45,362 nt of DNA. Source: a virus. Under the pieces are notes generated by a model. It was given only the letters and a program-made list of their open reading frames with translations. It was not told the DNA's origin and ran no database searches. Below, piece by piece: positions 1 to 45,362 of the stretch (within the stretch, counting starts at the first letter, position 1; every line of letters begins with the position of its first letter). Location of the stretch: positions 1 through 45,362 of the IMG/VR virus record IMGVR_UViG_3300044800_000145; one strand, given 5' to 3'. Made by a program: the position numbers and the translations under genes.

Positions 1-39
1 ATCACCAGTCCCTAGAAAAACGAGATCATCTTCTGCCAT
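1..39 (-). CDS. Start of a zinc-ribbon protein cut by the window edge
   Basis: Thirteen codons, beginning MAEDDLVFLGTGD, are open to the window edge. A good ribosome binding site (GAGGTGA) lies just upstream of the ATG at 39, and the previous gene stops at 47. If the window is circular with its five terminal ATCAC bases collapsed, this start continues in frame into the zinc-ribbon ORF at 45169-45362. That would give a protein of about 75 aa. The fragment alone shows no domain; the link is inference. Confidence 0.55.
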   Translation of the reverse strand, partial: MAEDDLVFLGTGD

Positions 40-46
40 TTGTAAG

Positions 47-280
47 TCACCTCGGGAGTTCCCGGTGCCGGAGTTCAGTCAGCGGGACGAGGACTCCGTA
101 TTCTTTGCGCGATTCATCGTACCGGAGGAACAGAGCCTGTTCGGTCTCGGTATTGACCACCCCGAGCCAGCCGGCTACTTGGGCTGTCCTGATATTCCGG
201 GCCTTGATGGGATCCTTCGGTTCCCACCAGACCGTATCGCCTTTGTGGAAGACTGGCTGCTGCTGCAGGAGGACGGGCAT
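47..280 (-). CDS. Hypothetical 77-aa early protein
   Basis: The ATG at 280 is preceded by GAGGAGG at good spacing and overlaps the upstream stop as TAATG, so translation is probably coupled. The protein is mixed alpha/beta with aromatic and charged residues. The segment KGDTVWWEPKDP suggests a small beta-barrel like those that open with a 'GD.V.W' strand, but I cannot assign a family. It sits downstream of the Rad50 gene in the early operon. Gene reality is supported by the binding site and coupling; function is unknown. Confidence 0.75.
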   Translation of the reverse strand: MPVLLQQQPVFHKGDTVWWEPKDPIKARNIRTAQVAGWLGVVNTETEQALFLRYDESRKEYGVLVPLTELRHRELPR

Positions 281-453
281 TAGTAGTCCTCCTCATATCT
301 GGCGAGATGGCTGCATTGTGCCTCCTCGCAGGTCATCGGGTAATGACATTCTGTCATATGCCCGAATTGACAGAACATGCAGGCCATTTCATTGAGACCT
401 CCAACCGGACAATTTCCTGCAGCGATGACATCGACACCTGCTTTGAAGGCCAT
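280..453 (-). CDS. Small Cys/His-rich protein (57 aa)
   Basis: This short ORF begins at the ATG at 453 behind GGAGGTGACGTA and overlaps the Rad50 stop as TAATG. Its own stop overlaps the next ATG the same way. It has six cysteines and two histidines grouped as C..C.MFC...H..EC...C....C.H, consistent with a small metal-binding fold. No family is recognised. Tight coupling on both sides makes it very likely a real gene despite its size. Confidence 0.75.
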   Translation of the reverse strand: MAFKAGVDVIAAGNCPVGGLNEMACMFCQFGHMTECHYPMTCEEAQCSHLARYEEDY

Positions 454-2873
454 TACGTCACCTCCTTGATTGTGCTCGACTGGTCTTGTCCCATCTGCAC
501 CGCCAGAGTGTTCGCGAACTCGCCCTGAATCTCGCTGATGTGTGAGATCAGGATGATCTGCGGGAACCGCGATTCCTGAGAGCGTAACGCCGTTAATAAG
601 TTACCGCGCCGCTCCTCGTCCTGGCTGCCAAAGATCTCATCGAAGATCAGGAGCGTGCTTTCGTGCACCTGGTGGAGCTCCGCAAGGTACCGGGACAGGG
701 CGATTCGAAGCGCCACGGCAATATCGTCCTGCTCGCCCCCGCTGAACCGGTCCACGGCATATTGGTTGCCGTTCTCCCTAACATACAGGTTGAAGTCTTC
801 ATCCAGGAGGACCTGGTCGTACCGGCCGCCCGTGATCTCGCCGATAATCTGGCTGACCTCGGCTTCGATCCTGCTGCGGACCACCTGCATGATATAGACT
901 ACATAGTCGGCGATCGCGGTTCGCGTGAGTTTCAGGATCTCGACATCCTCCTTATAGAGGCCGATCCGCTGCCGGATATCGCCCGCCCGTTGGATGGCCT
1001 GCTCGATCTGTGTGATGGTCTCCTGGCAGCCGCGGATCCGTTCGGTCGCAGTCGCGATCTGGCGATTGAACGCTGTCGCGACCTGCAGGATCCCGTTGAG
1101 GTTCTCCTGCAGCTTCGTGCCCACGTTGGGGTCGAACTGGAGCGCTGTGATGGCCCTGTCGGTCTCCGTGAGGGCTGCTTCCTTACTCACCAGCTGGGCG
1201 TGCACTTCTGTGATCTGTGCCGTTATCGTGGCCTGCTGTGCGATTTGTTTGCCGAGCTCGACGTACCGGGTTTGTGCCTCCTCGAGCTCGAGGAGACGCT
1301 GCCTGCAGGCATTGTGTGCTTCTTCATCGTACGCGATCGCGGCCTGCTGATCGAACAACTCACTGTTGCGGACCTGGATGACAGTAAGCCGTGTCTGGAT
1401 CCTCGCCAGCTCGTCCTCAATGAACTTCCGACCGCGGACCTTTTCAGCGAGCATCTTGATCGTGGCGAGGCCGTTTTTCTGTGCATCCAGGAGCCGGGTC
1501 TCTTCCATTTTCTGTGTGAAGGCAGTGTCGATGGTGTTGACTTCCTCGGCATTCTTCCCGAACAGGAAATTATATTCTTCCTGCACGTTCTCGAAGTGAT
1601 CTCCGAGTTTCTGCCGGCACAGCGGGCAGATCCCCTCTGCGCCAGCGTCCACGATGGTCTGCCGGTTCTGGCGGATCTTCTCTCCCTCCCGGGCAAGTGC
1701 CATTGATTGCGCCTTGAGAGATGCGGTTACCTGCAGGAGATCTTCCCTGCGCGTCGCGATGGTGAACTCGAGTACCCCATCGTCCGTTATGCCGAGGTCC
1801 TTCCGGATCAGGTCCGCGATCTCGATAGCCTTTTTCTCATCCGTGTCCAGGGCATCCAGGGCAAGAGTTTCCTTTGCACTGCGGGTATCGAGGTCCCTGA
1901 TCTCGGCATTGATCCCCTGCCGTTCCTTGGCGATCGCGTCCAAGTCGGCCGCTTTTTTACGGAAGGTCTCGGTCTCTGTTCTCGCATCCGGGATCCCCGC
2001 GATCGTTTCCTCGAGCTGCTGGTATTCCGCGGGATCGACCATAACTAGACTATCCTGCAGGGCCCGCAATCTCCGCGATAAGATTTCCCGATCGATTACG
2101 AGGGTTTTCTGCTGGTCTGTGAGGCGGATTTGTTCGGCCTTCCGCTCGTTGAATGCTTTCAGCGCTGCGTCCTGTTCGGTCTTCTTCTGCTCGAGTACGG
2201 CGACATGTGCCTGGCTCTTTTCAATCTCCGCCTGGAGCCCGGTGATGGTGGCCTTAACCTGCTGCAGTTCTCCTTCATCCTGGTGGGGAAGACCGAGGAG
2301 CTCGCCCTCCAGCTGCCGCAGCTCGTTCTCCTTGGCGTCTGCGGCCTCTTTCAGGATCTTCTGGCTGCCGGTGTTGAGGTAGTCGATCCCAAGGGCCCGC
2401 AGGAACCATTCTTTCCGTTTGCCGGGTGTGAGGTCCAGCAGGGTGAGGAGATCCTTCTGTGCGGCATAGATGGTGTTCCGGAAATCATTGGGGCCCATAC
2501 CGAGCACCCGCCGGATCTCGGTCTCGACCCCGGAGACGCCCGAGGCCCTGACCAGTCCCTTGCAGGTCAGGACCACATCGTGCAGGAACGTCTTGCCTTT
2601 CCGGAAGGTCCGGGTGATCGTGTAGGTATCCGCGCCAACCTGGAAGTCGAGCGAGACCTCGCACTTCTCACCGGGGCCTGCGAATGAGGAGACGACATGC
2701 TCGGATGCGATCCCGCCCCCGGAGACGCCGAACAGGGCAAAGAAGATCGCTTCGACAATACTGCTCTTGCCGGTGCCGTTATTACCCACGATGCCCGTGA
2801 TGCCTTCATGGAACCGGATCTCCTGGTTCTTGAACCGCTTGAAGTTCTTCAGGATCAGCCGGGTGATTATCAT
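453..2873 (-). CDS. rad50: Rad50/SbcC-like SMC-family ATPase
   Basis: The 806-aa protein has the Rad50 layout. A Walker A motif GNNGTGKSS lies at about residues 30-38. Long coiled-coil segments flank a zinc-hook CPLC near residues 412-415. The ABC signature FSGGEQ is at about 710 and Walker B LLIFDE at about 742-747. Rad50 binds DNA ends and dimerises through the zinc hook to control the Mre11 nuclease. The ATG overlaps the Mre11 stop as ATGA, so the two are coupled. It is slightly short for archaeal Rad50, meaning shorter coils. In phage T4 the equivalent pair gp46/gp47 supports recombination-dependent replication; the same role is inferred here. Confidence 0.95.
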   Translation of the reverse strand: MIITRLILKNFKRFKNQEIRFHEGITGIVGNNGTGKSSIVEAIFFALFGVSGGGIASEHVVSSFAGPGEKCEVSLDFQVGADTYTITRTFRKGKTFLHDVVLTCKGLVRASGVSGVETEIRRVLGMGPNDFRNTIYAAQKDLLTLLDLTPGKRKEWFLRALGIDYLNTGSQKILKEAADAKENELRQLEGELLGLPHQDEGELQQVKATITGLQAEIEKSQAHVAVLEQKKTEQDAALKAFNERKAEQIRLTDQQKTLVIDREILSRRLRALQDSLVMVDPAEYQQLEETIAGIPDARTETETFRKKAADLDAIAKERQGINAEIRDLDTRSAKETLALDALDTDEKKAIEIADLIRKDLGITDDGVLEFTIATRREDLLQVTASLKAQSMALAREGEKIRQNRQTIVDAGAEGICPLCRQKLGDHFENVQEEYNFLFGKNAEEVNTIDTAFTQKMEETRLLDAQKNGLATIKMLAEKVRGRKFIEDELARIQTRLTVIQVRNSELFDQQAAIAYDEEAHNACRQRLLELEEAQTRYVELGKQIAQQATITAQITEVHAQLVSKEAALTETDRAITALQFDPNVGTKLQENLNGILQVATAFNRQIATATERIRGCQETITQIEQAIQRAGDIRQRIGLYKEDVEILKLTRTAIADYVVYIMQVVRSRIEAEVSQIIGEITGGRYDQVLLDEDFNLYVRENGNQYAVDRFSGGEQDDIAVALRIALSRYLAELHQVHESTLLIFDEIFGSQDEERRGNLLTALRSQESRFPQIILISHISEIQGEFANTLAVQMGQDQSSTIKEVT

Positions 2874-4024
2874 TCCGTCACCTCGAGATGCTGTGCCGTC
2901 ACGGTCTTGAGCGTCTCAAGGCCGCACCGTTCCACAGATGCCCGCTGCGCCTCGCTCATGGGCCGTTGCTGCAGAAACCGGCCGAACTCCCGCACATAGT
3001 CGATTGCATGCAGGTCCTGCTGCTGTGGCACGGCCTGTGCCGCGGTCTCCCGCGACTTGACGCGGATCTTGAGGTCGAGGAGGCCCTCGCGGATCCCGAT
3101 AAGGTCCTCAGCTGGGGGGAGCCAGACCGACTCGGTGCCGAAGTCGAGGGTGACCTGAAACATCTGATCTCCTTGTCCATCCAAGAGGCCGATCTCCTCC
3201 TCGATCGCTTCGGTGATGTTTTCATATCCGATTCCATTGCGACCTCTTGGGGAGCAAACGATCACACCGAGGTCCCGCATCGGGGACCGCGTGAGCGAGA
3301 AGTGCTCGACCCCATAGGTGCGGGCCGGATTCACCAGAAGACCACCTTTCTCATCGGCGATCTCCCCATAGGTGAGGTGCTCGATCGAACCGGAATACCA
3401 TGCTTTCGGCCCGACCCGCATCTGCCCGTGGTAGTGACCGAGTGCGATGTAGTCGAACTGGTCCGTGAGGATCTCGTTGTCCAGCTCGAACTCCGCCACG
3501 GTCGACAAGCGCTTGTCCCTGATGGTGGTGGCAAGGCCGTGGGTGACCAGGACGTTGTTATGGTCTTTGCTGATCTCGATTTCCTTGTGAGCCGTGTGAT
3601 AATCCTCGGCCCGCAACATGTTCGGGATCAGGTGGAAGACCGTATCACCGATCTCGATCTTCTCGTACCGGAACGAGTACGCCGCGTGGATCAGGTTACT
3701 GCGGGCGATCACCTCTAACGGCGAGACCGCGTGCTGCGTCTTCTGCATGCTGTGGTTGCCCGCGATCAGGACCAGCGGGATCCCGGCTTCCTGCAGCCAC
3801 TCAAGAGCCTGGAGAACCGTGGTGTATGCCTTGGTCTTCGGCTTCACGGTATCGAATAGGTCTCCCGCATGCACGAGTGCGTCCGGGCGCTCCTGGATGA
3901 TGCTCTCGATCGCGCTCAGGAAGTTCTCATAAATGAGAGTCTCGCGGAGGTTGCTGCCGTCCTCTGCAAGCTTGTTGAAGGCTGCCCGGCCGAGGTGGGT
4001 ATCGGCGAGGTGGATGAATTTCAT
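2870..4024 (-). CDS. mre11: Mre11/SbcD-like DNA double-strand break nuclease
   Basis: The 384-aa calcineurin-like phosphoesterase shows the Mre11 metal-binding motifs in order: DTHLG near residue 8, GDLFD near 54, GNHS near 100, THG, and GHYH near 198-201. These coordinate two manganese ions for exo- and endonuclease activity. A cap region follows and a helical C-terminal segment should contact Rad50. The ATG at 4024 overlaps the upstream HD gene stop as TGATG, and the gene ends by ATGA overlap with Rad50. The family call is secure; a role in viral recombination or host-DNA processing is inferred. Confidence 0.95.
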   Translation of the reverse strand: MKFIHLADTHLGRAAFNKLAEDGSNLRETLIYENFLSAIESIIQERPDALVHAGDLFDTVKPKTKAYTTVLQALEWLQEAGIPLVLIAGNHSMQKTQHAVSPLEVIARSNLIHAAYSFRYEKIEIGDTVFHLIPNMLRAEDYHTAHKEIEISKDHNNVLVTHGLATTIRDKRLSTVAEFELDNEILTDQFDYIALGHYHGQMRVGPKAWYSGSIEHLTYGEIADEKGGLLVNPARTYGVEHFSLTRSPMRDLGVIVCSPRGRNGIGYENITEAIEEEIGLLDGQGDQMFQVTLDFGTESVWLPPAEDLIGIREGLLDLKIRVKSRETAAQAVPQQQDLHAIDYVREFGRFLQQRPMSEAQRASVERCGLETLKTVTAQHLEVTE

Positions 4025-5130
4025 CAGGCACCGCCGGCTGGCCTCATCTCAAGGAACGAAGCTGACAGGTCCGCAATGTGCATGAGTACGACGATCGGGT
4101 ATTTGGTGCAGGCGTTTGTGATGGCAAGGTTCCCGGCATACGAGCAGCGAATATCGTCATAGGCCATCATATGCCACCGGATCGCCATGATCTCGGTGTC
4201 TGTCAGGGAGATGTGCCTGAGCAGGAGGATAGTGGACTTCTCCCCGTGGCCGAGCGGGAACTGATCATCGATATCGATGTAGGGTTCCTTGACCCACTGA
4301 TCGCCGATTGGTCGTTCCTCGTGCTTGACGTTCCGGAAACTCGTCTTGTAGAAGTTGGCCTTGCAGATATCATGCAGCAGGCCGATGATCTTGAGGGAAT
4401 CCTCCGGGTAATCCCCTTCAAAGGTCTTGGAGAGGAGGACGAGATTATGGTATACCCCGAGGGAGTGGTGCAGCAGACCGCCATCCCGGGCATCATGATA
4501 TTTGGTCGATGACGGCGCAATGAGAAAGTCCGTCTTCTCTTCGAGGTATTTGAGGAGGTCCTGGATGCCGTCCCGCTTGGTGGAGATCAGCAGCTGCTTG
4601 AATTCCTCGCACTCCGCAGACCAGACATCTTTCTCGCTGGTCGCAGCCGGTGCAGCACCCTCAGGGGACGTGCGGGTTTCCTGTGGTGGTGTTGCTACCG
4701 GTTGTGCGGGTTTCTGGACCTGCGTTACCTTCTGGCTCGTTGGATCGGACAGCTCGGAGGCCCACGCTGGCTTCTGGACGGTCTTCCAGCCCGGCTTGAT
4801 GAACGATGCCTTATCGCGGGTGAACTCCATCCAGATGTCGGGGTGGTTCTCGGGCGGCTGCAGAAAGCCCGCGTTCTTCCATTCCTGTGCTATGCCGACA
4901 GTGATTGCGTAGGTCTTCTGACTGCCATCCTTGACCGTGAACGTTGCCGACCCGGGATTATACGCCTCAAGCCTCCCTACGATGGTGACAACATGCTCGG
5001 ACCCATTGGCAGTCGTTGCTGATTCTTTCTTGCATTTATGAGGGGTGCCGTCGGCGTTATAAGGGACATTCTTCCCGTCCACCTTTCTCCAATCAATTCC
5101 GCCATGGCAGAATTTGCACTCGGATGCCAT
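4024..5130 (-). CDS. HD-domain phosphohydrolase, YhaM-like nuclease candidate
   Basis: The 368-aa protein has three parts. First is an N-terminal zinc-knuckle-like patch (CKFC ... HKC). A beta-rich OB-like segment covers about residues 45-115, and a proline-rich linker follows. The C-terminal HD domain has HH near 221, LLHD near 251-254, a HGEKS histidine and a WHMM histidine. The order OB plus HD resembles YhaM 3'-5' exonucleases, but that is a structural guess. It is the first gene of an HD-Mre11-Rad50 set, which suggests a nucleic-acid processing role. The ATG at 5130 follows GGAGTGAG and is preferred to the GTG at 5136. Confidence 0.8.
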   Translation of the reverse strand: MASECKFCHGGIDWRKVDGKNVPYNADGTPHKCKKESATTANGSEHVVTIVGRLEAYNPGSATFTVKDGSQKTYAITVGIAQEWKNAGFLQPPENHPDIWMEFTRDKASFIKPGWKTVQKPAWASELSDPTSQKVTQVQKPAQPVATPPQETRTSPEGAAPAATSEKDVWSAECEEFKQLLISTKRDGIQDLLKYLEEKTDFLIAPSSTKYHDARDGGLLHHSLGVYHNLVLLSKTFEGDYPEDSLKIIGLLHDICKANFYKTSFRNVKHEERPIGDQWVKEPYIDIDDQFPLGHGEKSTILLLRHISLTDTEIMAIRWHMMAYDDIRCSYAGNLAITNACTKYPIVVLMHIADLSASFLEMRPAGGA

Positions 5131-5132
5131 CG

Positions 5133-5339
5133 TCACTCACTCCTTGAGTATGCAACACGGTCCAGCCGCTTCAGGACCCGCCGTGCCATTGCGAAGACGT
5201 TCTCTCTCCTGGTGGGCCGCCGGGGTGGTTTTTCCTCGGTGGTGCACCCAAGGCAACCGAGCGGTTCATCTTGCCGGGCGAGGACCTCCTGCACGCCGTG
5301 CGGATCGATCGGTTCCTCGGTGATGGTATAGCGGCTCAT
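5133..5339 (-). CDS. Hypothetical 68-aa basic protein
   Basis: It starts with MSRYTITEEPIDPHG at 5339 behind GGAGGGAGACGGC, and the ATG overlaps the previous stop as ATGA. It contains one CLGC pair and a basic C-terminal helix (RENVFAMARRVLKRLDR). The CxxC could bind metal with an external ligand. No family is recognised. The longer frame upstream lacks a binding site, so the internal ATG is used. Confidence 0.7.
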   Translation of the reverse strand: MSRYTITEEPIDPHGVQEVLARQDEPLGCLGCTTEEKPPRRPTRRENVFAMARRVLKRLDRVAYSRSE

Positions 5340-5536
5340 GCCGTCTCCCTCCGTGCCATCCACTGAAGTTCTGACAACTCAACAGGTACGAGTGGCACGG
5401 TCCGTGCACCCGGTATCGGGCATTCACTCAGCTCTGATACATAGTGCCTGCCGTCGTTGTTGCAGAACGCGCCCTTCTTTTCATCTGAACAGTACTGGCA
5501 TGGGACCTGAATCATGGGGCATACGACTTGTTTCAT
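5336..5536 (-). CDS. Small Cys-rich protein (66 aa)
   Basis: The ATG at 5536 follows GGTGGGATC and overlaps the upstream stop as ATGA. It has five cysteines in the N-terminal half (CPMIQVPCQYC, GAFC and SECP), a pattern suggesting a zinc-binding fold. The C-terminus is hydrophobic and beta-like. The family is unrecognised. It is part of the early minus-strand operon between the operator region and the HD-Mre11-Rad50 genes. Confidence 0.7.
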   Translation of the reverse strand: MKQVVCPMIQVPCQYCSDEKKGAFCNNDGRHYVSELSECPIPGARTVPLVPVELSELQWMARRETA

Positions 5537-5898
5537 GATCCCACCAGGTCCTTGACCGTTTTGCGCGGGTCGAACGGTTCCCGGTCCGCGAACATCGTGT
5601 CCTGGATGGCTGCTGCGGCCCCACGGATCCCCATGGCAGCCTGCTGGGTCCCGGCATCGATAATCGGCGGTACATTGCCGTTCCAATCACACGGCTCGCA
5701 CGGTCCTTGCAGTAGGCACAGGTATCCCTTCCGGCTGATGCAGACTGCGACATCCGACATCCGCGTGCAGGGTTTTTCATCTTTTAAAACAGAGTTTGTA
5801 CCGGCAGTCTCCCCATCCTTTCCTTGGACGGTCGGATCGGGCCTGCCATTAATTTCCTTTGTTGTTCTCACTTTTCTCACACACCTTTGGTTGTTCAT
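5533..5898 (-). CDS. Hypothetical early protein, start uncertain
   Basis: The frame is open from 5898 to the stop at 5533, which overlaps the next ATG as ATGA. The C-terminal half looks genuinely coding: MSDVAVCISRKGYLC..., a CEPC pair, and an alanine-rich helix. The start is unclear. The ATG at 5898 overlaps the preceding 54-aa gene by 50 bases with a weak binding site, while an internal ATG at 5760 also lacks a strong one. Four or more cysteines suggest metal binding. No family is recognised. Confidence 0.55.
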   Translation of the reverse strand: MNNQRCVRKVRTTKEINGRPDPTVQGKDGETAGTNSVLKDEKPCTRMSDVAVCISRKGYLCLLQGPCEPCDWNGNVPPIIDAGTQQAAMGIRGAAAAIQDTMFADREPFDPRKTVKDLVGS

Positions 5899-6013
5899 CG
5901 ACGATTCTCACACGTCCGGTCTCCACCATCGCATCCGCGCAGGAACCGGCTTCTGCCTTGAATGCCTCGAATGATGCACGGGACACCTCCACCGGGTACG
6001 TGATCGCGGTCAT
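5849..6013 (-). CDS. Small early protein (54 aa)
   Basis: The ORF starts MTAITYPVEVSRASFEAFK at the ATG at 6013, which overlaps the previous stop as ATGA. The N-terminal beta strand followed by a helix, then a second helix, fits an RHH-like fold, which would make it a possible DNA-binding protein. This is a guess from sequence pattern alone. It is the second gene of the early operon behind the palindromic operators. Confidence 0.65.
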   Translation of the reverse strand: MTAITYPVEVSRASFEAFKAEAGSCADAMVETGRVRIVDEQPKVCEKSENNKGN

Positions 6014-6174
6014 GCCGGGATCTCCACGTTATGCCTTTTACAGAGCAATTCCAGTCCCATCAGGAGGCGTTCGGTATTTGTTTCTCCAACGCTTTTCTTT
6101 GCCAGAGCACCCAACATCGCGCGATCGCGCTCGTCAGTTCTTATCTGTAATGTACCAGTTTTCAGATTCTCCAC
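6010..6174 (-). CDS. First gene of the early operon, RHH-like (54 aa)
   Basis: Starting at the GTG at 6174, the protein contains TLQIRTDERDRAMLGALA, which resembles the strand and first helix of an RHH protein, followed by a second helix (TNTERLLMGLELLCKR). The stop overlaps the next ATG as ATGA. The start is uncertain: GGAAG lies immediately before the GTG, leaving little spacing, and a short-leader or leaderless mRNA is possible. The operators at 6181-6208 lie directly upstream, so this gene is the likely first target of the divergent regulator. Confidence 0.65.
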   Translation of the reverse strand: MENLKTGTLQIRTDERDRAMLGALAKKSVGETNTERLLMGLELLCKRHNVEIPA

Positions 6175-6180
6175 CTTCCT

Positions 6181-6274
6181 ATGTAATTACATAGTTATGT
6201 AATGACATAATGGTATAAATACATTTTGAAGTATGGCGGAAAAGAGTGGGGTTTAAATAGTTGTGTAATTACAT
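6181..6274. promoter_or_regulatory. Divergent promoter with three palindromic operators
   Basis: The perfect palindrome TGTAATTACA occurs at about 6182-6191 and again at about 6264-6273. A one-mismatch copy, TGTAATGACA, lies at about 6198-6207 within TTATGTAATGACATAA. TATA-like stretches (GGTATAAATA near 6212 and GTTTAAATAG near 6251) lie between them. The region separates the minus-strand early operon from the plus-strand RHH gene. This is the layout of an autoregulated switch; binding by the adjacent RHH protein is inferred. Confidence 0.75.
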
Positions 6275-6292
6275 ACATTATTTCCCAAAGAG

Positions 6293-6553
6293 GTGGGGGT
6301 GAGATACACGGAGAGAAGCGAGCTCATTCAATTGCGGGTATCACCCGAAATGAAAGAACAGATCCGGGAACTTGCGACAGAAAATGGTTATGAGGCGGTT
6401 TCTGAATTCATCCTTGATCTGATTAATAATAAAATGAAAAATAATGTGAGATATGATGAGATTAGAGCTGCTGTTCTTAAGACATTGAACTATCAAGTAG
6501 TATCAGAAAAAAGGGCGAGGGTAGGCAAGCCTGGCCAAAACCGGCGGACTTAA
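6293..6553 (+). CDS. RHH transcriptional regulator overlapping tRNA-Leu
   Basis: The 86-aa protein has an RHH-type N-terminus: the strand LIQLRVSP, a helix MKEQIRELATENGY, and a second helix EAVSEFILDLINNKMK. RHH proteins bind palindromes as dimers, and three lie just upstream. The start is GTG at 6293 or GTG at 6299 behind AAAGAGGTG. The last 13 codons lie inside the tRNA-Leu gene, and the stop codon TAA is the tRNA anticodon. It is the only plus-strand gene in this half of the window and is probably the repressor of the early operon (inference). Confidence 0.8.
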   Translation: MGVRYTERSELIQLRVSPEMKEQIRELATENGYEAVSEFILDLINNKMKNNVRYDEIRAAVLKTLNYQVVSEKRARVGKPGQNRRT

Positions 6554-6599
6554 GATCCGTTTCCGCAGGGATCCGTGAGTTCGAATCTCACCCCTCGCA
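6515..6599 (+). tRNA. tRNA-Leu (anticodon UAA)
   Basis: It folds as a class II cloverleaf. The acceptor GCGAGGG (6515-6521) pairs with CCCTCGC (6592-6598), with discriminator A at 6599. The anticodon stem GCGGA/TCCGT encloses the loop CTTAAGA, giving anticodon TAA at 6551-6553. A long variable arm contains TCC/GGA. The T stem GTGAG/CTCAC encloses TTCGAAT. No CCA is encoded. The anticodon coincides with the stop of the RHH gene, and the 3' end is two bases from the end of the convergent tail-fibre gene at 6602. Confidence 0.93.
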
Positions 6600-6601
6600 T
6601 T

Positions 6602-7660
6602 TTATGACGCCCTGACGATATATCGCATGGTGCTGTATGGGTGAAGATTCTGGTGAGCGGCACCCCCGCCCGTAGACCCGGTATTTACGGCATGACTGGC
6701 TGTTCTCGATGCGGATCCTTCCCCCTCTGAATCTACAATATTGATATTAACACCGGGTTTTGTAATGGTGGTGTGAGTGTGTGCGGGCAGTTCTGCAATT
6801 GATACGGCATGAGTTTTCTCCCCGCCGGTTGCGCCGATACTTGAACTCGCCCCATAGGGTAATTTCCCCTTCAGATTTGGCAGGTTGAAATGCGTGCCAT
6901 CTACACTTCCGAATGAAGTGCCGAACGAAGCAAACAGATCCGGGTATGTTGCTCGCAGAAGATTCGCCCCGTCGCATTCGAGCCACCCGGCGGGGATTGA
7001 AATGCATGCGCAGAGTGCGATTTCGCATTTGTTCGCGCCGTATTTCCCCCCGGTGATATTTGCATCGAAGTATGCCTTGTTGATCCCATCCGTGTCACCT
7101 GTGGGGGTAGCAATGCCGGTTATTTTCACGCCATTGATGGAGAGGGTGGTTGACAGCAGCAGTTCTGACCAACGAGATGAAAACATTGCAGTAACCCCAC
7201 AATATGAGGTGTCGCGCTCATCGGTGATATTGTCTGTCGAGATGGATTCCACCAAGGCCGCGACATAAACCTGCGCAAGAGAGATTTCCCATATCGCAGA
7301 TGTCTGAGTAAGTGTCGGTGGGACTGGTGCTGCAGAAGGTGTCCCGGTTACGACCTTCGCGGAAATTTGTTTCGGTGCTGCAGTCTCCAACCTCAATATT
7401 ATCCGGTCGATACGTGGGTTGGTTGGGTCTGCCGCCGCTATTGTTTGGGGATATAGTGCCGTGTTCTCATACCAGTATCCCCTAATATGAGCTCGCCCGG
7501 TTCCGACATCAACCTTCATGATATTAGGCGTTTCGGCGGTCACTACGAGTTCACTTCCATAGTCAATTACATATCCATCGGTCGTAATCGACTCGAATAA
7601 TTCGCAGAAGTCCACGTCTGTATATGTTCCACCCTCATAGACTCTTGATTTTACGGTCAT
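6602..7660 (-). CDS. Tail-collar-domain fibre protein (paralogue 3)
   Basis: About 352 aa. The N-terminal half is shared with the two upstream genes (a 'MKVDVGTGRAHIRGYWY' style beta region plus an INGVKITGIATPTGDTDG-like linker). The C-terminal half carries a phage tail-collar domain: PAGWLECDG, a ...NLPNLKGKLPYG core, and GGEKTHAVSIAELPAHTHT. Such domains cap tail fibres that bind receptors. The preferred ATG at 7660 overlaps the previous stop as ATGA behind GGTGAA; the frame extends to 7675. It ends two bases from the tRNA-Leu 3' end. Confidence 0.88.
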   Translation of the reverse strand: MTVKSRVYEGGTYTDVDFCELFESITTDGYVIDYGSELVVTAETPNIMKVDVGTGRAHIRGYWYENTALYPQTIAAADPTNPRIDRIILRLETAAPKQISAKVVTGTPSAAPVPPTLTQTSAIWEISLAQVYVAALVESISTDNITDERDTSYCGVTAMFSSRWSELLLSTTLSINGVKITGIATPTGDTDGINKAYFDANITGGKYGANKCEIALCACISIPAGWLECDGANLLRATYPDLFASFGTSFGSVDGTHFNLPNLKGKLPYGASSSIGATGGEKTHAVSIAELPAHTHTTITKPGVNINIVDSEGEGSASRTASHAVNTGSTGGGAAHQNLHPYSTMRYIVRAS

Positions 7661-8751
7661 GTCTTCACCATCCATTTGAGAACAATGTACGGAGGCAGAT
7701 TGGCGTGAAGTAACCCGCCACCTGTTGCATCTGTCGATGCGGATCCCCCACTCGTTGTAAAATAATTTGTGTAGGGGTTGTTCAATCCTGTATTATCAGG
7801 GTGATATAGTTCGGTGCATCCACTATGATAGTGTGCAGGTAATTCTGATTCCGTCAAGATATGGGTCTTCTCTCCGCCGGTCTTTCCGAGTGCATTAAAT
7901 TCAGTCTGTGTTGGATCATAGCCGAAGATAGACTTGCCTTTTCCGTTGGGGAGATTGAAGGTTGTAGATCCGTCCCCAACGCCATACGTCGTTCCGATTG
8001 CCGCGAACAAATCCGCGTATGTCACCCGGCTGACTGCAGCGCCATCGCATTCGAGCCACCCGGTCGGAATCGTTGATGCCCCCATGGCATAGACCATCCC
8101 GATAGGAATGGTTTGAGAATTGATATCGCGGTGCTGAATAGTTACACCGTCACTTGATGCAGTTGGAAGTGCCAGTCCCGTGATTTTTTGACTGTTTACA
8201 TTGAGTGACTCAAGAGCGAGGATATCTGACATTCGAATGTGTTTCGGTGTGGCGGTTCCGCAGAGGTCTACCACGTCGCGTTTATCGATGATATTTGCGT
8301 TGATAATCGATGCGGCATTGGCAGCAACGTTCACTTCTGCAATACAAAGCTCCCAGAGGTCCTCGGTTTGAGTTAACGCCGTAGCAACCGGTACCGCAGC
8401 CGCAATTCCCTCGAGTACCACAATATGAGTACTTCTTTGCCCGATTATCCGGTTCCTGACCACGATCCGATCGATTCGTGGATACGTTGCATCTGCCGCC
8501 GAGATGGAGAGATTCAAGACTGCATCGTTGAGATACCAACAACCCTGCACCCATGCCTCTCCGGTGGCGATATCGACACTCATGTTCGGACCTGCCGCGT
8601 GCTGAGTGACTTTTATCTCCGTACCCCCGCCCGAACCAGACCCGTAAACATATCCATTCATTCGCAGGTCTTGAAGATAGTCGAGCCATTGGATCTGTGT
8701 TAAGTGCCGGATATCGACCAGATCCCCGAAGAATCCCATCACTTCGGTCAT
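7657..8751 (-). CDS. Tail-collar-domain fibre protein (paralogue 2)
   Basis: The 364-aa protein has the same plan as its neighbours. An N-terminal beta region contains GPNMSVDIATGEAWVQG. A central segment has SQKITGLALPTASSDGVT. The collar domain has IPTGWLECDGAAVSR, then TTFNLPNGKGK, then GGEKTHILTESELPAHYHS. The ATG at 8751 overlaps the previous stop as ATGA. A glycine-rich C-terminal segment probably trimerises at the tip. It likely contributes to receptor binding (family inference). Confidence 0.88.
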   Translation of the reverse strand: MTEVMGFFGDLVDIRHLTQIQWLDYLQDLRMNGYVYGSGSGGGTEIKVTQHAAGPNMSVDIATGEAWVQGCWYLNDAVLNLSISAADATYPRIDRIVVRNRIIGQRSTHIVVLEGIAAAVPVATALTQTEDLWELCIAEVNVAANAASIINANIIDKRDVVDLCGTATPKHIRMSDILALESLNVNSQKITGLALPTASSDGVTIQHRDINSQTIPIGMVYAMGASTIPTGWLECDGAAVSRVTYADLFAAIGTTYGVGDGSTTFNLPNGKGKSIFGYDPTQTEFNALGKTGGEKTHILTESELPAHYHSGCTELYHPDNTGLNNPYTNYFTTSGGSASTDATGGGLLHANLPPYIVLKWMVKT

Positions 8752-9806
8752 GTTTTTATCCCCACCGACGCCTTCACATACGGAGGCATGTTCTCGTGTG
8801 CTCCGCCCCCGCCGGTACTTCCGGTCGTTCCGCCTGACGGTATTCCGTGGGGTAAGACATTGATATTTCCTAGATTTTCCGCCGAACCACTATCATAGGT
8901 TCCATTTGTATGCGTATGTGATGGGATCATCGTGGTATCGAGTGTGACTGTGGCTACCCCGCCGGTATTTCCAAGGGTGTTGAAATCCGCGTCGTCCGGG
9001 TCGAGGCCGATGATGACTTTGCCGATGGCATTTGGCAGGTTAAACGTTGTGGTTCCATCCCCCACCCCGAATACCGTACCTATCGCTGCAAAAAGAGCCG
9101 CGTATGTTGTCCGGCTGACCGCAGCGCCATCACAAAGCAAGAACCCGGTCGGAACGGTAGCATTCCCAAAGTTTAAGATCGCTCCAGGTGGGACACCGTA
9201 AAAGGTGGCTTGTGTATCAAACTGCCCCTTTGACATCAGGTCCGAACCGACCGTTCCATCGAGAAGTGATATGATTTTGTGTGTCCCGAGGTCAATGTCC
9301 TGATTTGCTACGAATGCTTCTTGCCGGATATTCTTGAGTGTGACCCACGTCCGTTCGTCAGTGATGTTTGCATTCAGGATTTGAGAGGCTCCGTTCGCCA
9401 CCGAGACCTGTGCGAGCGAGACTTCATAGGTAGTTGCATCCGTAGTTAAACCGGGTGCACCCGCCCCCGGAGTTCCTTTCAGAACTTCAATCGTGATGGT
9501 TTTCGCCCCGGTGATGGCATTCCGCAGGATAATCCGGTCGATTCGTAGTTGCCCGGATGTGTTTGCGTCGATAGTCTTGGTTTCCACCTCGTCACTCTTG
9601 ACGAAATATCCATAAACCCATCCCTGCCCGGACGCCACATCGACTGACATATTGGGCGAGGTGTGTTGCGATACTACAAGTTCATTGAACTTTCCTTTTA
9701 CCACACCACTGATTAGTTGCGTCCTGAAGAATGATGCGATATCCACCCCATAATACAGACGCGGGTCAGTGGCGGTCTGCCCGTAAAATTCCGATGATTC
9801 GGTCAT
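8748..9806 (-). CDS. Tail-collar-domain fibre protein (paralogue 1)
   Basis: The 352-aa protein is the first of three tandem paralogues. Its features are HTSPNMSVDVASGQGWVYG near the N-terminus, VPTGFLLCDGAAVSRTTY in the collar domain, TTFNLPNAIGKVIIGLDPDD, and MIPSHTHTNG before a glycine-rich end. The ATG at 9806 overlaps the gp37-like stop as ATGA. It is the most diverged of the three in the collar region (FLLCDG rather than WLECDG). Placement directly after baseplate genes supports a fibre role. Confidence 0.88.
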   Translation of the reverse strand: MTESSEFYGQTATDPRLYYGVDIASFFRTQLISGVVKGKFNELVVSQHTSPNMSVDVASGQGWVYGYFVKSDEVETKTIDANTSGQLRIDRIILRNAITGAKTITIEVLKGTPGAGAPGLTTDATTYEVSLAQVSVANGASQILNANITDERTWVTLKNIRQEAFVANQDIDLGTHKIISLLDGTVGSDLMSKGQFDTQATFYGVPPGAILNFGNATVPTGFLLCDGAAVSRTTYAALFAAIGTVFGVGDGTTTFNLPNAIGKVIIGLDPDDADFNTLGNTGGVATVTLDTTMIPSHTHTNGTYDSGSAENLGNINVLPHGIPSGGTTGSTGGGGAHENMPPYVKASVGIKT

Positions 9807-11044
9807 GCTCTTCTCCTCACACTGTTTTTCTTCTCGTTGAGTTTCAGGTACTGAATGAGGTCGGGTCTCTGGTTGCCAATCGTAACCTGAACATCATCCG
9901 TCGCGCCGTCAATCCCATAGGACTCCTTGATCTCTAGGATCCTTGCTGATACGATAGCCACCTGGGGATACACCGCGGTAATGATATCTCCCAGATCGAT
10001 ATCCCCAGCGTCCTCCCGCGTCATGTAGGTGATGGAGGCGTCCCGGAAAATCGAGAACTGCGCCGATACCGATTCTCCCAAATCCACTAGAGTTTCGTTG
10101 CCTCGCTGGGTGAGCTCATCCGTTGTGATGCAATCACTACCATCCACGAAGGTCTCTCGCCGGTCATACCCCGTGGGAGCGGAGGTGGCAGGGACACCCA
10201 CAAAAACCCGGTCTTCTGCGAATTTTGAGTCGCCCACATAGGCATAGTTCCGCATCTTGGAGTTGTCCTGAGAATATGCGTAGGTGGCGATGTTCCCGAG
10301 GTCGATGCTGAAAACAACGGAGTCGGTATAATCATTCCCCTCCCAGAAATGGAGGTTGAGTTTTCCAGTTGCTTCATCGAATATGATTTCATAGCCGAGG
10401 TTCGGCGACTGCAGGAGAGTGGATTCGATTGCTTCCGTCAGGTATTGCAGCCGGGCGGAGAAATCTACCTCAGACCCTTTTGTACCGTCTGTCTCGAGCT
10501 GGAGATCGGGAAAGTTCCGGTCTGTGTTCGTGGCGGCGATACAATTCCCGTTCACGAAATGCCGGATCGCCGTCTCGGCTTTCGTTGGGGTACTCACGGT
10601 ATCATACCCGGTGCCAGAGGAGACACCTACATAGGCGATCCGCGTCGAGAGGAGACCACTTGCGCCACTCGCATAGATCTCCCAAACGTCATCGTCAAGA
10701 CTTGAGGGATCGGATGAGATACTCTTCGACTCGATTCTCGCAAGTCTCATCGCGCCGCCCCGGCGGATCCCCAACCAGTAACCGAGGATGATCTGATCAG
10801 ACCCCTCTGCGGTGAGGGGTAGTTTCATTCTCACGGTTCCCGGGGACCGGAGTCGCCGTGTCCATTCCAAGGAGAGGTACTCGTCGATTTCTGCAACCAT
10901 CTCGAAGGATGCGTTATAAATCCGAGCGGGGAACTTCTCCGAGCCGGGATACAACGGCAGCGGGAGGTAGAGGGCATTCGGTACCGTTACTGCTGCACGA
11001 TCGAAATGCGTCCTGTTCCATGGACTCCGGTTGAACTCTCCCAT
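9803..11044 (-). CDS. Siphovirus Gp37-like baseplate/tail protein
   Basis: The 413-aa protein resembles the Siphovirus ReqiPepy6 Gp37-like family, which lies between Dit and the tail fibres and acts as a Tal or baseplate hub-like component. Recognisable parts are RIYNASFEMVAEIDEYLSLEW and a LRSPGTVRMKLPL segment near the N-terminus. A beta-rich middle and a GDIITAVYPQVAIVSARILE region lie near the C-terminus. It ends with a basic tail (KKNSVRRRA). The ATG at 11044 lies just after the PKD gene stop. The family call comes from pattern recognition and gene order. Confidence 0.75.
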   Translation of the reverse strand: MGEFNRSPWNRTHFDRAAVTVPNALYLPLPLYPGSEKFPARIYNASFEMVAEIDEYLSLEWTRRLRSPGTVRMKLPLTAEGSDQIILGYWLGIRRGGAMRLARIESKSISSDPSSLDDDVWEIYASGASGLLSTRIAYVGVSSGTGYDTVSTPTKAETAIRHFVNGNCIAATNTDRNFPDLQLETDGTKGSEVDFSARLQYLTEAIESTLLQSPNLGYEIIFDEATGKLNLHFWEGNDYTDSVVFSIDLGNIATYAYSQDNSKMRNYAYVGDSKFAEDRVFVGVPATSAPTGYDRRETFVDGSDCITTDELTQRGNETLVDLGESVSAQFSIFRDASITYMTREDAGDIDLGDIITAVYPQVAIVSARILEIKESYGIDGATDDVQVTIGNQRPDLIQYLKLNEKKNSVRRRA

Positions 11045-11047
11045 ATA

Positions 11048-12448
11048 TCACCTACGCCTATGAAATGCCGTGAACCAGAAGATCACCATGACCGTGAGCA
11101 GGATGACGGGGACAGAAGGTGCCGGAGATCCCGTAGATCCGATTACCCGGATGATGTTATAACTCAGGTTATATCCCGCACTGTTGGAGACGTTCGATGA
11201 GACGTTGTAAATCCCCAGTCGGGCATAGAAGTGACTGCCGTTCGCCACAGCCGAGAAGCCTCCATCTCCGAATGTCCAGCACCATGCTGTCGGGGTATTC
11301 AGGGAGGTATCATTGAACCACGTATAGCTCCCGACTTGAACGGTTCCTCGGCTTAATGAGGAGATGGCAATGGGTTTTGTGACACCCGATACTGATACAT
11401 TTACCCATGTTACTTGCGTTGAAATATTTGACCCGATTACATTGGTGGCTGTGAGGTTAATAGAAAAATTTCCAAAATTGAATATTTGAACCGGATTTTG
11501 TGACGTAGAAAAGGTTATCCACGTATTATTTCCGGTCTTATTATTAAACTGGTATTTCCACGAGGTCGGACTATTTATTGATGTGTCAGTGAACTGGACA
11601 GAGAGGGGAGCTGTACCACTTGTTGGTACTGCGGTGAAGGATGCGACAGGTGATGGTACTGAGACGTTCACCCACGCGACCTGAGTGCTGATGTTGCTCC
11701 CATAGGCATTTGTCGCTGTTAAGTTGATCGAGAAGTTGCCAAAACCGAAAACCTGTGCTGGACTCTGTGATGTCGAAAAGTTTATCCATGTATTGTTGCC
11801 AGTTTTATTATTGAACTGGTAAATCCAACTTGTCGGACTATTTGTAGATGTATCGGTGAACTTGACGGCGAGCGGGGCTATGCCGGATGTGACGTTGGCG
11901 GTGAAACTAGCAACGGGTGCAACAACAGTATCTTCTCCCCACAAATTCCATTCATAGAGCCATGCATAATCAGCGGGGTAATTAGTTTTGAGGATACGCA
12001 TCCGGTAATACCGGAACATGCTCTCATTTGCTGCTAGATTAAGCGTATCATAGGTTTTTGTTTCTCCCGATGTGAAGGTGACACCGGTACGGTTATCGAT
12101 ATTAGTCCATGTGCTTGCATCGTTTGAACCCATGACAAACCAGTCTTTCGGACTTTCAGCGCTTGCAGATACACCACGGGCTGTCATTACATATTTTGTT
12201 ACCTTATGCGTGGTTGTTGCATTGAAATCAAGTTGTATCCAGTTGGGGGTACAGGGATCATATATACCCGACCACCAGCCCGTTCCAGTATCATGATCAA
12301 AAAGTTTTGCGGGCGTGTAAGTAGTATAATAATCCTGTGCCGATGCCGTCCCTCCGTAATAAGAAAATTCCGTTACTGTTGCTGATACCGTGCCTATAAA
12401 AGCAAGAACCAGAAGTGCAACAATCAGAATTTTATATTTTGTTTTCAT
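11048..12448 (-). CDS. Membrane-anchored discoidin-PKD surface protein
   Basis: The 466-aa protein begins with a signal peptide (basic MKTKYK, then a hydrophobic core to about residue 22). A discoidin/F5-8C-like carbohydrate-binding domain spans about residues 25-175. Two nearly identical PKD domains lie at about 178-265 and 267-354, and a third more diverged one with WTFGDG lies at about 358-436. A C-terminal membrane helix ends in HRRR. Asn-X-Ser/Thr glycosylation sites are frequent. This is the architecture of archaeal cell-surface proteins, not of a normal tail component. It sits between the baseplate genes. A role in adhesion, superinfection exclusion or virion decoration is inferred. 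Confidence 0.88.
   Translation of the reverse strand: MKTKYKILIVALLVLAFIGTVSATVTEFSYYGGTASAQDYYTTYTPAKLFDHDTGTGWWSGIYDPCTPNWIQLDFNATTTHKVTKYVMTARGVSASAESPKDWFVMGSNDASTWTNIDNRTGVTFTSGETKTYDTLNLAANESMFRYYRMRILKTNYPADYAWLYEWNLWGEDTVVAPVASFTANVTSGIAPLAVKFTDTSTNSPTSWIYQFNNKTGNNTWINFSTSQSPAQVFGFGNFSINLTATNAYGSNISTQVAWVNVSVPSPVASFTAVPTSGTAPLSVQFTDTSINSPTSWKYQFNNKTGNNTWITFSTSQNPVQIFNFGNFSINLTATNVIGSNISTQVTWVNVSVSGVTKPIAISSLSRGTVQVGSYTWFNDTSLNTPTAWCWTFGDGGFSAVANGSHFYARLGIYNVSSNVSNSAGYNLSYNIIRVIGSTGSPAPSVPVILLTVMVIFWFTAFHRRR
11387..11917 (-). repeat. Tandem PKD-encoding direct repeat
   Basis: Two units of about 264 bases (about 11654-11917 and 11387-11650, period about 267) encode nearly identical PKD domains. 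Long identical runs such as QFNNKTGNNTW and FGNFSINLTATN show recent duplication. Such repeats can expand or contract by recombination. Confidence 0.85.
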
Positions 12449-12457
12449 GGTGTAACC

Positions 12458-13426
12458 TCACACCAGTGTTCTGATGTAATTCAGGGTCAAATCGTGCGCC
12501 TTAATATCCGCCGTTAATGCGTCTGTGATATCCCGTGATAGTCTTAAACGAATCTTATTTCCGCTTCCGGCAATTGTGAAGTCCGCAGTCTCAGCACTCT
12601 GATTTTCAAGGTTCGCACCCGTGTTGGTATCCGTGATAGAGATCAATGCGGTTGTGAGCGCAACGTTAGAAGTCCCGGCATCGGCAATCCGGTCTCCGGT
12701 TATGTCCATCTTGATTGCGGCGGCAGTTGCGACGCTGGTCTCCCAGTCTAACTGAAGTTTGAGGTTTCCACCGTTCCAATCCGGGGGCATTTTCACAATA
12801 GCATAGGCATATTGTACGGATGCATCTCCATATCCGAGATACGTGCGTTCAACCCCGTTTGATAGTTTCTCGGTGACCAGTTCTGCGCCCGTTCCACCCA
12901 TTGAGAGTGGCGTGTAGACCGTCCATGCTGAAGCAGGGAGCCGGATATAGTCGTGGATTGCTCCACACGCAGCATCAATTTTAACGTCGTTTGTCTCTGG
13001 CGTGAGGGTGATATTTGTGCCTGCTTTGATTCTTTTGAACGGTAAATCAACCCCGGATTTGGTGGTGGAAAGTCCCTCACCATCACTCCCCGTCCCAAGG
13101 TTGGATGCGGTGTTTGCCTCACCTACGAGGTTATTTCTCATCGCATCGTAATCATAATTCGTGAATTCACGTTTGATAACTTCGCCCGCACCCCACATTT
13201 TCGCCGTGCCCTCGAATCCCCTTTCGACACCCGTTAAAATATTACCGGAATTCCCCGTGTATTTGATGGTCTCCGCGTCCTCGCCGGTGCCGATTGTGGC
13301 GATATTGGGTGCTGCGGGTAGCACGGAGCCATCGACCACGGTGATCGTCACATCAAGCGCCGATATCGCTGTTACAAGGGTGGTCTGGGGACTGTTGACC
13401 ATCCCGTCATACATCGTTAATGTCAT
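12458..13426 (-). CDS. Baseplate/fibre structural protein with beta-sandwich C-terminus
   Basis: The 322-aa protein's N-terminal 75 residues (TTLVTAISALDVTITVVDGS ... NILTGVERGFEGTA) match a small beta domain common in phage tail proteins that starts fibre subunits. The C-terminal 160 residues form a predicted beta-sandwich (YIRLPASAWTVYTP ... IKMPPDWNGG-type strands) and resemble the protein at 19898-20527. Position directly after Dit indicates a tail-tip component. The exact role is not determined. Confidence 0.72.
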   Translation of the reverse strand: MTLTMYDGMVNSPQTTLVTAISALDVTITVVDGSVLPAAPNIATIGTGEDAETIKYTGNSGNILTGVERGFEGTAKMWGAGEVIKREFTNYDYDAMRNNLVGEANTASNLGTGSDGEGLSTTKSGVDLPFKRIKAGTNITLTPETNDVKIDAACGAIHDYIRLPASAWTVYTPLSMGGTGAELVTEKLSNGVERTYLGYGDASVQYAYAIVKMPPDWNGGNLKLQLDWETSVATAAAIKMDITGDRIADAGTSNVALTTALISITDTNTGANLENQSAETADFTIAGSGNKIRLRLSRDITDALTADIKAHDLTLNYIRTLV

Positions 13427-13430
13427 GAGT

Positions 13431-14297
13431 TTACACCCCTAGGAATTGATTATAATACAGGATCTCGCACATCGCCGCCGCCCCAATTGAGGAGGAGGAG
13501 GAGAATGAGAGGATGTTATCGCCCGGTTGGAGCCAGAAGAACTTCGAGCCACTTTCAAGGTACTTATTCCCACGTTCGTTTGTAGTTCCGTGGATGTACT
13601 CGACCGTATGCTGCCCCTGCCCGGTATTGATGCGCAGGTATTCTCCCGCGGGAAGCGTCATCACCGCTTTGATATATTCCCCCGTGGTGAGGTTGTCGAT
13701 CCGGGGGTTCGTGATCTCTCCTGTGAATGTGATGACCACAGGGGTGGAGGAATCTCCGTCATTCGTAACCGTGATACTGCTTGAGGCCGTGCCGAAATTA
13801 ATGGGGGTTGAGAATGGAAACGACAATCCCCCGGTGAAGCTTGCGACCGTCAGGACGTTCACAATCGGATCGATGAAGAATGGGTAGTATGCCCGGAGGT
13901 TTACATAGACTTCTTGATACCAAGACCCCCGAGAAGTACCCCCCGGTGTCTTGACCTCTCCACTTGGCTTGCACCAGATCGCCCGTTGCACCCCGCCATC
14001 AAGCGTGACCAGCATCAGACCGAGACCGTCCTTGGGCTGGAAGGCGTTCTTCACCGTCCTAATGGCTGTGAAGAGGTCCGCCCGGGAATCCGCAAAGAGC
14101 ACGTAGGGAATTATCATCTCCCGCACGGCAAGTGTCGTCCCGTAATATCCCTCACCATCAGAGTAGGGGGCTTTCCTACTGGCATCCAGGGACTCCACGG
14201 TGCCGAGGTCCCACGTGTCAAGCAGGATCAGTTCGTCATCCGTATAGGTGGAGTCATCAAACACAATCCCCCGCCCGGACGTAAATTTGAAGTTCAT
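13431..14297 (-). CDS. Distal tail (Dit-like) protein
   Basis: The 288-aa protein has a siphovirus Dit profile. The N-terminal half contains SLDASRKAPYSDGEGYYG and a VREMIIPYVLFADSRADLF segment (belt domain). The C-terminal half (ASSSITVTNDGDSSTPVVI ... GEYLRINTG) resembles the galectin-like Dit domain. Dit forms the hexameric ring joining tail tube and baseplate. It follows the tape measure gene, the canonical position. Confidence rests on combined pattern and order. Confidence 0.82.
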   Translation of the reverse strand: MNFKFTSGRGIVFDDSTYTDDELILLDTWDLGTVESLDASRKAPYSDGEGYYGTTLAVREMIIPYVLFADSRADLFTAIRTVKNAFQPKDGLGLMLVTLDGGVQRAIWCKPSGEVKTPGGTSRGSWYQEVYVNLRAYYPFFIDPIVNVLTVASFTGGLSFPFSTPINFGTASSSITVTNDGDSSTPVVITFTGEITNPRIDNLTTGEYIKAVMTLPAGEYLRINTGQGQHTVEYIHGTTNERGNKYLESGSKFFWLQPGDNILSFSSSSSIGAAAMCEILYYNQFLGV

Positions 14298-14303
14298 CTC
14301 TCA

Positions 14304-15482
14304 TCACACCAAGAAGGCCAACGGAGGGAGGATTCCCGCCGCGACTGCTTTAATCGTGTTCTGCATTTGGTCGGGGGTCTGCTGCACGGCCTGGACGTTC
14401 ACAGTGACACCCGGTGTTGCCTGGACCCCGTATTTGGTGCCATGCAGTTGCGCGTACAGTTGTTTGCTCTTTGAGGTCACACTGCCCGTGGTGGCTGGGG
14501 TGGTTTCACCAATATGGCTACCCGTCTCGACATCTTTTGCGAGCTGCTTATATGCACCCGTCACATCTCCCACCTGCCCGAAGGATTGAGCTGCTAAGAA
14601 GGCATTATACGCCAGATTGATTGCATCTGCCATCTGCTTGAATCCCATGGCGGCAAGAACAGCAAAATCCGCCAGGCTTTTAAGGGTCGGTAGCATCTCC
14701 TCAAAGAGTGGGATCGCCTCCTGCATTATCGGGATGAGTTCAACCCCGACGTTCCGCCACATCGCCTCCCATTCGGCGTTCATCTTTGCCAGTTCCTTTG
14801 CATAGGCGTCCGCTTTCGCCTGCTCGTCCGGACCTAGGATGATGCCGAGTGTCTCAGCTTCCGCACCGAATTTAGCGATCCCATCGGAACCGAGATCAAC
14901 CAGTTTTATAATCTCCTTCGTGTTGCGCCCGAACAGTTCCAGCGCCAGACCGGCGCGTTCCGTTGGATCTCTCACATTTTTCAGGGCGGAGATCATCTCC
15001 GGGAATAAACTATCCATCGATCTGAACTGCCCGTTTGCATCCCTCGCATCGATATTAAGTCGTTCGAGTGCTTTTGACACCTGGGATGTGGGGGAGTCAA
15101 GATCGCCCAAGTGTTTCTGGAAGAACATCACCGAGGTAGAAACGGCATCGAAACTAATGAGGTTCGTATCACAGGCGTATTTGAGCTCCTGGAGGTACTT
15201 GCTTGACAGTCCCGTGATGATCTGCAGGTCACTGATTTCATGCGCAAAATGGGCGGCAGCCGCAGCGGTTTCCCACATGGCGTAACCGACCGCTACGAGC
15301 GGTCCGATTATCTCGCCTGCAGCAAGAGCATACTTGCCGAATTCCTGCCCGCCCTCTAGGACACCGTCCCGGAGTTCTCGGAGTCCCATCGTGGCTTGCG
15401 CCGCGTCAAGGACAACGGTGATTTGGAGCATTTCAAGCGTCTGCGCTCCATAGATCCCCCCAAAGGATTCCAGTAGTCCCAT
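14304..15482 (-). CDS. Tail tape measure protein (short)
   Basis: The 392-aa protein is strongly helical and contains the tape-measure signature region: LRDPTERAGLALELFGRN-like text (seen as NVRDPTERAGLALELFG), hydrophobic stretches near 45-80 and 265-300, and an alanine-rich C-terminus. Tape measures set tail length at roughly 0.15 nm per residue. This would imply a short siphovirus tail of about 60 nm, or a partly unstretched protein. The ATG overlaps the chaperone stop as TGATG behind GGGTG. Its place after the frameshifted chaperones is canonical. Confidence 0.88.
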   Translation of the reverse strand: MGLLESFGGIYGAQTLEMLQITVVLDAAQATMGLRELRDGVLEGGQEFGKYALAAGEIIGPLVAVGYAMWETAAAAAHFAHEISDLQIITGLSSKYLQELKYACDTNLISFDAVSTSVMFFQKHLGDLDSPTSQVSKALERLNIDARDANGQFRSMDSLFPEMISALKNVRDPTERAGLALELFGRNTKEIIKLVDLGSDGIAKFGAEAETLGIILGPDEQAKADAYAKELAKMNAEWEAMWRNVGVELIPIMQEAIPLFEEMLPTLKSLADFAVLAAMGFKQMADAINLAYNAFLAAQSFGQVGDVTGAYKQLAKDVETGSHIGETTPATTGSVTSKSKQLYAQLHGTKYGVQATPGVTVNVQAVQQTPDQMQNTIKAVAAGILPPLAFLV

Positions 15483-15754
15483 CAGTGCACCCGTTTAATT
15501 GTCATTTTCTTGCCGAACATCCGATATATCCCCGGTCGGTCTGCGGTTTTCGGCTGTCTCTCATTCTCCTGAATTTGTTGCATTGCCTTTCCCCGTAGGA
15601 TATCTGGTAACACCGACTTCCACGACAGGAAATCAATCCCCTCGTAATAATACATCAGGGCTTGCGGGAGTGTGAGTGTCCAGAGACAGTATTCAGGTGT
15701 TGCCCACCCATAGATCGCCCCGAGTCGTGTGATGATCAGCCCCGCAGATCTCAC
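15482..15754 (-). CDS. Tail assembly chaperone, downstream (gpT-like) frame
   Basis: The 90-codon frame opens with GTG overlapping the upstream stop as GTGA, but no ribosome binding site precedes it. Its reading frame is exactly the one entered by a -1 slip at the A AAA AAC heptamer at 15757-15763, two codons before the upstream stop. In lambda-like phages gpG and gpGT are made this way. Content such as IYGWATPEYCLWTL and LPDILRGKAMQQIQ suits a helical chaperone extension. The fused product would be about 220 aa. Confidence 0.8.
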   Translation of the reverse strand: MRSAGLIITRLGAIYGWATPEYCLWTLTLPQALMYYYEGIDFLSWKSVLPDILRGKAMQQIQENERQPKTADRPGIYRMFGKKMTIKRVH

Positions 15755-16161
15755 GAGTTTTTTGAACCATCCCCTTTTTGTGCATCTTGTCCCTCGTTTT
15801 TCAGGACTTCGGGGACCCGCAGGGATTTCAGTTGCTTGACCTGGTCCATCAGTTTCTTCAGGATATACATACTGACGGCATCGAGCTGGATATCCGGGAC
15901 GTTATCTCGCACCCATACCTCATCGACTTCGGGGTGCTCCTTCAGGCAGGCCGCCACAAGGATCCTGACTTTCTCCTCCCGGGTGGGGATCTGCCGGTTC
16001 TCCGCCGTCATCCCCTCGTACATCTCGATCAGTTGGATCGTCACAGCCATCGGTAGCACGGAGACATCGAGTTCCTTGGTGTTATCGATCTCCCCGACTT
16101 TCGTACCGAATTTTATGGAGTCTTTTTCCGGGATGAAGAGGGAGAAATCATGGTAAACCAT
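15751..16161 (-). CDS. Tail assembly chaperone, upstream (gpG-like) frame
   Basis: It has 136 aa from the ATG at 16161 behind GAGGTTC; the longer upstream frame overlaps the tail tube gene and is not used. It is alpha-rich with PTREEKVRILVAACLKEHP and a lysine-rich C-terminus ending in QKGDGSKNS. It lies between the tail tube and tape measure genes, the fixed position of tail chaperones. The last codons contain the slippery sequence that links it to the downstream frame. Confidence 0.82.
   Translation of the reverse strand: MVYHDFSLFIPEKDSIKFGTKVGEIDNTKELDVSVLPMAVTIQLIEMYEGMTAENRQIPTREEKVRILVAACLKEHPEVDEVWVRDNVPDIQLDAVSMYILKKLMDQVKQLKSLRVPEVLKNEGQDAQKGDGSKNS
15757..15763 (-). promoter_or_regulatory. 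Programmed -1 frameshift site A AAA AAC
   Basis: On the minus strand the end of the upstream chaperone reads TCA AAA AAC TCG TGA, containing the canonical X XXY YYZ heptamer A AAA AAC in phase. A -1 slip continues as CTC GTG AGA into the downstream frame with no stop. Position and phase match the conserved G/GT frameshift of siphoviruses. Confidence 0.8.
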
Positions 16162-16166
16162 GAACC

Positions 16167-16973
16167 TCAAACTCCCTGTTCGTCGAAGATCTCCCCGAGT
16201 TGGTCGCCAACCGTCCGGCTGGTATCGAGTTGTGCCGTAATGGAGACCGGGACGGCATTGCAGACCGTTCCGTCGTCCTTCTTGTACTTGATCACGATTC
16301 CCGCGTCGATGAAGCACTTGTAGAGCGTGATCCGGAGTTTCTTGTCATCCTCATCGATATTCGTGAGCCGCACCACACCCTTCGTCATCTTGTGCTTGCC
16401 GCCCGTTGTGAGCGTTTTGCTCGCGTACGGGGTGTAGGTGTAATTGGCGTGCACGATCTGCCCATCAAGGATTGTAGACCCCGTTGCTGGGCGTGCTAGA
16501 CATGTCCAGCCATCCTTATCAACCACAACGGTATAGTCAGAATTGAGCGTGTACGTGATGGCGTCCGTCACGTCCTTGACGGAGATTGATGCCACAATCG
16601 TACCGGCACCGTTTTTATGGGCGAGCCGGACAAGGTCGTTCTCCAAGGTCGAGAACGTGAATACCTCGCTGGTCACTGGCACCGGGGTTGTGGTGGTCGG
16701 GGTGTAGAGGTCGATGCCTCCCCGGAGCGTGTAGTATTTCGCAAGGTCTGGCTCGAGCCAGTCGAATGTGGCCTTCGCGCCCTGACCGGCAATACCGGTG
16801 ACAATAGTACCGGCATTATCGGAGTCCACCGTGTACTGTTTCAGGATCTCCTGAAATACAACGTTCTCCGCCGCGCCGTAGTCGACAATCGATCCGAGGG
16901 TAGCGCCGTACTCGATTTTCGCCGAACCGAACCGGACGGCATCCTCGTTTTGGGGAGTTGTTTGGATTACCAT
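16167..16973 (-). CDS. Major tail tube protein
   Basis: The 268-aa protein begins MVIQTTPQNEDAVRFGSAK and is beta-rich throughout. It includes a hydrophobic SITAQLDTSRTVGDQLGEIFDEQ C-terminal segment that fits tail tube proteins. It lies between the tail completion gene and the chaperones. The central Ig-like insertion (VPVTSEVFTFSTLENDLVRL ... LNSDYTVVVDKDGW) may protrude from the tube. The call rests on order and fold type rather than on a diagnostic motif. Confidence 0.8.
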   Translation of the reverse strand: MVIQTTPQNEDAVRFGSAKIEYGATLGSIVDYGAAENVVFQEILKQYTVDSDNAGTIVTGIAGQGAKATFDWLEPDLAKYYTLRGGIDLYTPTTTTPVPVTSEVFTFSTLENDLVRLAHKNGAGTIVASISVKDVTDAITYTLNSDYTVVVDKDGWTCLARPATGSTILDGQIVHANYTYTPYASKTLTTGGKHKMTKGVVRLTNIDEDDKKLRITLYKCFIDAGIVIKYKKDDGTVCNAVPVSITAQLDTSRTVGDQLGEIFDEQGV

Positions 16974-16987
16974 GATTTTATCTCACC

Positions 16988-17383
16988 TCATGTTGTTCTG
17001 TACTGGGCGACGAAATCCACCGGGATATGAAAGAAGTTCGTATCCGTCTCGAAATCATCAACCATGTTCTTATAGCGAATCTCAATTACCCGGACGCCGT
17101 CATACATCCCGGACTTCTGATGCAGGGCGTTCTTCACGGCCTGCGCCACGGCCTTGACACCTAGCGCCCCTCCATAGGTACTCGCCCAGCAGGAGACCTG
17201 GATGCGGGGCGTCTCCACCTGCAGGGTTGAGTGCGGCATCGGAGAATCAACTCCGTGATAGGTCAGCGCCGGGAGTTGGGTGCCTTCCGGCAGCATCATC
17301 GGAAAGATCCGATCTCCCACGAGCGCGATAAGTGAGGAATCCGCCAGCATGATCGCCACGAACGCCCCCTCGATGCTGCCCAT
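16988..17383 (-). CDS. Tail completion / tail terminator protein
   Basis: The 131-aa protein resembles the DUF3168 or gp17-like group: an N-terminal helix pair (AIMLADSSLIALVGDRIF), then PALTYHGVDS, a central strand-rich part, and IPVDFVAQYRTT at the end. These proteins cap the tail tube and join it to the head. The gene overlaps the gp10-like gene by one base and precedes the tube gene, the standard position. Confidence 0.82.
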   Translation of the reverse strand: MGSIEGAFVAIMLADSSLIALVGDRIFPMMLPEGTQLPALTYHGVDSPMPHSTLQVETPRIQVSCWASTYGGALGVKAVAQAVKNALHQKSGMYDGVRVIEIRYKNMVDDFETDTNFFHIPVDFVAQYRTT

Positions 17384-17871
17384 CAGACAAACCTCCCGAG
17401 TGCCGTTACCCGTCGGATGCTCGTCCGTAGGTCTGCCGCAATGGTATCCCGGACGGTGCCCTTTTCAGAATCGAATGCCGGACGCAGGTATGGGCGGGCG
17501 GGCATCGTCACACTCTTGACGGTATGCCATTCCCCATCTTCGGTCGTGAATACCAGGTATGGTTTGTTCTTCGCCTTGATCACTCCGCCGAACTCATGAA
17601 TTTTGGCGCCCGGGTGGTTCACGGTGACCGCCACGACCACACGGGTTGAGGTTTTCTCGGCCGTCTTCGTCCCGATAGAATCACGGAAATGCCCGGTACG
17701 CACCCGCAACCCGCCCCGACCGGATACGTTCTCCTTGGCGGCTTTCTCGAATACAAAGGCTCCCTGGGTGGCGGCATGCTCGAGGTCGTTTGAAATCTCG
17801 GACTCGAGCCGGGAGAGTTTCGCAACCAGACTTTGGATTCCGTCAATTTTCACGTGCACGCCGTCGGTCAT
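17383..17871 (-). CDS. HK97 gp10-like head-tail joining protein
   Basis: It has 162 aa from the ATG at 17871, directly after GGAGGTAGGT. The protein shows the HK97-gp10 pattern: a central EKAAKENV helix, LRVRTGHFRDSI, HPGAKIHEFGG and a MPARPYLRPAF motif near the C-terminus. These proteins connect the neck to the tail tube. It overlaps the tail completion gene by one base. Confidence 0.9.
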   Translation of the reverse strand: MTDGVHVKIDGIQSLVAKLSRLESEISNDLEHAATQGAFVFEKAAKENVSGRGGLRVRTGHFRDSIGTKTAEKTSTRVVVAVTVNHPGAKIHEFGGVIKAKNKPYLVFTTEDGEWHTVKSVTMPARPYLRPAFDSEKGTVRDTIAADLRTSIRRVTALGRFV

Positions 17872-17873
17872 AC

Positions 17874-18128
17874 CTACCTCCACAAGATGACTGTCACTGC
17901 CACGATAGAGATTGCCGTGCTGATAATGAAAGAGATGACAGCGGCGGTTTTTATTATGTTTTTTTCCGCACCGATCCGCTGGTTTTCCTTCGCATCGAGA
18001 TCATTGAGGCGTTTTTCGTGTTCATCCATGCATTTATTCCCGGTTTTCAATTCTTTCAGGATGTTCTGGACGGTTGTCCGAGTCTCAATAATCGCAACAA
18101 GATGATCTTCCGTGAATTCAACTGCCAT
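17874..18128 (-). CDS. XhlA-like coiled-coil membrane protein
   Basis: The 84-aa protein has an N-terminal charged helix and coiled coil (about residues 8-55) and a single C-terminal membrane span (AAVISFIISTAISIVAVTVILW). This matches haemolysin XhlA-type proteins, which assist holins in bacterial prophages. A lysis role in an S-layer archaeon is uncertain. It is odd for such a gene to sit inside the head-tail connector block. It overlaps the upstream gene by one base. Confidence 0.7.
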   Translation of the reverse strand: MAVEFTEDHLVAIIETRTTVQNILKELKTGNKCMDEHEKRLNDLDAKENQRIGAEKNIIKTAAVISFIISTAISIVAVTVILWR

Positions 18129-18676
18129 CAGGTCACCACCTCAAGGTCGGGTTCCCACTGATCCGGCACGCTCCCGAATGTGTACCGGGGGTTTGCCTTT
18201 AGGATTTTAAACGCCCCCGCGAGGCCCGTGACGGTCGAGACAATCTGATACGTACCCTCCGCGATGGTGACGGATCCGTCGAGTCTCACCCGCGGCAACG
18301 TGAAGATGTGTTCCCCACTGCTGGTGACGCGGGTGCTTCCCTTGGGGGAGTAGAACCTGCAGGGCACGGCCACCTGGTCATCCATCCAGTAGTATTCCGG
18401 CTGGTTGAATGAGTTCTTGAAGTCCGCCACGGCTGAGAGAGTGGCAGAGAAGGTCGTTGAAACGGCAATCGTTTCTCCGACCGTGAACGTCCCGGAAAGG
18501 TTTTTCACCACCAGATACCCCGTGAAGAGCTGGTCGATCACTGCGGTCTTATGAGAGGTTCCTCCCACAATGGTCTGCCCGACTACAGGGGTACCGGTTC
18601 CTCCGGTATAGGTGAACTTCTGCTTCACGTACCGGCGCTGGATCGTGCAGGTGTGGATAAGACCCGCGACCATCAT
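18128..18676 (-). CDS. Head closure / head-tail joining protein
   Basis: The 182-aa protein begins LIHTCTIQRRY, typical of SPP1 gp16 or HK97 stopper-like proteins that open with a strand carrying 'H..T..R'. A beta-rich middle carries an inserted TVGETIAVSTT segment. The end contains PCRFYSPKGSTRV and ANPRYTFG strands. GGAGGG is directly adjacent to the first of two ATGs, so initiation at 18673 is also possible. Order (connector, closure, gp10) supports the call. Confidence 0.7.
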   Translation of the reverse strand: MMVAGLIHTCTIQRRYVKQKFTYTGGTGTPVVGQTIVGGTSHKTAVIDQLFTGYLVVKNLSGTFTVGETIAVSTTFSATLSAVADFKNSFNQPEYYWMDDQVAVPCRFYSPKGSTRVTSSGEHIFTLPRVRLDGSVTIAEGTYQIVSTVTGLAGAFKILKANPRYTFGSVPDQWEPDLEVVT

Positions 18677-19074
18677 CCCTCCGAGAAGAATATGGTATCA
18701 TCCGACTGGTCAAGCTTAAAATCCTGAAGGACGGCATCACTCCGGGATACATCTTTTGCCTCCGCGACATCACTGACTTGGAAGTTCTCGATGATCTGCC
18801 GATACTGAATCGACCACGTGGTCTGGCCGGGATCCTGGGACGCGGAGAAGTCGCCCGTGGAGTAACTCTTGAGGCCGGCCTTCTCGTCTCCGCCCGCCCA
18901 GAGGTGGCAGATCATCAGGGCCTGGCACCACTCATAGAGGGTGGTACCGAGGCCGGGGTCGTCCTTATCGACAAGCGCCTTGGCGATCGTGCCGTATGCG
19001 GAGAGAGCTGTGGTTGCCTGCGCCGCCGTCATGTTCCGGTTCGCCGCGTTCACCAACGAGGAGTCGACCGCCAT
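18673..19074 (-). CDS. Head-tail connector (gp6-like) protein
   Basis: The 133-aa helical protein contains GLGTTLYEWCQALMICHLWAG and a following EKAGLKSYSTGDFSAS segment. This is the pattern of DUF4054/gp6-like adaptors that bind beneath the portal. Its position just upstream of the closure gene fits. The ATG follows GGGAGCATT at suitable spacing. No diagnostic catalytic residue is expected for this structural family. Confidence 0.75.
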   Translation of the reverse strand: MAVDSSLVNAANRNMTAAQATTALSAYGTIAKALVDKDDPGLGTTLYEWCQALMICHLWAGGDEKAGLKSYSTGDFSASQDPGQTTWSIQYRQIIENFQVSDVAEAKDVSRSDAVLQDFKLDQSDDTIFFSEG

Positions 19075-19083
19075 AATGCTCCC

Positions 19084-19230
19084 TCACGCGCCTTTCTTGA
19101 CGATCACATACTTGGTCTTGCCGTTCTCAACGGTGGAGAATGCCGCGAGTAGTTTTGTATCATCTACGGTCTCGACCGCGGTGTGGAAGGTCGCATAGTC
19201 AAGGTAGATGTCGCAGAGTGCGTTTGTCAT
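19084..19230 (-). CDS. Small structural-module protein (48 aa)
   Basis: The ORF starts at the ATG at 19230 behind GGGGGTTC. It encodes MTNALCDIYLDYATFHTAV followed by a basic C-terminus (KYVIVKKGA). It fills the gap between the PKD protein and the connector gene in the same direction, with normal codon use. The family is unknown. It could be a small connector or a decoration peptide. Confidence 0.65.
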   Translation of the reverse strand: MTNALCDIYLDYATFHTAVETVDDTKLLAAFSTVENGKTKYVIVKKGA

Positions 19231-19231
19231 G

Positions 19232-19885
19232 TCAGAACCCCCATAGGAAATCCAGCCATCCTTTTTTCACCCAGATGTAATGACTGGATGATGGAGAGGT
19301 GTTCGTGCCATTTCCGTTGCCGATAATCAAACTGACCATCTTATACCCGCCGTAATTGCAGGTCATTGAGATATTCTTCGTTGTCACGTTTGTTGACAGG
19401 CAATCTCCATACCAGTCCCATGTCGAGACCGGTACCGGGCTGGTATCATTGCAGTACACGGTGAATGGTCGCGTGCCGTTCAGGTTTGTTGACCCGCTGG
19501 GTTGCGAACAGGTAAACGAAGGCGGAACAAGATACGTCACATTCTCATAGGCAACGACGGATGTGTTCGTTCCACTTGAATATTTGACAATCAAGTAAGG
19601 GGTGAAGTTCCCCGCTAGGGAGTATGTATACGCATATGGAGTCACCAACGATGTCCCGTTATACCAGATGGTATTGTTCCCAGTGCCTTGCAAGCTCAAA
19701 TTGTATGCCGTGATACTCGCCGCAACAGTTGAGGTGTTGGTGAACAAGACCGTCTGCGAGACTTGCCCCAACAATCCTGTTCGATTAACCGTGAACGACG
19801 CATTGGGTAGTTCAGCTGCGAGCGCTGCCGGTATGAGAAACCCGACGAGGAGAACCAAGATCAGAACACTATTCATAAGTTTCAT
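19232..19885 (-). CDS. Secreted PKD-like surface protein
   Basis: The 217-aa protein has a signal peptide (MKLMNSVLILVLLVGFLIP, cleavage probably near AALA). Ig/PKD-like strands follow (NASFTVNRTGLLGQVSQTV) with many Asn-X-Ser/Thr sites. A second PKD-like segment contains WDWYGDC and GYKMVSLIIGN. The end is KKGWLDFLWGF without a clear anchor. Four cysteines could form disulfides outside the cell. It lies between capsid-associated and connector genes, so it may decorate virions or modify the host surface; this is undetermined. Confidence 0.78.
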   Translation of the reverse strand: MKLMNSVLILVLLVGFLIPAALAAELPNASFTVNRTGLLGQVSQTVLFTNTSTVAASITAYNLSLQGTGNNTIWYNGTSLVTPYAYTYSLAGNFTPYLIVKYSSGTNTSVVAYENVTYLVPPSFTCSQPSGSTNLNGTRPFTVYCNDTSPVPVSTWDWYGDCLSTNVTTKNISMTCNYGGYKMVSLIIGNGNGTNTSPSSSHYIWVKKGWLDFLWGF

Positions 19886-19897
19886 GATCCGCCTCCC

Positions 19898-20527
19898 TTA
19901 ACTCGTCAGTCTTGCGTAGGTCAGAAGAACCTCGACCATCCGTGCGTTTGTCGTGAGGGTGTCACTGCCATCGGCAGCCTTCCGGTACAACTGAATGACC
20001 GTCCACTTGTCAGCGACCGGCGTTCCTGCCAACGTGATTGCACCTGTTGCAGCGGATACTTGAAGGTCTGCCGTTGCGACAAGGGTATCGGTAACTTCAA
20101 CTGCAGATCCGAAGGCACTATCAAGAGCGACACTGTCGCCAATACAGACGCCTTGAATGCCCCAGATGGCGTCTCCCGCGCCAGATGCAGCGCCCCACTT
20201 CACCTTAGCGGTGATCGTCCCGCCGTCATAGTCATGCGGCATTGAGAACTGCCACTGGCAGTATTTTTGAGTGCTCGGATCGAAGTCAAGGTACTGATAA
20301 TTGATTTTGTTCGTGCTGGTCTCTGCGGGCGATGCTTCGGTCGCGCCGAGAGTTGCCGTAGGGAGTGCACCACCAGCACCGAGCCGGATAGTTGCATATC
20401 CCCCCGGGAAACCCGCTGATAATGCCGCAAGCTCCGTTTCGATGAGTTTGAGTTCGTCGGCAAGTTTTCGAAGCAGTGAACCCACCTGTTCGCGGAGTTG
20501 CTTTGCTGTTTTCGCTGTATAAGCCAT
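19898..20527 (-). CDS. Capsid-associated beta-sandwich protein
   Basis: The 209-aa protein has an N-terminal coiled helix (QLREQVGSLLRKLADELK) and a C-terminal beta-sandwich with KYCQWQFSMPHDYDGGTI and WTVIQLYRKAADGSDTL. This resembles phage head-fibre or structural domains and the C-terminal part of the protein at 12458-13426. The ATG is preceded by an excellent GGAGGTTTACAAA. It is the next gene after the capsid protein, so it is probably abundant. Confidence 0.68.
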   Translation of the reverse strand: MAYTAKTAKQLREQVGSLLRKLADELKLIETELAALSAGFPGGYATIRLGAGGALPTATLGATEASPAETSTNKINYQYLDFDPSTQKYCQWQFSMPHDYDGGTITAKVKWGAASGAGDAIWGIQGVCIGDSVALDSAFGSAVEVTDTLVATADLQVSAATGAITLAGTPVADKWTVIQLYRKAADGSDTLTTNARMVEVLLTYARLTS

Positions 20528-20564
20528 TTTGTAAACCTCCTGATTTTTTCGTACTGGAGTTAGT

Positions 20565-20580
20565 CCCTCGAAAAAGAGGG
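20565..20580 (-). terminator. Hairpin after the capsid gene
   Basis: An inverted repeat CCCTC/GAGGG with a T/A-rich six-base loop lies between the capsid gene stop and the next ribosome binding site. It may attenuate transcription or stabilise the capsid mRNA 3' end. No long T tract follows, so strength is uncertain. Confidence 0.4.
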
Positions 20581-20584
20581 GTGA

Positions 20585-21535
20585 TCAGAACCCGTTATCG
20601 TAGAGATACCCGTAGGCATCCTTGACGATAACGATTTCGTCAAACCAGAGCTGGATCACCGTATCATGGGTGTCATTCTCGAAGTACTGGTGCGTGTTGA
20701 GACCGAAGTTCGGTACTGATTTTGAGGTGACTTGTCCATTCACGACGGTATCATAGATGACGTTAGGGGTACTGAACTGGGAATCGTTGTTGTAGAACAT
20801 CGCCGCTGCCGGGTGATAACGATCAAGTCCGAAGATATCCCCGTGCGTAATACCTGAGAACATCCCATGTAGGATGGGTTTGCCCTCAATCGGGATTACC
20901 ATAGTATCTTGGAGTGGGGCATTGATCGCCGCATTCCGGTATTCCGGAATCTCTGATGCAATCAGATAGCCCTCCATCTCTCCGAAGTTGACGAGTTCCA
21001 TGAATGCATCTGTGAGACGGTAGGGATACCCTTCGCGCTTGAAGGCATTCTTGAATACCTGTGCATCTCGAATTGGTGTTGCAGTAGCTGCACTCCATGC
21101 GGCTGTTGGTGCAATACCGGCATCTGTGCCGCCTGCCCGGAGTGTGGTATAGATCTGGCTGTTGAGATATTCAGCAAGCCAATACCCTGCGTTTTGGTAG
21201 CCGTCCATAATCATATCGCGACCCGCTGGGAGCTTGATGGCGTCCTTATCGAGCCGGATAGCGAGCCCTTCGGTCCTTGTGAGAGCTACCGTCTTGGTGA
21301 TCTTACTGAACTGAACCTCCGGGAATTTGCTCGAAGGAGTCATCAGCCGTGGAGTCTGCTTCTTGGTATCAGCAGATCGACTGTCTTTCTTCGCATAAGG
21401 AACCGGTTGGCCTTGGGAATCCACGAATGGGATCAGTTCCAGAAACTTCAGATCGGGTTCCATGACTCGGAGGATTTCCGAGAGAATAACGGGTTGCTGA
21501 AGGAACCGGTCATTTATACCTGACATTTGTACCAT
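20585..21535 (-). CDS. Major capsid protein (HK97-fold candidate)
   Basis: The 316-aa protein lies after the protease/scaffold and decoration-like genes, the typical place. It begins with a flexible region, then VMEPDLKFLELIPFV and PEVQFSKITKTVALTRTEG, an E-loop-like strand pair. A helix with AGYWLAEYLNSQIYTTLRAGG resembles the spine helix. VIYDTVVNGQVTSKSVP and LWFDEIVIVKDAYGYLYDNGF form the C-terminal P-domain strands. An exceptional ribosome binding site (TAAGGAGGGAAG) suits high expression. The fold is inferred, not directly visible. Confidence 0.83.
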   Translation of the reverse strand: MVQMSGINDRFLQQPVILSEILRVMEPDLKFLELIPFVDSQGQPVPYAKKDSRSADTKKQTPRLMTPSSKFPEVQFSKITKTVALTRTEGLAIRLDKDAIKLPAGRDMIMDGYQNAGYWLAEYLNSQIYTTLRAGGTDAGIAPTAAWSAATATPIRDAQVFKNAFKREGYPYRLTDAFMELVNFGEMEGYLIASEIPEYRNAAINAPLQDTMVIPIEGKPILHGMFSGITHGDIFGLDRYHPAAAMFYNNDSQFSTPNVIYDTVVNGQVTSKSVPNFGLNTHQYFENDTHDTVIQLWFDEIVIVKDAYGYLYDNGF

Positions 21536-21548
21536 GTTTCTTCCCTCC

Positions 21549-22160
21549 TTAAGCCTGGATTACTACGGTCCCAGCCGTGAATCCTACGAGAATGCTCACT
21601 GTGGCAGATGATGCCGGCACATAATGGAATGAGACGATGCCCGCCCCACCTGTGGACACATCAGCACAGGACAGTGATACAACCCCGCCGGTGAGGGCAA
21701 CGGTCGCGGATGCATCGATCTCAAGAGTCGCGGCAACACCCGGCACAACAGCAGCAGTGGCGCCATTCACCATAACTGCCTTCGCTACGCCGGTAAGACC
21801 ATACCATGCGACAGTTGCCACACGGTAATAGCCGCCCGCGAGCATGGTATCCCAATCGGTCTGGCTGGATGTCGGTTCGGCGTTCCACTTGGGCTCGGTA
21901 ATGATCTGTCCGATGATTAGTGTGCCACTCGTGATCGCCTTTGCCACCGGATTGCCCTTGGTTGCATCGTAGGTGTTACCGTCGTCAACATCCATCACAA
22001 CCCAGTCATCTTTTGCGAGTGGTGATACTGGGATTACACCGGAGTCATAATATCCGTCGGCTCCGTGGACCTTTGCGTAGTAAGTGAGATTGCCCTCCCG
22101 AAGGATTGCCGGAAGTGGAATCCCGCCACCCGTATATTGTGCAATAGTTGAAACTGCCAT
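21549..22160 (-). CDS. Head decoration-like protein
   Basis: The 203-aa beta-rich protein begins MAVSTIAQYTGGGIPLPA and contains AVMVNGATAAVVPGVAATLEI and a C-terminal STVSILVGFTAGTVVIQA. Small valine/alanine/glycine-rich beta proteins placed immediately before the capsid gene are commonly head decoration proteins (for example lambda gpD-like or DUF2190). It is immediately downstream of the protease/scaffold gene. No catalytic motif is visible. Confidence 0.65.
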   Translation of the reverse strand: MAVSTIAQYTGGGIPLPAILREGNLTYYAKVHGADGYYDSGVIPVSPLAKDDWVVMDVDDGNTYDATKGNPVAKAITSGTLIIGQIITEPKWNAEPTSSQTDWDTMLAGGYYRVATVAWYGLTGVAKAVMVNGATAAVVPGVAATLEIDASATVALTGGVVSLSCADVSTGGAGIVSFHYVPASSATVSILVGFTAGTVVIQA

Positions 22161-22166
22161 TTTTGA

Positions 22167-24233
22167 TTACCTCTTTATCCTACCGGTTGATGCCCGGAGT
22201 TCGCGCACGGTTGCGAGCGTTTCCATTTCCTTGTCCTCCCCACCGGGACCTTGGGCGTGGGTGGTGCCCTCCGCACCGAGTGCCGGGGCTTTCTTCCACG
22301 ATGCGACCTTGGCCGCGAATCCCAGGGGGTCATCCACGCTCATCTTCTGGAGTTTCGCCTTATCTGCGGGGTCTTTGACCTCCCCGGGCGGGATTACGGT
22401 TTTCTCCAAGTTCTGCCAATCGGCATCGAACTTGTCTTTCTGTGCCTTTACTTTCGCGTCCTCAACAACTTTGAGTGCCGCCTTTGCGTCCTCAAGTTCC
22501 TTGTTGAGTTTCACGACTTGATCCGTCAGTTCCTTGACCTTCGGATCTTCAATGGGTGGTTTGTCCATGTTGTTCTCCTTCTGTGTCTGATTTCCTGACT
22601 GTACAACGTATGCCGGATCAACCGGTACCGGCTGATCGAACGTAATCGTCCCATCACTCGCAACCGTATAAGGCGTCGAGTAATATTGCTCGGTATCCGG
22701 ATTCTGCCATACGACTTGGTCCGGTAACGTCATCACAACATACACCCGTCGAGGTGTCCCATCGGGATACCGCAGTCCGACGGTATCTGACAAGGATTCG
22801 CGGATGTTTGCGATCTGATCTTCCATCGACTGATCGGATGGGATCACTTGCCCGCCGGTTAGGTTAACAGACTGCGTCTTTGCAGCTGCCTTGAATTTCG
22901 CCATGTGGGCATCGAGGTGCGCCTTAACCGCAGTCTGGTCGATTCCCTGCGTCTGTGTGAGCCGGGCGAGGGAATTGGCGACGCCGTTGTGGTTCACGTC
23001 ACCGTTGACTTCATGATGTGGGAGACTCAATCCGGTGAAATTCCCTGATCCGTCATCCCAAGCGAACCGGGTCCGGATTTCAGGGAATTTCATTCCCCCA
23101 AAATCCGTAAGGGTGGGTTTCGACCACGTAGTCTTTGACGAGATCCCGTATCCTTTCGGATTCGGCGGGACCGATCCCGAGGCGGCGTTCATCTTCGGTT
23201 CTGCGGGTGGTGCGGGTTCCTCCCCCCCTGCTAGGATGTCCTCAAAGAATTTCTTGAAGGCATCCATCGCAGCCCTCAGTTTGCTCTCGTTCTTTGTGGA
23301 GATCACTTTTCCAATGTTTAGTTGTGCATTTTCATCTGTCACATTTTCCGTCTCCTGCTTGTTCAGAATTACCGACATCCGGTCAACCGGCTGGTCAACG
23401 GGCGTCTCCTCGAAATCCAATACGTGACTCGGTCTCACAACCCCATACAGGGACTCCCCATCATCGGGGCAGATGAAGGCCGAACTGTGCGAGAGTTTTC
23501 CCTCCTCGATGAGCTGCAGGGATTTTGGGAGGGCATCTAGGGAACGGTTCAGGGTACCCACGCTGATTTTACCCTCATCGTAGAGCCGGAATGCGGTGTC
23601 ATCTGTGTAGTTCTTCCTCACCATGAGCCGCGCCCGTCCGACCGTCTCGAGTGCCGCATCACTGAGCTCGCCCGTAATCGCGCCATCAATACGGGTGAGT
23701 TCTGCTTCGGGGTCTTGATCGAACTTCAACGGATCGGCGTGAATCTTGCTGAAGATAATCGGGATGCTGTTCCAGTCATCTACGGTCGGCACGAACGGTC
23801 CTTTCCCGAAGAAGAGGTGCCCCACCTTCCGATCGAGACCCTGAAGGATTGCATCGTGCCCCTCCACTTTGTTCAACCGGCAGGTCGGGCAGTAGTGTAC
23901 CTGTGTATACCCGGGTATGTCCTGTGAGAGATCCCAGAGGGTGCGTTGGAACCGGTCGTAGGGATCGGCTTGCATCTTCTGGGTCTTTACGGCAGCCGTT
24001 GCCGGCTCAAAAGAGATTACTTTGTGCTCGGGGTGCTTCTTCAGCCACGCCCTTGCCTCTTCCGCGGTGAACTTGGTCTTATCGAATCGAATGGCCTGGA
24101 CCTCGGACTTCCCGGTGTCCGTGATGCCCCAGATAACGTCAATGCCCGTCCCGAACTTGTCTTTCCCGTACCGTTTCTTTGGGTACTTGTCCGGGTTGTT
24201 GATCCTTGCAGAGTGGTATCCGGGGTAAGGCAT
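22167..24233 (-). CDS. Prohead protease-scaffold fusion
   Basis: It has 688 aa from the ATG at 24233; the frame extends to a TTG at 24269 without a binding site. The N-terminus (YHSARI ... FTAEEARAWLKKH) matches a segment common in phage prohead protease (XkdF-like) proteins. The next part resembles a protease core (GKISVGTLNRSLDALPK). A second module around LPHHEVNGDVNHNGVANSLARL recurs in head maturation proteins. The C-terminal coiled coil (KELTDQVVKLNKELEDAK) is scaffold-like. The catalytic residues are not certain from sequence alone. It lies just before decoration and capsid genes. Confidence 0.72.
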   Translation of the reverse strand: MPYPGYHSARINNPDKYPKKRYGKDKFGTGIDVIWGITDTGKSEVQAIRFDKTKFTAEEARAWLKKHPEHKVISFEPATAAVKTQKMQADPYDRFQRTLWDLSQDIPGYTQVHYCPTCRLNKVEGHDAILQGLDRKVGHLFFGKGPFVPTVDDWNSIPIIFSKIHADPLKFDQDPEAELTRIDGAITGELSDAALETVGRARLMVRKNYTDDTAFRLYDEGKISVGTLNRSLDALPKSLQLIEEGKLSHSSAFICPDDGESLYGVVRPSHVLDFEETPVDQPVDRMSVILNKQETENVTDENAQLNIGKVISTKNESKLRAAMDAFKKFFEDILAGGEEPAPPAEPKMNAASGSVPPNPKGYGISSKTTWSKPTLTDFGGMKFPEIRTRFAWDDGSGNFTGLSLPHHEVNGDVNHNGVANSLARLTQTQGIDQTAVKAHLDAHMAKFKAAAKTQSVNLTGGQVIPSDQSMEDQIANIRESLSDTVGLRYPDGTPRRVYVVMTLPDQVVWQNPDTEQYYSTPYTVASDGTITFDQPVPVDPAYVVQSGNQTQKENNMDKPPIEDPKVKELTDQVVKLNKELEDAKAALKVVEDAKVKAQKDKFDADWQNLEKTVIPPGEVKDPADKAKLQKMSVDDPLGFAAKVASWKKAPALGAEGTTHAQGPGGEDKEMETLATVRELRASTGRIKR

Positions 24234-24321
24234 ATAGATATATGGAGTTCTTTGGTTATTTAGCTGCAATCAGCGTCCGTTTCCATAATTTCATATACAT
24301 CATATATGCCATATATGGATC
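24234..24321. promoter_or_regulatory. Divergent AT-rich promoter region of the plus-strand cassette
   Basis: This stretch separates the minus-strand protease gene from the plus-strand cassette. It contains repeated ATATA elements (CATATAGATATATGG near 24231, TTCATATACATCATATATGCCATATATGG near 24290-24319), which are archaeal TATA-box-like in a GC-rich genome. The last element lies just before the first plus-strand ATG, suggesting a short or absent leader. Confidence 0.6.
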
Positions 24322-24477
24322 ATGCCTGCGAGAAAGGCGAGAATGGAGAAACAGATCTGGCTCATCATCCATGAGGGTGAAATTAGGGATGATATCTACA
24401 CGCTTGAGGAGGCTGCAGACCACATGGCCGGGGAAGGTGATCGAGTAATTCCTTATACCATCAGGATTCAAAATTAG
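24322..24477 (+). CDS. Cassette gene 1, hypothetical 51-aa protein
   Basis: The ORF starts at the ATG at 24322 (MPARKAR...) or at an in-frame ATG at 24343 (MEKQIWLIIHEGEIRDD). The second start gives a compact strand-helix protein with TLEEAADHMAG, a helix-turn-like segment. It is the first gene of a plus-strand trio embedded in minus-strand late genes. The family is unrecognised. The start is unclear because no strong ribosome binding site is present, as expected if the mRNA is nearly leaderless. Confidence 0.6.
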   Translation: MPARKARMEKQIWLIIHEGEIRDDIYTLEEAADHMAGEGDRVIPYTIRIQN

Positions 24478-24491
24478 ATTCGAGGCAAAGC

Positions 24492-24638
24492 ATGGGTGAT
24501 GATGACATTTCCAGTATCCGGCTGAGGGTGAAGACAAAAAAGCGGCTCGATGACGAACGTCACGGCCGCGAAAGTGATGACGATCTCATCAACCGGCTGC
24601 TGAATGAATTGCAGGAATACCGCCGGAGATGCGGGTGA
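24492..24638 (+). CDS. Cassette gene 2, RHH/antitoxin-like protein (48 aa)
   Basis: The ATG at 24492 follows GAGGCAAAGC. The protein reads MGDDDISSIRLRVKTKKRLDD, a typical RHH strand plus helix 1, followed by helix 2 (SDDDLINRLLNELQEYRRR). RHH proteins bind operator DNA as dimers. As the middle gene of the cassette it could autoregulate the divergent promoter. Antitoxin-like use is possible but there is no recognised toxin. Confidence 0.7.
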   Translation: MGDDDISSIRLRVKTKKRLDDERHGRESDDDLINRLLNELQEYRRRCG

Positions 24639-24639
24639 T

Positions 24640-24819
24640 ATGGTTTCAAAAGGGACACTAAAATTGATTGCCATTGTGGTTGGGGCAGTTGCCCTGACAT
24701 CTGTGATATGCTATGTGATCTTCGTGCTGATGCCGGATGAGACTGCCTGTGCCTTGGCAGGGCGGCATTACCTCTGCCAGAAACTATCAGAGGGTGTCTA
24801 CCGGTGCGTCGTCCAGTAA
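24640..24819 (+). CDS. Cassette gene 3, small membrane protein (59 aa)
   Basis: The ATG at 24640 follows GGTGAT closely and begins two bases after the RHH stop. The N-terminus has a membrane helix (LIAIVVGAVALTSVICYVIF). A 30-residue outer or inner segment contains three cysteines (ACALAG, LCQKL, YRCVV). Such a single-pass protein is typical of moron cassettes that alter the host envelope or exclude other viruses; that role is inference. A hairpin with a T run follows the stop. Confidence 0.72.
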   Translation: MVSKGTLKLIAIVVGAVALTSVICYVIFVLMPDETACALAGRHYLCQKLSEGVYRCVVQ

Positions 24820-24824
24820 AAAAA

Positions 24825-24847
24825 GGTTTAGAACCTCCCTCTTTTTT
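24825..24847. terminator. Bidirectional terminator-like element
   Basis: GGTT/AACC with a three-base loop lies right after the plus cassette. It is followed on the plus strand by C/T-rich CTCTTTTTT and preceded by an eight-A run that reads as a U tract on the minus strand. It sits exactly at the convergence between plus and minus genes. Confidence 0.55.
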
Positions 24848-25046
24848 CTCGAATGATGAAGTTCAGTTGGTCACCCCATTCGAGGATTTTGTTCATTAAT
24901 TCCGTCCATGCTTCCGGGTCGACCGGCGGGTTGTCGAGCATCCTGAAACAATCTGCTGCGAGCGCCGTTATTTTAAACCCGGTGTTGCGGATTTCCCTGA
25001 TGTCTTCACGAATTATTTTCAGCGTTTTCTCATTGTAAGGGTCGAT
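24828..25046 (-). CDS. Hypothetical protein without a standard start codon
   Basis: A 72-codon frame reads IDPYNEKTLKIIREDIREI ... and ends in REKRGRF. Its amphipathic helices and clean minus-strand codon use suggest coding. However, between the in-frame stop just upstream of 25046 and a late internal ATG there is no ATG, GTG or TTG. Initiation at ATC (25046), a sequencing error, or decay of the gene after the cassette inserted are all possible. No family is recognised. Confidence 0.4.
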   Translation of the reverse strand: MDPYNEKTLKIIREDIREIRNTGFKITALAADCFRMLDNPPVDPEAWTELMNKILEWGDQLNFIIREKRGRF

Positions 25047-25101
25047 ACTTCAACTTCTCTGGGGATATTGCCCTTTTCGGGATTTTACCAGCCCAGAGAT
25101 A

Positions 25102-25410
25102 CTACTTTGTCATCCTCGCCTTCTTCAGGATCGCGACCCGCGCAGTAGAATCGATCTCTTCCTTGGTCAGCCCTTTCTCTCGCGCCGTTCGTAGCAGGGT
25201 TGCCGGGACGTTCACCAGGAGTTGGACCTGGGCGCCCTCTTCCCGCTGTTTACGATAGATATAAGACCGCACGGTCATCCGAGCCCTGCGACCCCCGTTC
25301 TCTTTACGGAATTTCTTACCGAGATCGTGCGCTATCCGACCGGGGCCGTCTGCGAGATGTTTGTCGATATACGCCATCTCATTTTTAGAGAGGGGGCAAC
25401 CTGAGGTCAA
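25102..25410 (-). CDS. Putative DNA-binding protein in head module (102 aa)
   Basis: The frame starts at a TTG at 25410 overlapping the previous stop as TTGA, behind GGAGAGGGAGA; an internal ATG also exists. The sequence is basic and helical: KNEMAYIDKHLADGPGRIAHDLGKKF resembles a helix-turn-helix, followed by RARMTVRSYIYRKQR. The C-terminus ends in KKARMTK. It is downstream of the head morphogenesis gene. The role is unknown; it could be a regulator carried within the late region. Confidence 0.6.
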   Translation of the reverse strand: MTSGCPLSKNEMAYIDKHLADGPGRIAHDLGKKFRKENGGRRARMTVRSYIYRKQREEGAQVQLLVNVPATLLRTAREKGLTKEEIDSTARVAILKKARMTK

Positions 25411-26222
25411 TCTCCCTCTCCGACTATTGGGGTTTCTTCAATGTAGATCGTCCAGCATCCCCGGCAGTTTGGATGGGCCTGAGCGTCAATCTCCGCGGCC
25501 TCCTCTGGCGTGCATACCAGTCCGTCGATCGCGGCGCACCCGTAGTAGGTCTCGCCGCCCACGCTGAACTCCCAGTCTTCGCAGGTTTTCTCATCAATCG
25601 CTTCGAGCCGCTGGAACTTCTCAATCCCGAACTGACCGTATCGTTCCCGCGTGGCCTCGTTGACTGCCCGCATGGTCTCGGTGCGGACGAGCGTAGATGC
25701 CCGGGTGAGCCCGATATCATCCACTGCGGCCAGCATATCCTGGGTGACTTCCTTGAACGTCCGGCCCGCCAGTACGCCATCTGATAGTGTGCGAGTCATC
25801 TCTTTTGACATAGCGTCCGTGATACCCTTCAGTTCGGAGAGGTCTCTGGCTTGCAGGATCTCCATCGTGCGCACATCAGCAGGCAGTTCGGTGATGGGAA
25901 TATCCTTGCCCACCCGGCGCCCCCACAGGACCGCGAACTGGATCCCGTGCCGGTATGCCTCCGTGACGGTTTCCGTGATGATTCTCTCACCCGGGGTCAG
26001 GATGGTGTCCGTTATGGAAGCGCCAAGATCGATCCGGAACGCATCCAAGTTGATAGCCGGAAGATCACCTACCTTCTGGGTCTGGGGTTTTCCCACAAGA
26101 TCCGGGATCTTCTTTTTCAGGTTCTGGAAGAGCCGGTGTAGTCGCACCTCAAACCGGTCTTCGATGTGAAGGGATTGTGAAGGGTCCTTGGCGATTTCCG
26201 GCGAGACTTTGGCTGCCGCCAT
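25407..26222 (-). CDS. Phage head morphogenesis protein (SPP1 gp7 / Mu F-like)
   Basis: The 271-aa protein contains the Mu F/SPP1 gp7 core: RASTLVRTETMRAVNEATRER, then RLEAIDEKTCEDW and a C-terminal AHPNCRGCWTIYI with conserved Cys/His. These minor head proteins bind the portal and help DNA ejection or head assembly. The ATG overlaps the upstream stop as TAATG. It is separated from the portal by five small genes, somewhat more than usual. Confidence 0.9.
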   Translation of the reverse strand: MAAAKVSPEIAKDPSQSLHIEDRFEVRLHRLFQNLKKKIPDLVGKPQTQKVGDLPAINLDAFRIDLGASITDTILTPGERIITETVTEAYRHGIQFAVLWGRRVGKDIPITELPADVRTMEILQARDLSELKGITDAMSKEMTRTLSDGVLAGRTFKEVTQDMLAAVDDIGLTRASTLVRTETMRAVNEATRERYGQFGIEKFQRLEAIDEKTCEDWEFSVGGETYYGCAAIDGLVCTPEEAAEIDAQAHPNCRGCWTIYIEETPIVGEGD

Positions 26223-26593
26223 TATGTGAGCTCCCAGCGGTTTATGATATACGCGAACATGGCATCCGTGACACCCGCAATCGCGCAGGGTTTACATTTA
26301 TCCCGGCACAGGCGGATCCCTTGGTGGGCCCGCTCGAGGCAGACCCGTTCACTGAGGTATGAGAAGACCATGTTTCCCACGAGGGCTTGGATATACATCT
26401 CATGGCACGCGCACGGAGGGCCGCCCCCCTCGGGGTCGGGGCACTCGTAGCCGCGCCACTTGTCGATGGTTGCCTTGCACTCACGGAACATCTCGGGCAG
26501 GTAGAGGGTGATGGATTCCTGGCCCTTGTAGCGCTTCCAGCATGCGGCATGACGGCATCGTGATAGCGATACGTGGAGATCGATCTCATTCAT
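26222..26593 (-). CDS. Cys-rich protein in head module (123 aa)
   Basis: The protein has ten cysteines in the groups CRHAAC, FREC, YEC...CAC and CRDKCKPC, suggesting one or two metal sites. It starts at the ATG at 26593, overlapping the previous stop as ATGA, and ends by TAATG overlap with the head morphogenesis gene. It also has helices with aromatic residues (MYIQALVGNMVFSYL). The family is not recognised. Its location within structural genes hints at a virion or assembly role. Confidence 0.65.
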   Translation of the reverse strand: MNEIDLHVSLSRCRHAACWKRYKGQESITLYLPEMFRECKATIDKWRGYECPDPEGGGPPCACHEMYIQALVGNMVFSYLSERVCLERAHQGIRLCRDKCKPCAIAGVTDAMFAYIINRWELT

Positions 26594-26883
26594 AGATTGA
26601 AAATCACTGAAAGTTTCCCGTGTGCCACAGATGGTGTATCCTCAACCGTACCGGAGAATTCATAGATGAACTCGCCCTCCTTGCTCGTGACGTAATCGTA
26701 ATAATACACCCCGGTGCTGGGGTGCTGAATCCCCTCTGTGATCGTTTCCAGCGGGGGGTCTCGAAGTCCGTAAATCTTGAGGGTGGGACCTGCCGTTACA
26801 TCGGTCAATACCTTTGCGAAGTTATAGAAACTCACTTTTAGCCTGACGGTGTTTCCTAGTAATACGCTCGTTTCTTCTGTCAT
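26590..26883 (-). CDS. Ig-like structural protein (97 aa)
   Basis: The protein is a single predicted beta-sandwich: TVRLKVSFYNFAKVLTDV, PTLKIYGLRDPP, then STGVYYYDYVTSKEGEFIYEF. This pattern occurs in phage virion proteins with a bacterial Ig-like or carboxypeptidase-regulatory-like domain. The ATG overlaps the downstream region closely. It follows the 20-residue repeat protein and is probably a capsid or neck decoration. No diagnostic motif is present. Confidence 0.65.
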   Translation of the reverse strand: MTEETSVLLGNTVRLKVSFYNFAKVLTDVTAGPTLKIYGLRDPPLETITEGIQHPSTGVYYYDYVTSKEGEFIYEFSGTVEDTPSVAHGKLSVIFNL

Positions 26884-26884
26884 T

Positions 26885-27718
26885 TCACGTAATCGCCTCC
26901 ACGTTAGTTATTCTTGTTTGCGCCTCGACATCTGGGGATGGGAGCAGATCTGTCTCAACGGTTGTAACCCGTTCCAGAGCTGATGCGATGGATGAGACGT
27001 ATTGGTACTTCCGGGGCACCCCTACGAGATTGCTTCCTCCTGCGAGATTGCCAGCACCCCGAAGTGTGCATCTGGGCGTTCCTCTCAATATTGAAACGGC
27101 ATGAATATCACCCGTCACCCGATATGACTGCCGGGGGATCCCCGAAAGGATAATACTCGCATCGATTGATCCAGACGATCTGCAGATGAGTTTTCCCAGA
27201 CCTGTAACGGTTGATACTGCATCGATGTTCCCGGCGACTCTTGCGATTCTTTTCGCTAATCCGGTTAGACTACTTTGTGCAGAGATCACCCCGATACCTT
27301 TCATAGTCAGGCGTGGAACTGCGGATAGGATCACTTGGGCAGGGAGATTGCCAGCGGCATAAATCAGTCCGCCGCTGCTAATAACCGTCGGAATACCCGA
27401 AAGGGCTGATGTTGCGCCGATACTCCCTTGAGACCTACAAGTCATCTTCGCTAATCCGGTGAGACCGCTTTGTGCAGGGAGTGTTCCGGCGCCTTTCGTG
27501 GTCAGACGCGGCACACCGGCAAGAACTACGGTTGCGGGAACTACCCCGGCACCCTTAGTAGTTACGCGGGCAGTCCCAGAGAGTCCCGATGTAGCAGCAA
27601 TGACACCCGACGCATATTGGATGCCCGGTGCTTCCCAGAACTCCTTCGCGAGATCTGAGAATATGAGATCCGCTGACCGAAGTCTGCTACTCGGGCACCG
27701 TCGCCAGATGTTCTTCAT
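26885..27718 (-). CDS. Beta-solenoid-like repeat virion protein
   Basis: The 277-aa protein has about ten tandem repeats of about 20 residues between residues 38 and 242. Their consensus is G-x-[IVL]-x-A-x-S-x-L-[ST]-G-[LIV]-x-[RK]-x-x-x-[KR]. One unit is lengthened by five residues. Regular alternation of small and aliphatic residues suggests a beta-solenoid or fibre shaft. A short helix-like C-terminal tail follows (SALERVTTVETDL). It lies among virion genes and probably forms a fibre or spike; function is unknown. Confidence 0.72.
   Translation of the reverse strand: MKNIWRRCPSSRLRSADLIFSDLAKEFWEAPGIQYASGVIAATSGLSGTARVTTKGAGVVPATVVLAGVPRLTTKGAGTLPAQSGLTGLAKMTCRSQGSIGATSALSGIPTVISSGGLIYAAGNLPAQVILSAVPRLTMKGIGVISAQSSLTGLAKRIARVAGNIDAVSTVTGLGKLICRSSGSIDASIILSGIPRQSYRVTGDIHAVSILRGTPRCTLRGAGNLAGGSNLVGVPRKYQYVSSIASALERVTTVETDLLPSPDVEAQTRITNVEAIT
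26993..27607 (-). repeat. About ten tandem 60-base units
   Basis: These units encode the 20-residue repeats of the 277-aa protein. DNA similarity between some units remains visible, for example the shared CGCTAATCCGGT core near 27255 and 27454. This suggests expansion by unequal recombination. Confidence 0.7.
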
Positions 27719-27721
27719 TAC

Positions 27722-28513
27722 TTATCCCATTTTTATATCAAGGGCAATTTCGGGAAGTCCTACCGCCACTGCGTCCGCATAGAGGACGGTATAGAGTGCC
27801 GAGTCCTCAAAGACTTGCGGGAATCCTGTCTTTAGTAGGTCGTGCACATCTCCACCATTGGCAACGATCACTCTGCCAGACCATAAGAAGCGAAGCACCA
27901 TGACGTTGAATGTTCCAGCAGAGGCAGTTATGCATCGTACTCGGGTAATTTGCTGGAGTCCGTTGTCGCCTGCTGCTAGAGGGACGCGAGCCATCCGGTT
28001 GAGCGGGAGTGCTAATGGAGCTGCTTGTGAACCGGTATCACCGGCAGCTCCATCTTGGTCAAGATAATTAATCTGGAATGCCGGAACTAGCGTGAATGCA
28101 GTTACCGCTTCAACCCATAACTCAAGACCTGTGTAATCCGTCCCGCCCGGAACTCTTGATGAGTAACTCGGTTGAGATGCGAGGGTCGTGTCGGCATTGT
28201 AAGCATACGCACCCGCCACGAATAATCTGTCATAGATATCAAAGCAGCAGGCAACACTGCTTCCGAAATCCACTTTATTAAGATATCCAATCTTGCCTCC
28301 GAACGATGTGATCTTTGGATATCCCGTAGTCGCAACCGTTGGCACAAGCCCATTCGCGGTGTTCCCGACATTGAGAGTGCCCGCCGGGGGTTCTCCCGCA
28401 ACGTCAAAGACCGTATAGGGCATCGCCGCCACCAGGGTTTTCGTGCCGGTTTTCAGCCAAGAAACTTTCTGTCTCGATGCTGCAAACCAATTATCAAGCG
28501 ATACAATCGCCAT
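27722..28513 (-). CDS. Virion structural protein (263 aa)
   Basis: The beta-rich protein begins MAIVSLDNWFAASRQKVSW. It contains mixed small-residue strands (VGNTANGLVPTVATTGYPK), an aromatic-rich central part and a late RVRCITASAGTFNVMVLRFLW. The pattern resembles proteins annotated as phage structural or tail-fibre-associated. It lies between the Gp80-like and repeat proteins. I do not recognise a specific family; its place in the head module supports a virion role. Confidence 0.6.
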   Translation of the reverse strand: MAIVSLDNWFAASRQKVSWLKTGTKTLVAAMPYTVFDVAGEPPAGTLNVGNTANGLVPTVATTGYPKITSFGGKIGYLNKVDFGSSVACCFDIYDRLFVAGAYAYNADTTLASQPSYSSRVPGGTDYTGLELWVEAVTAFTLVPAFQINYLDQDGAAGDTGSQAAPLALPLNRMARVPLAAGDNGLQQITRVRCITASAGTFNVMVLRFLWSGRVIVANGGDVHDLLKTGFPQVFEDSALYTVLYADAVAVGLPEIALDIKMG

Positions 28514-28519
28514 ATCCGA

Positions 28520-28924
28520 TCAGTCCAGTGTCCAGGTCAGGTCGCCGATGTTGAACTTGAGCGTGTCGCCCACTCCGATGGTCTTCTGAACCGTGAGATC
28601 CCCGTACCCGAGCGTGTTGGTATTCCCGCTCGCGGCGTCTGACCAGAAGAACTTCGTCACCGCTGCTCCCCATGCGACTGTTGCCTCGGGGAACGTGACT
28701 GCCGTACCGTTTGCCTTCGCACCTCCGCTGGCGGCTGGGAAGTTCGTTGCATTGTTCGTAACCGCTACCCGGGCGTAATTGCCTGCTGACGGTTCGCCCG
28801 TGATCACTCCCGCTTCTGTGATTCCAGTACAGACGCCCAGATAGAGCGTCGCCGGCACGGTGTTTCCAGCCTTGCCGAACCAGTCATCCAGAATCTTTGC
28901 CTCAAGATAGTCACAATAACTCAT
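28520..28924 (-). CDS. Phage Gp80-like structural protein
   Basis: The 134-aa protein begins with MSYCDYLEAKILDDWFGK and has NTVPATLYLGVCTG. This is a pattern found in a widespread family of short phage virion proteins where 'LYLGL.T' is conserved. AWGAAVTKFFWSDA and a C-terminal GDTLKFNIGDLTWTLD complete the beta domain. The ATG overlaps a tiny upstream ORF as ATGA behind CAGGAGGCAAAAAAC. Family recognition is good; the exact location in the virion is not established. Confidence 0.8.
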   Translation of the reverse strand: MSYCDYLEAKILDDWFGKAGNTVPATLYLGVCTGITEAGVITGEPSAGNYARVAVTNNATNFPAASGGAKANGTAVTFPEATVAWGAAVTKFFWSDAASGNTNTLGYGDLTVQKTIGVGDTLKFNIGDLTWTLD

Positions 28925-28986
28925 GTTTTTTGCCTCCTGTTTTCTTCATCGTGGATCATCATCCGAATCATTTCCATAATCCTCAT
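28921..28986 (-). CDS. 21-codon Met-rich mini-ORF between portal and Gp80-like gene
   Basis: The ORF MRIMEMIRMMIHDEENRRQKT overlaps the portal stop as ATGA and its own stop overlaps the next ATG as ATGA. It contains the ribosome binding site (CAGGAGG) for the next gene. It may be a coupling ORF that keeps ribosomes on the message rather than a functional peptide. Five methionines in 21 residues are unusual. Confidence 0.4.
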   Translation of the reverse strand: MRIMEMIRMMIHDEENRRQKT

Positions 28987-30413
28987 GTTTTCCCTGCATC
29001 TCCCTCTTCGATTTGGAGTGCAACCTGCATTGTTTTCCGGTACTCCTTCCGGGAGACTCCCACGTAGGGGTCGAGGGGATTGGATTTGACCGATTCCGTG
29101 GCGATCATGGCCTTCTGCATCTGCGGTGTGAAGGGCGCGGGGGCGGCTTTCGCGTACTGCTCCTGAATCAGGAGTGCACCCGCATCGTCAAGCTCTGCGA
29201 TCTCAACACCCGCATGCTTGGCAGCCGTTCTCAAGAGCTGGTGTTTTGTCTTTGTATCGAGGGCTTGGTCGCGCTGCCCCGCGTCTGCAATCTTGAGGAG
29301 CAGCTCGGACATATCCTCTTCGGGTTCGGGAATGTCAACGAGAATCCGGTACCCTTTCTCCTTGTAGTTATTATAGACCAACCATGGATCAAGGAGGTCG
29401 GCGACATCCCATTCGAGCCACTGGTGAACGCCTCTGATATATTTCACTAAAAGTTTGAACTCCTGAGTGTTTGACCCCCCGATGAGGGTGCCGCCTTCCT
29501 TGGAGACAAGGCCCGCCGGGGAGAAGAACCGCCGGAACTGCATCCCGAGTTCGGTGATCGTTTCGAGTGCGGAACCCGTACCGGCGTCCACGCCGAGGTC
29601 AACGATTTCCATGTTCTGTCTGATCTGATAGCGGTTTGTGGCGCCCTCGTTCTTGAGGAACTTCTCCGCGTACTTGAGGTCGTCTCCCTGTGGATCGATG
29701 ACCTTGATGGTCTTCAGTCCCCCACTGCCCCAGATGTTGACCTTCTGCATCTGCCGTTGCCAGCTGTAATTGACCATCTTCACGAACGGGAATATCGGGA
29801 TGATGAAGGATTCGCCACCGAGTTCTCCCGTCATGGGGTCAGTTGTGAGATGCACGTTATTGAGCCGGACGATCTTGCCGTCGTTCTGGGTCTGCCAATA
29901 TTCGGTCTCGTTTGTTTTGGAGTTGATTCTGATGCCAGGCAGGATCTGATTATATACGTAGGCTATGGAGTTCCCCGCGTTCCTGAAGCTCTCGGGAGGC
30001 AGACGGTTCAATCTCAATAATCGAAACTCTGCACCCGGGATAAGTTTTCCTTCATTATCCAGAGTACCATAATCCCAATAGGGATTGCGAGGCCCGCACC
30101 CGAATTCCATGGCGTCCCGCCACGCCTTCTGCTGGGAGATGTCAAGGCGGACGTCCTTGGTGGAGCACATGTCCTGCAGGGAGGATGTGAGATCCCCGTC
30201 GATGTCCTTGCTTTTGGGTTTCTGCACCGAAAGCGAGAGGGGATCTTGGAAAATGAGTGATTGTTGCTCCCCGAGTCCCTCCTTGATGTATTTGTTTTTC
30301 TTGATCTTCAGAATCTCCGCGACGTTGATTTTCGGGGCTTTGAAGACCTGCCCCGTGACGGTGACGTAGTAAACGCCCTCTTCAGTTAAATCAGATTTTT
30401 TCCTTGTTGCCAT
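28983..30413 (-). CDS. Portal protein
   Basis: The 476-aa protein lies directly after the large terminase gene. Central text such as GFSGRQ-type motifs is absent, but order, length and composition fit a portal: ADLLDPWLVYNNYKEKGYRILVDI near the C-terminal third, and TELGMQFRRFFSPAGLVSKEGG and GGSNTQEFKLLVKYIRGVHQW in the stem/crown-like region. The C-terminus is helical and charged. The portal forms the dodecameric DNA entry ring. The call is made mainly by gene order and fold-like features. Confidence 0.8.
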   Translation of the reverse strand: MATRKKSDLTEEGVYYVTVTGQVFKAPKINVAEILKIKKNKYIKEGLGEQQSLIFQDPLSLSVQKPKSKDIDGDLTSSLQDMCSTKDVRLDISQQKAWRDAMEFGCGPRNPYWDYGTLDNEGKLIPGAEFRLLRLNRLPPESFRNAGNSIAYVYNQILPGIRINSKTNETEYWQTQNDGKIVRLNNVHLTTDPMTGELGGESFIIPIFPFVKMVNYSWQRQMQKVNIWGSGGLKTIKVIDPQGDDLKYAEKFLKNEGATNRYQIRQNMEIVDLGVDAGTGSALETITELGMQFRRFFSPAGLVSKEGGTLIGGSNTQEFKLLVKYIRGVHQWLEWDVADLLDPWLVYNNYKEKGYRILVDIPEPEEDMSELLLKIADAGQRDQALDTKTKHQLLRTAAKHAGVEIAELDDAGALLIQEQYAKAAPAPFTPQMQKAMIATESVKSNPLDPYVGVSRKEYRKTMQVALQIEEGDAGKT

Positions 30414-30431
30414 AATTCCTCCTTGTTCCTC

Positions 30432-31889
30432 TCATCCGAACAGATCGCCCAGTTCATCATCTGCATTACTAGAGAATCCAAAATTATCTTCCTCGGTCGC
30501 TGCCGCGACGGCCTGTTCCACGGTCGGTTCGTTGGTGGGATCCCTAAACCCCCTAGCCAGCTCATTAAAGGCCCCCGCGAAGACATCCACAATATCGTCA
30601 TGCTTGCCGTCCGGGAAAGCCTCCAGCTCCGCAAAGAAGATGTCGTTCCATGGCGCGAACCTGATCTTGATCAGATGATTGAACGCCGCCCGGGATGCCG
30701 GCACGGCCCGTGCCTCCTTCGAGCCGGAGGAGGGAATACCGAGATAATCAGATCCCCGGAATTGATCACGCGCCGCAAAGAAGATCACGGTCTTGCCGCT
30801 TGCCCCCGGTTCCTGTTCCTCCCTTATCTTGACACCGGGACCGTCCTGCATCTTAATCCGTTCCCTGGCTGCTGCCACCTCGCCGGGATTATCGCGGGTG
30901 CGGTATAGATCCATGACATAATAGATGCGGTCCGCCCGGCACATTTTCAACCCTGCAGTCCAGTCGGGATCGTGTCCCCTGCGTTTCGGGCGGGTGGCGG
31001 CCATATCCCAGAACCGCACGATATTTGTGGATTTTGGAACTTGATCCACAATATCGAACCATTCGCGCTTGAACACCGTGCCGGCCTGCGGTTTTATCTT
31101 CCAGTTCCCCCGTAGGAGCCGTTCCTGCTCGACATACGAGAGAGCCTGGAGATTGGCTCGGTATTCGGGATTGATGCGCTCCAGGATGGGATTATCGGAC
31201 AGGTTCGCGGGGATGAACGTTACACTCTTGGGCTGCCGCTCCGGGAACCTCCTAGTGAGTTCGTCCGAGGAATCCCCCCAGACGATGGTGTTGCCGTCCC
31301 GGACGAAATATCGGATTACCCCGGACCTTTCCTCAATGGGATATCCGGTCTGCGGATCAATCCACCATTCAATGAACTTCGCGAGCCATGAGTCCGCGTC
31401 CGGGTTGGCGGTCGCCCTCACGCACGGCCGGATCCCGCAGGTCGAACGGTTCCGGGAGAGCATATAGAAGAACTGGTACTCCGTGAACCCTTCGAGCTGG
31501 TCGAACCCGATGTAGCAGATCTGCGCGCCGTCGTAGGCCTGGCAGGTCTTCTCGTACTGCAGGTGGTCGAAATGGATCTTGTTGTTGAAGGGGGGGAAGG
31601 CCCAGTCAATCCGGGGGGATTCCCGCACCACTCCACCTTGCGAGAGGTAGATGTCCCGGCTTTCATCCAGTAACCCGCCTTCATTGGTGATCTGCGGTGT
31701 TTCCCTGCGGAAGATAACCGCCCCGAACTCCTTTACCTCTTTGATGTGCCTGAGTGGGTCTAGGAGGAGACCGTAGGTCTTCCCGCCGCCGGCGCTCCCG
31801 CCGTATATAACGATATCCGCAGGTGAAGATAGAAACTCGGTCTGCTTGCCGGCCTGCGGTTTAATGATTCTTTTTGATATCTCGGTCAT
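30432..31889 (-). CDS. terL: Terminase large subunit
   Basis: The 485-aa protein contains the ATPase Walker A motif GGSAGGGKT at about residues 30-38 and a Walker B-like CYIGFDQLEGF near 128. It has a coupling region with VTFIPANLSDNP. The nuclease domain has RFWDMA near 292 and the C-terminal acidic HDDIVDVFAGAF near 437-448. It pumps DNA through the portal and cuts concatemers. The start at 31889 overlaps the small subunit by 29 bases. This is one of the most secure calls. Confidence 0.95.
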   Translation of the reverse strand: MTEISKRIIKPQAGKQTEFLSSPADIVIYGGSAGGGKTYGLLLDPLRHIKEVKEFGAVIFRRETPQITNEGGLLDESRDIYLSQGGVVRESPRIDWAFPPFNNKIHFDHLQYEKTCQAYDGAQICYIGFDQLEGFTEYQFFYMLSRNRSTCGIRPCVRATANPDADSWLAKFIEWWIDPQTGYPIEERSGVIRYFVRDGNTIVWGDSSDELTRRFPERQPKSVTFIPANLSDNPILERINPEYRANLQALSYVEQERLLRGNWKIKPQAGTVFKREWFDIVDQVPKSTNIVRFWDMAATRPKRRGHDPDWTAGLKMCRADRIYYVMDLYRTRDNPGEVAAARERIKMQDGPGVKIREEQEPGASGKTVIFFAARDQFRGSDYLGIPSSGSKEARAVPASRAAFNHLIKIRFAPWNDIFFAELEAFPDGKHDDIVDVFAGAFNELARGFRDPTNEPTVEQAVAAATEEDNFGFSSNADDELGDLFG

Positions 31890-32361
31890 TGCTGGGAAGG
31901 ATTATAATTGTTTTTTCGAGGGGCGTTCCGTCTTTGCCGGTAATCTCTTGAAGTGTTTTATCCCGCCACTCTGCAGGTAGCCGGTTCTTGAGCCAGAAGA
32001 TCTGAGCGGTCACATCAGGGACAACTTCCTTTTCCGTAACCTCTTTTCGGATGGTGCCATCTGGCAACTGAATGACCTTTTTTTCCGTATATTTGTACCC
32101 GATTGCCCGCTGGAACAGGGACTTCTCAACCTTCGCGTCCGCCGGTGCTTTGCCTTCCTTTAAGGCTTCGGAAAATTCGGGGTATTGATTAATCCATACT
32201 TGGATAGTGTCAAGACTCACCCCGATGGCTTGTGCGATCTGGAGATTGGTTTTTCCCTTCCGGGCGAGTGATCGAGCGGTTTCCGGGTGAATGTCGGGAT
32301 TATAGGGTGAGGGACGACCTATCTTCTTCTTCTTTTCAGGCGGTAATTTCTTGGTCGTAAT
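31861..32361 (-). CDS. terS: Terminase small subunit with non-standard start
   Basis: The coding frame holds a clear terminase small-subunit pattern. First is a basic KKKKIGRPSPYNPDIHPETAR, then a helix-turn-helix (KTNLQIAQAIGVSLDTIQVW), then an oligomerisation helix. No ATG, GTG, TTG or CTG exists between the in-frame stop at 32373 and the helix-turn-helix. The first standard start (GTG at 32220) would remove it. The likely start is ATT at 32361 (four bases after GAGGG) or ACG at 32358. A sequencing error is the alternative. It overlaps the terminase gene by 29 bases. Confidence 0.82.
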   Translation of the reverse strand: MTTKKLPPEKKKKIGRPSPYNPDIHPETARSLARKGKTNLQIAQAIGVSLDTIQVWINQYPEFSEALKEGKAPADAKVEKSLFQRAIGYKYTEKKVIQLPDGTIRKEVTEKEVVPDVTAQIFWLKNRLPAEWRDKTLQEITGKDGTPLEKTIIILPSNDRDIKKNH

Positions 32362-32837
32362 TATCCCTCTTTAAGCAGTACCGGCTCTTTCTTTGCGGTC
32401 TTTCCGGTGAACAGTTCCCAGCGGTCGATCATACCCTGGCAGTAGTGGGGATCAAGGTCTCCGGTATAACAGATCCGGCCGGTTTCCTCGCATGCCATAA
32501 GCGTCGCCCCGAGACCCCCGAATGGGTCCAGGACCAAGTTACCCTTGACAGAAGAATTCTGCACGGCCCGTGCAACCAAGGCGATCGGCTTCATGGTCGG
32601 GTGCTCAGCACTCCGTGTCGGTTTCGAGATCTCCCAGACCGTGTCCTTGTCACGACCTCCGAACCAACGGTGGGCCTTCCCCCCCTTCCATCCGTAGAGG
32701 ATTGGTTCATGACCTTTGCAGCCCTGTAGGATTGGCTCGTGGCGCCAGTGGTAGTCCTGCCGGCAGAGCATACAGTCCGATACCTCCGGACGGTGCCCGC
32801 AAGATGTTTCTTTTTCAACCGGATCGGTGGTCTTCAT
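32361..32837 (-). CDS. Truncated DNA methyltransferase (C-terminal half)
   Basis: The 158-aa protein has a Cys/His patch at the N-terminus (CGHRPEVSDCMLCRQDYHWRH). A C-terminal methyltransferase region follows, HPTMKPIALVARAVQNSS then LVLDPFGGLGATLMACEETGR, which is the motif I SAM-binding loop of class beta N4/N6 enzymes. The catalytic DPPY motif, expected before this region, is absent. The excellent ribosome binding site GGAGGTGTAGTCC shows the short form is the expressed form. It may be a decayed enzyme or a SAM-binding regulator. Confidence 0.75.
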   Translation of the reverse strand: MKTTDPVEKETSCGHRPEVSDCMLCRQDYHWRHEPILQGCKGHEPILYGWKGGKAHRWFGGRDKDTVWEISKPTRSAEHPTMKPIALVARAVQNSSVKGNLVLDPFGGLGATLMACEETGRICYTGDLDPHYCQGMIDRWELFTGKTAKKEPVLLKEG

Positions 32838-32976
32838 GGACTACACCTCCGGTGGTGTTCCTTTCACGCACCCATCTGATTCCAGTTCGCGGCTGGTACG
32901 GGTGTGGATCCCTGGATAACGGCCGTTCGCAGTCCGGGCAGTCTCCATCATTTTCCTGACAGTTCTGGCAGACCAT
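32815..32976 (-). CDS. Small zinc-binding protein (53 aa)
   Basis: From the ATG at 32976 behind GGTGATTGAG, the protein starts MVCQNCQENDGDCPDCERP with two CxxC pairs, a typical zinc-knuckle. The rest is basic and proline-rich. It overlaps the methyltransferase fragment by 23 bases. No family is recognised. It belongs to the run of small metal-binding proteins common in this genome. Confidence 0.65.
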   Translation of the reverse strand: MVCQNCQENDGDCPDCERPLSRDPHPYQPRTGIRWVRERNTTGGVVHEDHRSG

Positions 32977-32977
32977 C

Positions 32978-33109
32978 TCAATCACCGATGTATTCCCCGC
33001 AGCGCTCACAAAAACTATCCAGTGCCGGGATCGTGTCTGACGGCTTGTACCGTTTGTGCCCGAAATTCCGGCAGATCCATTCTTTCAGGCGCTGAAGTTT
33101 GCTTTTCAT
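32978..33109 (-). CDS. DUF1660-like small protein (43 aa)
   Basis: The protein MKSKLQRLKEWICRNFGHKR ends with DSFCERCGEYIGD. This matches the C..GHK ... FCERCG pattern of DUF1660-type phage proteins, which likely bind zinc. The ATG lies three bases after the 3' end of the tRNA-like gene, with no room for a leader. Translation could depend on processing of the tRNA-like transcript. The longer frame upstream covers the tRNA and is not used. Confidence 0.65.
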   Translation of the reverse strand: MKSKLQRLKEWICRNFGHKRYKPSDTIPALDSFCERCGEYIGD

Positions 33110-33112
33110 AAA

Positions 33113-33196
33113 TAGCAGAGACCGGATTCGAACCGGTGAGTCTTGCGACACCGACTTATGGGGCCGGCGGGATTGTCCTGGCTTCCCTACCCTGCT
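33113..33196 (-). tRNA. Class II tRNA-like gene with CAU anticodon
   Basis: On the minus strand the acceptor AGCAGGG pairs with CTCTGCT (one G-U), with discriminator A. The D stem is GGGA/TCCC. The anticodon stem CCGGC/GTCGG encloses CCCATAA, so the anticodon reads CAU with C instead of U at position 33. A variable arm has GTC/GAC closed by GCAA, and the T arm ACCGG/CCGGT encloses TTCGAAT. A long variable arm is expected for Leu or Ser, not Met. It could be a decayed tRNA or a recoded one. No CCA is encoded. Confidence 0.75.
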
Positions 33197-33213
33197 GCTG
33201 TAGGAGTTGAGAA

Positions 33214-33238
33214 CCCGGCAGGGTTCCCGACTGCCGGG
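33214..33238. other. GC-rich hairpin upstream of the tRNA-like gene
   Basis: CCCGGCAG at 33214-33221 pairs perfectly with CTGCCGGG at 33231-33238, with a nine-base loop. It lies 18 bases from the tRNA-like 5' end. It could be a processing signal, terminator or part of a structured leader. Confidence 0.5.
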
Positions 33239-33326
33239 CACTTATACGAGACATGCGATAGCATTTTACCCCCGCAGAAAGTGGGAAAAGGCGTGTGAGA
33301 CCGAAAACCCACTTCTGACAGGGAAA

Positions 33327-33384
33327 TGCCCCGGCGATGGTATCGCTCCATCACACCTTTTTCCGGTCCTGATGAGGCGGGGCA
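33327..33384 (-). other. Potential structured RNA (58 bases), intergenic
   Basis: The 33239-33395 gap contains no good ORF. Its end halves TGCCCCG and CGGGGCA pair over seven bases and enclose three small stems (CCT/AGG, ACC/GGT, and GATGG/CCATC with loop AGCGATA). The shape recalls a shortened cloverleaf. It may be a tRNA remnant or a regulatory RNA. No function is supported. Confidence 0.4.
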
Positions 33385-33395
33385 GGATGGTCATA

Positions 33396-33731
33396 TTACA
33401 CTGGCAGTACCGAGACAACTTTCATCACGATATTTAACATAGTCCCGGCGGCTTCCGGGCCTTTTGTGACTGCACCGACTAGGATAAAGGCATAGAGTAA
33501 AATATCCTCTGGTAAATCTGACGCAACCTCGTAGTAATGATAGTGGTTTTTTAATGCCAGTTTAATGAAGTCCGGTTCGTCGAGTTTATCGATTTCAGAG
33601 TATTTTATGTGGGTGCGTTTCCAAAATTTCCAGCCGTCTTTAAGTCCATAAAAAATGGCATGCCATTCTTCTGGATCTAATTGATACCACTTCTGCCCGG
33701 CATTGAAAAAAAAGAGGACCATACCGATCAC
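33396..33731 (-). CDS. Hypothetical protein with hydrophobic C-terminus (111 aa)
   Basis: The frame starts at a GTG at 33731 overlapping the previous stop as GTGA; an in-frame ATG at 33722 is possible. The N-terminal MVLFFFNAGQKWYQLDPEEW and the C-terminal LLYAFILVGAVTKGPEAAG are hydrophobic and could be membrane-associated, with a charged aromatic middle (WKFWKRTHIKYSEIDKLDE). No family is recognised. It is the last gene before the structured RNA gap. Confidence 0.6.
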   Translation of the reverse strand: MIGMVLFFFNAGQKWYQLDPEEWHAIFYGLKDGWKFWKRTHIKYSEIDKLDEPDFIKLALKNHYHYYEVASDLPEDILLYAFILVGAVTKGPEAAGTMLNIVMKVVSVLPV

Positions 33732-34183
33732 GGGACCATGACAACGAGTCGGCTCGTACGGGATTCCGCGACACTCTGGAGCTCCATGAAAGCCTTATAG
33801 TTGTCAATCCAGTGCCAGATACTATACCGGGGCCGGAGCTTGATGACGACATCCAGGGTGTGCTGGCCGAGTTTCATCTGATTCTCATATTTCGGCAGCC
33901 CACGCATCCGGTACGAGCTGTACCCGGCGCCCTGGACGTTCTTGAGGTCCGTCTGGTTCACGACGATTGACTTGTCAAAGACCAGCGCGATCGAGATGTT
34001 GGCCGAATATGCCAGTTTCGTCACATCGTACTCGACGGTAAAGTTGATCTTCTCCTTATCGGCGCCGCCGAACTCGATCAGTTCCTTCCTGGAGAATGTA
34101 AGGGTCTCCATATCTTCGGGGTCGGTGAGGCTGTTCACGCCGCCGGCCCAGACCTGTGTTACTTTCGCATAGGGTTCTACCAT
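33728..34183 (-). CDS. Hypothetical beta-rich protein (151 aa)
   Basis: The ATG at 34183 (MVEPYAKVTQVWAGG) follows GGGAGTGTGCACACTT. The protein is beta-rich (KINFTVEYDVTKLAYSANISI, HTLDVVIKLRPRYSIW) with a helical C-terminal end. It is the first gene after the promoter-like segment at 34197-34250. No family is recognised. It could be an early structural or nucleic-acid-binding protein; I would not choose between these. Confidence 0.65.
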   Translation of the reverse strand: MVEPYAKVTQVWAGGVNSLTDPEDMETLTFSRKELIEFGGADKEKINFTVEYDVTKLAYSANISIALVFDKSIVVNQTDLKNVQGAGYSSYRMRGLPKYENQMKLGQHTLDVVIKLRPRYSIWHWIDNYKAFMELQSVAESRTSRLVVMVP

Positions 34184-34196
34184 AAGTGTGCACACT

Positions 34197-34250
34197 CCCG
34201 CTTTTTTCCAGCGGGTTATGAGAAAAGAATAGAGATGGGGATGATATACC
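34197..34250 (-). promoter_or_regulatory. Putative promoter and leader hairpin
   Basis: The intergenic gap 34184-34309 holds the TATA-like GGTATATCAT at 34241-34250 on the minus strand. About 30 bases downstream is the hairpin CCCGCT/AGCGGG (34197-34215) with an A-rich loop. It lies just before the ribosome binding site of the 151-aa gene. The arrangement suits an internal promoter with a structured leader. Confidence 0.5.
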
Positions 34251-34309
34251 AATTAGGAGAGTGTGGAAAGGCGGGAAAAGGGAGATAGTGCGGAAAAGAG
34301 GGGGAAGGA

Positions 34310-34516
34310 TTACATCGGTGTTTTCTTTCCGAATAGATCAATCAAATGGGTTCTTTTCTTAAATTCGCAGATTTTTCCTTTGAGTGGAAAATCATGACCG
34401 GCAAAACAAACAGCTTGTGGTGGAAACGAATCGTTGCCATCATGAACTGCACCAATATGATCACAATCTCTACAATATTCTGGCGGCTGAAGAAACGGAG
34501 ATTTTATCTGTGTCAT
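34310..34516 (-). CDS. Small zinc-finger-like protein (68 aa)
   Basis: The ATG at 34516 follows AGGGTGTGAA. The protein contains CRDCDHIGAVHDG, VCFAGHDFP and KICEFKKR, that is CxxC followed by two further cysteines with histidines. A zinc-binding fold is likely. It is coupled closely to the preceding gene (stop at 34518). No family name can be given. Confidence 0.65.
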   Translation of the reverse strand: MTQIKSPFLQPPEYCRDCDHIGAVHDGNDSFPPQAVCFAGHDFPLKGKICEFKKRTHLIDLFGKKTPM

Positions 34517-34517
34517 T

Positions 34518-34808
34518 TCACACCCTCTCATCTAAACCATATGTCGTGAGGTAAAGATTGTTTCCATTGGGGCCAATCCTCATTAATTTACCATCTACCA
34601 TGCGAATTGTTATTGATTTAAAGAACGCAGGGCTATGTGGTGCAAGTCCTGTACCGGGGCAAATCTCGAATTTTTCAATCGTTGATCCGATGAGATTTTC
34701 AGTACCATGGGTTCCGGCAGGTCTCTCTTTTTTTTGAGGGGGTAATTCAATTTCCATTGTGAATTTGGTAATTTTTGCCCCAAGTAAGATTATATCGTCA
34801 TTCATCAT
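34518..34808 (-). CDS. Hypothetical protein (96 aa)
   Basis: It starts at the ATG at 34808 (MMNDDIILLGAK) behind AAGGTGTGA, which also encodes the end of the upstream gene. The protein is mixed alpha/beta with IRMVDGKLMRIGPNGNNLYL. It contains a single cysteine. No family is recognised. It forms a consecutive run with the 132-aa and 79-aa genes, each ending in a KxKV-like tail whose codons supply the next ribosome binding site. Confidence 0.65.
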   Translation of the reverse strand: MMNDDIILLGAKITKFTMEIELPPQKKERPAGTHGTENLIGSTIEKFEICPGTGLAPHSPAFFKSITIRMVDGKLMRIGPNGNNLYLTTYGLDERV

Positions 34809-35207
34809 TCACACCTTCGCTTTCTGATCCTCTTTTTCCACCCAATCAGTTACCCATTTGCCTTTTTCAAAATGACCGCAGTTATCCATATAGTCTATGA
34901 GGGTATCATGAAATTCATTCATAGTAACGGTAACCGACTGAAATGCATCAAACAGAGGTATAATTGCTGACTCATTGTCAATAACTCCGAAAGTATTGAA
35001 TCCATCTGAAGGTTGGAATGTTGCTGGAAGGGCTTTTTCCTCAATAACCCGAACCTCGAAGTATTCCCCAACTGTCATATTGAGATATACCCCCTCTTTG
35101 AAATATCCCCCGACAATTTTTTCAGGGTTATATAGCTTTAACCCTAACCTTATCTGATTTCTCACCTCTTTGGGAAGACATCTTTTACTTTTACTTAGGA
35201 ATTGCAT
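34809..35207 (-). CDS. Hypothetical protein (132 aa)
   Basis: It starts MQFLSKSKRCLPKEVRNQIR at 35207 behind AAGGTGTGAG. A basic N-terminal helix is followed by beta strands (GEYFEVRVIEEKALPATF) and a helical region (AFQSVTVTMNEFHDTLIDYMD). No diagnostic motif is visible. The stop is directly before the next ATG. The role is unknown. Confidence 0.65.
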   Translation of the reverse strand: MQFLSKSKRCLPKEVRNQIRLGLKLYNPEKIVGGYFKEGVYLNMTVGEYFEVRVIEEKALPATFQPSDGFNTFGVIDNESAIIPLFDAFQSVTVTMNEFHDTLIDYMDNCGHFEKGKWVTDWVEKEDQKAKV

Positions 35208-35208
35208 C

Positions 35209-35448
35209 TCACACCTTCACCTTTTTCTTTTTCCCTACCGGTTCTTTTAGTTTTCCCTCGTCTATCAGCATCTGGAGACAGTTCGAACAAGTGCCGGGCA
35301 TATCCGGCGTCCAATTCGGGAGTCCGTAGAATAACCAACCGTGCTGATTCCGGTGTTTTCCCGGGCATATTTTCCGGTTATCCTCGAAGAAATGGACGTG
35401 CTGGAAATCGGTTTTTGTGCGTCCCCAAGTACCGGGTTCTTTGCTCAA
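35209..35448 (-). CDS. Small basic protein with TTG start (79 aa)
   Basis: The TTG at 35448 lies five or six bases after GGAGGTGGG and overlaps the previous stop as TTGA, so it is the best start. The protein includes SKEPGTWGRTKTDFQHVHFF, a CPGKHRNQHGWLFYG stretch, GTCSNCLQML and a lysine-rich end. CxxC plus histidines suggest a metal-binding role. No family is recognised. A longer frame upstream is a shadow of the neighbouring gene. Confidence 0.65.
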   Translation of the reverse strand: MSKEPGTWGRTKTDFQHVHFFEDNRKICPGKHRNQHGWLFYGLPNWTPDMPGTCSNCLQMLIDEGKLKEPVGKKKKVKV

Positions 35449-35933
35449 TTCCCACCTCCGGGCAGGGCGAGGAGATCCGCTGTGCCTGCCGAGAGCTCCG
35501 GACCGTGCTTCGCCACATAGTCCGCAAGGGTGCACTGAGATCCATCTGGGAGTGTGACGACCCGGAAGGCCAGCATGGCTTCCTTGAAGTCCAGGTATCC
35601 GATCTCGACATCGATGAGGAGCGCCTTCAGCTTGTGGAAGATCACCCGCCCGGAAATGTCCATGCGAAGTGTGGTGCCCCGTAAGTTCCGGATGTAGATG
35701 ACGGGGAATTCGATAAGGAAGCGCTCTCCCCGGACGATGAATGCCAGCGAGTGCACGGTGAAGGAACCGTGCTTGGCGTCCGTGACCTGTTTCTGGGCGA
35801 TTGCGATCTGGTCGCACTGGTACTTCTGCAGGAGCATCTGGATCTGCCCCAGTGAGGTCTGGAAGTTGACGTGCTCCTCCAAGTAGGGAAAATACTTTTT
35901 CCCCCGGACATCGATGGTGACGATCTTATGCAC
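35445..35933 (-). CDS. Hypothetical protein (162 aa)
   Basis: The frame begins at a GTG at 35933 (MHKIVTIDVRGKKYFPYLEE). The protein alternates strands and helices: LGQIQMLLQKYQCDQIAIAQ, then SFTVHSLAFIVRGERFLIEFP, then a helix with GRVIFHKLKALLIDV. The final part carries SQCTLADYVAKHG. No family is recognised; an annealing or DNA-binding function cannot be supported. A nearby ATG at 35940 is in another frame. Confidence 0.65.
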   Translation of the reverse strand: MHKIVTIDVRGKKYFPYLEEHVNFQTSLGQIQMLLQKYQCDQIAIAQKQVTDAKHGSFTVHSLAFIVRGERFLIEFPVIYIRNLRGTTLRMDISGRVIFHKLKALLIDVEIGYLDFKEAMLAFRVVTLPDGSQCTLADYVAKHGPELSAGTADLLALPGGGN

Positions 35934-35939
35934 GGTTCA

Positions 35940-36101
35940 TCACGACCTCTCCTCCTCCAATTTTTTGATTTTTCTCTGTAACGCCTCGATAAGAGTTGGA
36001 GCTAGTGATATCCCATATTCACGTGCTTGTTCTCTTAAGGTCTCGGGGAGTTCAATCCCGGTGCGAACGTAAATTTCATTACCTCGGCTTATTCGTGCCA
36101 T
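35940..36101 (-). CDS. RHH-like small protein (53 aa)
   Basis: The ATG at 36101 follows AGAGGTGAAATAG. The protein is MARISRGNEIYVRTGIELPE then TLREQAREYGISLAPTLIEAL and a charged coiled helix. This is an RHH-type layout (strand, helix, helix) like ParD-type antitoxins and regulators. The ATG starts directly after the TAG of the upstream gene. The likely role is a DNA-binding regulator; there is no nearby toxin candidate. Confidence 0.7.
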   Translation of the reverse strand: MARISRGNEIYVRTGIELPETLREQAREYGISLAPTLIEALQRKIKKLEEERS

Positions 36102-36239
36102 CTATTTCACCTCTTTGAAACAGCATCCTCTTCTAAAGAGCAGGGTCTCCATATAGGCGCAGGATTGCTGGAATATCGCGCAGCGTGCCGATCCCTCGAT
36201 ATGGGTGCATCCCTCGCATTTTAGTACATCGTCATCCAT
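36102..36239 (-). CDS. Cys-rich small protein (45 aa)
   Basis: The ATG at 36239 lies behind GAGGTGATACC. The protein MDDDVLKCEGCTHIEGSARC continues with one further CxnC pair and CC near the C-terminus, a C-x2-C-x9-C-x6-C spacing with a basic tail. A zinc or iron-sulfur site is possible. It is coupled to both neighbours by overlap or adjacency. No family is recognised. Confidence 0.65.
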   Translation of the reverse strand: MDDDVLKCEGCTHIEGSARCAIFQQSCAYMETLLFRRGCCFKEVK

Positions 36240-36381
36240 CCGGTATCACCTCGAAATCGTCGCAGACCTGCGAAGCATAAGTCTCTTTCATAAATTTCCT
36301 GCAATTCGGGGTTAATAGCCATTCTGAGCGAGCGCAGATCCCGCAACAGTTGACTTCATGCAGATTCGGCGGCTCGGTCAT
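36232..36381 (-). CDS. Cys-rich small protein (49 aa)
   Basis: The ATG at 36381 follows GGAGGTTGTGG and overlaps the previous stop as ATGA. The protein MTEPPNLHEVNCCGICARSE contains CCGIC and later single cysteines (PNCRKF, QVCDDFE). It may bind metal. Its last codons overlap the next ATG by eight bases. No family is recognised. Confidence 0.65.
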   Translation of the reverse strand: MTEPPNLHEVNCCGICARSEWLLTPNCRKFMKETYASQVCDDFEVIPDG

Positions 36382-36680
36382 GACCACAACCTCCGGTATT
36401 GTTCCTGTAATTGCTCCGGTAAGAGCGGGATAATATTTGCCCATCCACCAACCCGCGAACCGTCAGCAAACACCACATAAGGAGGTTCTATACCATGCCC
36501 ACAGCATGCCGCCACGATTTGATCGTCTTGCAGGAACCCGATACAGGGATCATATCCTTCTTCCATCTGATGTTTTCCACATTTGGGGCAGGGGTGCGGT
36601 GCAATGCCCTCAACCGATTCTTTCGTGTCAGCGTAGACCCAGATCGTTTTTCTGCCAAAGTGGGTTCCAGTTACAGCCAT
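36378..36680 (-). CDS. Zinc-ribbon-like phage protein (100 aa)
   Basis: The ATG at 36680 overlaps the previous stop as TGATG. The protein has PCPKCGKHQ followed by CCGHGIEPPYVVFADGS, a CxxC plus CCGH pattern found in several uncharacterised phage proteins. The C-terminal helix (PLLPEQLQEQYRRLW) follows. The likely role is a metal-binding structural or nucleic-acid protein; exact function is unknown. Confidence 0.7.
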   Translation of the reverse strand: MAVTGTHFGRKTIWVYADTKESVEGIAPHPCPKCGKHQMEEGYDPCIGFLQDDQIVAACCGHGIEPPYVVFADGSRVGGWANIIPLLPEQLQEQYRRLWS

Positions 36681-36859
36681 CACGTCCACCCCCGGACGTC
36701 CGGCATGTGCTTCACAAGATCAATGAGCTTTCGGGCTTCACAGGCGACGTTCCGGTATAGGTACCGGCGCATCTCGGCGAGCATTTGAAAGCAATGCGAG
36801 CAACCATTACACCAGATACCGATATCGAGTTCGTGGGGGCAATCGCAAAAGGGGATCAT
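36680..36859 (-). CDS. Small zinc-finger-like protein (59 aa)
   Basis: The ATG at 36859 overlaps the upstream stop as ATGA. The protein starts MIPFCDCPHELDIGIWCNGC and continues with CFQMLAEMRRYLYRNVACEA, giving six cysteines and several histidines. It could bind one or two zinc ions. The binding site GGAGGGGGGCGG is upstream. No family is recognised. Confidence 0.68.
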   Translation of the reverse strand: MIPFCDCPHELDIGIWCNGCSHCFQMLAEMRRYLYRNVACEARKLIDLVKHMPDVRGWT

Positions 36860-37011
36860 TTCAATCCGCCCCCCTCCTCGATCTGTTTTATCTGCCGTTC
36901 CAAGTCTCCCCAAACGGTTGCTTTGACCTGTTCAGCATCCTTTACGAGCTTTAAAAAATCAACGGCCAAACACATGATCCCTGCATCATACGCATCTTCA
37001 CAGATTGTCAC
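36856..37011 (-). CDS. Small helical protein (51 aa), GTG start
   Basis: The GTG at 37011 overlaps the previous stop as GTGA, and its stop overlaps the next ATG as ATGA. The sequence is fully helical (DAYDAGIMCLAVDFLKLVKD, then ERQIKQIEEGG). No family is recognised. Double overlap and absence of internal stops support it as a gene. Confidence 0.65.
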   Translation of the reverse strand: MTICEDAYDAGIMCLAVDFLKLVKDAEQVKATVWGDLERQIKQIEEGGGLK

Positions 37012-37478
37012 TCCGGCGCCACCTTACCCTTTTTCTTCTTTGCCTCTTTCTTTGCGGCTTCGAGGATCTTTTCGGGCGGGATTCCCGTTCGTCTGGACAT
37101 TTCCATGGTCTTGTTTGCGAGCTTCATTTGCTCAAGATTGGTTTCAATTGGCGGGCGATCTCCGAATGTTACTGTGATTTTTGAATCGTCATTCGGGGTT
37201 GGCGAGACCGTGAACTGATCCAGCGTCTTGTGCACCGGTGCCGATACATCAAAGGTGAGACTCATGCTGTACCGGGCGAGCACCACATCGCAGGGCGGGA
37301 TATGGAACTCATCCGAGATTGCCGCCCGCACTTTCTCCGTGAGCGTGTTGATATCGGTTTCAAGAACCCCGGATCCGCCTTCACAGATCCCCAGCGGTTT
37401 GCATTCGACTACATACTCATCATCCCCGGCCTTCACATCCGGGTCGTATTTAACCGTCCCTTTCGTTTCCAGTGACAT
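37008..37478 (-). CDS. Hypothetical early protein (156 aa)
   Basis: The ATG at 37478 (MSLETKGTVKYDP) follows GAGGG and lies just after the PCNA stop. The protein has a beta-rich first half (RYSMSLTFDVSAPVHKTLD ... SKITVTFGDRPP) and a helical lysine-rich C-terminus (PEKILEAAKKEAKKKKGK). This basic tail may bind nucleic acid. Position next to PCNA suggests an accessory replication factor, but that is only inference from order. Confidence 0.65.
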   Translation of the reverse strand: MSLETKGTVKYDPDVKAGDDEYVVECKPLGICEGGSGVLETDINTLTEKVRAAISDEFHIPPCDVVLARYSMSLTFDVSAPVHKTLDQFTVSPTPNDDSKITVTFGDRPPIETNLEQMKLANKTMEMSRRTGIPPEKILEAAKKEAKKKKGKVAPE

Positions 37479-37483
37479 TTCCC

Positions 37484-38200
37484 TCACTCCTGCTCGATTC
37501 TCGGAGCTACCAAAAACTCCAGCGCGATCTGGTCGACCGTGCACTCAAGTCTGACCGGGTGATTGGTGTTCATGCTCACGGTGACCTGCTCGGCGTCCCT
37601 GATGACCCGACTGATCTCCCGCAGATAATCGGTCGAGAACAACGATATCATGGGTTCCTTGAGGGACTTGACCGTCTCACCTTCGAGCTCCTTGACCAGC
37701 AGATCGGTGTCGCCCTCCGTGGTCATCGTGAGAGTCTTACCCTGCAGGGAGAACCGGATCTTGTCGCCGATCCTGCTCATGGCAACGATACTCTCCTGCA
37801 GTTCCTTCGCGTCGACCGTGACGACCGCGGGCAGGGAAATGCTCGGGGGAGTCGGGTCCTTCCGGATGGTGTTGATGTCCAGGAGCGCGTTGCTGTACCG
37901 GGTCTTCCCATCGGTGATCTGGAGTTTGCCGTGTTTGTCCTGGTCGATTGTCACGAGACCGGCTTTCATCAGGCCGGCAGCGATCTTGAGTTTCGGCAGG
38001 TCGATCCCGAGGATTGTGGATTCTTCCTGGTAGGTCTCGAATGCCGCAGCGGGCAGCTTGGCGCTGATCAGTGCGACGTTCGCGGCATCCACCGCATGGA
38101 CCTCGATACCGGTGCTCTTCAACCATACCCTGCATTCCGGTGCGATCGCGAGGACCGCCTCGCAAAATGTCAAAAATCTCGTTCTCTCAATTCTCATCAT
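37484..38200 (-). CDS. pcn: DNA polymerase sliding clamp (PCNA)
   Basis: The 238-aa protein is a full-length archaeal PCNA: the N-terminal strand RFLTFCEAVLAI, then IEVHAVDAANVALISAKLP, and the interdomain region. The second domain contains IRFSLQGKTLTMTTEGDTDL and a C-terminal EFLVAPRIE-type tail. PCNA forms a ring that tethers polymerases and nucleases to DNA. Two adjacent ATGs (38200, 38197) follow AAAGGAGATG. No polymerase gene is in the window, so the clamp probably works with host enzymes or competes with the host clamp. Confidence 0.93.
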   Translation of the reverse strand: MMRIERTRFLTFCEAVLAIAPECRVWLKSTGIEVHAVDAANVALISAKLPAAAFETYQEESTILGIDLPKLKIAAGLMKAGLVTIDQDKHGKLQITDGKTRYSNALLDINTIRKDPTPPSISLPAVVTVDAKELQESIVAMSRIGDKIRFSLQGKTLTMTTEGDTDLLVKELEGETVKSLKEPMISLFSTDYLREISRVIRDAEQVTVSMNTNHPVRLECTVDQIALEFLVAPRIEQE

Positions 38201-38203
38201 CGG

Positions 38204-40126
38204 TTAATCATCTCCTTTTCTCTCGTTCGCATTATCACCCTCATCGAACGAGAAGAGCGTGATTGGTTCCTGCTGCAGCTCCCGGACCGCGATCGCATGA
38301 GTCTCGGGGTCGATCTCGCACCCGATCCACTGCAGGCCGAGCAGCTTGGCGGCTTTGAGTGAGGTTCCGGTGCCGGCATAGGGATCATACAATACCTGCC
38401 CTGGCTCCATGAACCGGGAGATTATCCCGAGAACGTCATGGATCGACTGCTGGAACGGATGGTACGCTTTCTGCCGTTTGCCCCGAACGACATCTGCAAA
38501 GCACCTCGACGGGGATTTGAACGGCGGCTTCTGGTACACCAGGATGGGTTTATGCAGACAGATAGCGTTGTGCTTGTGGTCCTTCGCGGTCGATTGTGAG
38601 AGGTTGAGTGATGGGATGATCCAGAAGAAATCGAGTGCACATCCTTTGGTCGGGCACATGATTTGGAACGATGACCCGTATGCCAGGATCTCCATGATGT
38701 CGAGTAGGTGGGCCTGCGGGGCGTAGGTGAACAGGAACCCACTAGGTTTCAGGACCTTGCCGGCAATTCTGTTGAGTGCGGCGTATGCTCTCTCCCATTG
38801 CTCCACTTCGTTGATTACCGGCTCCTTTCCATAGGATGGATCCGTGAAAATCACGTCGATGGATTTAGGCGCCATGCGTTTTGTGAGTGCCTCGTTGTCT
38901 TCGAAGTAGAGAGTATTCAGGGCCGGGGGTTCCGGTTTATCCTTATGTAGTTTTTCCGGAGAGGGATCTTTCCCCTCGTCAAGCAATGACACTGCTTTCT
39001 GATATGCTGCAGAAGCAAGTTCTTCTGTCGCGAAATTCCCAAGGAAAATGGCCTTATCTCCTTCCCATATCCGAGCCTGCCATTTGTTGATTTTACGATC
39101 TGCTTTTAGAGTGACACCAGGGTATGAACTGGCTTTCTGACCGTGTCGATTCTGCGAGTTCTGACGGGTGGTTACTATCCGCAGATTTTTCTTTCGATTA
39201 TCGAGGCCGTTTCCATTGATATGGTCGATCTCCATTCCCACGGGGGCATTCATTATCATGCGATGCATTTGGACTTGGGAACCGTTCAGATCTTTCCGTA
39301 CTGCATAATAAACAGAGGAATTTGGATGTCTCATCTTTGCTGACCATTTAAATTGACTGAGCCGGTTATAATCTTCGGCGTCAACCAAGGCGGTCATTCC
39401 CTGAGATAATGGAATTATACTGTCATTTTGTGCCGGTTTCTCGCTCCTCGAGACTGGGATCCCTGATACTTTTGTGTCAGTCCCTGCAAGTGTCTTCGCG
39501 GGGATCCTCCAGAGCGGGCACTCCTTCAGGTCCGCGAATGGGACCCGGATCAACGGGCAGACCGGTTTATCTCCGATATCGCACCGCTGGATGCCGTCCG
39601 GACAACTATTACCGCTACAAGCATGACCGGACTCAAATGCATCACGTGAAACTTTCTGGCATCGCTCGATGGCTCCTTTGATCTGGAGGATCTGGCTCTC
39701 CTGGAACTTGTTACCCAGGACGTTGCAGGGGCATACTCCACACTCACCGAGGGGTTTACCAATGAGGACACAGGTGCCGATCTTGGCGGGGATCTTGCTG
39801 CTTTCCGGCTTCCCTTTTTCAAAGACGAACTTCTCCCCATCGACAAAGATCTTGTATGGGCATTCCTTCGGGCAGTTCCTGACTCCAGGCCGCTGGGCGG
39901 TGTAGGGGCTGTTGTTGAGTTGCCCGCTGACCTGCCTGAGGAAATGCTCTGCATCCATCTCTTTTATGCAGCAATGCATAGCGCCCGGCATGCCATGGGT
40001 GATCTGGCATTGTTGCGGGGAGTCGGGCCATTTCGGATCTTTCTGGAGGTCCGGGCATTTCCTTTCACGACAAACCGCAACGCCGAACTTTTTTTCCTGG
40101 GGGGCGCTACTACTGCAGGAGGTCAT
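38204..40126 (-). CDS. DNA methyltransferase carrying an HNH-AP2 insertion
   Basis: It has 640 aa from the ATG at 40126 behind GGAGG. Residues 1-215 are unusually Cys-rich (about 20 cysteines, several CxxC) with no recognised fold. Residues 237-382 are an HNH-type homing-endonuclease-like domain followed by an AP2 DNA-binding domain (MEIDHINGNGLDNRKKNLRI, then SSYPGVTLKADRKINKW). The class beta methyltransferase domain follows, with motif IV DPSY at about 429-432 and motif I DPYAGTGTS near 581. The insertion is in frame, with no stop. It may have begun as a selfish element. The catalytic DPSY differs slightly from DPPY. Confidence 0.85.
   Translation of the reverse strand: MTSCSSSAPQEKKFGVAVCRERKCPDLQKDPKWPDSPQQCQITHGMPGAMHCCIKEMDAEHFLRQVSGQLNNSPYTAQRPGVRNCPKECPYKIFVDGEKFVFEKGKPESSKIPAKIGTCVLIGKPLGECGVCPCNVLGNKFQESQILQIKGAIERCQKVSRDAFESGHACSGNSCPDGIQRCDIGDKPVCPLIRVPFADLKECPLWRIPAKTLAGTDTKVSGIPVSRSEKPAQNDSIIPLSQGMTALVDAEDYNRLSQFKWSAKMRHPNSSVYYAVRKDLNGSQVQMHRMIMNAPVGMEIDHINGNGLDNRKKNLRIVTTRQNSQNRHGQKASSYPGVTLKADRKINKWQARIWEGDKAIFLGNFATEELASAAYQKAVSLLDEGKDPSPEKLHKDKPEPPALNTLYFEDNEALTKRMAPKSIDVIFTDPSYGKEPVINEVEQWERAYAALNRIAGKVLKPSGFLFTYAPQAHLLDIMEILAYGSSFQIMCPTKGCALDFFWIIPSLNLSQSTAKDHKHNAICLHKPILVYQKPPFKSPSRCFADVVRGKRQKAYHPFQQSIHDVLGIISRFMEPGQVLYDPYAGTGTSLKAAKLLGLQWIGCEIDPETHAIAVRELQQEPITLFSFDEGDNANERKGDD
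38980..39420 (-). mobile_element. HNH-AP2 homing-endonuclease-like segment in frame
   Basis: The segment encoding about residues 237-382 of the methyltransferase resembles free-standing phage HNH-AP2 enzymes. It includes the HNH core DHINGNGLDNRKKNLR and an AP2-type end. Boundary repeats are not visible. In-frame fusion is unusual compared with intron or inter-gene positions. Confidence 0.7.
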
Positions 40127-40281
40127 GGGTTTGCCTCCGGGTCGAAACATGTGGCCTCAGGGAAATTTGCCCGAATGATCTTAAGTCCCAATAGGACGTG
40201 CCGGATCGAGTTCCGCTGCTTTGTTCGTTCCTTGGCCTCCTGCGCTCGCATTTCGAGGAGTTCTTTAATCGTGCCTTTCAT
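40123..40281 (-). CDS. Small helical protein (52 aa)
   Basis: The ATG at 40281 follows GGAGGGAAAACC and overlaps the HNH gene stop as ATGA; its own stop overlaps the methyltransferase ATG as ATGA. The sequence MKGTIKELLEMRAQEAKERT is helical and charged. No family is recognised. It is too short to appear in ordinary ORF lists but is convincingly coupled. Confidence 0.7.
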   Translation of the reverse strand: MKGTIKELLEMRAQEAKERTKQRNSIRHVLLGLKIIRANFPEATCFDPEANP

Positions 40282-40805
40282 GGTTTTCCCTCCTTTTTTC
40301 TTGATTCAAACGCCCGGCACCCATCCGGTGCTTTCCTCGGAGAATACGGGCATACAATCTTCTCCCTGCACCGCTGCTGGCCGAGGTTCTTACTACACGG
40401 ATGCCGTCGCTTGTAGGTGCTTTTGTATGTCCGACCGTTCCGGTCTTTTTGTGTGCGCACCGTCCCCCGGCACCACTGGCATTTCTCGCTCGTCCGGCGG
40501 ATGTAGTGCTTCCAGCATGCGGGACAGATCACGAGACCGCGCCGGTACATCCGGTGGCATGCTCCGCAGCAGGGCGTCATGTTGTGCGGGTCGTAGTATG
40601 CCTCTTTGGTCAGGTACATCCAGTCCTCATCGTGATGTGCGAGCGTGGCCGGGCGCTGCCCGCAATAAGTACAAACCCGTCCCTCAATGGCTTTCGCGGT
40701 GATTACTTGGTAGACCGGATCCGCCCACCACTCCATGAGTTGCTGCTTGTGGTTGGCTGCCGCGATTGCCTGCGGACAGGTGGTGGAAATTGCTGCTAGA
40801 GTCAC
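40278..40805 (-). CDS. HNH-type endonuclease-like zinc protein
   Basis: It has about 175 aa from a GTG at 40805; an ATG at 40736 is possible and the larger frame overlaps neighbouring genes. It contains CTYCGQRPATLAHHDEDW followed by DPHNMTPCCGACHRMYRRG, the CxxC ... H ... N ... CxxCH arrangement of HNH nucleases. Further cysteine pairs follow (CPACWKHYI, CQWC), then a basic tail. It could be a homing or restriction-type nuclease. The HNH call is moderate because the central His-His-Asp-Glu differs from the common DH. Confidence 0.65.
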   Translation of the reverse strand: MTLAAISTTCPQAIAAANHKQQLMEWWADPVYQVITAKAIEGRVCTYCGQRPATLAHHDEDWMYLTKEAYYDPHNMTPCCGACHRMYRRGLVICPACWKHYIRRTSEKCQWCRGTVRTQKDRNGRTYKSTYKRRHPCSKNLGQQRCREKIVCPYSPRKAPDGCRAFESRKKEGKP

Positions 40806-40807
40806 GG

Positions 40808-40894
40808 CTACCGTCCCCAGCACAGGGAGAACCCCAGCATGAAGAGCGCCATGACCGCAATGATCGCCCACATGTACCGCTCGCCGGGGGTCAT
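40808..40894 (-). CDS. Single-span membrane micropeptide (28 aa)
   Basis: The ATG at 40894 overlaps the previous stop as ATGA. The 28 residues contain a membrane helix (MWAIIAVMALFMLGFSLCW). It is expressed with the small-protein run if coupling works. Such peptides are seen in phages as envelope modifiers or holin-like proteins, but this is speculation. Confidence 0.5.
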   Translation of the reverse strand: MTPGERYMWAIIAVMALFMLGFSLCWGR

Positions 40895-41367
40895 ACCCGC
40901 ACCGCCATTCTGACGTACTGCTCCACGTCTTTCCATTGCAGGTCGATCTGACACCGGTGTGCGATCTCATCGACTAATTTTTTCCGAATTCCTTCTGATG
41001 AGAAATGTTGATCATCCGCTTCCGGGAGATCAATTGCTCTGAACTTCTGCGCCCGGATTTCCGCCAACGTGACTTGCCGGATGAGATCCGCCCGGTCCCG
41101 GGCTTCTTTTTCCCTCATTTCGGCGACGAAATCCTGATCCTGAACAAGTTTCCGTTGCTCAAGAAGTTTTTTCCGTGTCCGGTCTGCAACCCGTTTGGCA
41201 CGAGCACGAATTGAAAGAGACCGTTCCTCTTCGGAACCGTAAACCGTCTCCTCCTCAACAAGTCGAAAATATTCGGAAATCTGGTTAGGACCGATCTCGT
41301 CTTGCAGGACCTTGTGAACATCAGCATCGAGATTCACTGTTGTTCTTAGATAGGTCAAGACCGGCAC
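40891..41367 (-). CDS. RHH-containing protein with helical C-terminus
   Basis: It has up to 158 aa. The N-terminal strand and helices (LRTTVNLDADVHKVLQDEI) resemble an RHH domain. A long charged coiled coil and a C-terminal EIAHRCQIDLQWKDVEQYV follow. The start is GTG at 41367, with little spacing to GGGG. A TTG at 41358, six bases after GGGGTG, may be better. The inverted repeat and microsatellite at 41390-41450 lie upstream, suggesting its own promoter. A regulatory role is likely but unproven. Confidence 0.65.
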   Translation of the reverse strand: MPVLTYLRTTVNLDADVHKVLQDEIGPNQISEYFRLVEEETVYGSEEERSLSIRARAKRVADRTRKKLLEQRKLVQDQDFVAEMREKEARDRADLIRQVTLAEIRAQKFRAIDLPEADDQHFSSEGIRKKLVDEIAHRCQIDLQWKDVEQYVRMAVRV

Positions 41368-41389
41368 CCCTTTTCTTCCAGTCCAGCTC

Positions 41390-41450
41390 TTCCTTCCTTC
41401 CTTCCTTCCTGAGAGTACGTCTTAGTTATGTTATGTTGTGAGACATAACT
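41390..41450 (-). promoter_or_regulatory. TTCC microsatellite and inverted repeat before an RHH-type gene
   Basis: Five tandem TTCC units at 41390-41409 (GGAA on the minus strand) are followed by the inverted repeat AGTTATGT/ACATAACT around 41424-41450. It includes TTATGT-N6-ACATAA, similar to the operator half-sites near 6.2 kb (TTATGT-N4-ACATAA). The 41368-41517 gap contains no other ORF. Confidence 0.55.
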
Positions 41451-41517
41451 TCCAAAAAGATAAGAGCAGATTGTCAATTTTTCACACTCCAGTGGAATTT
41501 AAGGGGTAGGGAGGGTA

Positions 41518-42372
41518 TCACAATCCCTCCTGCAACATCGCCGTGTCGATCAGTGCCGATAGGAATTCCGCAGGTGTAGCGTCCATTTCTTTTCTTGCCC
41601 GGTTGATGTAATCCCACTGCACCGGTGACGGCTCAAAATGGATAACCTCCGGGGCTTTGGCGATTTTGTATGGCGGGGATTTGATCAACTTCCCGCCTGT
41701 GAGTGAATCGTAATCGGACGCGGGCCCGAATCCCTGCTCCTGTGCTTTCCGTTGTCTTTTCTCAATCGGGCACTCACTCATATGCCGGGGTTCTGCACCC
41801 GCCGGATAACATTCGAGCCGGTTGCCGCGTTCTTTGCAGGGTTTGAGCTGTTCGCAGTTCTTGGCTCGGCAGTATGCTTCAGAAAGGATGACCCCATGCT
41901 CGGGTTCGATGACTTGGCCAGTTGTTATTGATGCGAGTGGTGCAGTGGAAATGGTAGTTGTAGTTCGACCCGCGGGCGGTTTTTCAATCTGCGGTTCTTT
42001 TGCTGATTCGGGCACGGTCTGGTCTTTGTTCTTGCCAAATGGCAACTTTTTAGAATGCGACCCTGACTTTAGAGGTGACCAACTTTTAACGGTGCTTTGC
42101 AGATCACCCGCGGTGATCTTCTCATTTCGCTTCAGGCAGGCAACAACATAATTCAGTCCCTTGATGCGAACTTCATCATCCTTCAAAGATGTCAGTTCAC
42201 GAGCTGCACCTGCAGGAAAATGCTCGTATGCAAGCGTCCGGTCAATCCCCTGTTTTGAGATCTTATCGATCAGTTCTCGGTACGCTTTAATCCGAGAGAT
42301 TTCACTGGGGGAAAGCCCGCAGAAGTTTCCATCTCGTTCAAGTTTTTCATAAAATTCGGGGCATCGAGTCAT
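41518..42372 (-). CDS. Hypothetical protein (284 aa) with Cys-rich centre
   Basis: The N-terminal third is helical (FYEKLERDGNFCGLSPSEIS ... ELTSLKDDEVRIKGLNYVVAC). A low-complexity threonine/proline-rich linker follows. The centre contains CRAKNCEQLKPCKERGNRLEC and later cysteines, a zinc-knuckle-like array resembling the Cys-rich head of the HNH-AP2 methyltransferase. The C-terminal SPVQWDYINRARKEM helix is RHH-like at best. The ATG at 42372 abuts the upstream TAA. No family is assigned. Confidence 0.68.
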   Translation of the reverse strand: MTRCPEFYEKLERDGNFCGLSPSEISRIKAYRELIDKISKQGIDRTLAYEHFPAGAARELTSLKDDEVRIKGLNYVVACLKRNEKITAGDLQSTVKSWSPLKSGSHSKKLPFGKNKDQTVPESAKEPQIEKPPAGRTTTTISTAPLASITTGQVIEPEHGVILSEAYCRAKNCEQLKPCKERGNRLECYPAGAEPRHMSECPIEKRQRKAQEQGFGPASDYDSLTGGKLIKSPPYKIAKAPEVIHFEPSPVQWDYINRARKEMDATPAEFLSALIDTAMLQEGL

Positions 42373-42489
42373 TTAAATCCCTTTTTTCCCATGCGTCGGC
42401 AACACATTTTTTCGATGAGCCAACTCTTTCAATTTTTTGAGTTTATCCTGAGAATCAAGACATTCAAGGCGCTGTTTTTGGTTTCTCAT
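42373..42489 (-). CDS. Small basic coiled-coil-like protein (38 aa)
   Basis: This tiny ORF starts at the ATG at 42489, overlapping the previous stop as ATGA, and ends immediately before the next ATG. It reads MRNQKQRLECLDSQDKLKKL and is helical and lysine-rich. Its coupling is strong. The function is unknown; it could aid translation of the following gene. Confidence 0.6.
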   Translation of the reverse strand: MRNQKQRLECLDSQDKLKKLKELAHRKNVLPTHGKKGI

Positions 42490-42653
42490 CCTGTTACCCC
42501 CTGCAACCGGTTCGCCCGGTGTTCGTAGATCACATGTACCGGGATCTCACTTCCCTGGTATTTCCGGACATCCTCTTTGTAGGCGAGATTGAGTTCCCTC
42601 AATTCCTGTGAGACTGTCAGCTTGGCGAGTTTCGCCCGCTTTGCTTTGCCCAT
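42486..42653 (-). CDS. Small basic protein (55 aa)
   Basis: The ATG at 42653 follows GGGTGTGATCGCC. The protein reads MGKAKRAKLAKLTVSQELRE, then LAYKEDVRKYQGSEIPVHVI and YEHRANRLQGVTG. A longer frame upstream overlaps the antirepressor gene and has no binding site, so it is not used. The basic helix suggests nucleic-acid binding. No family is recognised. Confidence 0.65.
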   Translation of the reverse strand: MGKAKRAKLAKLTVSQELRELNLAYKEDVRKYQGSEIPVHVIYEHRANRLQGVTG

Positions 42654-42658
42654 GGCGA

Positions 42659-43429
42659 TCACACCCGTGCCGCCAGTGCCGTTTGCCCTGGTTGTTCCCG
42701 GACCAGACCGGACACCACCAAGATTGATTCTCTCCATCGTATCCGGATCTCGCGGTGCCGGCTGGTGGTCTCGATCCAGTATTCCTCAGCGTGCAATTCG
42801 CCTTTATCGGTCAATCGCCAGATTCCACTCAGGTTATACTGGAACCGGTGCCACTCCAGGAAATGGTTCACTTCGCGGGCGCTATGACCGCACCGGGCTC
42901 CGATCTGCGTGGCGTTTAGCCAGATGCCCACCTCCCCATGGATGACCTGCGGGACGTTGAGCGCCGGGATGTATTCCTCCAGTCCGCATTTTTTGAACGC
43001 GATAGCCTGGAAGGATGCAAGATTACCTCCGGCAAGGTCTGCGAGATATTTCGCCCGTACCAATTCTTCATCGATGGGTGGAGCCGGCTCCGGTGGTTTG
43101 CCAGCATCCATCTTTGCCAGAATTTTCTCCCGGAACTCCAACAATTTACCGAACGTCTCACGCCTTTTTGCAGGATGAATCAGTAAGAAAAACCGGTCCA
43201 CCCCAATACGATTAAGGCATAAGAATTGCTGCGGGCCGCCGGAAGTAGGAAGGGATTTGAAGGTTTGGAAGGGACTTAACTCTCTCGCATATACACCGAT
43301 TGTCTTGGTGATGCTGCTGCGACTGTATCCAATCAGCTCAGCGATATCGACAACGGGGATCACGGGGCCGATCTCGGAAGGGACGACCCGGACGGTTTGC
43401 CCAGCGGGAACAAGATCAGTGCCGGTCAT
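42659..43429 (-). CDS. P22-type antirepressor-like regulator
   Basis: The 256-aa protein has an N-terminal P22_AR-type region: VVDIAELIGYSRSSITKTIG, then PQQFLCLNRIGVDRFFLLIH and RETFGKLLEFREKIL. A distinct C-terminal domain with WLNATQIGARCGHSAREVNH and WRLTDKGELHAEEYW resembles KilA-C or antirepressor C-termini. Antirepressors relieve viral repression. The ATG overlaps the previous stop as ATGA behind GGAGGTAATCCC. Together with several RHH proteins this implies a regulatory switch, although no integrase is found. Confidence 0.85.
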   Translation of the reverse strand: MTGTDLVPAGQTVRVVPSEIGPVIPVVDIAELIGYSRSSITKTIGVYARELSPFQTFKSLPTSGGPQQFLCLNRIGVDRFFLLIHPAKRRETFGKLLEFREKILAKMDAGKPPEPAPPIDEELVRAKYLADLAGGNLASFQAIAFKKCGLEEYIPALNVPQVIHGEVGIWLNATQIGARCGHSAREVNHFLEWHRFQYNLSGIWRLTDKGELHAEEYWIETTSRHREIRIRWRESILVVSGLVREQPGQTALAARV

Positions 43430-43614
43430 GGGATTACCTCCACAAGAACTTTGATAGCGCGGTATCCCTGACGATACCAGTAGCGCCAGCTCTTCCCACC
43501 GGACCCGACGAATGCCTTGATGGACTCAATTCTGGTCCGCCTGACATCCCAGACCCAAGACCCCATCCCGGAGCAGATGGGGGCCATGATGGCCCACATG
43601 ACCTGCGGTTTCAT
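43426..43614 (-). CDS. Small tryptophan-rich basic protein (62 aa)
   Basis: From the ATG at 43614 behind GGAGG, overlapping the upstream stop as ATGA, the protein is MKPQVMWAIMAPICSGMGSW then RTRIESIKAFVGSGGKSWRY and YRQGYRAIKVLVEVIP. A repeated aromatic/basic pattern is present. The longer frame lacks a binding site. No family is recognised. Confidence 0.65.
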   Translation of the reverse strand: MKPQVMWAIMAPICSGMGSWVWDVRRTRIESIKAFVGSGGKSWRYWYRQGYRAIKVLVEVIP

Positions 43615-44984
43615 ACTTTTGCCTCCACCGGCGCGAGATTCTTTTTCAGCATCCATTCGGTGCCGTTATCGAAACCGATGAGGACCTCATCCGGCTTATC
43701 CGGCGGAATCCGCTTGACCGTGCCAACCCCGAACAGGATCCGGGGACCGCCGATCTGCCGGACCTGATCGCCTATCTTAAGCCCCGCCATGGCAGCGGCA
43801 GCTTCCCGCTTTTCTGCCGGACCGGTCGGGGGCCGGGTCTCGGGCATGACATCCGAGAGTCCTTCCGCGCTTTCGATCTTCACATCGTCTTCGGGGGGCG
43901 ATGACATCGCCTCTGGATTTTCCTCATCCCTGAAGCGTCCGTGCTCTGGGTCCTCCTGACACTCAGGGCAATCGGGATCATAATGAGCGGCTGTAGTGGC
44001 TACATTGTGAACCGGTGCGTCTTTTTCCTGATGGAACGGCAACCGCTCCCGCTTGGGTGTCTTCACGGGTCCGGTGGCGATCTCAAGGTTCTGGACATCA
44101 AGAGTGTATTTTTTCCCCTGTCCATTGCGGATCGTAACCAAGTCACCGGTTCGTGCCGTGACCGTGCCAATGCCGAAAAAGAGTTTTCCGTCGACGGGTT
44201 TGCTCTGCATGACCCGGATGCCCGTGATAATTTTATCACTTTCGGAGAGTGATGGCGCCGGTTCTGTTTTTATATCGGAAGCGGGTTTATGTCCACCATC
44301 AGCGGAACCGGTCTGTCCACCAGAGTGTATACCATGGTGCAACCGGTCGGGCGTCTTCATGAACTCATCGTATTTGCCGGGATGCGCTCCCTTGATGTGC
44401 ATATGCATGCCGTGGGAATTGAGTTCTTTTTCACAATAGAGACAGGGGATCTGCCGGCCTCCCTGCTTACCGCCGGTCTTTGAAAGTGCGAGTGCTTCCG
44501 GATATGGTTTGTTGTATTTCTTGCAAAGATGCCATGCGTTCTGGTATTCTCTCACCGCTGTTACCGGTGAAAACGGGATCTGCCATTTGGTCTTCTTCTT
44601 CTTGATAACAACAGGTACCGCTCTTTTCAATTTTGTGCAAGCCTGTTCTTTCCGGATTTTGGCGGGTTCGGCTGCCGCCTCCTTGAGCTTGATCGCCTCC
44701 GCGTACGGCTTGCCGAATCTCTTGCAGATTTTACGGGCATACTCGTACTTAGCCGGCTCCTTCACGGAATCAATCGGGATGCCCCATTTGTTGGAGTACC
44801 GGTTTCCCGTCTTCTTCATTACCAGTGTGTTGACCATTACCGGTTTGGTGGACCCGAGTGGTTCTGTCTTCTTTGTGGCGGGTGGTTTCCCGAGAGCCGC
44901 ATCAGTCATCTGCATGCCGATCAGCAGCCGCTGCAGCTCTTCCGGCGTGGCGTTCCGGATGTGGATGTCCAAGTCGATATCCAT
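43611..44984 (-). CDS. Multi-repeat zinc-finger protein (457 aa)
   Basis: The ATG at 44984 overlaps the upstream stop as TGATG behind GAGGTGA; a TTG one codon earlier is less likely. Domains in order: two related segments near residues 67-101 and 134-168 (KWGIPIDSVKEPAKYEYARK and KWQIPFSPVTAVREYQNAWH), then a C2H2-type finger (CLYCEKELNSHGMHMHIKGAH, about 182-202). Next is an SH3-like FGIGTVTARTGDLVTI segment near 270-303, a CPEC pair, and a second SH3-like KIGDQVRQIGGPRILFGVG near 404-450. The function is unknown; a DNA- or RNA-binding scaffold is plausible. Confidence 0.75.
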   Translation of the reverse strand: MDIDLDIHIRNATPEELQRLLIGMQMTDAALGKPPATKKTEPLGSTKPVMVNTLVMKKTGNRYSNKWGIPIDSVKEPAKYEYARKICKRFGKPYAEAIKLKEAAAEPAKIRKEQACTKLKRAVPVVIKKKKTKWQIPFSPVTAVREYQNAWHLCKKYNKPYPEALALSKTGGKQGGRQIPCLYCEKELNSHGMHMHIKGAHPGKYDEFMKTPDRLHHGIHSGGQTGSADGGHKPASDIKTEPAPSLSESDKIITGIRVMQSKPVDGKLFFGIGTVTARTGDLVTIRNGQGKKYTLDVQNLEIATGPVKTPKRERLPFHQEKDAPVHNVATTAAHYDPDCPECQEDPEHGRFRDEENPEAMSSPPEDDVKIESAEGLSDVMPETRPPTGPAEKREAAAAMAGLKIGDQVRQIGGPRILFGVGTVKRIPPDKPDEVLIGFDNGTEWMLKKNLAPVEAKV

Positions 44985-45172
44985 CAAGTCACCTCTTGAT
45001 GGAGGAGGAGGTTTGTGAGAAGCTCATCGACATACCAATTTACCGGGATTTTCTGGTCCTTCACCATAATATCTGGGAACAAACAACCCGTCGGTTCTGT
45101 CACATCTATTGCCCGGCAGGTATCTCCGCATGCCGTGCAGGTGAAAATGCGTTGTTCTGAATCAATCTTCAT
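44984..45172 (-). CDS. Small CxxC protein (62 aa)
   Basis: The ATG at 45172 follows AAGGAGC and overlaps the upstream stop as ATGA. The sequence MKIDSEQRIFTCTACGDTCR continues IDVTEPTGCLFPDIMVKDQK and ends in a helix (WYVDELLTNLLLHQEV). Four cysteines suggest a zinc ribbon. Its stop overlaps the next ATG as TGATG. No family is recognised. Confidence 0.7.
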   Translation of the reverse strand: MKIDSEQRIFTCTACGDTCRAIDVTEPTGCLFPDIMVKDQKIPVNWYVDELLTNLLLHQEVT

Positions 45173-45362
45173 GCTCCTTGCACCTCGATAATGATTCGAC
45201 ATCCATCCCGATCTGGGAAGATCGTCAGATCGACGCCGCATGTTTCACAGGTATAATGCCCACCGTCATGTGAGAATTGACCTTTGCCGCAGACCGGGCA
45301 ACAGAGATCATATGGGTCGTGCATGCAGCAGACTTGTAACGGACCGATGCTGGGATTATCAC
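45169..45362 (-). CDS. Zinc-ribbon protein cut by the window edge
   Basis: The open frame from the window edge to the stop at 45169 encodes DNPSIGPLQVCCMHDPYDLC, then CPVCGKGQFSHDGGHYTCETC, and a hydrophobic end IIIEVQGA. Two CxxC pairs separated by about 16 residues make a classic zinc ribbon. The initiation codon is outside the window in linear form. It joins in frame with the start at 1-39 if the shared ATCAC ends are collapsed. Confidence 0.7.
   Translation of the reverse strand, partial: DNPSIGPLQVCCMHDPYDLCCPVCGKGQFSHDGGHYTCETCGVDLTIFPDRDGCRIIIEVQGA

Follow-up and report, generated by a model that had tools for sequence, protein, structure and literature searches.

The window analysed here is a stretch of 45,362 nucleotides, the 45.4-kb virus record IMGVR_UViG_3300044800_000145, in which the structural genes lie on the minus strand. 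Its terminase has its best match in Methanoculleus virus Blf4/L4768 (51%) and several of its tail genes match the same virus, making the Methanomicrobiales the likely host group. The paper describing Blf4 reports that few viruses of methanogens are known, and treats early and late transcription in that virus only as a possibility.

Three small plus-strand genes interrupt the minus-strand genes: G1 (24322-24477, 51 aa), a small protein with a predicted strand-hairpin/helix/strand arrangement; G2 (24492-24638, 48 aa), an RHH-like predicted DNA-binding protein resembling DUF7557; and G3 (24640-24819, 59 aa), which occupies a variable cargo slot and has one predicted membrane span and three cysteines in its C-terminal tail. 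G1 and G2 diverge from the protease/scaffold gene (22167-24233, minus strand), which opens the protease-capsid operon, and across the slot they converge on orf102 (25102-25410, minus strand), a conserved neighbour belonging to the orf102/MuF-like head genes (25102-26222, minus strand). The original prediction of three small plus-strand genes between the protease/scaffold and head genes was thus borne out, with open reading frames where it had placed them. The region that it marked begins at base 24234 because the protease start codon, ATG, occupies 24231-24233 on the minus strand. Protease/scaffold homologues occur in the related sequences L006, L008, L082, L083 and L088; the ATGCC start of the window gene aligns with the starts in L006, L083 and L086, and with those of ATGCCC/ATGCCG type in L082 and L084.

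The nearest relative, L002 (IMGVR_UViG_3300044800_000039), has these three genes at an identical position. Compared to L002, the window genes show dN/dS ratios of 0.06 (G1), 0.08 (G2) and 0.13 (G3), indicating purifying selection, and while coding DNA is 88-95% identical, the 88-bp spacer in front of G1 is identical at 87 of 88 positions. These low ratios and the conserved spacer indicate real genes and a genuine promoter region, both under constraint. A codon-usage score did not separate small genes from shadow ORFs in the window.

Two small proteins and an operator-like array

G2 resembles the archaeal small proteins of DUF7557 (PF24434) over residues 8-38, with E=4e-5 and a score of 23.4 bits against a curated cut-off of 25; four of ten members of its family give E=2e-5 to 4e-5, likewise below the cut-off. 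Its structural model (pLDDT 79) places helices at residues 13-22 and 29-47 after a strand-like SSIRLR region. The monomer model leaves this strand unassigned, as would be expected if it takes shape on dimerisation only. G2 has no PDB match and no significant Foldseek match, and the below-cut-off Pfam match together with the predicted two-helix monomer suggests an RHH-like protein. G1 appears to represent a new small protein family, with 16 invariant alignment positions that include W13, D23, E30, D40 and a PYTI motif. It has no family above cut-off in Pfam, none in PHROGs or PADLOC, and no significant Foldseek fold match, its model being of low confidence (pLDDT 65). Paratox was considered as a relative and rejected, as one member reached E=0.018 over 23 residues and the Foldseek matches 7n10_A and 6cka_A had E of about 3-5, none of them significant.

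The intergenic region (24234-24321) has a GC content of 33%, compared to 53.5% for the window. Just before G1, three 8-bp boxes of CATATATG type at a 9-bp pitch fill positions -30 to -5. A leaderless archaeal gene is expected to have its TATA element about -30 to -23 from the ATG, and the array covers the likely element here: operator-like box 1 (CATATACA, 24292-24299, plus strand) spans exactly -30 to -23 and is also the likely G1 TATA element, followed on the same strand by box 2 (CATATATG, 24301-24308) and box 3 (CATATATG, 24310-24317), the last ending 4 nt before the G1 ATG. The original prediction that the cassette has its own AT-rich promoter is well supported at the level of sequence signals, namely the TATA-like box, the array and the conserved spacer.

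We scored the array as its match to three CATATATG boxes (maximum 24). The window array, CATATACA-T-CATATATG-C-CATATATG, scores 22/24 at 24292, compared to 15 for the next-best non-overlapping site in the window and 18 for the highest triple-box score in 60 simulated windows. In L002, L082, L083, L084 and L086 the array (20-23/24) is the best site in each sequence and lies 3-4 nt before the G1 ATG; it reads CATATATA-C-CATATATG-C-CATATATG in L083, CATATATG-C-CATATATG-G-AATATATG in L086, CATATATG-G-CGTATATA-C-AATATACG in L082 and CATATATC-C-CGTATATG-T-GATATACG in L084. When 2.9 million viral contigs were scanned for the exact pattern, six carried the array, all of them G1-G2 loci (6/6); because the array was first spotted by eye in these loci, recall is built into this result and specificity is the fair test. 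L006, which has G2 without G1, has no array (14/24), in keeping with array and G1 going together; L088, where the pair is present, has a degenerate one only (16/24). Counted as independent lineages, a clear array occurs in three (window/L002, L082-L084 and L085/L086) and a degenerate one in L088. The G2 strand has the sequence SSIRL in lineages with the array, STMRA in L088 with its degenerate array, and TTIRV or TTIGV in lineages lacking one; across these few lineages, the variation fits a role of G2 in reading the array. Outside the array, single CATATATG-like sites in the window occur at chance (13 found, 12.45 expected), so control is local, with one operator rather than a regulon, and a genome-wide CATATATG box regulon was rejected. 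The three-box array as candidate control site of G1-G2 is new here.

Predicted back-to-back promoters and transcript ends

The protease/capsid genes probably have a second, leaderless-type promoter. A TATA-like box, CTAAATAA, lies at 24256-24263 on the minus strand, again -30 to -23 from the ATG, and L006, L082, L083, L084 and L086 have similar boxes 21-22 nt upstream of their protease ATG. The boxes of the divergent lineages (CTAAATAA, CTATATTG, CTATATAG, CTATAATA and CTAAATAC) keep nearly the same distance. TATA-like boxes at matching distances from both ATGs point to two promoters placed back-to-back in a divergent spacer of 85-98 bp, an arrangement common to the window, L082-L084, L086 and also L006, where G2 stands alone. 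Within this spacer a single operator-like box matching at 7/8 positions (CATATATC, 24237-24244, minus strand) covers -11 to -4 of the protease start. A similar box is found at the corresponding position in L086 and none in L082-L084, and as an operator it is suggestive only. A scan for sigma-70 promoters gave chance-level results, and such promoters were set aside as irrelevant to an archaeal virus.

At the other end of the cassette, the terminator-like hairpin that had been proposed did not hold up: the plus strand folds at -4.3 kcal/mol, compared to a shuffle mean of -5.25 (z +0.49), and a simple terminator scan did not list it. Instead, A7/T6 tracts lie between the convergent units (24818-24847), giving T6 on the plus strand (24842-24847) and T7 on the minus strand (24818-24824), both also present in L002. 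T-tracts are the usual archaeal termination signal, and those at this convergent end likely provide bidirectional termination. We also observed a conserved minus-strand reading frame at 24828-25031 (dN/dS 0.09 compared to L002), which has a single ATG (24941) but stays open upstream of it as far as a stop, without a usual start codon.

Relatives of the G1-G2 pair and the cargo slot

The relatives are metagenomic fragments. Capsid-based scans found L006, L007 and L008 (capsid identity 86, 78 and 78%), in each of which this junction holds a homologue of G2 (52, 43 and 42% identity). No G1 or G3 was detectable beside G2 in L006 and L008, nor in L007, which starts about 140 bases before G2 so that G1 could lie beyond its end. 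The G2 gene of L006 runs antisense, diverging from the protease; those of L007 and L008 have the late (sense) orientation and lie among other small genes, far upstream in the case of L008. A G2 profile scan recovered L082, L083, L084, L085/L086 and L088/L089, in all of which G1 directly precedes G2. The capsid of L082-L084 is only about 30% identical to that of the window, and the terminase, portal and protease of L086 have no match to their window counterparts; despite this unrelated head module, L086 carries G1-G2 at the same junction, antisense and divergent. L088 has the pair in late-sense orientation, not divergent from the protease, and a 112-aa antisense gene (10150-10488, minus strand) lies between the two.

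Counted by lineage, the pair occurs in four (the window's and three further) and G2 in six, being present in every related lineage with a sequenced junction and standing there without detected G1 in two (L006; L007/L008). A G1 profile scan found no G1 outside G1-G2 loci. Every G1 relative returned has G2 alongside, while the converse fails in L006 and L007/L008. Phage and plasmid records held no G2, and phage records gave two partial, chance-level matches to G1 (E=5). A provirus search of 84,980 genomes found none with the capsid query and bacterial loci only with the terminase query.

G3 is found only in the window and L002, which is 95% identical, and has no family match above cut-off in Pfam and none in PHROGs or PADLOC. 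Between L082 and L084, identity is 90.7% as far as the last G2 codon. Beyond it the two have small genes unrelated to each other (a zinc-ribbon-like 49-aa protein in one and another small ORF in the other), placing the swap exactly at the G2 stop codon, and 89% identity resumes inside orf102. A third type of occupant is common to L083 and L006, and L086 and L088 have none. This swap and the differing occupants indicate that the slot behind G2 is an exchange site of small genes. The third type is the same small basic protein in both sequences (L006 7460-7600, minus strand; L083 10138-10284, plus strand), ending RRRAHAPMCVR.

The original prediction took all three genes for a moron-like insert, expressed independently of the lytic programme and possibly serving host fitness or superinfection exclusion. 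The cassette does resemble phage morons in being antisense to the late genes, in having a predicted promoter of its own and in its variable, lineage-specific third gene, which sits in a swap site. The T-tracts at its end also favour this reading, as does Blf4: this virus, which is lytic and related through its terminase and tail genes, is without an antisense cassette and has all 63 ORFs in one direction. However, phage morons differ from a core pair kept in relatives. Because the pair is found in four lineages and G2 at every sequenced junction, G1 and G2 are core genes, and their presence in relatives largely refutes the moron reading for these two. The GC content of the cassette genes (50.4%, compared to 53.5% for the window) is not foreign-looking either. 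The prediction had named presence in all relatives, combined with a lack of independent transcription, as the finding that would speak against it, and the comparison gave half of this, with G1 and G2 kept at the junction and G3 confined to one lineage. A moron made up of all three genes is thus improbable, and the idea appears to apply only to G3 and its slot.

A predicted self-regulated control module

We interpret G1-G2 as a control module that regulates itself and is conserved among tailed viruses with Methanomicrobiales as their probable hosts. In this module G2 would bind the array and repress its own operon, and we put the probability of this reading, drawn from sequence comparison, at roughly 60%. 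The operon would probably be on early, before capsid genes are needed. G2 dimers would bind the three tandem palindromic boxes side by side, covering TATA element and start site, blocking TBP and so capping the operon's own expression. G1 would probably be a partner of G2, either co-repressor or anti-repressor, and the cargo gene after G2, here the small membrane protein G3, would be co-expressed under the switch. Since both promoters share one short spacer, occupancy of the array would probably also affect the protease/capsid promoter, plausibly by crowding. Counting against the module are the degenerate array and late-sense pair of L088, and the late-sense G2 without detected G1 of L007/L008.

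Several of these observations could also be accommodated by a type II toxin-antitoxin system, with G1 a small toxin and G2 an RHH antitoxin autorepressing the operon, serving virus or provirus maintenance or the exclusion of other viruses. The two tiny co-oriented genes, the weak match of G2 to VapB_antitox (E=0.03) and the fact that G1 is never found without G2 agree with such a system, which equally predicts a self-repressing RHH gene and an operator of autoregulatory appearance. However, G1 matches no toxin family in Pfam, PHROGs or PADLOC, its alignment holds no conserved His and no recognised RNase-toxin signature, and a mobile pair would not be expected to keep a fixed place next to the protease promoter when the head modules differ, leaving this explanation unlikely. 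The opposite emphasis would make the capsid operon the principal target, with G2 first repressing the protease/capsid promoter and its release starting head assembly. This would parallel SvtR of SIRV1, an archaeal virus RHH autorepressor that acts also on a structural gene, whose promoter it binds with its highest apparent affinity (PMC5569661), and it would suit both the divergent spacer, kept even where G2 is alone, and the box-like site that the window and L086 have at -11 relative to the protease start. SvtR differs in its inverted-repeat type of site and its unrelated virus. L082-L084 have no array at the protease start, the L088 pair is not divergent from the protease, and G2 of L008 lies far upstream in sense orientation. 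A timer aimed first at the capsid operon is possible but doubtful. Because the protease box-like site occurs in two lineages only, control of capsid genes by G2 is weakly supported, also as part of the self-regulated module. Only tentatively would we extend that module to a two-protein switch, an RHH repressor with a small modulating partner, which would act through the shared divergent promoter and its three-box array to set the timing of the head-assembly operon relative to an exchangeable accessory gene, and would do so in methanogen viruses whose head modules are unrelated.

RHH repressors of the MetJ/omega type bind short palindromic or heptad boxes cooperatively and side by side. The predicted binding of G2 to tandem boxes resembles theirs, and differs in the 8-bp boxes, the 9-bp pitch and the AT-only core that overlaps an archaeal TATA element. 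Two archaeal viral RHH proteins, SvtR and F55, act as repressors of their own promoters; the latter, also a tiny protein, binds tandem repeats overlapping BRE/TSS elements (PMC5569661). In contrast to G2, F55 controls several early operons through repeats of the form ATAGATAG, while the G2 module comes with a single three-box array in each genome, with a conserved partner gene besides G2 and with a capsid operon running divergently. The module offers a predicted repressor-operator pair that is minimal, has a precisely defined target of 26 bp and is testable with purified components, and the slot next to G2 marks a site of small accessory gene exchange in such viruses.

The cassette is not the sole plus-strand coding in the window. 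A second RHH locus (6010-6553) holds an RHH-like, NikA/TacA1-like 86-aa ORF (6293-6553, plus strand) and, diverging from it, a small minus-strand ORF (6010-6174); between the two lie three 16-nt palindromic repeats of TATGTAATTACATA type. A tRNA-Leu(TAA) (6515-6599, plus strand) overlaps the end of this RHH ORF; it and a tRNA-Met(CAT) (33113-33196, minus strand) may be tRNA genes that the virus carries or a remnant of integration. A 648-aa minus-strand ORF (38204-40150) fuses an HNH endonuclease domain to an N6/N4 DNA methylase domain.
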